Virus record (IMG/VR): IMGVR_UViG_3300050020_000068
Coordinates: 1-27,357 of that record
Origin: a virus
Reading direction: 5' to 3' (one strand)
DNA length: 27,357 nt
In this document: piece after piece, positions 1-27,357 of the stretch
How the letters are laid out: every line of letters begins with the position of its first letter
Numbering within the stretch: position 1 is the first letter of the stretch
The notes under the pieces: model-generated
Databases searched by the model: none
What the model was told of the DNA's origin: nothing
What the model saw: only the letters and a program-made list of their open reading frames with translations
Translations under genes and position numbers: made by a program

Positions 1-464
1 GTGTTCGTCTGTCGAACGTCGTAGACCTGATAGCAGTTCGCCGGGAGGTCGTAGTAAGTCGTTCGCAGGGTGTAGGTCCCACCCGTCACCGCCTGAATCA
101 AGGGGCTGGCGAGAGTGATAGAAGTTCCACTAACGACGGTTTGAACCTCATACCAGTTCGTATCGTTCGCGGGCTGGATATAGCAGTTTGTCATGTTCGG
201 GTTTGAGGAAGTCCAAGCCGTCCCCGCCCCCGTCAATGCCGTACTTCCTGCCGTCCCGGTAATGGTCCCGGTCGTGTAGTCCGCAACGGTCTGGACAAAT
301 CCGTTAGTGATGAGCCAGGGCCAGTTATAGCGGGAGGCGATATCTTGCTGGATGATGTTCGCCCATCTAAGCGTCCTGGCACTATTGGCCGCAATGGTAT
401 TGTCGAGATTGAGGCGGTCCCCAATTTCGTTGTAGATGGTCTGGACCGTATTACTGTTCGCCAC
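1..464 (-). CDS. Partial head-tail adaptor-like protein (C-terminus off the left edge)
   Basis: A GTG codon at 464-462 opens a frame that stays open to the left edge (154 complete codons). It begins MANSNTVQTIYNEIGDRLNL and contains RYNWPWLI and a Gly/Thr-rich stretch (TGTITGTAGSTALTGAGTAW). Many phage adaptor/connector proteins share this style: a helical N-terminus, then a small beta domain with ITGTxGSxxxTGxGTxW. The G of GTG is also the last base of the upstream TAG, so translation is probably coupled to the neighbour. Its place after the capsid genes suits a protein joining head to tail. The start is inferred from the overlap. The adaptor call rests on pattern and position and is moderate; an unrelated virion protein remains possible. 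Confidence 0.55.
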   Translation of the reverse strand, partial: MANSNTVQTIYNEIGDRLNLDNTIAANSARTLRWANIIQQDIASRYNWPWLITNGFVQTVADYTTGTITGTAGSTALTGAGTAWTSSNPNMTNCYIQPANDTNWYEVQTVVSGTSITLASPLIQAVTGGTYTLRTTYYDLPANCYQVYDVRQTN

Positions 465-766
465 TAGGCAAACTCCTCGTAAGAGATGAGGACGCTAGTC
501 TCGTTACCGTCATCCGAGAAGTAGCACCCAGCCGGGAAAAAGAAACCCTCTTGGAAGTTGAACGTAACCCCCTGGTTGATGGTTCCGGTCTGCTGGATAT
601 AGATGGTCGCGCTTCCGGTCGATCCGTTTCGCAGGGTTGCCTGTGAGGCCGTCGCCCCGCTAATGATGGTCATGGCGTAGATCATCTTCGCCTGACCCGA
701 TACTCCGACCACGCCAGAGCCCCCGGCGACGGTCTTTAAGACGCTACCGTGAGTTCTGCCAGCCAT
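464..766 (-). CDS. Small virion-associated protein, paralogue A
   Basis: This 100-aa protein starts MAGRTHGSVLKT and ends SVLISYEEFA. It is clearly homologous over its whole length to the next gene upstream (766-1059). Shared blocks are MAGRTHGS at the start, a K-M-[IV]-Y-A segment, GVTFNF.EG.FFP in the middle and TSVL[IV]SYEE[FY]A at the end. It is rich in Gly, Thr and Ser with alternating hydrophobics, as expected of a small beta protein. Its ATG shares a base with the upstream TAA (TAATG), so the pair is likely translationally coupled. I do not recognise the family. Its place between the zinc-finger gene and the adaptor suggests a head decoration or head-completion role, which is inference. 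Confidence 0.75.
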   Translation of the reverse strand: MAGRTHGSVLKTVAGGSGVVGVSGQAKMIYAMTIISGATASQATLRNGSTGSATIYIQQTGTINQGVTFNFQEGFFFPAGCYFSDDGNETSVLISYEEFA

Positions 767-1059
767 TAGGCGTACTCCTCGTAGCTCACTAGAACGCTCG
801 TAGTGTTGCTCCCGATGGTACAGTAACAGTCGTCGGGGAAAAAGTATCCTTCCCCGAAATTGAACGTTACGCCTTGGCTAGTCGTTCCCGTTCCGGTGAT
901 GTAGGTAGTGCCGCCAGAACCGTTGTCCTTGAGGGTCAAGACCGCCGCCCCGCCCCCGGTGCTGATGATGTGGGCCGCGTAGACCATCTTCGGTTTACCC
1001 GCCACGCCAACAGCACCGGAGGAAGTCAGGTAAGCAGAGCCGTGAGTGCGTCCAGCCAT
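766..1059 (-). CDS. Small virion-associated protein, paralogue B
   Basis: This 97-aa protein begins MAGRTHGSAYLTSSGAVGV and ends TSVLVSYEEYA. It is the first copy, in transcription order, of a tandem duplicated pair with 464-766. The two are alike end to end but differ at many residues and by small indels in the middle, so the duplication is old. A good ribosome-binding site (AAGGAG) lies just before its ATG, whereas copy A relies on stop/start overlap. Function is unknown. The conserved N- and C-terminal blocks and diverged centre would fit two related subunits occupying neighbouring sites in a particle, but that is inference. Confidence 0.75.
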   Translation of the reverse strand: MAGRTHGSAYLTSSGAVGVAGKPKMVYAAHIISTGGGAAVLTLKDNGSGGTTYITGTGTTSQGVTFNFGEGYFFPDDCYCTIGSNTTSVLVSYEEYA

Positions 1060-1068
1060 AGATTCTCC

Positions 1069-1527
1069 TTATTCGTGCTTCTTTCGGCCCTTGTGAATGC
1101 GTAGGGCGTTTTCGCTTCTAAATTCCATACCGCATCCTTCGTGCTGGCAAATGAGATTGCTGACGGGCTTCTCTGCCGCGTTGGCGTCATACTCGATGAT
1201 CGGAACGTCCTCATTATCGACGGCCCAGCCTTCCGAGGTCTTAGCGGAAACCTCAAGCGGCTGCGGAATCGGCTTATCTCGACGCGCCCGAGACTCGGCA
1301 TCGCGCAGGGCTTCTTTCCATGCTTCCTGACCCGGCCCCCGGTCCAAGTTCAAGACGACGGGGAACACTGATACGTCATTGTCCTTCGTCATGAACGGTT
1401 TGAGGCAAGAGGGAGTCTGCGTGAACCGAATCACGCGATCCACAAATCCCGCCCCGATTAGTAAGACGGTTCCTTCGACGGCGCATACTTTTTGGCGAAG
1501 GCGATTATCGGCTGATAGCAAGGCCAT
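1069..1527 (-). CDS. Protein with C-terminal C2H2 zinc finger
   Basis: A 152-aa protein starting MALLSADNRLRQKVCAVEG. A longer in-frame start exists at 1647, but that part overlaps the glycosyltransferase gene. The ATG at 1527 sits one base after that gene's TAA (TAACATG) and is preferred. Residues 15-55 are hydrophobic and beta-like; residues 65-120 are charged. The last 26 residues form a C2H2 finger: C127, C132, H145 and H151, spaced C-x4-C-x12-H-x5-H, with F136 and L142 at the usual core positions. Single C2H2 fingers are common in eukaryotes and rare in phage proteins. Binding of zinc is likely; whether it binds nucleic acid or only stabilises a virion protein is unknown. Confidence 0.8.
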   Translation of the reverse strand: MALLSADNRLRQKVCAVEGTVLLIGAGFVDRVIRFTQTPSCLKPFMTKDNDVSVFPVVLNLDRGPGQEAWKEALRDAESRARRDKPIPQPLEVSAKTSEGWAVDNEDVPIIEYDANAAEKPVSNLICQHEGCGMEFRSENALRIHKGRKKHE

Positions 1528-1528
1528 G

Positions 1529-2374
1529 TTATTTTGTCTCCTGTAGTTGAGGTAGACGCTCAAGGATTGCCCTGAGTCGTACTGCGTATGTGTGCTGTGT
1601 GGCGATACGGCGTCCGTTCCTGGCGATTCCTTCCCGCTTTTCATCATTGGCGAGGAGGTCTTTAACGACGGCGCGGAGTTCGTCTAAGTCAGAATAGGCC
1701 GCGTAGTGAACGCCGTCAATGAATCCCAAACGTTCCATGTCTGGAAGTCGGGGGCTGACGAGGCAAGAACCAGAACACATGGCCTCGAATACCCGCATCC
1801 CAACATCCTCATTGATGGCCTGGTTCAAGACCAATTTCGATTGAGAGTACTTCTCCGTCATCTCTCGGAACATCCGATTCCCGAAGTAGAGCTTTGGCAC
1901 TACATCGAAGAACGCATGGACGGTTTCAACCCGTTTCCCGGCGTGTTGAGTGTGAAAATTTCCGATGAAACATCCGTCATAGGATTTCTCACGTTCCCCG
2001 ACATGGTGAATATCAGGATCGCAACCGAGGGCCAGGTAGGAAGGGTTAACGTGCCAGGGGAGGTCTAGCCCGCAAGACTGGCAGACCGTAACATAATCAA
2101 ACTTACCCGCCTCCGCGAACTTCAAACGCCAGTCAGTGTCCAGGTGAACGTCGATGGCGTAGTAGGCCGAAGGGTGTAATTCGGGATTCCAGACTTGAGT
2201 ATTAATCCCGTCGTCAACCTTGAGGTAGAAATCCGCATCCCCAGGTTTAACCTTATGGATATCTTCGGGGTAGACATGGACGGTTTCTAGTCCCAACTGC
2301 TGCGCGGCCCGCACGAAATACACCCCGGTCGAGTCGGGCCTAACGCGGTCCTCGAAAGAAACGATGATCTTCAT
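1529..2374 (-). CDS. Glycosyltransferase, GT-B type (CgeB / Glycos_transf_1_2-like)
   Basis: A 281-aa protein predicted to transfer a sugar from an activated donor. The N-terminal half has the Rossmann-like pattern of CgeB-type enzymes (KIIVSFEDR at the start, then DADFYLKVDDG near 46-56). The C-terminal half carries the family's signature NEDVGMRVFEAMCSGSCLV at 188-206, followed by GVHYAAYSDLDEL. In GT-B enzymes this segment contacts the nucleotide-sugar. The start ATG overlaps the upstream stop (ATGA), so it belongs to a tight three-gene glycosyltransferase operon (1529-4475). The target is not visible in sequence: a virion protein, modified DNA or host glycan are all possible. Family call good, substrate unknown. 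Confidence 0.85.
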   Translation of the reverse strand: MKIIVSFEDRVRPDSTGVYFVRAAQQLGLETVHVYPEDIHKVKPGDADFYLKVDDGINTQVWNPELHPSAYYAIDVHLDTDWRLKFAEAGKFDYVTVCQSCGLDLPWHVNPSYLALGCDPDIHHVGEREKSYDGCFIGNFHTQHAGKRVETVHAFFDVVPKLYFGNRMFREMTEKYSQSKLVLNQAINEDVGMRVFEAMCSGSCLVSPRLPDMERLGFIDGVHYAAYSDLDELRAVVKDLLANDEKREGIARNGRRIATQHTYAVRLRAILERLPQLQETK

Positions 2375-3693
2375 GCCGCCACCGCCTCAGGATGACAAGA
2401 ACATGAGTATCCTGGGATATGGTCTTTCAATACTCGTGGCAACCGTTCGCACGAAACCATGAACACATACCCAGGCTCAACGCTTTCCGTCCTGGTCACT
2501 CGGAAACAGCCGGAAGCCTCAATAATGTCCTTCAAGCTGTCGGGCGTGTATGCGGCGGTGTGGCTCGGATCGCATGATATCGCCTCGCAGTAACGCCAGT
2601 CGGGAACGATGATAACGAGTCTTCCGCCATCCTTGAGGACCCGGCCCCACTCGCGCAAAGCCTGGATAGGACGGATCAAATGCTCGGTCAGGTGCTTCGC
2701 CAGGATCGCGTCTACCGACTTATCCGCGAAGGGTTTAAGCTCAACCACATCGCAAGCCACTTCCCCGCCCGACGGAATGAGGGAGTTGTAGCCGACGCCG
2801 TAGTCCCCAGCGGGCCGGATATCGACGCCAATAACTCGCGGGTCAATCTTTTTGCCTCCGCATCCGAGGTCAAGGACTTTTCCGTCAAGATGCGGGGCCA
2901 GTTCTTCAAGGGCTAGTTTCTCCTCTGAGGCGATGAAATCAAAACCCCCGCCGCCAGGAAGCATATTGTTAACGGTCGTGTACCAGTTCTTGAAGCCATG
3001 CTTTTTAATCAGGGCCGCATTGATGGCCTCCGCATGGGCCTGGGAGTCCCAATAGTCACCATGGACCCTCTTCCCAGTCTGCCCGTAGTGGTGATAGAGG
3101 AAAGTACGTCGGCAAATCCCGAGGCGATACCCGGCCTGACGAATCCGAATCGAGTAATCAATGTCATCCCCGCCCGGCAGAGACTCGTCGAGATTGCCAA
3201 TCTTCTCGATAACCTCACGCTTGACGAGCATACACATGCCGGATAGAGCCGCAGATTCCAGGTACGGGGGCAAGCCGATATGGTTGAAGGACTGGTATCC
3301 CATGATCGCGTTGGAAGTGGGGCCGACGGCCCCGACTCCCGGCTTGTCGAAGGCGGCAATCATCTTCGGGAGCCAGCCGTAATCATGCTCCATGATCTGA
3401 ACGTCGTCATTGATGAAGCAAATGTACTTGGCCGGATCGTGGGCTAAGGCCCACTCAAGACCGCCGTTAATGCCGCCCATCCAGCCGAGATTGCTGGGGG
3501 CTTTGAGGACTATAATCCGAGTGTCGGAAACCTCTATTCTCTGATCCCCGTTGTTGACGATGATGAGCCTGAAAGGCTCTGCCGTGAACCGGACCAGGGA
3601 AGTGATGAACTTCTCTAGCGTGTGGCTGTTGAACGTCGGGCAAATGAAATCAACGGTCGCTTTGGCCGTATTCGCGCTCTGTTGAGTTTTCAA
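2371..3693 (-). CDS. Fused GT2 glycosyltransferase and SAM-dependent methyltransferase
   Basis: A 440-aa two-domain protein. Residues 14-240 are a GT-A (family 2) glycosyltransferase: VDFICPTFN at 14-22, IIVNNGD at 44-50, a metal-site variant NDD at 95-97 (FINDDVQIM), and GGDDIDYSIRIRQAG near 174-188, where the family keeps its acidic catalytic region. Residues 250-410 are a class I methyltransferase: motif I VLDLGCGG at 273-280, an acidic GVDIRP at the end of strand 2, then HLTEHL at 334-339 and GGRLVIIVPD. The natural reading is that one polypeptide adds a sugar and methylates it or the growing glycan. It overlaps both neighbours by four bases. No frameshift is seen, and both domains look complete. 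Confidence 0.88.
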   Translation of the reverse strand: MKTQQSANTAKATVDFICPTFNSHTLEKFITSLVRFTAEPFRLIIVNNGDQRIEVSDTRIIVLKAPSNLGWMGGINGGLEWALAHDPAKYICFINDDVQIMEHDYGWLPKMIAAFDKPGVGAVGPTSNAIMGYQSFNHIGLPPYLESAALSGMCMLVKREVIEKIGNLDESLPGGDDIDYSIRIRQAGYRLGICRRTFLYHHYGQTGKRVHGDYWDSQAHAEAINAALIKKHGFKNWYTTVNNMLPGGGGFDFIASEEKLALEELAPHLDGKVLDLGCGGKKIDPRVIGVDIRPAGDYGVGYNSLIPSGGEVACDVVELKPFADKSVDAILAKHLTEHLIRPIQALREWGRVLKDGGRLVIIVPDWRYCEAISCDPSHTAAYTPDSLKDIIEASGCFRVTRTESVEPGYVFMVSCERLPRVLKDHIPGYSCSCHPEAVAA

Positions 3694-4475
3694 GCGGGCA
3701 CCGCCACAGGCTTACAAACGAAAGACCCGTCATCCCGGTAGACCCCGGCGAATTTCTCTTTACGTCCGGTCGCCTTGACGTACTCCCACTCCGTTGCAAT
3801 CTCAGGATGACGGAGGTGTCCGACCTTGACCGACGTATCGACGACGATTTTAGCGTCAAGCAGCCGTTTCGCGTTGATACAGAACCAAATGTCCTCGCCA
3901 ATGTCGGAGTTGGAGAAGAACATCCCGCGCGGCATCTTCTCTTTCATCTTCTTGAGGAACGGGACGGAGATAAGGACCACTCCAAAGCCGATCCCGTCAA
4001 CCTTCACAACGGAGTCAGGTTCGTAGTCCTCGATCATGTTGTTGGAGAGGCGTTCGCCAGTGTCGCCCTTGATCCATTCATGGCTGTACATGACGGGCTT
4101 AAAGGGATGGACCCTTTGAGTACAAATCGGAGCCGCTATATCGGCCTTCTCTTTGACGAGAGTTTCATACACCCGCTCAAAACACCGTCGGGGTAGAATC
4201 ATGTCGTCGTCGGTCATAAAGAGGTAATCCATACCCAAACGGATTGCCTCATTCGCCATCGTTTCGCGGGCGTAGTTCACGCCACACCGCCCGGTGTTCC
4301 CGGTGAAGAACTTGAATTTCCCTTCAGTCTCCAAACGCCCCAGGGCCATGTACTGATCTAGTCGATTATCATGGGCGATACAATCAACCATCCCCGCGGA
4401 CGGCTCCGCGAGAAGAACCTTGATCTTGTCTTTTGCTTCAAACGGATTTATGGACTGATTTGTGTCAGTAGTCAT
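3690..4475 (-). CDS. Glycosyltransferase, GT-A fold
   Basis: A 261-aa protein. I place the start at 4475 (MTTDTNQSINPFEAKDKIKV) because that ATG overlaps the stop of the preceding 65-aa gene (ATGA). A longer frame to 4520 would run into that gene. The sequence has KIKVLLAEP near the N-terminus, then YLFMTDDDMILP around 84-95, whose DDD at 89-91 fits the metal-binding DxD motif of GT-A enzymes. A GIGFGVVLIS segment and a DIGEDIWFC segment follow, typical of the acceptor/catalytic half of family-2-like enzymes. It is the first enzyme of the three-gene sugar operon. Donor and acceptor cannot be told from sequence. Confidence 0.82.
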   Translation of the reverse strand: MTTDTNQSINPFEAKDKIKVLLAEPSAGMVDCIAHDNRLDQYMALGRLETEGKFKFFTGNTGRCGVNYARETMANEAIRLGMDYLFMTDDDMILPRRCFERVYETLVKEKADIAAPICTQRVHPFKPVMYSHEWIKGDTGERLSNNMIEDYEPDSVVKVDGIGFGVVLISVPFLKKMKEKMPRGMFFSNSDIGEDIWFCINAKRLLDAKIVVDTSVKVGHLRHPEIATEWEYVKATGRKEKFAGVYRDDGSFVCKPVAVPA

Positions 4476-4669
4476 AACCCTCCCGTTAATTTCCAATACT
4501 GAACGAGCAGCCAGTCCCAAACGTCACCCCTGCGGGCGTAGTAAATCCGGTGCCCGGCGTGTTTCCCCGAGGCGATATCCTTTTCGCGCAACAGCTTGTC
4601 GTCGAAATCGCAACGGTAAAGATTTGCGTTCGTGTTCCAACCGTCAAAAAGAGAGGGGGATTGAGACAT
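4472..4669 (-). CDS. Hypothetical 65-aa protein
   Basis: The protein starts MSQSPSLFDGWNTNANLYRC and is rich in aromatic residues near the end (DVWDWLLVQYWKLTGGL). Its stop TGA overlaps the ATG of the glycosyltransferase downstream, which supports both the frame and coupling to that operon. I do not recognise the family. The compact charged middle (DFDDKLLREKDIASGKHAGH) and Trp-rich tail suggest a small folded protein rather than a membrane segment. It could be a head protein at the end of the capsid block or an accessory of the sugar cassette. Confidence 0.65.
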   Translation of the reverse strand: MSQSPSLFDGWNTNANLYRCDFDDKLLREKDIASGKHAGHRIYYARRGDVWDWLLVQYWKLTGGL

Positions 4670-4689
4670 TTCAATATCCCTATTGATCT

Positions 4690-5130
4690 TTACAGGGCGC
4701 GAATCAAACCGCGCACCGTGATAGCGATACCGGAGATATCGTTATCGAGGACGACGATAGGCCCGAACGCGAAGGACTGACCGTTCGACTGAGCCGACAC
4801 CTGACCAGCCGCCGGACCCAGGATGAAGCCCTGCGCCGAGAGGCTGACCGCCGCCTTGGACGGAGTGCCCCAAATGGACTGGCGGGCTCCGTAGACCTGG
4901 ACGAGTCCAAAGCCGTTGGAAACCAAGTCCGCATTGAGAACGCCCGCGAAAGCCGCCAGGTTTGAAGTGGACGGGCTGTTGATGGCGTTGCCGTAGCTGA
5001 CCGAGGAAGCCAACGTGCCGTAAGACTCGAAACAGACGAGCGTGCTACCCGAGAGGGTCACGTTGGACACGTTCTGACCAACGATGAACACCGCATCGGC
5101 CTGGCTGGACGCCAACTGCTGAATAAGCAT
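4690..5130 (-). CDS. Putative small virion protein (146 aa)
   Basis: A 146-aa protein starting MLIQQLASSQADAVFIVGQN. It is dominated by short hydrophobic beta-like stretches with Ser, Gly, Ala and Asn (SNVTLSGSTLVCFESYG; SAQGFILGPAAGQVSAQSNG), and has few charged residues, as is common for phage capsid-associated proteins. A clear ribosome-binding site (AAGGAG) precedes the ATG. It follows the capsid gene and the 91-aa gene in the same direction at short spacing. A head-decoration or head-stabilising role is a position-based guess; no family motif is recognised. Confidence 0.7.
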   Translation of the reverse strand: MLIQQLASSQADAVFIVGQNVSNVTLSGSTLVCFESYGTLASSVSYGNAINSPSTSNLAAFAGVLNADLVSNGFGLVQVYGARQSIWGTPSKAAVSLSAQGFILGPAAGQVSAQSNGQSFAFGPIVVLDNDISGIAITVRGLIRAL

Positions 5131-5142
5131 TTTCTTTCTCCT

Positions 5143-5418
5143 TTACGCCGATATGATGCTGAACTGCCCTGCGGTCACGGTCGCCTGATTGTAGACCGTA
5201 AGAGTCACGATGCCAGCCGTACCAGACGGAGACACCAGAACGTCAATCGGAGCCGGGCCACTGGTGAGGTTCGCCAGGAACTGCGCCTGATAAACCTTCC
5301 CCGCGCCAATGCCGAGAGTACCGGGAGCATCCCCGGCCACTCCGCTCCAATCTCCAACGGTGAGCTTTAATGCTCCTCCGAGGGAAATAGACTTTACGTT
5401 AGCCGTTCCAAATGCCAT
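5143..5418 (-). CDS. Putative capsid-associated small protein (91 aa)
   Basis: A 91-aa protein starting MAFGTANVKSISLGGALKLT and ending ATVTAGQFSIISA. It has the alternating hydrophobic pattern of a small beta sandwich and is nearly free of charge in its second half. It lies three bases after the capsid stop, so it is probably made together with the capsid. Small beta proteins encoded directly beside the capsid often cement or decorate the shell; here that is inference from position and composition only. Confidence 0.72.
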   Translation of the reverse strand: MAFGTANVKSISLGGALKLTVGDWSGVAGDAPGTLGIGAGKVYQAQFLANLTSGPAPIDVLVSPSGTAGIVTLTVYNQATVTAGQFSIISA

Positions 5419-5421
5419 GGA

Positions 5422-6393
5422 TTAGGCCGTGATCCCGGTCAGAGATCCCAAGCGGCGGATGTTATCCGACGCAAGCTGACCCGCCCATAGAATCTGAGCG
5501 ACTTTCGCGTCCTGGTTCGCGGGGACAACGAATTTCGTGGTGATGAAGTTCGTGCCCTTGTTCGTGACGAGCTTGAGCGCGTCCGAGGACAAGAAATACA
5601 TCTTGCCAGCGGGCGTGTTCGGGTCGTAGGTCATCGCGGCACCCTTGAAGCGGAGGTTTTCAAACCCCGCGTCGGCCATGTCCGTATCAGAATAGCGAAG
5701 CTGAGGCTGGACGGTCGCTTCGTAATACTGATAGGAAGCCTGATCCGAACAAATCAGGTCAGGGGCACCCTTCGCCAAGCTCTGATTCGTGATGTTGTTG
5801 TACAGGTTTCTCATGTCCGCAAGGCCACGAGCCGCAAAGGAGCCAGAGGCCGTGGTCTGACACTGCCACCACGAGTTAGCCGACTTCGACACCTGACCAA
5901 CCGTGGTCGTGGTATCGACGAGGGTAACGGCGGTGTTGATGTTCGTCCCAGTCGTCGCGGACGCCCACAGGTCGATGTCCAGCTTATCGGCCAAGGACAT
6001 TTCGGCCTGAGTCACCTTCGACTCAAGAATCTTGATGATGGCCTTATCCCCGACGTTCTGGATGCGGTCCTCAAGACCCGAAATGCTGACGGTCGCGGCG
6101 TACTGCGCCCAAATGTAAGACGCCGCCGTAAGACCTTCCTGCGGGGTCGTGTCGATGATGCCGTACCCCGAGTAGGACTTAGCGGTCGAGTTCTTACCGT
6201 ACATCAACGGAAGGGCGAGGTTCGCGCCGCCATCGACCGTGAGCTTCGCCTTCTTCTTGAACCACATGAAGAGGGGAATCTTCGTGAAGATGTTATCCGC
6301 GAACTTCTTCTTGGGAATAGCGGCAAGAGTCGTAGACAGTAGCGCGTCTACATTACTCGGGCCGTACGTAAACTGCGCACCGGGAACGCTCAT
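5422..6393 (-). CDS. Major capsid protein (HK97-fold type)
   Basis: A 323-aa protein with a strong ribosome-binding site (AAAGGAG) before its ATG. Supporting traits are position (right after the scaffold-like gene, with portal and terminase upstream), typical length and layout. The N-terminus (TYGPSNVDALLSTTLAAIPK) leads into a K-rich segment with PLFMWFKKKAKLTVDGG. A long helix-like stretch follows (ISGLEDRIQNVGDKAIIKIL and EMSLADKLDIDLWAS), then a P-domain-like part with DLICSDQASYQYYEATVQPQ. The C-terminus (MYFLSSDALKLVTNKG to LASDNIRRLGSLTGI) resembles the end of many phage capsids, where surface residues are followed by an A-domain strand. It should form the icosahedral shell. Confidence 0.85.
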   Translation of the reverse strand: MSVPGAQFTYGPSNVDALLSTTLAAIPKKKFADNIFTKIPLFMWFKKKAKLTVDGGANLALPLMYGKNSTAKSYSGYGIIDTTPQEGLTAASYIWAQYAATVSISGLEDRIQNVGDKAIIKILESKVTQAEMSLADKLDIDLWASATTGTNINTAVTLVDTTTTVGQVSKSANSWWQCQTTASGSFAARGLADMRNLYNNITNQSLAKGAPDLICSDQASYQYYEATVQPQLRYSDTDMADAGFENLRFKGAAMTYDPNTPAGKMYFLSSDALKLVTNKGTNFITTKFVVPANQDAKVAQILWAGQLASDNIRRLGSLTGITA

Positions 6394-6433
6394 TTTTGGT
6401 CTCCTTTACGATTCATTCCCGGCACTATGGCTA

Positions 6434-7186
6434 TCAGTCATAGTCGTAGTTTCCGGGTTCACGGCCAGCCCGAACGTCTGCGGCAACTCTTTCCATCAAT
6501 TCGGCCCTGTCTGCGACTTTCACAACCGCGCTGTTGGCGGTCTGCGTGTTGTTACCACGCTCAACAGAGGCGGTCTTGCGCTCCGCAACCTGACCCCTCG
6601 CGGCCTTCGCAACGTCCTCTTTGTTCGTGTGCTGCTTGGCGATCCAATAGGCATCGTCGAAGCTGATATCCTTGTACTTGCGGAGGATAGGCTCGATCAA
6701 CCCGCGCTTGTCCAAGTCCTTAAAGTCGGGGAACTTGGAAATGGTCGCGTTGAGTTCGTTGGTCTTGGCTTCAAGCTGGAAATGCTGCTCCGTCTGCTGT
6801 AGCTTGGGTCCGATCTGGTTATCAACCAGGTGTCTCGCCGCGTCCTGAACCAACTTGACGAACTGGGCGCGGTCGGTAAGTCCTGCGGTGAACTGCTCGT
6901 CCGTGATCTCAAACGGCTTGGGCGGTTCGGGGGCGTTGAGTCCGGAAACCCACTTCTGAAAGCGGGGGTCGTTCTTGATCTGCTCAAGCTCTTTCGCGGC
7001 CTTGCGCGATGGTTCATAATCGGCGTACTTCGTGGACGTTTCCTTCTCGAAATACTCCCGAGTTCTGGCGTCGATCTTCGCCGGGTCGAACGCGGCTTCA
7101 ACGGGCGCGGCCTGAGTCTCCGTCGCCCCTTCGATGGGCGCGGCTTCGGTCTGCGTATCGCTCTGAATGGTGTCAGTAGCTTCCAT
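6434..7186 (-). CDS. Scaffolding-like protein
   Basis: A 250-aa protein, very rich in Glu, Lys, Ala and Gln and helical in pattern, with a disordered Thr/Glu/Ala-rich N-terminus (MEATDTIQSDTQTEAAPIEG) and a basic region near the end (RGQVAERKTASVERG). Composition and position immediately upstream of the major capsid gene are what is expected of a phage scaffolding protein, which guides shell assembly and then leaves or is digested. No protease gene is seen next to it. A ribosome-binding site (AAGGAG) precedes the ATG. An Arg-rich frame overlapping it is only a shadow. Confidence 0.75.
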   Translation of the reverse strand: MEATDTIQSDTQTEAAPIEGATETQAAPVEAAFDPAKIDARTREYFEKETSTKYADYEPSRKAAKELEQIKNDPRFQKWVSGLNAPEPPKPFEITDEQFTAGLTDRAQFVKLVQDAARHLVDNQIGPKLQQTEQHFQLEAKTNELNATISKFPDFKDLDKRGLIEPILRKYKDISFDDAYWIAKQHTNKEDVAKAARGQVAERKTASVERGNNTQTANSAVVKVADRAELMERVAADVRAGREPGNYDYD

Positions 7187-7210
7187 TTGATTTCTCCTTT
7201 CGATTCATCC

Positions 7211-7504
7211 TTACTTGAAAGTCTTGGCCGACCCTTCTTCCTTCTCGCCGTCCTCGCCTTCAACGGGCTCGGAGCCTTCGGCGGTCCCCTGGTACTGACC
7301 GGAGATTGCTTCGACGAGCTTGCCGAGGCTGGCCTTGATGTCGGCTATATCAGAAGCCATCGCCTGAATCTCAGGAGGCGGTCCACCTTGACCGGGATTC
7401 CCGGCACCAGGAGCGGCCCCCGGCGTTCCCGGTACGGGCGGCTGACCCGTAGGGGCCGGGTTGCTTCCACGGCTCTGCTGTAAAGCGGTCATCATTGGAT
7501 TCAC
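7211..7504 (-). CDS. Proline/glycine-rich small head-module protein
   Basis: A 97-aa protein. It starts with GTG at 7504, preceded by a strong AGGAGG, and its start overlaps the stop of the previous gene (GTGA). The first 45 residues are Pro/Gly/Ala/Gln-rich and probably disordered (GQPPVPGTPGAAPGAG). Residues 46-70 form a likely helix (IQAMASDIADIKASLGKLVE). The end is very acidic (EGSEPVEGEDGEKEEGS). It lies between the low-complexity protein and the scaffold. A part in scaffolding or capsid assembly is plausible; no family is recognised. Confidence 0.7.
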   Translation of the reverse strand: MNPMMTALQQSRGSNPAPTGQPPVPGTPGAAPGAGNPGQGGPPPEIQAMASDIADIKASLGKLVEAISGQYQGTAEGSEPVEGEDGEKEEGSAKTFK

Positions 7505-8520
7505 GAGAAGCCTCCTGAAAAGCTTTGCGGCTGTCTGGATTGCGTCAGAGCTTGTAGGGCCGGGTTGGTCTGGTTAGTGTTGGCCTGAGTGTCTCCGGTG
7601 ATCGGATTTACTGCGGCAGAGTATCCCAGAGCAGAGTCCGTGCCGCTGAGAGTCGAAGTGTTGGTCTGGTTGTAGCCGAGAGGGTTATAACCCCCGATCC
7701 CCCCGGTAGCCTGGTTGATACCGTTGTCAGAGGCCGTCGGAGTGTTGCCAGTCGGATAGGTGAAGAAATTGGAGGACGTGTCCGTGGGCGCGGAAGGCTG
7801 GCCCGCGAAGGTTCCCAGGTTCGGATTGGGATTGCCAGCCGTGAGGCCAGGGGGCTCATTCTGGTAGAAATGAAAGCCCTGTCCTGCGGTTGAGTTGTCT
7901 GACACCCCAGAGAGGCTCCCCGCGCTCCCATTGTTGCCATAGAGGAAGGTTAGCGGCGTTCCCATGCCCTGCGGCGTCATTGAGGGCGTGGCGGGGCTTG
8001 TAGGCTGTCCCTGGGCGTCATAAGATTGAGTTCCGGTAGGCCCTGCGGCTGTCTCCGTATGGGGCTTGAAATTAGGGTCCGTGTACTGAGTGTAAGCATC
8101 TACCCCGTTAGGGCTGGAAGCGTCGGGGGTTCCGATGCCTTGCTTGGCGAGGGCGGCATAGGACGCGCCCTGCGTATAGTCAACCCCGTTGATAGTCGGG
8201 TCGCCGTTGCCGGGAGTCCCCGCCAGGGAGTTGGTCTGCGCGGAACCGTATGAAACAGCCTTTCCGCCAGGGTTTGACGCGGCTAGGGCCTCGCCGTAAT
8301 TGCCGTAGTAGAAATAGTCGGAGTTTCCAGCGGAGGAAGGGTCCGGGTTGTAGTTCGCGCCGAAATCAATATATCCGTCCTGATTGAAACCGGAGGTCGC
8401 GGCGGGATTGAACGGAACGGGAGCATAGTACGCTCCACCGTTGAGGGTTCCCTGTAACGACTGGTATCCAAGGTCGCCAGTGTTCAGGCCCGTTAGTGCG
8501 TCGTATCCCGGCTGCTGAAT
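7501..8520 (-). CDS. Asn/Gly/Thr/Tyr-rich low-complexity head-module protein; start probably AUU
   Basis: The frame is open from a TGA at 8550 down to the stop at 7501. It has ATG codons only from 7980 on, but its character is uniform upstream of that: the segment 8520-7981 reads IQQPGYDALTGLNTGDLGYQ onward, with many Tyr, Asn, Gly and Pro. The only strong ribosome-binding site is GGGAGG at 8532-8527, six bases before an ATT at 8520-8518, giving 339 aa. AUU starts are rare but known (for example infC). Alternatives are a +1 slip or a one-base error in the T6 run, which would join it to an ATG at 8554, or a start at 7980 (159 aa). The stop overlaps the next gene's GTG. Function is unknown; composition suggests a flexible structural protein. 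Confidence 0.6.
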   Translation of the reverse strand: MQQPGYDALTGLNTGDLGYQSLQGTLNGGAYYAPVPFNPAATSGFNQDGYIDFGANYNPDPSSAGNSDYFYYGNYGEALAASNPGGKAVSYGSAQTNSLAGTPGNGDPTINGVDYTQGASYAALAKQGIGTPDASSPNGVDAYTQYTDPNFKPHTETAAGPTGTQSYDAQGQPTSPATPSMTPQGMGTPLTFLYGNNGSAGSLSGVSDNSTAGQGFHFYQNEPPGLTAGNPNPNLGTFAGQPSAPTDTSSNFFTYPTGNTPTASDNGINQATGGIGGYNPLGYNQTNTSTLSGTDSALGYSAAVNPITGDTQANTNQTNPALQALTQSRQPQSFSGGFS

Positions 8521-8551
8521 AAAAAACCTCCCGATGATCTTGGGAGGGTTT
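8521..8551 (-). terminator. Rho-independent terminator/attenuator that also carries the next gene's ribosome-binding site
   Basis: On the minus strand CCTCCC (8547-8542) pairs with GGGAGG (8532-8527) around a nine-base loop. The flanking AAA (8551-8549) can pair with part of the T run past a one-base bulge, and six T follow (8526-8521). This is a textbook intrinsic terminator for the two-gene unit that starts at the promoter 9055-9083. The same GGGAGG is the only good Shine-Dalgarno for the downstream protein, so the hairpin may also hide that site until opened. Confidence 0.7.
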
Positions 8552-8597
8552 CATGCCCTTACCGCGTCAGCTATAACGAAAAACGGATACTTCGGTA

Positions 8598-8768
8598 CTA
8601 ATCGAACGTCGTGCTTTCGATCTTTGCGAGATACCCTTGGGAGAAGTGGAGTCTGATTGACCCGTTCACCTTCTCGTCAAAAAATTGCTTCGTCTTTTGG
8701 TCGAACAGCTTAACGAGGTCTTTCTTTTCCCCGGCGGACATAATCACGATCAACCGGGAGTCATTCAT
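8598..8768 (-). CDS. Hypothetical 56-aa charged protein
   Basis: The sequence runs MNDSRLIVIMSAGEKKDLVK to YLAKIESTTFD. The ATG shares a base with the TAA of the zinc-ribbon gene (TAATG), a strong argument that it is a real coupled gene. It is mixed-charge with a hydrophobic start (LIVIMS) and several Lys/Asp pairs, consistent with a small globular protein. I do not recognise it. It is the second and last gene of the short unit between the promoter at 9055-9083 and the terminator at 8521-8551. Confidence 0.62.
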   Translation of the reverse strand: MNDSRLIVIMSAGEKKDLVKLFDQKTKQFFDEKVNGSIRLHFSQGYLAKIESTTFD

Positions 8769-9046
8769 TAGAAGCGGTCCCGGCTACCATGCCGCTTGTC
8801 TCCGACTTCCTTCAACCCGTTCGCTTTCATCACTTCGGCCTTGTGGGAACGTGAGGTTATCATGGTTCCGTGAGGGGCCTTGACTGGATCGGTGATGTTA
8901 GAGTCGAGGTATGCGCCTTTCTTCTGATCGAAGAACACATCCGCAAACGTGATCTTGCCGAGATTTCCGCATCGGTCGCAAGAGTCCTTACCCTGAGAGT
9001 ACGAAAGACGAGTCGCGGACTTGTTGCCGCAAGAGTCGCAGGTCAT
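8768..9046 (-). CDS. Small zinc-ribbon protein
   Basis: A 92-aa protein starting MTCDSCGNKSATRLSYSQGK. Two CxxC pairs (C3/C6 and C23/C26) form a zinc ribbon. The rest is Lys/His/Arg-rich and ends EVGDKRHGSRDRF, which could favour nucleic-acid contact. It starts eight bases after a strong -10 element, with no Shine-Dalgarno and no other Met near the N-terminus, so its mRNA is probably leaderless. The promoter lies directly behind the portal stop, so this gene can be expressed separately from the head genes. Role is unknown. Confidence 0.75.
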   Translation of the reverse strand: MTCDSCGNKSATRLSYSQGKDSCDRCGNLGKITFADVFFDQKKGAYLDSNITDPVKAPHGTMITSRSHKAEVMKANGLKEVGDKRHGSRDRF

Positions 9047-9054
9047 TGCGGAGT

Positions 9055-9083
9055 AGTGTACATTGGATGACTATTGCTGTCAA
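9055..9083 (-). promoter_or_regulatory. Sigma70-type promoter for the zinc-ribbon gene (probable leaderless start)
   Basis: The -35 element is TTGACA (9083-9078), followed by GC; the spacer is 17 bases and the -10 element is TACACT (9060-9055). The ATG at 9046 begins eight bases after the -10, so the transcription start should fall on or next to the AUG. The block CTTGACAGC is identical in the promoters at 14791-14819 and 18986-19015. Confidence 0.75.
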
Positions 9084-9086
9084 GAC

Positions 9087-10901
9087 TCATTGTGCCGCCA
9101 TGCTAGGAGGCGGGAGAGGCCCGGCATTAGCCCCGCCCTGCGGATGAGGTCTAGCCGGGGGGCCGCTGTGGTGTACATGATGCTGGACAGGATGCGGCGG
9201 CGGTCCCTGCGGTTGCTTTGGGGCCATCGCGGCCTGTTGCTGGGCCTGTTTCTCCATCGCTTCCTGTTCGTCGCAAGCGACTTCAAGTTCTGCTATGTCC
9301 AGTTCTCGCAGTAGAGCCTTCCTGACCGCGTTGCCGATGGGAGAGCCGGGGACGATACCCATGGCCTGACCTTTTTCGAGAGTCGTATCGAGCAATCGAA
9401 TCTTGTTCTCTCGGTTCAGCGGGAGAGTCGATCCGGCCTTAGCCTCTACCTCAAACTCTCCTTTGATGGATTCCTTCGTGAACTTGATTCCGGTTTGGTC
9501 AATCGTGACGCCGGGGATGCTCTGGAACTGAGCGACGATCTGCTCCGGCTTCATTCCGGTAATGCGGACGTACTTCGGGATATCTTGGAACTGCTTGACC
9601 AAGGAAATATACTTATCCGTTATTTCCTCCAAGAAGTCCTCAAGCGTATCTTGCTTTGAGTTCTGCCGGACTGAGGTCCCCTGGTTCTGCTCTTGAAGCT
9701 GATATTTTGTGGTCTTGGCGTTCGTCTTGGGCGGGGCTCCACGGTCCAAGTCTGACTGACCAATCACGGCGTCCATGTCGGACTGTAGGAAATTGTCGAT
9801 GGCGAAAATCTCTTGCTGTAGGGCCGCGTACTCGATAGGGGCGGGAGGTGCTGACCCTTTCCGACGCTGAATTACCGCGCCGTCAACGCCTTGAGAGAAC
9901 TTCTCCATCTCTTCTTTCGTGACCGCGCCTTCCTCAACGGAAAGCTGACGGCCCCACCGCTTGATGTGATTGAGTTGCGCGGCCCTTAGCTTGATCCTCT
10001 CTAAAATCTGAGGCTCAATCAGGAAAACGTCCGAGATTGGATAGGGCTTGTTATTGACGCGGTTGAAAGCCAGCATCGAGTAATTGAGTCCTGACATTTC
10101 GTACTTGTAGTCATCTTCCCGCAAGTATTTGTCGGACTGGTCGCAAACGCAGTAAACCTTCTTCGTGTCGAGGTCCGTGATTTCCCAAAACTCAAACAGT
10201 TCGGAATCATCCCCCTCGGCTTGCTGCTCGTCCTTATTCTTGTCCTGAGCGTCCTTGCTGTCCCGGCTCTTGACGTTTGAATCAAGTCGCCCGGTATTGG
10301 TGTAATTGTGGTCCCTCTTCATCTCGTCCAGCGGCTTTACGATGCGATGGGCAATCCAGCGACAGTCATAGGGCGGCATCTTCGACATGGCCGTGTCGAA
10401 AACGATATCCTCCCACGGGACGTAGGACATGAAAATTTCTTCGTTCTTGATGTACTCGGCTGGCTCAGTTCCCGGCTCTGACAAACGCTGTCCAGTCTCC
10501 GAGACATAACCAAGCTTGATCCAACCGTGGGCCACTACCAGGGCGTCAATCAACGTCTGCTTGATGCTCCGTTTCACCTTGAGGGACTTAAAGGCGTAGT
10601 TGGTATCAAGCTCCATGATCCGAGCGGCCCCGATAGACTCCTTCCCCTTGGGGTTGATCGTCATGTGCGGGTCGCGGAAATAGATACGGCTTGAAGCGGT
10701 GTCAACGTAGCCGAAAACGAGGTTGATGGGCGGGGCCTGAGTGCCGCCTACTTTTACGTCGTACTCGCCAGAGTATTCCTTTTCAAGTCGCGCCCACTCC
10801 TGCCGCTTCTTTTCCTTGTCGCGGTAGCGCAGGGAACGCTTAATTCTCTCCATCCAGACTCGGGCCGTTACGCGCTTGTCGTCCTTCTCTTTATCGGCCA
10901 T
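9087..10901 (-). CDS. Portal protein
   Basis: A 604-aa protein of typical portal length, between terminase and scaffold/capsid. It starts MADKEKDDKRVTARVWMERI after a GAGGAG ribosome-binding site. The helical, charged N-terminus (SLRYRDKEKKRQEWARLEKE), the VFGYVDTASSRIYFRDP segment, the middle with VPWEDIVFD and the long helical part near QEIFAIDNFLQSDMDAVIGQ to LEEITDKYISLVKQF match portals of podovirus- and siphovirus-like phages. It should form the dodecameric DNA gate at one vertex. The last ~50 residues are unusual: Gln/Pro/His-rich (HPVQHHVHHSG), probably disordered. No frameshift is seen. Confidence 0.85.
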   Translation of the reverse strand: MADKEKDDKRVTARVWMERIKRSLRYRDKEKKRQEWARLEKEYSGEYDVKVGGTQAPPINLVFGYVDTASSRIYFRDPHMTINPKGKESIGAARIMELDTNYAFKSLKVKRSIKQTLIDALVVAHGWIKLGYVSETGQRLSEPGTEPAEYIKNEEIFMSYVPWEDIVFDTAMSKMPPYDCRWIAHRIVKPLDEMKRDHNYTNTGRLDSNVKSRDSKDAQDKNKDEQQAEGDDSELFEFWEITDLDTKKVYCVCDQSDKYLREDDYKYEMSGLNYSMLAFNRVNNKPYPISDVFLIEPQILERIKLRAAQLNHIKRWGRQLSVEEGAVTKEEMEKFSQGVDGAVIQRRKGSAPPAPIEYAALQQEIFAIDNFLQSDMDAVIGQSDLDRGAPPKTNAKTTKYQLQEQNQGTSVRQNSKQDTLEDFLEEITDKYISLVKQFQDIPKYVRITGMKPEQIVAQFQSIPGVTIDQTGIKFTKESIKGEFEVEAKAGSTLPLNRENKIRLLDTTLEKGQAMGIVPGSPIGNAVRKALLRELDIAELEVACDEQEAMEKQAQQQAAMAPKQPQGPPPHPVQHHVHHSGPPARPHPQGGANAGPLPPPSMAAQ

Positions 10902-10989
10902 GGCGCAAGCTCCTCATTCCCAAGACCCAAACAGGCAACGCCACTCCGAGTAAGAAACCGCAACAGAAAGAGATTCTAACGGGGTCCAT
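10891..10989 (-). CDS. Tiny single-pass membrane protein (32 aa)
   Basis: The start MDPVRISFCCGFLLGVALPV is followed by WVLGMRSLRHGR. Nearly the whole middle is one hydrophobic segment, and the C-terminus is basic, suggesting an inner-membrane protein with a cytoplasmic tail. The ATG shares a base with the stop of the 20-aa gene before it (TAATG), and its end overlaps the portal start by 11 bases. Such a small membrane protein might be a holin-like or regulatory peptide; nothing decides this. Moderate confidence because of its size. Confidence 0.45.
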   Translation of the reverse strand: MDPVRISFCCGFLLGVALPVWVLGMRSLRHGR

Positions 10990-11051
10990 TAGTCCCACGC
11001 CCTTCGCCCGGTACAAACATCGCAACCGCACCCAGGTCTAGGAATTGTCAT
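10989..11051 (-). CDS. Possible 20-aa Cys-rich microprotein
   Basis: The whole protein is MTIPRPGCGCDVCTGRRAWD. GAGG lies five bases before the ATG, the ATG overlaps the TAA of the acidic 37-aa frame (TAATG), and its own TAA overlaps the next ATG. The CxCxxC core resembles short metal-binding knots, and a similar CKCEVC occurs in the 48-aa protein at 25698-25844. Very short, so it could be a translated linker that couples its neighbours. Confidence 0.35.
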   Translation of the reverse strand: MTIPRPGCGCDVCTGRRAWD

Positions 11052-11313
11052 TAGTCCTCAAGACAGTCGTCAATCTCGTAGTCATCATCTTCGTCCTCGT
11101 CGGGGAGGACTTCGGCGCGGTCGATAGGGCGCGGGCATGAGATAGTTCCTTCTTCAAACCGCATACCACTTCTCGCCAATACTCAACCGTCCTAGCGGCA
11201 GACTCGGCTCCACAGTTGCAGTTGGGCCAATGCCTGTTTTCTCTCTTGTACTTAGCAGAGGCTTTGAAGCCGCCGAAAGGGCAAAGTTTTGAATGCTCAT
11301 TCTTCTCGCCCAA
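11038..11313 (-). CDS. Small Cys/His-containing protein (91 aa, TTG start)
   Basis: It starts at TTG 11313 (MGEKNEHSKLCPFGGFKASA) with GGGG eight bases upstream, and overlaps the end of the ATP-grasp gene by 17 bases. CPFGG followed by NCNCGAESAARTVEYWREV resembles the small 'restriction alleviation protein Lar'-like zinc ribbons (CPFCGG...CxxCG...A...W), although one expected Cys is replaced by Gly. The first ~60 residues look protein-like. The tail (SSPTRTKMMTTRLTTVLRTN) looks like a shadow of the strongly acidic frame 11051-11164. Either the genes overlap or a frameshift joins the two. Confidence 0.5.
   Translation of the reverse strand: MGEKNEHSKLCPFGGFKASAKYKRENRHWPNCNCGAESAARTVEYWREVVCGLKKELSHARALSTAPKSSPTRTKMMTTRLTTVLRTNDNS
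11051..11164 (-). CDS. Small acidic protein (37 aa) overlapping the Cys protein in another frame
   Basis: It starts MRFEEGTISCPRPIDRAEVL and ends in a run of Asp/Glu (DEDEDDDYEIDD) before CLED. Its TAA overlaps the ATG of the 20-aa frame. The acidic tail and codon choice look far more like real coding than the same DNA read in the 11038-11313 frame. It may be an independent overlapping gene, or the true C-terminus of the Cys protein reached by a -1 shift. No strong ribosome-binding site precedes the ATG. Confidence 0.45.
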   Translation of the reverse strand: MRFEEGTISCPRPIDRAEVLPDEDEDDDYEIDDCLED

Positions 11314-12625
11314 GATTATAGCCCCATTTCTTCAACTTTTGTAAATCTTCTTTACACCTGTTGCCAATGTCCGTTCGGTAGAACACGCCGGGGAAGAAAA
11401 CTTGCGGGATGATATCTTGATAGACCATCTTCTGAGCTTCGGCCAACGTCTTACCGCGCCCCGTCGCCACAAGAGGCAAGCACCCGTTGGTCATAAACCG
11501 ATCTTTCTTATGAGACACGTTGTAAAGGTGAAGATGCTCGATATTCTTCGGCGTAAGACCTTGGAGCAAGTGACCGTCGCTCCGTTCGTGTCCTTCTGTG
11601 TCGTAGAACGGGTATCCCTCCCCAACCAGTAGAACGCCAACGGCCCAATCGGTTGAGAACTTGGCTTTAGACTTCGTTCCGGTAGCAATGTCATGGAGCA
11701 ATTCCCCCCACGGTGAATCGTGAAGCTCTTGCTCGATGTAACTGGACGGATATCCAAGTCGAGGGGTAAACTCAAGCGGCCAAATCCCTTCCTCGTCAAC
11801 GATGGTGTTTACGTCTATTTGTCCCCGAAAATCGAAATCTCGAAGGAACTGCCCCATCTTGCCCACTGTCTCTTTCCAAAACTTGTTTTCGTCACCGTAG
11901 AACATGGCGGTTCCCATCTCTCCGGTATTGAAGCCCAACTCCCCGGTTGCAATTCGCTTGTGTTCGTAATTATAGTTAGGGGGTCCAACAAAGTCCTTTC
12001 CGTTGAACCAGGAGCTTGCGGCGACTTCGACGCCTTTCTTTCTTTCTTCAATCTCGATCTTCGCAATCTTCCCCGAATTGGGCCGCTCCGGTAGAGTCTC
12101 TAGCCAGCCTATCGCGTCGGAATTGTCGTCGTAGTTCCCGACATATGTCTTTTCCGAACCGCTGCCCTGAATCTCTGGCTTGATGACGTGGGGGACCTTG
12201 TGCTGTTTCAGGTGAGCGATTGCCTGGGCCATGTCCGAGAACTGTAGAGACTCGATGGGCTTGCCAATCTTTAGCTTCTCCATGATCTCATGGCTAAAGC
12301 TCCGATCCTTCTCTAGCGTCGTCGCAAATTTTGAAGCAACAATGTTCTTCCCGCCGAAACTCCCGTCACGGTAAGCCATCCCGAATGCGGGTTTTTTTGC
12401 TTTGAGGATAAATGAACTGATATCGTCCATTCCCGTATCATCGAGAACGGCGTAATCACACCATCCCACTCCCGCCCGCCAGTTCTTTTCTTTTTCAATG
12501 AGTCCGTCCAGGTTGGATGATTCGTCTTTCTCAACAACGTGATACTTAACGTCGTGTCCTTCCATGGCGAGACGTAGAGCTAGGTCTCCCGCGCCGGATT
12601 CTTTGCTGACAAATAGGATTTTCAC
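11297..12625 (-). CDS. PurD-like ATP-grasp ligase
   Basis: A 442-aa protein starting at GTG 12625 (MKILFVSKESGAGDLALRLA), overlapping the upstream stop (GTGA). Its layout follows phosphoribosylamine-glycine ligase: a Rossmann-like N-domain, then the ATP-grasp (HVIKPE at 146-151, GVEVAAS at 198-204). The PurD-like signature is HKR at 222-224 with NTGEMG at 233-238, and the metal/ADP-binding part is EFTPRLGYPSSYIEQ at 285-299. PurD usually has NTGGMG and ExNxRFGDPExQ, so the site is altered. It could make glycinamide ribonucleotide or use another carboxylate and amine. No other purine gene is nearby, and its operon holds exported proteins, so a role outside purine synthesis is plausible. Confidence 0.8.
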   Translation of the reverse strand: MKILFVSKESGAGDLALRLAMEGHDVKYHVVEKDESSNLDGLIEKEKNWRAGVGWCDYAVLDDTGMDDISSFILKAKKPAFGMAYRDGSFGGKNIVASKFATTLEKDRSFSHEIMEKLKIGKPIESLQFSDMAQAIAHLKQHKVPHVIKPEIQGSGSEKTYVGNYDDNSDAIGWLETLPERPNSGKIAKIEIEERKKGVEVAASSWFNGKDFVGPPNYNYEHKRIATGELGFNTGEMGTAMFYGDENKFWKETVGKMGQFLRDFDFRGQIDVNTIVDEEGIWPLEFTPRLGYPSSYIEQELHDSPWGELLHDIATGTKSKAKFSTDWAVGVLLVGEGYPFYDTEGHERSDGHLLQGLTPKNIEHLHLYNVSHKKDRFMTNGCLPLVATGRGKTLAEAQKMVYQDIIPQVFFPGVFYRTDIGNRCKEDLQKLKKWGYNLGREE

Positions 12626-12738
12626 TTATTCCCCAAAGCCTCGATCCGTCCCTTGAGCGCGTCGTTCGTAACCCTGTACGATTGGATGGCGTCATAGGTT
12701 TCTGAGTCAAACGCCCTCAGTATCGGCTGGAAGTTCAC
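12622..12738 (-). CDS. Small helical protein (38 aa)
   Basis: It runs MNFQPILRAFDSETYDAIQS to LKGRIEALGNK. It starts at GTG 12738, overlapping the lipoprotein stop (GTGA), and its stop overlaps the GTG of the ATP-grasp gene (GTGA). A longer frame to 12858 runs through the lipoprotein gene and is rejected. The composition suggests one or two amphipathic helices. Overlaps on both sides argue for a real, coupled small gene; function is unknown. Confidence 0.55.
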   Translation of the reverse strand: MNFQPILRAFDSETYDAIQSYRVTNDALKGRIEALGNK

Positions 12739-13040
12739 TTCGCTACCCCATTTACGCCTATGTGGGAGAACGTATCGAGCAGACCCGACGAGCAGTACAT
12801 CGTCGTCATCGTGCATACGTCCCCATTGCAGGTGTACGTGTTGCACCCGTCGAACCAAGTTCGCGTCGTTCCGCTAACGTCGAGCTTCGTCTGCGGCTCA
12901 TGTCCGCATCCACCCGCGCCAATTCCCACGCACCCGCCGACAATCCTGATTGTGTCGTTAGGGCAGACGTACCTGACCTCAATGACGCGAGGCGCGCACC
13001 CGGAGGCGAGGAGCAGGAGGGCGGGGATTAGGGGTTTCAC
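12735..13040 (-). CDS. Cys-rich lipoprotein
   Basis: A 101-aa protein starting at GTG 13040 (MKPLIPALLLLASGCAPRVI). It has a short positive N-terminus, a hydrophobic core and the lipobox LASG|C with C15 as the lipid-bearing residue. After cleavage the mature part is rich in Cys (VCPN, GGCVGIGAGGCG, DGCNTYTCNGDVCTM), suggesting disulfides and an extracytoplasmic location. It is coupled to the exported protein upstream (TAAGTG) and to the 38-aa gene downstream. Known phage lipoproteins include Rz1 spanins and superinfection-exclusion or receptor-blocking proteins. This one is too Cys-rich and Pro-poor for a typical Rz1, so a surface role is the better guess. Confidence 0.75.
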   Translation of the reverse strand: MKPLIPALLLLASGCAPRVIEVRYVCPNDTIRIVGGCVGIGAGGCGHEPQTKLDVSGTTRTWFDGCNTYTCNGDVCTMTTMYCSSGLLDTFSHIGVNGVAK

Positions 13041-14336
13041 TTATTTATACCTCGCGCAAATGACTCGTGCAGTATTCCCGGTCAAACCCGCGCAAAGAAT
13101 AAACCACTCGCCACATGGCATTGACGAGCAGTTGGGAACGCTTATCAGGGTAGGGGCCGCACCGCCAGCGCAGTACCCTCCGCCTCCAGTCAGGTTCATT
13201 CCAGTCGGGCAATCTACAAGCACAGACGCAGAGCTTGCTGGGCTATTTTCAACGATGGTGGCCCCCATGCTCACGTTCCCGGCGAAAGTTGCCGATCCAG
13301 AAGTGACCGAGAAGCCGCTCGCGCCGCCGACAGATAAGGATGATCCGGTTCCGTCGATAAAGACAGTGGCGCTGGAAACGTTTAGGATGCGGGAATAGAG
13401 GTCCCCCGTCAGAAGGAAGCCGATATTCAGCTTGTTACTGTCGGACCCCGACAGAGATAGGGGTACCGCGTTCGCTCCGATCATGATGTTGTTAGACCCG
13501 GTAGTCGTGATCGTGTTGGTCTGGTATCCGAGGAACGTGTTGTTGTTCCCGGTCGTTACTAGCTCGCCCGACGCTTGCCCCTCGAACACATTGCCGTTGC
13601 CCGACGTGAGGTAGTAGCCCGCGAGCTGGCCGTTGATGGTATTACTACTTCCGCTCGTGATCGACCAGCACGCAACATGGCCAATGCAGTTGTTGTTGAT
13701 TCCGTTCGTGATGACAGGCCCCACTTCTGCTCCAACGAAGGTGTTTTGGAAAGCGGTCTGCGGCGGTTGAAGAGACGCGCCGGAACTTCCGGCCCAGAAG
13801 CCGATATATGTATTCGCATAGCCGGTGGTGTTTCCCCAGCCGGCCGCCGTCCCGATGAACACGTTGTAGTTTCCGGTGTTGTGGGACCCCGCGTTGACGC
13901 CAATGCCAAGGCTGCCGCCCTGGATGTTGCCGTCGGATACACGCGGCGTGGCCGGGAGCAGATTCAGGATTGTCGATCCCTGCATGGAATATCCCGTCGC
14001 GCTGCTGACATTGATCCCATTCGGCGAATTTATTCCGCTCGCCCCAATCGTCGTCCCCGTCGAAGTGATTGATGTGCCGGGGATGGTCACGCCCCCCGCC
14101 GTCAGCCCATACGCCACCGTCGCGCTCCCTCCGTGCACCGTGAACGAGGACGCTCCGACGGAGAAGGCGTTGCCGACGACGGTGACGGTACCAGAGAACA
14201 CGCTGGCACCGTTTATCGCGGTGTCGAAATACTGCCAATTCCCCGTTGTCCAGAGGTTTTCGTTTACGGTAGTGAGCGTCTGAGCCTTGGCCGATACCGA
14301 CAGAGACAGGATCGCGGCGACGAGAAGTTTTATCAT
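13041..14336 (-). CDS. Exported adhesin/fibre-like repeat protein
   Basis: A 431-aa protein starting MIKLLVAAILSLSVSAKAQT: a clean Sec signal with a likely cleavage after AKA. Residues ~45-120 are Gly/Ser/Thr/Val-rich beta repeats. Residues ~150-310 carry recurrent N-x-[FY]-[IL]-G motifs (NVFIGTAAG, NTYIGFWAG, NTFVGAEVG, NTFLGYQTN, NIMIGANA), resembling YadA-type trimeric head or beta-roll repeats. The C-terminal ~60 residues hold six Cys (CPTG, GGGYC, NCSSMPCG, FILC, VICARY) in the pattern of a small disulfide-bonded C-terminal domain seen in exported and fibre proteins. The signal peptide is odd for a tail fibre and suggests host-surface display or secretion. The ATG overlaps the previous stop (ATGA). 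Confidence 0.75.
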   Translation of the reverse strand: MIKLLVAAILSLSVSAKAQTLTTVNENLWTTGNWQYFDTAINGASVFSGTVTVVGNAFSVGASSFTVHGGSATVAYGLTAGGVTIPGTSITSTGTTIGASGINSPNGINVSSATGYSMQGSTILNLLPATPRVSDGNIQGGSLGIGVNAGSHNTGNYNVFIGTAAGWGNTTGYANTYIGFWAGSSGASLQPPQTAFQNTFVGAEVGPVITNGINNNCIGHVACWSITSGSSNTINGQLAGYYLTSGNGNVFEGQASGELVTTGNNNTFLGYQTNTITTTGSNNIMIGANAVPLSLSGSDSNKLNIGFLLTGDLYSRILNVSSATVFIDGTGSSLSVGGASGFSVTSGSATFAGNVSMGATIVENSPASSASVLVDCPTGMNLTGGGGYCAGGAAPTLISVPNCSSMPCGEWFILCAGLTGNTARVICARYK

Positions 14337-14782
14337 GATGTTTTGGTTGAAGTCACCGCTCCGTTATTTGAAACGCTGATAAGGTAAACGTGAAGTCCGT
14401 TTGGAGTCTTTGAGTAAAACCCGCCACCCGCCGCGCCGGATGCCCCGGATGTTTGCAGAGTTGAAGTAATGGCCCCGTCGTTGGCCACTCCGATAAGGTA
14501 GGTATGCAGACCATTCGGAGATGTCGCGGTAAATCCGCTTCCCGCTGATCCGGCGTACACTTTAGAAGTCGGGGCTCCGTCATTCGCTACACCAATCAAA
14601 TAGGTGTGTAGACCGTTTGGAGTGCTGACCAATAGACCGCCGCCAGAACCGGAAACATATACCGGGACAGTAGTTGATACCGCTGTTCCGTCTACCGCCC
14701 TTCGGCAAATCTCAAAGAGAGTCTGCGACAAATCCCTTTCATTCTTGGTGAGGTTGTGGGGGATAGGAATGGGCAGGGCCAT
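14333..14782 (-). CDS. Three-repeat beta protein (TPNGLH repeats)
   Basis: A 149-aa protein. Residues 10-33 are a likely helix (NLTKNERDLSQTLFEICRRA). Then come three repeats starting at residues 54, 88 and 127, each close to [ST]PNGLHTYLIGVANDGAxTS, separated by Gly/Ser/Ala-rich linkers. Such a short trimer-like repeat with an N-terminal helix suits a small spike, fibre or adaptor to the exported protein encoded next, but that is inference. The ATG lies eight bases after a consensus -10 with no Shine-Dalgarno, so translation is probably leaderless. It heads the operon that runs into the lipoprotein and ATP-grasp genes. Confidence 0.72.
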   Translation of the reverse strand: MALPIPIPHNLTKNERDLSQTLFEICRRAVDGTAVSTTVPVYVSGSGGGLLVSTPNGLHTYLIGVANDGAPTSKVYAGSAGSGFTATSPNGLHTYLIGVANDGAITSTLQTSGASGAAGGGFYSKTPNGLHVYLISVSNNGAVTSTKTS

Positions 14783-14790
14783 TGTCCCGT

Positions 14791-14819
14791 ATGATAGTAC
14801 GCTTGTCCGATGCTGTCAA
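14791..14819 (-). promoter_or_regulatory. Strong sigma70-type promoter heading the exported-protein operon (leaderless)
   Basis: The -35 element is TTGACA (14819-14814), followed by GC; the spacer is 17 bases and the -10 is TATCAT (14796-14791). It overlaps the terminase stop codon. The ATG at 14782 begins eight bases beyond the -10, which leaves no room for a 5' leader. The CTTGACAGC block is shared with two other promoters here. Confidence 0.8.
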
Positions 14820-16174
14820 GTATTCTTCTTTTCTCCGACAAGTTCCTGATACCATCCGTCGCTGTGTTCTTCGACTTGATTTTTCCAGTATTCCCAGGAC
14901 CCTGCCGGAGCCTTCACCGTTGCGGCGCGAGGGGCGTCCCAATGACTCATGAGCATGGACATGGCGTCTATAACGTCGTCATGTTGACCCCTGGGAAAGG
15001 CGGCAAACTCTTTGATGATGTCATCATGTTCGCCTTGTCGGAACAACACCGCGCCAGCCTCTATGCGCGGCTGTAGGGCCATCACGCGGGCTTGCTTGCT
15101 CTTGGCGTGATGCTTTATCTCAACGATTCCCAAGTATTTGTTTCTGGCACGCATGGCCTCGTAGAGGTTGTCTTTCAGTAGCTTCTGGAATCCAATCGTT
15201 TCAACGCACCAGTACGGAACATCCCACGCTTCCGACATTCTGAAAAATTCATCAATAGACGCGGCCACGTTCTCGCACTTGAACTGAGCGAAGTCCAGAA
15301 CATAGGTTTTCTTGTCCTCGCCCGTACCAGTGACTACCATCCCGTTGAAGTCGCCCAAGGGACTGATGGCTGGGTCCCACGCGGCACAGCGGCTCATCTT
15401 CTCCGGGGGTTTTTCGTAGAACTTGAACATGCTCCGCTTGAAGAACTGGGCTTCGGGGTCTATCGCCTCAAGCAGGTATTCTCTCTTGAACCCAAACTCC
15501 CCAACCTCTGCCCTGCGCTCATTGAGCTTATCTATGGGCCACCTCTCAGGCCATAACGGCTGCCCCTTCGCGTTTATCGCCGGGTACTCAGCCGTGTGAT
15601 ACGCCTTGTTGCGCTTGATGCGCTCGATTAGATCGTCGGGGTAGACGTAGGTCCCGGTCACGACTATCTTGCCGTCCGGGCGGCACATCGGAACAATTGC
15701 CCTCAAGAAATAATCCTCTTGATTGTCCGCGTCCATACCAGCGTAGTCCTTAACTGGATCGTCGATGATGATGAGGTCGTAATGCCCGCCGCGTCCCGAT
15801 GTGCCGAACGTGAGACTGTTGATCTTGCTACCGTTTTTCAGGTGCAGGGCTGACTTTGACCAATCCTCCCCTTCCTCCGGCAAAAGGTACGCCGAGAGTA
15901 TCCCGCGATTCTCAATCAGGTCTTTTATCCCGCTGATGAGACGCATAGACTGGGTTTCGCTGTACGAAATGATGAGGACTTGAAGGCCAGGGGACTCTAT
16001 CGCCCGGTGAATGGGGTAGAAATTAGATATCAAACTGCTCTTGCCCATGTCGCGGGAAGCCACTAATAACAGCCTAGGATGGGTCGCCAGGAGTTTTTCC
16101 CACTCCCCCCAATGGTCAGGGAAGGAAAGGCCGCAATCCTCTACCAGGGCATTAAGAGGGCTTACGGATAGCAT
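14816..16174 (-). CDS. terL: Terminase large subunit (packaging ATPase and nuclease)
   Basis: A 452-aa protein. The ATPase half has an adenine-binding region near the N-terminus, a Walker A variant LLLVASRDMGKSSL (35-48), an LIISYSETQSMRLI segment and Walker B LIIIDDP (134-140) followed by a coupling-motif-like VVTGTYVYPDDL. The nuclease half shows the RNase-H-like acidic positions: CAAWDPAISPLGD, VLDFAQF with WCVETIGFQ, and HDDVIDAMSML near the end. It cuts and pumps DNA into the prohead through the portal. The ATG overlaps the small-subunit gene by 23 bases. Its last codons overlap the next promoter's -35. Confidence 0.92.
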   Translation of the reverse strand: MLSVSPLNALVEDCGLSFPDHWGEWEKLLATHPRLLLVASRDMGKSSLISNFYPIHRAIESPGLQVLIISYSETQSMRLISGIKDLIENRGILSAYLLPEEGEDWSKSALHLKNGSKINSLTFGTSGRGGHYDLIIIDDPVKDYAGMDADNQEDYFLRAIVPMCRPDGKIVVTGTYVYPDDLIERIKRNKAYHTAEYPAINAKGQPLWPERWPIDKLNERRAEVGEFGFKREYLLEAIDPEAQFFKRSMFKFYEKPPEKMSRCAAWDPAISPLGDFNGMVVTGTGEDKKTYVLDFAQFKCENVAASIDEFFRMSEAWDVPYWCVETIGFQKLLKDNLYEAMRARNKYLGIVEIKHHAKSKQARVMALQPRIEAGAVLFRQGEHDDIIKEFAAFPRGQHDDVIDAMSMLMSHWDAPRAATVKAPAGSWEYWKNQVEEHSDGWYQELVGEKKNT

Positions 16175-16475
16175 TTAGGGCTTCGGCCAGCTTGATGAAG
16201 TAATCCTTTGCCTCGATGTCTCGTGGCACGGAGTCAATTTTCAGTTCATCGGGCATCTTGCGGGCGATGTACGGCAAGAGCCTACCAAGCGGGTCAAAAT
16301 CCCCTTCCTGGGCGGCTGAAAGCGCGGCATCGAGTATTCCTGGGAGCTTGCCAGGGACTTGGCTATTCCAAGCCTCAAGCAATTGGGCCTCTACGGCCTT
16401 CTGCTCTACTGTGCGCTTGTTCAATGATCCCGCCTTCCTTCCACCTTCTTTGCCATGTCCAGGCTTGAATACCAT
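16152..16475 (-). CDS. terS: Putative terminase small subunit
   Basis: A 107-aa protein starting MVFKPGHGKEGGRKAGSLNK, a basic N-terminus with the GGRKxGSxNK pattern common in small DNA-binding and packaging proteins. Helical segments follow (VEQKAVEAQLLEAWNSQ; DYFIKLAEALNAIRK). Position directly before and overlapping the large subunit is the main argument. It would recognise phage DNA for packaging. The ATG is five bases after a -10-like TATGAT, suggesting a leaderless message, and an inverted repeat covers the start region. Sequence alone does not prove the TerS family. Confidence 0.68.
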   Translation of the reverse strand: MVFKPGHGKEGGRKAGSLNKRTVEQKAVEAQLLEAWNSQVPGKLPGILDAALSAAQEGDFDPLGRLLPYIARKMPDELKIDSVPRDIEAKDYFIKLAEALNAIRKPS

Positions 16476-16508
16476 ACTAAATCATACTATTTTAGTATCT
16501 AATTCCAA
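16474..16508 (-). promoter_or_regulatory. Promoter and inverted-repeat operator at the terminase start
   Basis: On the minus strand TTGGAA (16508-16503), 16 bases and TATGAT (16486-16481) form a moderate promoter ending five bases before the ATG (16475). An inverted repeat with 8-base arms (ATACTAAA at 16474-16481 and TTTAGTAT at 16491-16498) covers the -10 and start codon. A shorter palindrome (16484-16498, 6-base arms) lies inside. This is a plausible repressor site controlling the switch to packaging genes. Confidence 0.5.
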
Positions 16509-16525
16509 TCGTGAAAACTACACGC

Positions 16526-17518
16526 CTAGTTTACCTTGCTCTCGACGGGGGCTGGCGAGGGGTGGTTCCCACAGTTCTTTGCCCCGCATCCGCCGCATTG
16601 AATCTCGCTCTCGCAAACGCAGGTCACGCACCCGCAGGACTTGTGAAGCTGAACGATGCGCTCTTCGGGGTCTGTGGGGGCTGGCGAGGGTGGGGACGCG
16701 AGGGACACCGTATTCCCGCGCTCAACGTCGATCATCTTCAAGACGAACATCGTTCTTTCATGGTCCCCGTTTATGACGAGCGCGGTCTGCGCGGCATCAA
16801 TTATCCGATCCAGTCTTTCCATCCGCTTGCGAAGCTCGGCCAGTTCGGCGTCCAGAACTTCCTTCCCGTCGTAGTCCTTCTCAGACTTCAACCTCTCGAC
16901 CTCGGAGGTCACGGAGGCCAGCGAGGCGGTCAGGGCGGCGAGTTTGTCCATTAATTCGCCACGGTCTTTCATCATTCCTTTCCCGAAGCGAACTCCCTCA
17001 TCGGATTTTGCGGTTAAAAACTCGATGCGTTCGTGCCTCTCTTTGCACACCTGTCTTTCGGCTTGCCAGTTTTGATAATACTCGTCGCGCTCCTTTCTGG
17101 CTACGGCAAGATCGCGCTGTAAACACTCAATGCTCACGCACACTGGTCCCAGACCGTCGGAGCTACGGGTATGAAGCGTGACACTCTCCGCCTCTTCGAG
17201 CCGCACCGTCGCGGCGCGGAGGGCGTGGACGAGGATGACCCCCTGAGCGTCTGTCCCGCACTCAGAGCATGAATACGGCTTATCTCCGAAATGCTCCATC
17301 GCCTCCTTCGTCCCAGGGTCAGAGGGTTGCCAGGAGGTGTAGCGTCGAAGCTCTTGGCGTAGCCCCTCGATCTCATCATCCTTGGCGACGGACCGCGCTC
17401 CGCAATCAATCTCGGAGTCGATGATCTGCTTGCGCTCCTTCTTCAACGCCTCGTTCTCCGCTTTGAGGGCGGAAATTCGTAGATGGCAGGCACAGCTATT
17501 TGGGTAAACTTCGCTCAT
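16526..17518 (-). CDS. Long coiled-coil protein with Cys clusters
   Basis: A 330-aa protein starting MSEVYPNSCACHLRISALKA. Most of it is predicted coiled coil, with heptad-like leucines (ISALKAENEALKKERKQI; LMDKLAALTASLASVTSEVE; LAELRKRMERLDRIIDAAQT). A zinc-ribbon-like CSECG lies near residue 84. The C-terminus has a dense cluster, CGCVTCVCESEIQCGGCGAK, then NCG, likely binding one or two metal ions. Its start overlaps the upstream stop (ATGA). It resembles the coiled-coil/zinc proteins of unknown role common in phage early regions. It could be structural or nucleic-acid-associated; I cannot decide. Confidence 0.75.
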   Translation of the reverse strand: MSEVYPNSCACHLRISALKAENEALKKERKQIIDSEIDCGARSVAKDDEIEGLRQELRRYTSWQPSDPGTKEAMEHFGDKPYSCSECGTDAQGVILVHALRAATVRLEEAESVTLHTRSSDGLGPVCVSIECLQRDLAVARKERDEYYQNWQAERQVCKERHERIEFLTAKSDEGVRFGKGMMKDRGELMDKLAALTASLASVTSEVERLKSEKDYDGKEVLDAELAELRKRMERLDRIIDAAQTALVINGDHERTMFVLKMIDVERGNTVSLASPPSPAPTDPEERIVQLHKSCGCVTCVCESEIQCGGCGAKNCGNHPSPAPVESKVN

Positions 17519-17703
17519 ATTTTATTCCTCTCGCCCGCTCGGATAGCGGCGTCGATGGCTTGGCGGACGTTCCGCTTTGGCTTTGACAGGTCGTAGTAGT
17601 CGCCGCACCTGTAATACACGCCGGGGTTATTGCCCTCCTCACCGTGAAACTCCTCGCGTTGACCATCGAGCCAATCCAGCCTCATCTTGTCGGTGATCTT
17701 CAT
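17515..17703 (-). CDS. Hypothetical 62-aa phage protein
   Basis: It starts MKITDKMRLDWLDGQREEFH, with a strong GGGAGG before the ATG, and ends with a helix (NVRQAIDAAIRAGERNKI). The opening [MT]-D-x-M-R-L-D-W-L and closing R-x-A-I-D-x-A-I match a common style of small phage early proteins. Its ATG overlaps the stop of the 53-aa gene before it and its stop overlaps the start of the coiled-coil gene. No function is known to me. Confidence 0.75.
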   Translation of the reverse strand: MKITDKMRLDWLDGQREEFHGEEGNNPGVYYRCGDYYDLSKPKRNVRQAIDAAIRAGERNKI

Positions 17704-17861
17704 TTATTCCTCCCGCCCGCTGCGCGGGATCGTTTGTGTTTCAAGCATCGGGCGCAAGTGACTTCGCGCCAACGGTAGACGGTACACCAATCCCCCGGAG
17801 GCCACTTCCCCGGCCAGATGCACACGATCCCGAAGCCCGGGCTCCATTTGTGGACCTTCAC
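17700..17861 (-). CDS. Small Trp/Arg-rich protein with CxxC (53 aa)
   Basis: It starts at GTG 17861 (MKVHKWSPGFGIVCIWPGKW), continues through DWCTVYRWREVTCARC and ends with a basic tail (KHKRSRAAGGRNK). The GTG overlaps the previous stop (GTGA) and its TGA overlaps the next ATG. Seven Trp/Tyr and the CARC motif with other Cys suggest a compact metal-binding or RNA-binding protein; not recognised. Confidence 0.62.
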   Translation of the reverse strand: MKVHKWSPGFGIVCIWPGKWPPGDWCTVYRWREVTCARCLKHKRSRAAGGRNK

Positions 17862-18247
17862 GGCTTTGGTTCTCCCTGCTTCTGTGCGGGTTGAGCGGCG
17901 GGGACTTTCACGCCGACGGCTTTAAGGGCGGCGAGGCAGATGGCGCGAGGGGCTGAGTCGTTCCATATCATCGCGTGATCCCCAGTGTCAGGCGAATGGA
18001 ATGAACACCCGGCGCGACCGTTCGGGGATAGTTGGATTGAAGCCCCGATGTAGCATCCCTCATTGCCGAGTTTCTCTACCACCTCCCAAGCGGCGGCGAT
18101 GTCGGCGCTGTAGCGGGGAAAGTCCGGGTTTGCGACTGTGTTCGATTCGGGCCTAGAATTTGGTACCGCCCATCTCCCGGCCAGGGGGTAATAAGTCCAC
18201 CCCATCACCTTCTCAGCCACGAGCGCGTCTAGTTCTCTATCGGTCAC
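17858..18247 (-). CDS. Phage ABA-sandwich domain protein
   Basis: A 129-aa protein starting at GTG 18247. Residues 1-105 have the features of the phage ABA-sandwich family (also annotated DUF2591): MTDRELDALVAEKVMGW at the start, PRYSADIAAAWEVVEKL in the middle and AICLAALKAVGVK near the end. The family is widespread in phages as a small alpha-beta domain of unknown role. The C-terminal ~15 residues are a Pro/Gln/Ala-rich tail. It sits in the block of small genes transcribed from the promoter 18986-19015. Confidence 0.75.
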   Translation of the reverse strand: MTDRELDALVAEKVMGWTYYPLAGRWAVPNSRPESNTVANPDFPRYSADIAAAWEVVEKLGNEGCYIGASIQLSPNGRAGCSFHSPDTGDHAMIWNDSAPRAICLAALKAVGVKVPAAQPAQKQGEPKP

Positions 18248-18252
18248 GGTTT

Positions 18253-18678
18253 CTACTTGCTAGAGACGGCGGCGAGAGCAAGGCTGACCCTTGAGTAAAG
18301 AATCCCCACCCGCGCTCTCTCCAATTCCTGAGACTGGCGGCGGAGTTCGGCGGCGTCTCGGGCGGCTATCCACTTGGCTACCATCATCGTGCGCCAATGA
18401 GGGTCCTCGCTAAAAGCGGCCTCGGTGAGCATTCGGGCGGCGTCATATTGCTCGGCGGTTGGCTTCAACGCCTCCTCGACTTCCTGAGTGTAGGGGGTCC
18501 ATTTGGGAGCCTTGATCTTGAAACCGCTTCGGAGAACACTCTCCATTTCTGCCTTGATAGTGCTAGGAGGCGTCTTTGCCGCCGCGAAACGACGGATTGC
18601 GTCTAGAATGTAAACCTCTACCCGAGTGAAGGTTGAGGAACGGCGGGAGTCTTTTTCTTTCTGGCTTAGAGCGGTCAT
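18253..18678 (-). CDS. Hypothetical helical protein (141 aa)
   Basis: It starts MTALSQKEKDSRRSSTFTRV, with its ATG overlapping the previous stop (ATGA). The sequence is strongly helical and Ala/Arg/Glu-rich (VEVYILDAIRRFAAAKTPPS; MVAKWIAARDAAELRRQSQE). No motif is recognised. The basic first 20 residues might bind nucleic acid. Neighbours suggest an early-middle accessory role. Confidence 0.68.
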   Translation of the reverse strand: MTALSQKEKDSRRSSTFTRVEVYILDAIRRFAAAKTPPSTIKAEMESVLRSGFKIKAPKWTPYTQEVEEALKPTAEQYDAARMLTEAAFSEDPHWRTMMVAKWIAARDAAELRRQSQELERARVGILYSRVSLALAAVSSK

Positions 18679-18878
18679 GCGGGCCTCAGTTCAGACTTGT
18701 CGCACATGGAAATATATCCGTCCGAGAACTCCACGAAAAAGAATCCGTCCGCCTCGTCTTGAATCTCCCCAACTTCCCCGCGTCTGACAATGCGCCCGTC
18801 AGACTCCAATGGATTCGGGTAAATGTTTTTCTTCGCTACGACTCGCGTCACTTCGACTTCGATCATGGAGAGAATCAT
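18675..18878 (-). CDS. Small beta protein (67 aa)
   Basis: I start it at ATG 18878 (MILSMIEVEVTRVVAKKNIY) because that codon overlaps the stop of the 34-aa gene upstream (ATGA) and GGGGG lies before it. A longer frame to 18950 overlaps that gene. Alternating hydrophobic strands (VGEIQDEADGFFFVEFSDGY) and the Asp/Glu content suggest an SH3-like or OB-like barrel. No family assigned. Confidence 0.65.
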   Translation of the reverse strand: MILSMIEVEVTRVVAKKNIYPNPLESDGRIVRRGEVGEIQDEADGFFFVEFSDGYISMCDKSELRPA

Positions 18879-18979
18879 TTGATCCCCCGCAGAATCCATC
18901 CGATTCGATTCAGCAGAAAAGAAAATCTCCCGCCACGAACCGCCGCCCACGCTTGAATCTGAATCCCAATGTTTTCCAT
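18875..18979 (-). CDS. Leaderless 34-aa small protein or leader peptide
   Basis: The protein is MENIGIQIQAWAAVRGGRFS then FLLNRIGWILRGIK. Its ATG is six bases beyond a consensus -10, so transcription should begin at or beside it. Its stop overlaps the next ATG (ATGA). It is amphipathic and basic with two Trp, which could suit a membrane-active or regulatory peptide. It may mainly carry ribosomes to the coupled downstream gene. Confidence 0.5.
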   Translation of the reverse strand: MENIGIQIQAWAAVRGGRFSFLLNRIGWILRGIK

Positions 18980-18985
18980 ACCCTC

Positions 18986-19015
18986 AGTATAGCAGTAGTG
19001 GTTATCCGCTGTCAA
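18986..19015 (-). promoter_or_regulatory. Strong sigma70-type promoter for the 18979-16526 gene block (leaderless)
   Basis: The -35 element is TTGACA (19015-19010), followed by GC; the spacer is 18 bases and the -10 is TATACT (18991-18986). The ATG at 18979 starts six bases later. The same CTTGACAGC block occurs in the promoters at 9055-9083 and 14791-14819. GAGGG lies between -10 and ATG but would be largely upstream of the transcript. Confidence 0.8.
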
Positions 19016-19046
19016 GGGTCCTCGCGCCCTTTCTTTCACCGCCCCT

Positions 19047-19637
19047 TTACATCGGGACCGCGCCGCGAAGTTTTCTCATGCGGGCCGTTTGATCTAGCAC
19101 CCAATCCTTTTTCAGTTGGAACGTCGTTTCGCTGAATGCGAACAGGGCATCTACAAATTCATCCCCAAATCGTTTCTTGTGGATATAGACCCAATTCGCC
19201 CGGTTCCAGTTCTCAAGGCCATTGCAAATCACGCAACAGGGGTAGAGGTTCGGCAAGAAAAACCGCGTGGCTGCGCCCTCATTGCTCGGCACGATATGAG
19301 CCGCGCACTCAGTAGGGCGTAAATCGCAGGCCACGCATACCCGGGACCAGGACCGGACCAATAGGCTTATTTCGTGCCAGAGCAGTTTTTTGAGCTTGGA
19401 GAGGGTAGGAGACTTCTTGCGCTTGGGCCGTATGCCCTTATTCCGCCGTATAATGCCCGTGGCGCGTTTTAACCGTTTTATGGGTAATGCCAAATCTGAC
19501 GCCTGTTCGGGCAAGGATGGGGGGTTACCGCTAACCGCACAGGCCAAGGCGTCGTTGTCTGCCAATTTTTCTGCGCGTGACGCCTTTTTTTCCGCCTTTC
19601 CAAGTTCTAAGGCCATATAATCGTTTTTTACCGCCAT
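19047..19637 (-). CDS. NinG/HNH-like nuclease protein
   Basis: A 196-aa protein; the start chosen is ATG 19637 (MAVKNDYMALELGKAEKKAS), overlapping the previous stop by 10 bases. A start eight codons later is also possible. The first ~90 residues are basic and helical. The C-terminal half carries an HNH-type zinc core: CVACDLRPTECAAHIVP, then LYPCCVICNGLENW. These give two Cys pairs flanking the AH active-site segment, followed by a helix with KRFGDEFVDAL. Lambda NinG and related phage HNH proteins share this Cxx C...H...CxxCN layout. They act in recombination or DNA processing, which would fit the nearby ERF annealing protein. Confidence 0.65.
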   Translation of the reverse strand: MAVKNDYMALELGKAEKKASRAEKLADNDALACAVSGNPPSLPEQASDLALPIKRLKRATGIIRRNKGIRPKRKKSPTLSKLKKLLWHEISLLVRSWSRVCVACDLRPTECAAHIVPSNEGAATRFFLPNLYPCCVICNGLENWNRANWVYIHKKRFGDEFVDALFAFSETTFQLKKDWVLDQTARMRKLRGAVPM

Positions 19638-20095
19638 AGGCTCTTTTTGACCAGCTTCCAATCATCCCCATCTTCTACGAAGGTGCAGTATTCGATCCCA
19701 GCAACAGAAAGAATATTCCTCACGCGATGGGTATATAGTCTATCGTGGAAAAACATCATCATGCCGATATTGCTAGTCTTTTCCACCCTATCAATGCAGT
19801 ATGCGGCTCTATATCCGAACACTTTGAACCCGTGCCAAATTCCAGTCGCAGACTCATTTACGTCACATTCGACTATGTATCTCTTGCCTTGGAAGTCGGC
19901 CAGGTAGTCAATGCGCCATCCTTTTGTTTCATCGTCCAAAACCATTACTGACCCATATACGCAATGTTCTCGGTCAATTCGACGGAATCTCTCTGGGAAA
20001 ATGTCATCCCATCGGTTCCAAATGTAACCCGCCGCCCCGGCATTCCGAGATTCTTCTATAACCCCATACGCCACCACGGGCGGCAACGGTTTCAT
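19628..20095 (-). CDS. Hypothetical protein, possible nuclease-like fold (155 aa)
   Basis: Start at ATG 20095 (MKPLPPVVAYGVIEESRNAG), with AGGAGAGGG upstream; the longer frame to 20305 overlaps the RNA ligase gene. The core WRIDYLADFQGKRYIVECDV followed by GYRAAYCIDRVEK has the strand-D-strand-E-x-x layout of PD-(D/E)XK or VRR-type nucleases. However, the usual Lys after the Glu is Asp (ECD), so it may be inactive or unrelated. It is coupled to the NinG-like gene. Low confidence in function, good in coding. Confidence 0.65.
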   Translation of the reverse strand: MKPLPPVVAYGVIEESRNAGAAGYIWNRWDDIFPERFRRIDREHCVYGSVMVLDDETKGWRIDYLADFQGKRYIVECDVNESATGIWHGFKVFGYRAAYCIDRVEKTSNIGMMMFFHDRLYTHRVRNILSVAGIEYCTFVEDGDDWKLVKKSLWR

Positions 20096-20146
20096 CGTTT
20101 CACCCTCTCCTGTCTCTTCTCTGCGCGGGCGCGGGAACGGGCTAAG

Positions 20147-20166
20147 TCGGTTTTCACTTTGCCGCC
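20147..20166. repeat. 20-bp direct repeat at the 3' end of the RNA ligase gene
   Basis: An identical copy lies at 21092-21111, at the 3' end of the next gene upstream. Each copy covers the last codons (AAK), the stop and seven bases beyond. The two genes are otherwise unrelated, so this looks like a boundary sequence shared by recombination. Confidence 0.75.
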
Positions 20167-21062
20167 GTGATTGCGTTTTCGAGTAGATGGTTTTTATACC
20201 ATTCGGGAAGGCCCGCCTTTGATCCCCGAGCGATCTTATGCCAGCCCCATTGCCAAAGTTTCTCGCGGATTTCCTCGGCGCACTCTTTTTGAATGTCGGC
20301 CTCAACCTCTTTGAGTAGCAGGGCGATGTCTCGCGGCGACTGTTCCAGCTTCCCGGCGTCCCGTAAGTGCTGGACGGACTTAGCCCATCGCGCCTCTGAC
20401 CGATAGACCGCGATTAGGTCTTGAATGATGTCGCCGCCGCTCGGATTAGATTTCTTCCATTCCTCGGCGTTCTGCTCTTTGAATTCGGGGCGGACGTATT
20501 TCCCCATGAGGATTTTTTTATCCGATGCGAACCGGGAATAATTCTTAATGACGATACCTTCCGGCTCCGCGCCTCCTAGACAGCTTTCCTTGGGTAGCAA
20601 CGACTTGATCTGCTCCACTGATTCTATCTTCCCCTGGAATAAGAGCGGGACGGTTTCAAGCCCCAAAGTCGCGGCGAGTGACGACTTTTCGGCATGGGAT
20701 AGATAGTCCTGGTTCCCCTTGTCGATGTCGAAGATAATGATATTTCCGGCAGGGACTCGGGAATATACTAACGTGTTATGCTTCGGGCTCTGGAAGTATT
20801 CGCCGCGAAAGACAAACCCGTCAGGAAGATTCATGGACATTACCGAATCCACAGCCTTTTGAAACATCTTCTCAGGCGCGTCTAGTACCAATTGCTTGCC
20901 CTTGGATCGCATGAGGATAGCGTCCCCAATCCGACCGAAAGAGAACTGGCTTCCGTCCACCTTCTCCTCAACAGTGACGGGTCCGTCGAAAAGCTCCGTC
21001 AGGGCCTTATGCCCCATCGTGAAAATGTCCGAATAAGACGCGACTCTCAATTCTTCGCTCAT
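20154..21062 (-). CDS. RNA ligase, Rnl2-like nucleotidyltransferase
   Basis: A 302-aa protein that should join RNA ends through a covalent AMP intermediate. All nucleotidyltransferase motifs are in place. Motif I EKVDGSQF has K34 as the likely adenylated lysine, and motif III is FRGEYF at 85-90. Motif IV is EPEGIVIKNY at 166-175, and motif V is GKYVRPEFKE at 187-196. A helical C-terminal domain (residues ~205-302) is as expected for Rnl2-type ligases. In phage T4 such enzymes repair RNA damaged by host defences. No polynucleotide kinase is seen in this window. A strong AGGAG precedes the ATG. The DNA at its start and end is repeated at neighbouring gene boundaries. Confidence 0.88.
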   Translation of the reverse strand: MSEELRVASYSDIFTMGHKALTELFDGPVTVEEKVDGSQFSFGRIGDAILMRSKGKQLVLDAPEKMFQKAVDSVMSMNLPDGFVFRGEYFQSPKHNTLVYSRVPAGNIIIFDIDKGNQDYLSHAEKSSLAATLGLETVPLLFQGKIESVEQIKSLLPKESCLGGAEPEGIVIKNYSRFASDKKILMGKYVRPEFKEQNAEEWKKSNPSGGDIIQDLIAVYRSEARWAKSVQHLRDAGKLEQSPRDIALLLKEVEADIQKECAEEIREKLWQWGWHKIARGSKAGLPEWYKNHLLENAITAAK

Positions 21063-21085
21063 GTTATCTCCTGGGGAGGGACTTG
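21055..21085. repeat. 31-bp direct repeat covering the ribosome-binding site and start of the RNA ligase gene
   Basis: An identical copy lies at 21415-21445, over the ribosome-binding site and start of the zinc-ribbon gene 21099-21422. The repeat holds AGGAG, ATAAC, ATG and the codons for Met-Ser plus part of the next. The copies are 360 bp apart, so recombination between them would remove or duplicate exactly one gene. Confidence 0.8.
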
Positions 21086-21098
21086 GCGGGATCGGTTT

Positions 21099-21422
21099 TC
21101 ACTTTGCCGCCATCTTCGGAATAGAAATCCCCGCCGCCGCAAATTCATCCGCTCTTGGCTTTCGCTTGTAGTCGCAATCTCGGCAACACATCATCGAGTA
21201 TTCACGAGGGTACGTCGCGGATATTTCTACGATGTGATCGCCGCCATTGAGACAATCGGCCTTCTCGGGGTAATAGTGATACGATATGCTCGTCGTGAAT
21301 ATGAAAGACTTTTCGCATTCGGAGCATTCCATTTCGTGCCGCTGATCTTCCTCGTACCCAAAGCCGTTATCGTGGCAAACCTCTTGCTCGGCTTCGCAGT
21401 ACGGGCATTCTAAATCGCTCAT
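21099..21422 (-). CDS. Zinc-ribbon protein (107 aa)
   Basis: Start at ATG 21422 (MSDLECPYCEAEQEVCHDNG) with AGGAG six bases upstream; the longer frame to 21530 overlaps the previous gene. CPYC at 6-9 and CSEC near 32-35 form a zinc ribbon, and MCCRDCDYKRK near 82 may form a second site. Small zinc ribbons of this style (CPYCxxxxxV...HECxxCxKxF) are common in phage early regions; the general role is nucleic-acid or protein binding. The gene sits between two copies of a 31-bp start-region repeat. Confidence 0.78.
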   Translation of the reverse strand: MSDLECPYCEAEQEVCHDNGFGYEEDQRHEMECSECEKSFIFTTSISYHYYPEKADCLNGGDHIVEISATYPREYSMMCCRDCDYKRKPRADEFAAAGISIPKMAAK

Positions 21423-21445
21423 GTTATCTCCTGGGGAGGGACTTG
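21415..21445. repeat. 31-bp direct repeat, copy at the zinc-ribbon gene start
   Basis: Identical to 21055-21085. It covers AGGAG and the ATG of the 107-aa gene and the last codons of the preceding gene. Confidence 0.8.
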
Positions 21446-21630
21446 ACGGAGGCTTTGAAGTAGGCATCCTCGGGGAAAACGCCCGGCCCTTTCGGGTACG
21501 GGACTGGGGCGTTTGGGCAATTCGGGTCATGCTCTGACCAAATAAAATCGTCGTTGACTTTGATGTTATCGCAGTAAAAACATTCGGTCATGATCCGTAC
21601 CCCTGCTTTGAAGTGGGGGGAACGGGTCAT
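21424..21630 (-). CDS. Small Cys-containing protein (68 or 55 aa)
   Basis: The ATG at 21630 overlaps the preceding stop (ATGA). A second ATG at 21591 (MTECFYCDNIKVNDDFIWSE) with GGGG upstream is equally plausible and gives 55 aa. The part after that second Met has CFYC followed by HDPNCPNAP, four possible zinc ligands with His, and a Pro-rich middle (PVPYPKGPGVFPEDAYF). Function is unknown. Confidence 0.62.
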   Translation of the reverse strand: MTRSPHFKAGVRIMTECFYCDNIKVNDDFIWSEHDPNCPNAPVPYPKGPGVFPEDAYFKASVKSLPRR

Positions 21631-22091
21631 ACGGCCACCAATTTATCATGCTTGGACGCAATTCCCCGCGCCTTCTTTATTTCCAGGTACCGTCCGTAGG
21701 CTTCGCTTTTCGGCTGCGTCTGACCCAGCCCCTTGCACCAATGATCGTTTCTCAGGAGTACCCGGCACATTCGCCGCCACGACGGGGCCCAGCACTTAGC
21801 CTCTAGCTCTGGCGGGGCTTCCTCGGGGATTGAAGTGTAGCCGTCCTGACTGATAGACTCCCGCAGAAGTTCCATTTCGGGAGGAGCGACCGCGTTGGGG
21901 TTATAATCGTTAGCTGTTACGGACTCGGACTTGACCCAAACAACCAGGTCAACAGGCTCCCCCTTCATCGGGCTGACTTTGTGAAGCTCCCGGCGGACCT
22001 GGTTTAAGACTTCAATGCGCTCATCATCTCCCATCGCTTCAATCTCTTTCGTGATCGAAACGAGAGCCTTCCAAATCTTTTCTTTGTTCAT
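21627..22091 (-). CDS. ParB-like fragment joined to a DUF3440-like C-terminal segment (IbrB/IbrA-like remnant?)
   Basis: A 154-aa protein from ATG 22091 (MNKEKIWKALVSITKEIEAM), with AGGGGG upstream; a GTG at 22127 overlapping the previous stop is an alternative. Residues ~45-86 match the opening of ParB/sulfiredoxin-like nuclease domains (VKSESVTANDYNPN, then EMELLRESISQDGYT). The expected catalytic continuation is missing. Instead residues ~87-142 (IPEEAPPELE, SWRRMCRVLLRNDHWCKGLG, QTQPKSEAYGRYLE) resemble the C-terminus of DUF3440/PAPS-reductase-like proteins. These two families occur together as IbrB and IbrA. It looks like an in-frame deletion product or a reduced fusion that has been kept. 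Confidence 0.65.
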   Translation of the reverse strand: MNKEKIWKALVSITKEIEAMGDDERIEVLNQVRRELHKVSPMKGEPVDLVVWVKSESVTANDYNPNAVAPPEMELLRESISQDGYTSIPEEAPPELEAKCWAPSWRRMCRVLLRNDHWCKGLGQTQPKSEAYGRYLEIKKARGIASKHDKLVAV

Positions 22092-22123
22092 TACTCCCCC
22101 TGTCGCTTTAGGCGATGAGAAAT

Positions 22124-22420
22124 TCACTTGCCTTTAACCGCCATTCTTCCGCACACAACCCAAGCGATATTGTCGGGGATAGTCACCTTGTCGGAGTAGT
22201 CGTCATCCGCGTTAGTGGCCTCGACCTTCTCATATTTCTTGTTTCCCTTCACCGCGTTATTGATTCGCCAAATCCCAGGATCGGCATAGACGATACTCAA
22301 CACGGTCCCGTCACTGAACACGAGAAAATCCCCCTCGCCGTCGTGCGCCTCAAACTCCTCCGTAATGTCGCCTTCAATCTCAATCAAGTCATCGCTTGAA
22401 CCGTAAACAGTAACGCTCAT
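22124..22420 (-). CDS. Conserved small phage protein (98 aa)
   Basis: Start at ATG 22420 (MSVTVYGSSDDLIEIEGDIT) with GGGAGG eight bases upstream; the longer frame to 22438 is not needed. The layout is acidic N-terminus, LVFSDGTVLSIVYADPGIWR, then YSDKVTIPDNIAWVVCG. It is a small beta-rich protein type that recurs in phage and bacterial genomes as 'hypothetical'. I know of no assigned function. Confidence 0.75.
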   Translation of the reverse strand: MSVTVYGSSDDLIEIEGDITEEFEAHDGEGDFLVFSDGTVLSIVYADPGIWRINNAVKGNKKYEKVEATNADDDYSDKVTIPDNIAWVVCGRMAVKGK

Positions 22421-22422
22421 TT

Positions 22423-22875
22423 TCAATGCCTCCCACAATTATCCGCATCGTCCATAAATCCTTTCGTGTACGATTCTCCGCACACGCTACAGCGGCCCTT
22501 GAACTTCACTTGAACGGCCTCTAAATGCGCCTTGTAAGCCCCGTAGTGACTCGGAGCCGTCGAAAGGTCAAAGTCCTTCCCCGAGTCTTTAAGCCAGCCT
22601 AGAAGGGCTATAGCGCGGTCTAACTGGCCTCCGTGAACACCGACCGCAGTAAGCAACTCCCCCGCGTAAATCATCCCCCTCGCTCCGTGGCTTTTCGTCC
22701 ACGCTGCCCCAAGTCCTTTAAGTCTCTTGTAGGCCGTGACGACTTCCGTCATGTCTCGCGCAAGGGGCGGGAGATTGTCCGGCTTCAACGTCAAAGAATC
22801 CTCGATCTTGTCATGAGTGATTGAAAGCGATGAACGGCACACCGGACAGTCTTTCAAATGAAGAGTCTCGGTCAT
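22423..22875 (-). CDS. Protein with two Cys pairs, putative zinc finger (150 aa)
   Basis: It starts MTETLHLKDCPVCRSSLSIT and ends CSVCGESYTKGFMDDADNCG. The CPVC pair at 10-13 and CSVCG near 130 lie far apart and probably belong to two sites, or come together in the fold, with C147 as an extra ligand. The middle is helical (EVVTAYKRLKGLGAAW; GELLTAVGVHGGQLDRAIAL). The ATG is one base past the stop of the basic 51-aa gene. Function unknown. Confidence 0.7.
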   Translation of the reverse strand: MTETLHLKDCPVCRSSLSITHDKIEDSLTLKPDNLPPLARDMTEVVTAYKRLKGLGAAWTKSHGARGMIYAGELLTAVGVHGGQLDRAIALLGWLKDSGKDFDLSTAPSHYGAYKAHLEAVQVKFKGRCSVCGESYTKGFMDDADNCGRH

Positions 22876-22876
22876 G

Positions 22877-23032
22877 TCAGTATTTGTGTTCGATGCCGGA
22901 AGCGTAGCGAGAGTAAACCGTCCCAGGCTTCCATGCCGACTTCTTTGAGCGCGGCCACTTTTTAATCTTCGATCCTGTGTTCTTCCTCTGAACGCTTGCG
23001 ACGAAGGCGCGTGACATCGTTCTCGCTTTCAT
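22877..23032 (-). CDS. Small basic protein (51 aa)
   Basis: Start at ATG 23032 (MKARTMSRAFVASVQRKNTG); an in-frame TTG or GTG just upstream is possible. It is very basic (GSKIKKWPRSKKSAWKPG) and probably binds nucleic acid. It has no Cys pairs. A weak promoter and an inverted repeat lie just before it (23054-23089). The stop is one base before the next ATG. Confidence 0.58.
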   Translation of the reverse strand: MKARTMSRAFVASVQRKNTGSKIKKWPRSKKSAWKPGTVYSRYASGIEHKY

Positions 23033-23053
23033 TTTTGGGCGCACCAATCCTAT

Positions 23054-23089
23054 ATAAGAGTTTAATGTAAGGTTGCTGTTAAACAACCT
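23054..23089 (-). promoter_or_regulatory. Possible promoter with overlapping inverted repeat
   Basis: TTAACAGC (23082-23075) resembles the TTGACAGC block of the strong promoters. TCTTAT (23059-23054) lies 17 bases on and is a poor -10; TATATA follows at a wrong distance. An inverted repeat, AGGTTG/CAACCT (23070-23075 and 23084-23089), covers the -35. It may be a regulated weak promoter. A small TCCCG-GCAA-CGGGA hairpin lies further upstream near 23103-23116. Confidence 0.35.
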
Positions 23090-23130
23090 CTTACGTCCTT
23101 CCCGTTGCCGGGAGATAATTCCTGTTTGAC

Positions 23131-23214
23131 TTAGGCGTTAACGAACGAAGCTAAGTTTTTGAAAGGGACTAAGACTAGAGTAACGTCCGGAAGATCGTTA
23201 GCCTGTCTGTTCAC
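23131..23214 (-). CDS. Possible 27-aa small protein
   Basis: It runs MNRQANDLPDVTLVLVPFKN then LASFVNA. The GTG at 23214 overlaps the stop of the 57-aa gene (GTGA), the same coupling used across the window. It has a short hydrophobic centre (VTLVLVPF). Too short for family assignment. Confidence 0.35.
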   Translation of the reverse strand: MNRQANDLPDVTLVLVPFKNLASFVNA

Positions 23215-23384
23215 TGGATTTTATCGTCAGCTTTCAATACGGTGTTATCGTTCACCGCTTCCAATTTTACAGCAACCTCACCACACGTTGCACTCCTGCA
23301 TTGCGCGTTCATTTGTAAACCGATGCGATTTCTCTGCGGATCGGTAAAATCGTCTCTTAGAATGTCGGATAATTCGCGGTCCAT
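23211..23384 (-). CDS. Hypothetical 57-aa protein
   Basis: Start at ATG 23384 (MDRELSDILRDDFTDPQRNR) with GAAGAG upstream; a longer TTG-started frame is unlikely. It is acidic at first, then has two Cys (NAQCRSATCGEVAVKLE) and ends VLKADDKIQ. It lies in the cluster of very small genes behind the promoter 23552-23580. Not recognised. Confidence 0.6.
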   Translation of the reverse strand: MDRELSDILRDDFTDPQRNRIGLQMNAQCRSATCGEVAVKLEAVNDNTVLKADDKIQ

Positions 23385-23398
23385 TTTTTTGCTTCTCT

Positions 23399-23452
23399 TC
23401 AATGCGGATACTTCCCGCAATCACATCTTGGACCGACGGACATATCTCTCAT
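23399..23452 (-). CDS. Possible 17-aa Cys peptide
   Basis: The protein is MRDMSVGPRCDCGKYPH. The CDCG motif recalls the CxC motifs of other tiny proteins here. There is no clear ribosome-binding site. It is listed because it fills the gap between two small genes and shares the Cys pattern; it may not be real. Confidence 0.22.
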   Translation of the reverse strand: MRDMSVGPRCDCGKYPH

Positions 23453-23455
23453 AAA

Positions 23456-23536
23456 TTAAATGCCGCCCTCTCCGGGGCCATCGGTTGCGAAGCCCAGGGC
23501 CGCGCTAGAGAGGACGGGTAAAGTATTTTCTTTCAT
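23456..23536 (-). CDS. Possible 26-aa peptide in a structured leader
   Basis: It runs MKENTLPVLSSAALGFATDG then PGEGGI. The ATG lies about ten bases past the expected transcription start and sits at the edge of an 11-bp stem. The region folds strongly, so this may be a leader RNA rather than a gene. Confidence 0.3.
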   Translation of the reverse strand: MKENTLPVLSSAALGFATDGPGEGGI

Positions 23537-23546
23537 GGGCTTCGCA
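23486..23546 (-). promoter_or_regulatory. 11-bp inverted repeat at the start of a transcript
   Basis: Perfect arms (23486-23496 and 23536-23546, sequence TGCGAAGCCCA and its complement) enclose 39 bases. The first arm in the transcript begins almost at the expected start of RNA from the promoter 23552-23580. CCTCTC inside the loop can pair with GAGAGG beyond the second arm, which would make a pseudoknot. Confidence 0.5.
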
Positions 23547-23551
23547 TGAAC

Positions 23552-23580
23552 AATATAGCAAGTAGTCAAATCTTTGTCAA
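23552..23580 (-). promoter_or_regulatory. Strong sigma70-type promoter for the small-gene cluster
   Basis: The -35 element is TTGACA (23580-23575), the spacer is 17 bases and the -10 is TATATT (23557-23552). It lies just after the small lipoprotein gene. Unlike the other strong promoters it lacks GC after TTGACA, and an 11-bp stem begins at the expected start. An ATG four bases past the -10 opens only MRSP before a stop that overlaps the next ATG. Confidence 0.72.
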
Positions 23581-23598
23581 CAAATTGTTTCAAAACCG

Positions 23599-23745
23599 TT
23601 ACGGCTCGGGCCAAAAAAAATAACCCTTCTCTCTACACGCTACATGGACTCCGTGAAAATCTCTACAGTCCGTCGGAGAGACAGGGATACCATGGAAGCG
23701 TTCGGCGCAACCGGAGAGAAGGGCGGCGAGAATCGATACCCTCAT
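23599..23745 (-). CDS. Small lipoprotein (48 aa)
   Basis: It starts MRVSILAALLSGCAERFHGI and ends EKGYFFWPEP. The N-terminus is short and basic, then hydrophobic, with lipobox LLSG|C (C13). The mature peptide is about 36 residues with two more Cys, which could pair. The ATG overlaps the stop of the previous gene (ATGA). Candidates by size are an Rz1-like outer spanin or a superinfection-exclusion lipoprotein; the low Pro content argues against a classical Rz1. It is one of two lipobox proteins in the window. Confidence 0.62.
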   Translation of the reverse strand: MRVSILAALLSGCAERFHGIPVSPTDCRDFHGVHVACREKGYFFWPEP

Positions 23746-24125
23746 TTCTCCATCGCCTTTCGTGCGCCGAAACCGGATATCCTTCTCGCCGCGAATATCC
23801 CCTTAGTCAGTTCCAGGGAGTCGCGCAACCGGACGATATCCCTAACGGAAACCTTGACGAGAATGTCCCTCTCTTTAGCGGACAGGTCCGCGTTCTTCGG
23901 TTCCTCGCGGACGGCTAATGCGGCCTTCGCGGTTTCTCCGGTCAAGAAAAAATCGCAATCAACGAGTTGCATACCGGCGGCATACTCGGCGCGAATCGCC
24001 TTATCAATATCGCCGGATATTAGCACCGGATCGTCCGGCATTTCTGATTTCGCGTAAGTGAATAAGGCTTCGCGCTGGACGGACGTTGACGCCAGCCACG
24101 CGGGGAAATCTTGTCCTTCGTTCAT
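23742..24125 (-). CDS. Hypothetical protein (127 aa)
   Basis: It starts MNEGQDFPAWLASTSVQREA, with the ATG overlapping the zinc-finger stop (ATGA). The middle (PVLISGDIDKAIRAEYAAGM, then DCDFFLTGETAKAALAVREE) and a helical end (VRDIVRLRDSLELTKGIFAA) suggest an alpha-beta fold. No motif is recognised. It is encoded between the DUF3268 zinc-finger and the small lipoprotein. Confidence 0.65.
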   Translation of the reverse strand: MNEGQDFPAWLASTSVQREALFTYAKSEMPDDPVLISGDIDKAIRAEYAAGMQLVDCDFFLTGETAKAALAVREEPKNADLSAKERDILVKVSVRDIVRLRDSLELTKGIFAARRISGFGARKAMEK

Positions 24126-24517
24126 ACCATCCTCGATTCGACATACGGCTTACACGCACGCACAACCTTCTCGCAAGTCTCAACGTCCATCATCCCGATA
24201 TGGCAATCCTTCGCCGGGATTCCAAGCTGTTTCGCCAGCCACGCATACCCCGATCCTCGCGCCCGACCCTTGGAGCATTTGTCAATTCTGAGCTTCGCCT
24301 TCCAAAGCGCATCGAACAGGCGATGGGCCGCGCTCTTGGCCTTTCTTAGTTCTGCGTTCGCCATGCGCCCTAACGGCTTCTTCGTGTTGGGGTGGCATCC
24401 GACGTAAGAATCACATTGAGGGAACCGAGAGCATACCCAAGACCAACCGTATGACCTTGCGTAAATCACGCCACTATCAACGCACTCGGCGGGAGATTCG
24501 CAGTAGGGACAATTCAT
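24122..24517 (-). CDS. DUF3268 zinc-finger protein
   Basis: A 131-aa protein that matches the phage/bacterial DUF3268 zinc-finger family along its length. CPYCESPAECVDSGVIYARS opens the first metal site, WVCSRFPQCDSYVGCH follows, and then the family's PLGRMANAELRKAKSAAHRLFDALW. AYAWLAKQLGIPAKDCHIG and the closing CEKVVRAC complete the match. The role is unknown, but the family recurs in phage early regions and probably binds nucleic acid. The start overlaps the stop of the small membrane gene (ATGA). Confidence 0.85.
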   Translation of the reverse strand: MNCPYCESPAECVDSGVIYARSYGWSWVCSRFPQCDSYVGCHPNTKKPLGRMANAELRKAKSAAHRLFDALWKAKLRIDKCSKGRARGSGYAWLAKQLGIPAKDCHIGMMDVETCEKVVRACKPYVESRMV

Positions 24518-24633
24518 GCCGCCGCCAGGAACAGGACAATCAACACCAGGGCAACGGCCAGCCCGGCTACGTCAAGCCAGTTGGTCTGCTCGGATTCGAT
24601 TGCGGCTTCAAAGGCTTTGGCGGCTTCGTTCAT
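24514..24633 (-). CDS. Small single-pass membrane protein (39 aa)
   Basis: Start at ATG 24633 (MNEAAKAFEAAIESEQTNWL) with GGGAAAG upstream. A helical, mildly acidic N-terminus is followed by one transmembrane segment (DVAGLAVALVLIVLFLAAA) ending the protein: a tail-anchored layout. The longer frame to 24750 overlaps the ERF gene and is rejected. Role unknown; a regulatory or holin-like peptide is possible. Confidence 0.65.
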   Translation of the reverse strand: MNEAAKAFEAAIESEQTNWLDVAGLAVALVLIVLFLAAA

Positions 24634-24643
24634 GTTCTTTCCC

Positions 24644-24670
24644 GCCTGGGTTATTACGCTCTGCCCAGGC
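24644..24670 (-). promoter_or_regulatory. Intergenic hairpin before the small membrane gene
   Basis: Seven-base arms (GCCTGGG and CCCAGGC) enclose a 13-base loop between the ERF stop and the ribosome-binding site of the 39-aa gene. No T run follows, so it is not an obvious terminator; it might affect RNA stability or translation. Confidence 0.35.
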
Positions 24671-24686
24671 TCAGAGGGGGGAACGG

Positions 24687-25469
24687 CTAGAACTGGTCCG
24701 ATACTGTCATGATGGGCTCGGGGTCCGGCTGAGAGTCGGGGACTTCCCACTTTACATAAAATGCGTTCTTGTAGTTCCCCTTAACCTTGTACCCGATGGC
24801 GAGGGCGCGGTTGTCGTCCCGCGCCGTGATGGCAAGTAGCCCCTGCCCCTCGTCCAGCGTCGAGACTCGCGTATCGTCTATCACGATATCCCAAGCCTGA
24901 ACCATGTCGCCTTTCTTGTTCTTGACGGTCCTCTCCGTGACTTCGGAAGGGATTCCGATAAGAACCTCTACCGCGTCAGTGTTAACGGTCGCGCCCTGAG
25001 CGGCAGCGCGGGATTCCTGGCTCGGTGTCTTGGCCTCTGCCTTGGGCTTGTAGGTCTTGGCGTCTCCGTCGTTCTCCCCAGCAACAGGGATAGCGAACGT
25101 CTGGAAGCAAGCGTACTTGTAGGCCGCGCTCATGGCCTTGTTAGTCGCCTTGTCGCCGCTGTCCATCGCCTCTCCAAACGTGCGGACGGTGTGCTTTGAA
25201 AAGTCCTCGGAGGAAACGAAATCGAATTCCGCTTCGACGGTGACGGCGAAAAGCATACCTCCCTTCTGAGTCTGCCTCTCCGTCATGGTCCGCGCCAGCA
25301 TCCTCGGCATGATACAAACGCCGTGAGTCGCCAGGAGCGGGGCTAGGGCTTGGTATACATCGTCGATTCCGCGAAAGGCGTACCCCTGCGCTTGGTTCTT
25401 GTGACTCTTGGTAATGCCCGTCTTGTTAAGGTCTTTTTGAATGGCGTTTATCGCCGCGTATATTTTCAC
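24687..25469 (-). CDS. ERF-family single-strand annealing recombinase
   Basis: A 260-aa protein. I take GTG 25469 (MKIYAAINAIQKDLNKTGIT) as the start, with GGGGG eight bases before; a longer frame to 25505 overlaps the winged-helix gene. The N-terminal ~150 residues show the ERF pattern: YAFRGIDDVYQALAPLLATH, then MTERQTQKGGMLFAVTVEAE, GEAMDSGDKATNKAMSAAYK and YACFQTFAIP. These proteins form rings on single-stranded DNA and pair complementary strands in phage recombination and repair. The C-terminal ~100 residues (from PKAEAKTPSQESRAAAQG) are a linker plus a beta-rich domain that may bind an SSB-like partner or DNA. No exonuclease or SSB gene is seen in the window. Confidence 0.9.
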   Translation of the reverse strand: MKIYAAINAIQKDLNKTGITKSHKNQAQGYAFRGIDDVYQALAPLLATHGVCIMPRMLARTMTERQTQKGGMLFAVTVEAEFDFVSSEDFSKHTVRTFGEAMDSGDKATNKAMSAAYKYACFQTFAIPVAGENDGDAKTYKPKAEAKTPSQESRAAAQGATVNTDAVEVLIGIPSEVTERTVKNKKGDMVQAWDIVIDDTRVSTLDEGQGLLAITARDDNRALAIGYKVKGNYKNAFYVKWEVPDSQPDPEPIMTVSDQF

Positions 25470-25477
25470 GATTCCCC

Positions 25478-25711
25478 CTATACCTTCATGAACTGCTGTT
25501 CCCATCTGTAGTCACTCTGCGGCGTGAGCATCCAGGCCGTGAACTTCTTGCCCTTAACCGGGACCGATACGACTAGCCCCTCTTTTTTTAGCTCCCTTAG
25601 TCTTGCCGAAGCCGCCGCTTGACTTACCCCGTCTAAATCAAGATGATGTAACGGCAAAGGCAAGTCGGCCAAAGCAAGGCGGCGAAGAATCTTCTGTCTA
25701 GCGGTCTCCAC
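25478..25711 (-). CDS. Winged helix-turn-helix DNA-binding protein
   Basis: A 77-aa protein starting at GTG 25711 (METARQKILRRLALADLPLP) with GGGGG upstream. The helix-turn-helix lies at about residues 20-50 (HLDLDGVSQAAASARLRELK), followed by the wing GLVVSVPVKGKKFTAWML, the classical order of small winged-helix regulators. It overlaps the 48-aa gene before it by 14 bases and is directly upstream of ERF, so it may regulate the early genes. The DNA target is unknown. Confidence 0.72.
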   Translation of the reverse strand: METARQKILRRLALADLPLPLHHLDLDGVSQAAASARLRELKKEGLVVSVPVKGKKFTAWMLTPQSDYRWEQQFMKV

Positions 25712-25844
25712 GGATCACCCCCGCAATCTCCTCTTTCAACGCGGCGACCTGTTCCGTCAAGGCGGCGATTAACAACCTCTGGCGGTCGCACAAACGGGCC
25801 AGGACGCAAACCTCGCATTTACAGTCAGCATCAGCGTCGGTCAT
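25698..25844 (-). CDS. Small Cys protein with helix (48 aa)
   Basis: It begins MTDADADCKCEVCVLARLCD and continues into an amphipathic helix (LTEQVAALKEEIAGVIRGDR). The CKCEVC plus one more Cys may bind a metal ion. The ATG overlaps the preceding stop (ATGA), supporting the frame. Not recognised. Confidence 0.6.
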   Translation of the reverse strand: MTDADADCKCEVCVLARLCDRQRLLIAALTEQVAALKEEIAGVIRGDR

Positions 25845-26035
25845 AACTCAATCTCGATTCCCGCCCTGATTAGAGCGGAAGCCAGTTCTTTGCGGGCCAT
25901 GACGTAAGCGTCTATCTCCTGCCCGGCAAAGTCCTCAATGATTCGATCCGCTCCGTAGTTCGTGAAGTAGTAATCGAACCCCTCGGAGTCAATCTTTGCC
26001 GCCAAGTCCTCGCACTGTTCTTTCGTCAGTTCCAT
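25841..26035 (-). CDS. Hypothetical 64-aa acidic helical protein
   Basis: It starts MELTKEQCEDLAAKIDSEGF and ends ELASALIRAGIEIEL. The pattern with KI-x-x-EGFDYYFTNY and two helices is typical of small conserved phage proteins; I know of no function. Its ATG directly follows the previous stop (TAAATG), and its stop overlaps the next ATG. Confidence 0.7.
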   Translation of the reverse strand: MELTKEQCEDLAAKIDSEGFDYYFTNYGADRIIEDFAGQEIDAYVMARKELASALIRAGIEIEL

Positions 26036-26374
26036 TTACCTATCCTCCCGGCACTCTCTGGCGTGTTCGCGGGCGTCCTCTTGGCACGACGCGGCATCCT
26101 CGGAAGCCTGTTCCATAACATCGTCTAGAACGGCGTCCAGTATCTTGCCGTCTGAGTCCTCAATTTCGGTCCCCGTCGTCTTGTCGAATATTTTGTAATC
26201 GACGATATCCCCTCCCTCGGCAGGGTAGCCGGGGTCGCCGTTGGACAAGTACATCACGGCGGGATAAAAGCGGGAGATTTCCCCGACCACGCGGATAGTG
26301 ATTCCGTCCTCGTCTCCGTCGTAGTACGTCACCTCTACGTCAAAGCCGTGGTTTCGGTTTCTCATGGGAGTCAC
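26036..26374 (-). CDS. Hypothetical acidic protein (112 aa)
   Basis: I start it at GTG 26374 (MTPMRNRNHGFDVEVTYYDG) because it overlaps the previous stop (GTGA) and has GGAGG eight bases upstream; an ATG three codons later is an alternative. A beta-rich half (GITIRVVGEISRFYPAVMYL) is followed by a very acidic helical tail with Cys (SEDAASCQEDAREHARECRE). The acidic tail might mimic DNA, but nothing proves this. Confidence 0.68.
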   Translation of the reverse strand: MTPMRNRNHGFDVEVTYYDGDEDGITIRVVGEISRFYPAVMYLSNGDPGYPAEGGDIVDYKIFDKTTGTEIEDSDGKILDAVLDDVMEQASEDAASCQEDAREHARECREDR

Positions 26375-26667
26375 TTGGAATCCTCCAAAGCCTTGCGGGC
26401 GGTTTCCTGGCACCAAGAGAACATCCGCTCTTGAAATGCGAGCTTCCCTGATTCAAGCAAGGCGTTGGTAATTACTCCTGTCTCCACGTTGCCCTGCGCG
26501 ATATCATTTAGCTTCTCGCGCAAGGCTGTATACTTGTGCCCCAGTTCTACCAAGGCGTCGGAAACAAGTTTGTTCGCCTCCACAAGCGTATCGTTTTCCG
26601 TCTTGACCCGCGCCAGTTCTTCGGTAAGCTCTTTGAGAGTCGGCGTGATAGTATGCTCGGGAGTCAT
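26371..26667 (-). CDS. Coiled-coil protein (98 aa)
   Basis: Start at ATG 26667 (MTPEHTITPTLKELTEELAR), which overlaps the previous stop (ATGA); the longer frame to 26781 is rejected. Heptad leucines run through TLKELTEELARVKTENDTLVEANKLV-like segments (residues ~9-60), then a helical end (LAFQERMFSWCQETARKALE). Probably a parallel coiled-coil dimer of unknown role. Confidence 0.7.
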   Translation of the reverse strand: MTPEHTITPTLKELTEELARVKTENDTLVEANKLVSDALVELGHKYTALREKLNDIAQGNVETGVITNALLESGKLAFQERMFSWCQETARKALEDSK

Positions 26668-27357
26668 TTCGCCACCGCCGCAAAGAATCCCTTGAACGTA
26701 TCCGCGCCGTAGGCCCCGACGGTCAGGCCGATTATTTCCTTCACCGTCAGCGAGTCGGGAGTCTGACGAGACTCCATCCAAGACCGGACCCCGCCCTCAC
26801 ACGCTCCGGTTATGACTCGGTAAGCCCGGATCGCGTCCCGCTTCGTCACAACCTGATCCAGCGTCCAAGCCTTGAACTCGGAAGGGTCGCGCTTGCCGAT
26901 CTTGAACAAGAGCCCGTCGCGGGCCTCTGCCAAAGTCTTGCCGTGAGAGAACGCCTCTCCGTCAGTGACGAGGTAAGAAACCTCGGTCTTGCCGCAAATG
27001 ATGACGCGAGACACCGGGCCGCGAGTAGAGACTATTCGCGCCAGCACTCCGTCAGCGAATGAAAAGCCAGCCGCCGCGAAAGATGAGAGAAGCATGGCGC
27101 GGCATTTCTGGACGGCGGTTGAATCTTCTTTCTTTGCGTGAGGGGCGTAAAGTTTCCCGTCCGCGCTGATGCCGAGGTAGCCGCCCACGCTCGTCAGCAC
27201 CGGGAGCTTCGCGTCCGCTCTGATGCCGAGGGAGCCGCCCACGCTCGTCAGCACCGGGAGCTTCGCGTCCGCGCTGATGTCGAGGTAGCCGCCCACGCTC
27301 GTCAGCTCCGGGAGCTTCGCGTCCGCGCTGATGCCGAGGTAGCCGCCCACGCTCGTC
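26664..27357 (-). CDS. Partial leucine-rich-like repeat protein with conserved phage C-terminal domain
   Basis: The frame is open past the right edge; only its last ~230 residues are here. It begins with four 18-residue units of the type SVGGYLGISADAKLP.LT, then a spacer with YAPHAKKEDSTAV. A ~145-residue C-terminal domain follows (VSYLVTDGEAFSHGKTLAEA, then LTVKEIIGLTVGAYGADTF), which resembles a domain that recurs in phage proteins. The repeats look like a beta-solenoid or leucine-rich surface. Repeat proteins of this kind are often annotated as adhesion or 'LRR' proteins; in an early region an effector or binding protein is as likely. Confidence 0.72.
   Translation of the reverse strand, partial: TSVGGYLGISADAKLPELTSVGGYLDISADAKLPVLTSVGGSLGIRADAKLPVLTSVGGYLGISADGKLYAPHAKKEDSTAVQKCRAMLLSSFAAAGFSFADGVLARIVSTRGPVSRVIICGKTEVSYLVTDGEAFSHGKTLAEARDGLLFKIGKRDPSEFKAWTLDQVVTKRDAIRAYRVITGACEGGVRSWMESRQTPDSLTVKEIIGLTVGAYGADTFKGFFAAVAK
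27138..27357. repeat. 54-bp tandem repeats within the partial repeat gene
   Basis: Four units of 54 bp (18 codons), nearly identical at the DNA level, run to the right edge. They share blocks such as CGCCCACGCTCGTCAGC and GGGAGCTTCGCGTCCGC. The high identity suggests recent expansion or ongoing slippage, so copy number may vary. Confidence 0.8.

Follow-up and report, generated by a model that had tools for sequence, protein, structure and literature searches.

Three gene starts on the minus strand of the window, which is the whole of the uncultured virus record IMGVR_UViG_3300050020_000068 (27,357 bases), lie just downstream of sigma70/sigmaA-type promoters. The distance from the end of the -10 (TANNNT) to the start codon is 6–8 nt at these three sites and at two sites in a relative, G001 (IMGVR_UViG_3300025679_000019, loci L016 and L017). 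Probably, ordinary promoters of the sigma70/sigmaA type yield leaderless late mRNAs of the first genes of modules here, and the best reading is that of a known mechanism occurring in less usual genes. We infer promoter activity, the position of the transcription start, leaderless translation and timing from the nucleotide sequence.

Promoters and start codons in the window

The minus strand carries all recognisable genes of the window (Table 1). The phage collection searched gave zero nucleotide matches to isolated relatives. The capsid is approximately 24–33% identical to phage capsids, those of Myxococcus Mx8 and Mx9 among them, and the genome contigs searched gave only remote capsid matches, in a Hydrogenedentota MAG and a Flavobacteriales MAG. 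A tandem protein repeat, TSVGGYLGISADAKLPELTSVGGYLDISADAKLPVL, is located at the end of the window (26664–27357).

Table 1. Promoters, candidate promoters and genes in the window
Feature	Position	Strand	Description
Promoter 1	9055..9083	-	-35 TTGACA 9083-9078, 17-nt spacer, -10 TACACT 9060-9055
92-aa CxxC protein gene	8768..9046	-	ATG 8 nt past promoter 1 -10
Promoter 2	14791..14819	-	-35 TTGACA 14819-14814, 17-nt spacer, -10 TATCAT 14796-14791
149-aa gene	14333..14782	-	ATG 8 nt past promoter 2 -10
Promoter 3	18986..19015	-	-35 TTGACA 19015-19010, 18-nt spacer, -10 TATACT 18991-18986
34-aa ORF (putative gene)	18875..18979	-	ATG 6 nt past promoter 3 -10
67-aa ORF (MILSMIEVEV...)	18675..18878	-	Starts in ATGA overlap with 34-aa ORF stop
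Fourth perfect -35	23552..23580	-	-10 TATATT, non-coding region
Weak similar candidate	16481..16508	-	TTGGAA-16-TATGAT, 5 nt ahead of ATG 16475, without SD
TerL		-	phrog_38
Portal		-	P22/SU10-type
Major head protein		-	phrog_9953
Erf-like annealing protein		-
RNA ligase		-

All three promoter sites were found with the positions, spacers and ATG distances given in the initial sequence-only reading, and each matches the sigma70/sigmaA hexamers, 16–18 nt apart, at 10–11 of 12 consensus positions. The block CTTGACAGC, claimed to be identical at the three sites, is present at each of them and nowhere else in the window (exactly three copies). The start of the 92-aa gene is 40 nt beyond the portal stop. 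In both the window and G001, TerL ends in a stop TGA that shares bases with the -35 of promoter 2, and the 149-aa gene is the first in a cassette of approximately 3.9 kb between TerL and the portal gene. At promoter 3, a TG sits one base ahead of the -10.

For the randomisation, 600 first-order Markov sequences with the window composition were scanned on both strands. The exact pattern TTGACA-16..18-TANNNT was observed four times in the window, all on the coding strand (random mean 0.24, maximum 3), and the same pattern followed by ATG or GTG at 5–9 nt three times (random mean 0.03, maximum 1); CTTGACAGC, with its three copies, had a random mean of 0.16 and a maximum of 2. The fourth perfect -35 in Table 1 was rejected as the leaderless start of a real gene, the next ATGs being located at 4 nt (MRSP-stop) and 15 nt.

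The genes at 9046 and 14782 had been described as lacking both a Shine-Dalgarno (SD) sequence and another nearby start, while other genes of the same phage, such as capsid and scaffold, have strong SDs. The latter was confirmed for the capsid, scaffold and portal genes among others, with calculated SD duplexes of -8 to -10 kcal/mol; over a set that also includes the RNA ligase gene, the range is about -7 to -10 kcal/mol. The absence of an SD holds strictly for gene 9046, but ACGGGAC, weak and unfavourably spaced, precedes gene 14782, so that neither gene has a usable SD. Homolog alignments and close upstream in-frame stops agree that neither gene has another nearby start: distant homologs of gene 9046 begin at the same Met, and an in-frame stop lies within the -35 of gene 14782, with no start codon between that stop and the ATG.

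The ORF at 18979 has an ATG 6 nt after the -10, as originally noted, but it is merely 34 aa long and overlaps the 67-aa ORF at ATGA. GAGGG is located immediately 5′ of its ATG, and a transcript starting at this ATG would exclude it. Codon statistics are better for the 67-aa ORF, codon use favouring its frame, and coupling of its translation to that of the 34-aa ORF is probable. At site 3, a short putative leaderless reading frame might plausibly feed a gene coupled to it.

The gene at 16475, which precedes TerL and is a probable TerS gene, has the weak candidate promoter listed in Table 1. Its homolog in G001 has an SD, and one gene further upstream in G001 there is a candidate TTGCGG-17-TATAAT-7-ATG (L016:61-97). 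Overlapping inverted repeats, ATACTAaaaTAGTAT and ACTAAA...TTTAGT, adjoin the gene before TerL at 16470–16500 and are a possible operator.

Relatives and the probable origin of the promoters

G001 covers two of the three promoter sites and shows 72–80% nucleotide identity to the window over most of the aligned DNA, in collinear blocks. After the portal gene, G001 carries CTTGACA-18-TACACT (L016:8167-8196) and, 8 nt further, the ATG of L016:8205-8480, whose product is 80% identical to the window 9046 product. After TerL, it carries CTTGACA-17-TAGACT (L016:1883-1911) and, 7 nt further, the GTG of L016:1919-2149, whose product is 49% identical to the window 14782 product; the window protein encoded at 14333–14782 contains three copies of a TPNGLHTYLIGVANDGA repeat, and the G001 homolog contains one. 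In-frame stops two to three codons upstream of both G001 starts (TAA TCG CCA ATG; TAG ACG GTG) mean that no earlier start is possible. Between the window and G001 the hexamers have been kept while much of the spacer has changed, one spacer being longer by a base, which is the pattern expected from selection on a start-abutting promoter. G001, although diverged, retains the position, the start codon and the lack of an SD at the two comparable sites, which argues for the predicted leaderless layout. Strong promoters with a real start 6–8 nt downstream made up five of seven in the window and G001 and 3 of 50 in other loci (approximately 500 kb). A promoter in L051 that passed the same filter was set aside as unrelated; it belongs to a TnpB-like transposase gene.

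Counterpoints to the leaderless reading are that there is one close relative, that two of the three sites are comparable, that promoter 3 precedes a 34-aa putative gene with GAGGG ahead of its ATG, and that the G001 start at site 2 is GTG. No locus related to promoter 3 was found, G001 beginning just upstream of TerS. GTG performs poorly as a leaderless start in E. coli but well in some bacteria (PMC9031893).

In more distant relatives (L020, L022 and L042), the start of the 9046 homolog overlaps the preceding portal frame (ATGA or similar) without a promoter, whereas the 40–41 nt gap between the portal and post-portal genes in the window and G001 contains one. The distance between TerL and the portal gene is within about 200 nt in L020, L022, L025 and L032 versus 3.9–4.5 kb in the window and G001, where the accessory-gene cassette occupying this interval opens with promoter 2. 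The window cassette (14782–10902) encodes an ATP-grasp/GARS-like ligase (11297–12625) and a spike-like protein (13041–14336). Because the distant relatives have neither the promoter gap nor the cassette, promoters 1 and 2, at least, look like lineage-specific acquisitions that would each give a module its own start, and like insertions that replaced translational coupling. Comparison of the window with its relatives offers a view of a coupled gene before and after it acquired a promoter predicted to make its message leaderless.

The promoters might be real but auxiliary, with translation coming mainly from longer messages, on which ribosomes would reinitiate beyond the stop of portal or TerL, and with their closeness to the ATG reflecting mere compactness. 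The genes do stand in a tight series on one strand, with 40-nt gaps that could permit reinitiation. We consider this unlikely, since the 6–8 nt spacing persists at the two comparable sites despite changes in sequence and spacer length, reinitiation across 33–41 nt tends to be inefficient where no SD is available, and the distant relatives that couple have overlapping genes instead.

Bases beyond the hexamers and the IMG/VR survey

IMG/VR was scanned for TTGACA-N17-TATAAT-N{4,16}-ATG, which gave at least 120 stretches (L060-L179). After removal of similar promoters and with an ORF of 50 codons or more required, 60 cases remained among the matches listed, and in 41 of these 60 the ATG was located at 6–8 nt, against 14 expected under even spacing (p about 1e-13). 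This sharp peak, placed at 6–7 nt past the -10, indicates that the arrangement is widespread among viruses. Genes behind the listed promoters include those for DNA polymerase, clamp loader, primase, exonucleases, helicase, a T4-type late sigma factor and terminase small subunits. Repeated TTGACA-16-TAnGTT promoter-like elements with a GGAGA SD-like stretch downstream, seen in L002, L003 and L004, form a distinct family of repeated promoters with leaders, belonging to a different phage.

The shared bases beyond TTGACA had been taken to suggest a dedicated recognition element, and related phages were proposed as the place to look for it. The promoters near starts were indeed present in G001, but the GC extension of CTTGACAGC was missing (TTGACACA, TTGACACG) and is rejected as a conserved element: TTGACA in the G001 promoters is preceded by C and followed by CA or CG (CTTGACACA, CTTGACACG). 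The preceding C is common in general, occurring in 21 of 41 leaderless-type viral promoters among the matches listed. The claim of a dedicated CTTGACAGC element therefore did not hold.

A spacer element, TCGGACAAGnGTACTA, links promoters at non-orthologous sites. The promoter 2 spacer TCGGACAAGCGTACTA agrees at 15 of 16 positions with the spacer of G001-8167, which is not its ortholog, and at 13 of 16 with that of its ortholog, G001-1883. A search of IMG/VR for TTGACAN{2,5}TCGNACANNNGTACTANNNT, in which contigs nearly identical to the window record may be missing, gave two matches, both in G001, and none in another contig. The likeness is real, and either a promoter copied from one site to another or a site for a regulator would account for it; it leaves room for a weaker form of the dedicated-element idea. 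That a phage or host factor reads bases beyond the hexamers, whether CTTGACAGC, present at all three window sites, or the spacer element, and thereby sets a timing of its own, is nevertheless improbable: G001 does not have the GC after TTGACA, W-9046 and W-18979 do not have the spacer element, and promoter duplication or conversion explains the likeness equally well.

Chance, or a constraint other than transcription such as a repeated DNA element or the TerL stop (ACT TGA) overlapped by the promoter 2 -35 in both phages, is very hard to sustain, being disfavoured by the randomisation, by the -35/-10 distances conserved at non-homologous sites and by the lack of any longer repeat seen common to the sites.

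Proposed mechanism and comparison with known systems

Under the preferred reading of leaderless messages from ordinary promoters, host RNA polymerase would read sigma70/sigmaA-type promoters heading gene modules, with the -10 ending 6–8 nt ahead of the first start codon of each module. Transcription from the usual 7–9 nt past the -10 would begin at the AUG or GUG or 1–2 nt earlier, and as the message would start at the start codon, the first gene would be translated as a leaderless mRNA by the 70S/5′-AUG route. Downstream genes of the module would rely on their own SD or on coupling. In the window and G001, a promoter in a gap of approximately 40 nt would free the module from coupling to upstream transcripts. 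A bolder proposal, offered tentatively and more doubtful than the mechanism itself, is that promoter cassettes of approximately 40 bp, acquired by this lineage and spreading between sites as the shared spacer element may suggest, converted late genes once translationally coupled into leaderless units with a timing of their own, and that leaderless starts are common and overlooked in essential replication and packaging genes of uncultivated phages. To judge by the scan, a survey of leaderless starts on core phage genes is feasible from sequence alone. SD-trained gene finders can place such starts wrongly or miss them, and initiation-factor levels and drugs such as kasugamycin would affect leaderless phage messages differently.

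Leaderless genes of bacteria are marked by a TANNNT about 10–12 bp ahead of the start codon (Zheng et al. 2011, PMC3160421); these 'TA-led' genes are host genes and are commonest in Actinobacteria and Deinococcus-Thermus (PMC3160421). The window sites resemble them in having TANNNT, at 12–14 counted from the first T, and, at 9046 and 14782, no usable SD, but belong to phage genes with near-perfect -35 boxes. Thermus phages phiYS40 and P23-45 produce leaderless transcripts from host-type promoters; in the window, phage genes would likewise be expressed as leaderless messages from such promoters, but no comparison made here relates it to these phages. Tailed-phage morons are insertions that bring a promoter of their own and sit among conserved structural genes. 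The 3.9–4.5 kb insert between TerL and the portal gene, with its own promoter and a counterpart interval of about 0–200 nt in relatives, is similar, but the window cassette has a putatively leaderless first gene and no terminator identified. For lambda cI (transcribed from pRM) and similar phage repressor messages, a sigma70 promoter starts the message at the AUG, with no SD. Lambda leaderless initiation is mentioned in PMC3160421 and PMC9031893. The window sites share with cI a sigma70-type promoter placed where the message would start at the AUG and, at 9046 and 14782, the lack of a usable SD, whereas the genes concerned, one for a small post-portal protein, one heading a cargo cassette and one a short ORF, belong to late or structural modules and are not repressors.
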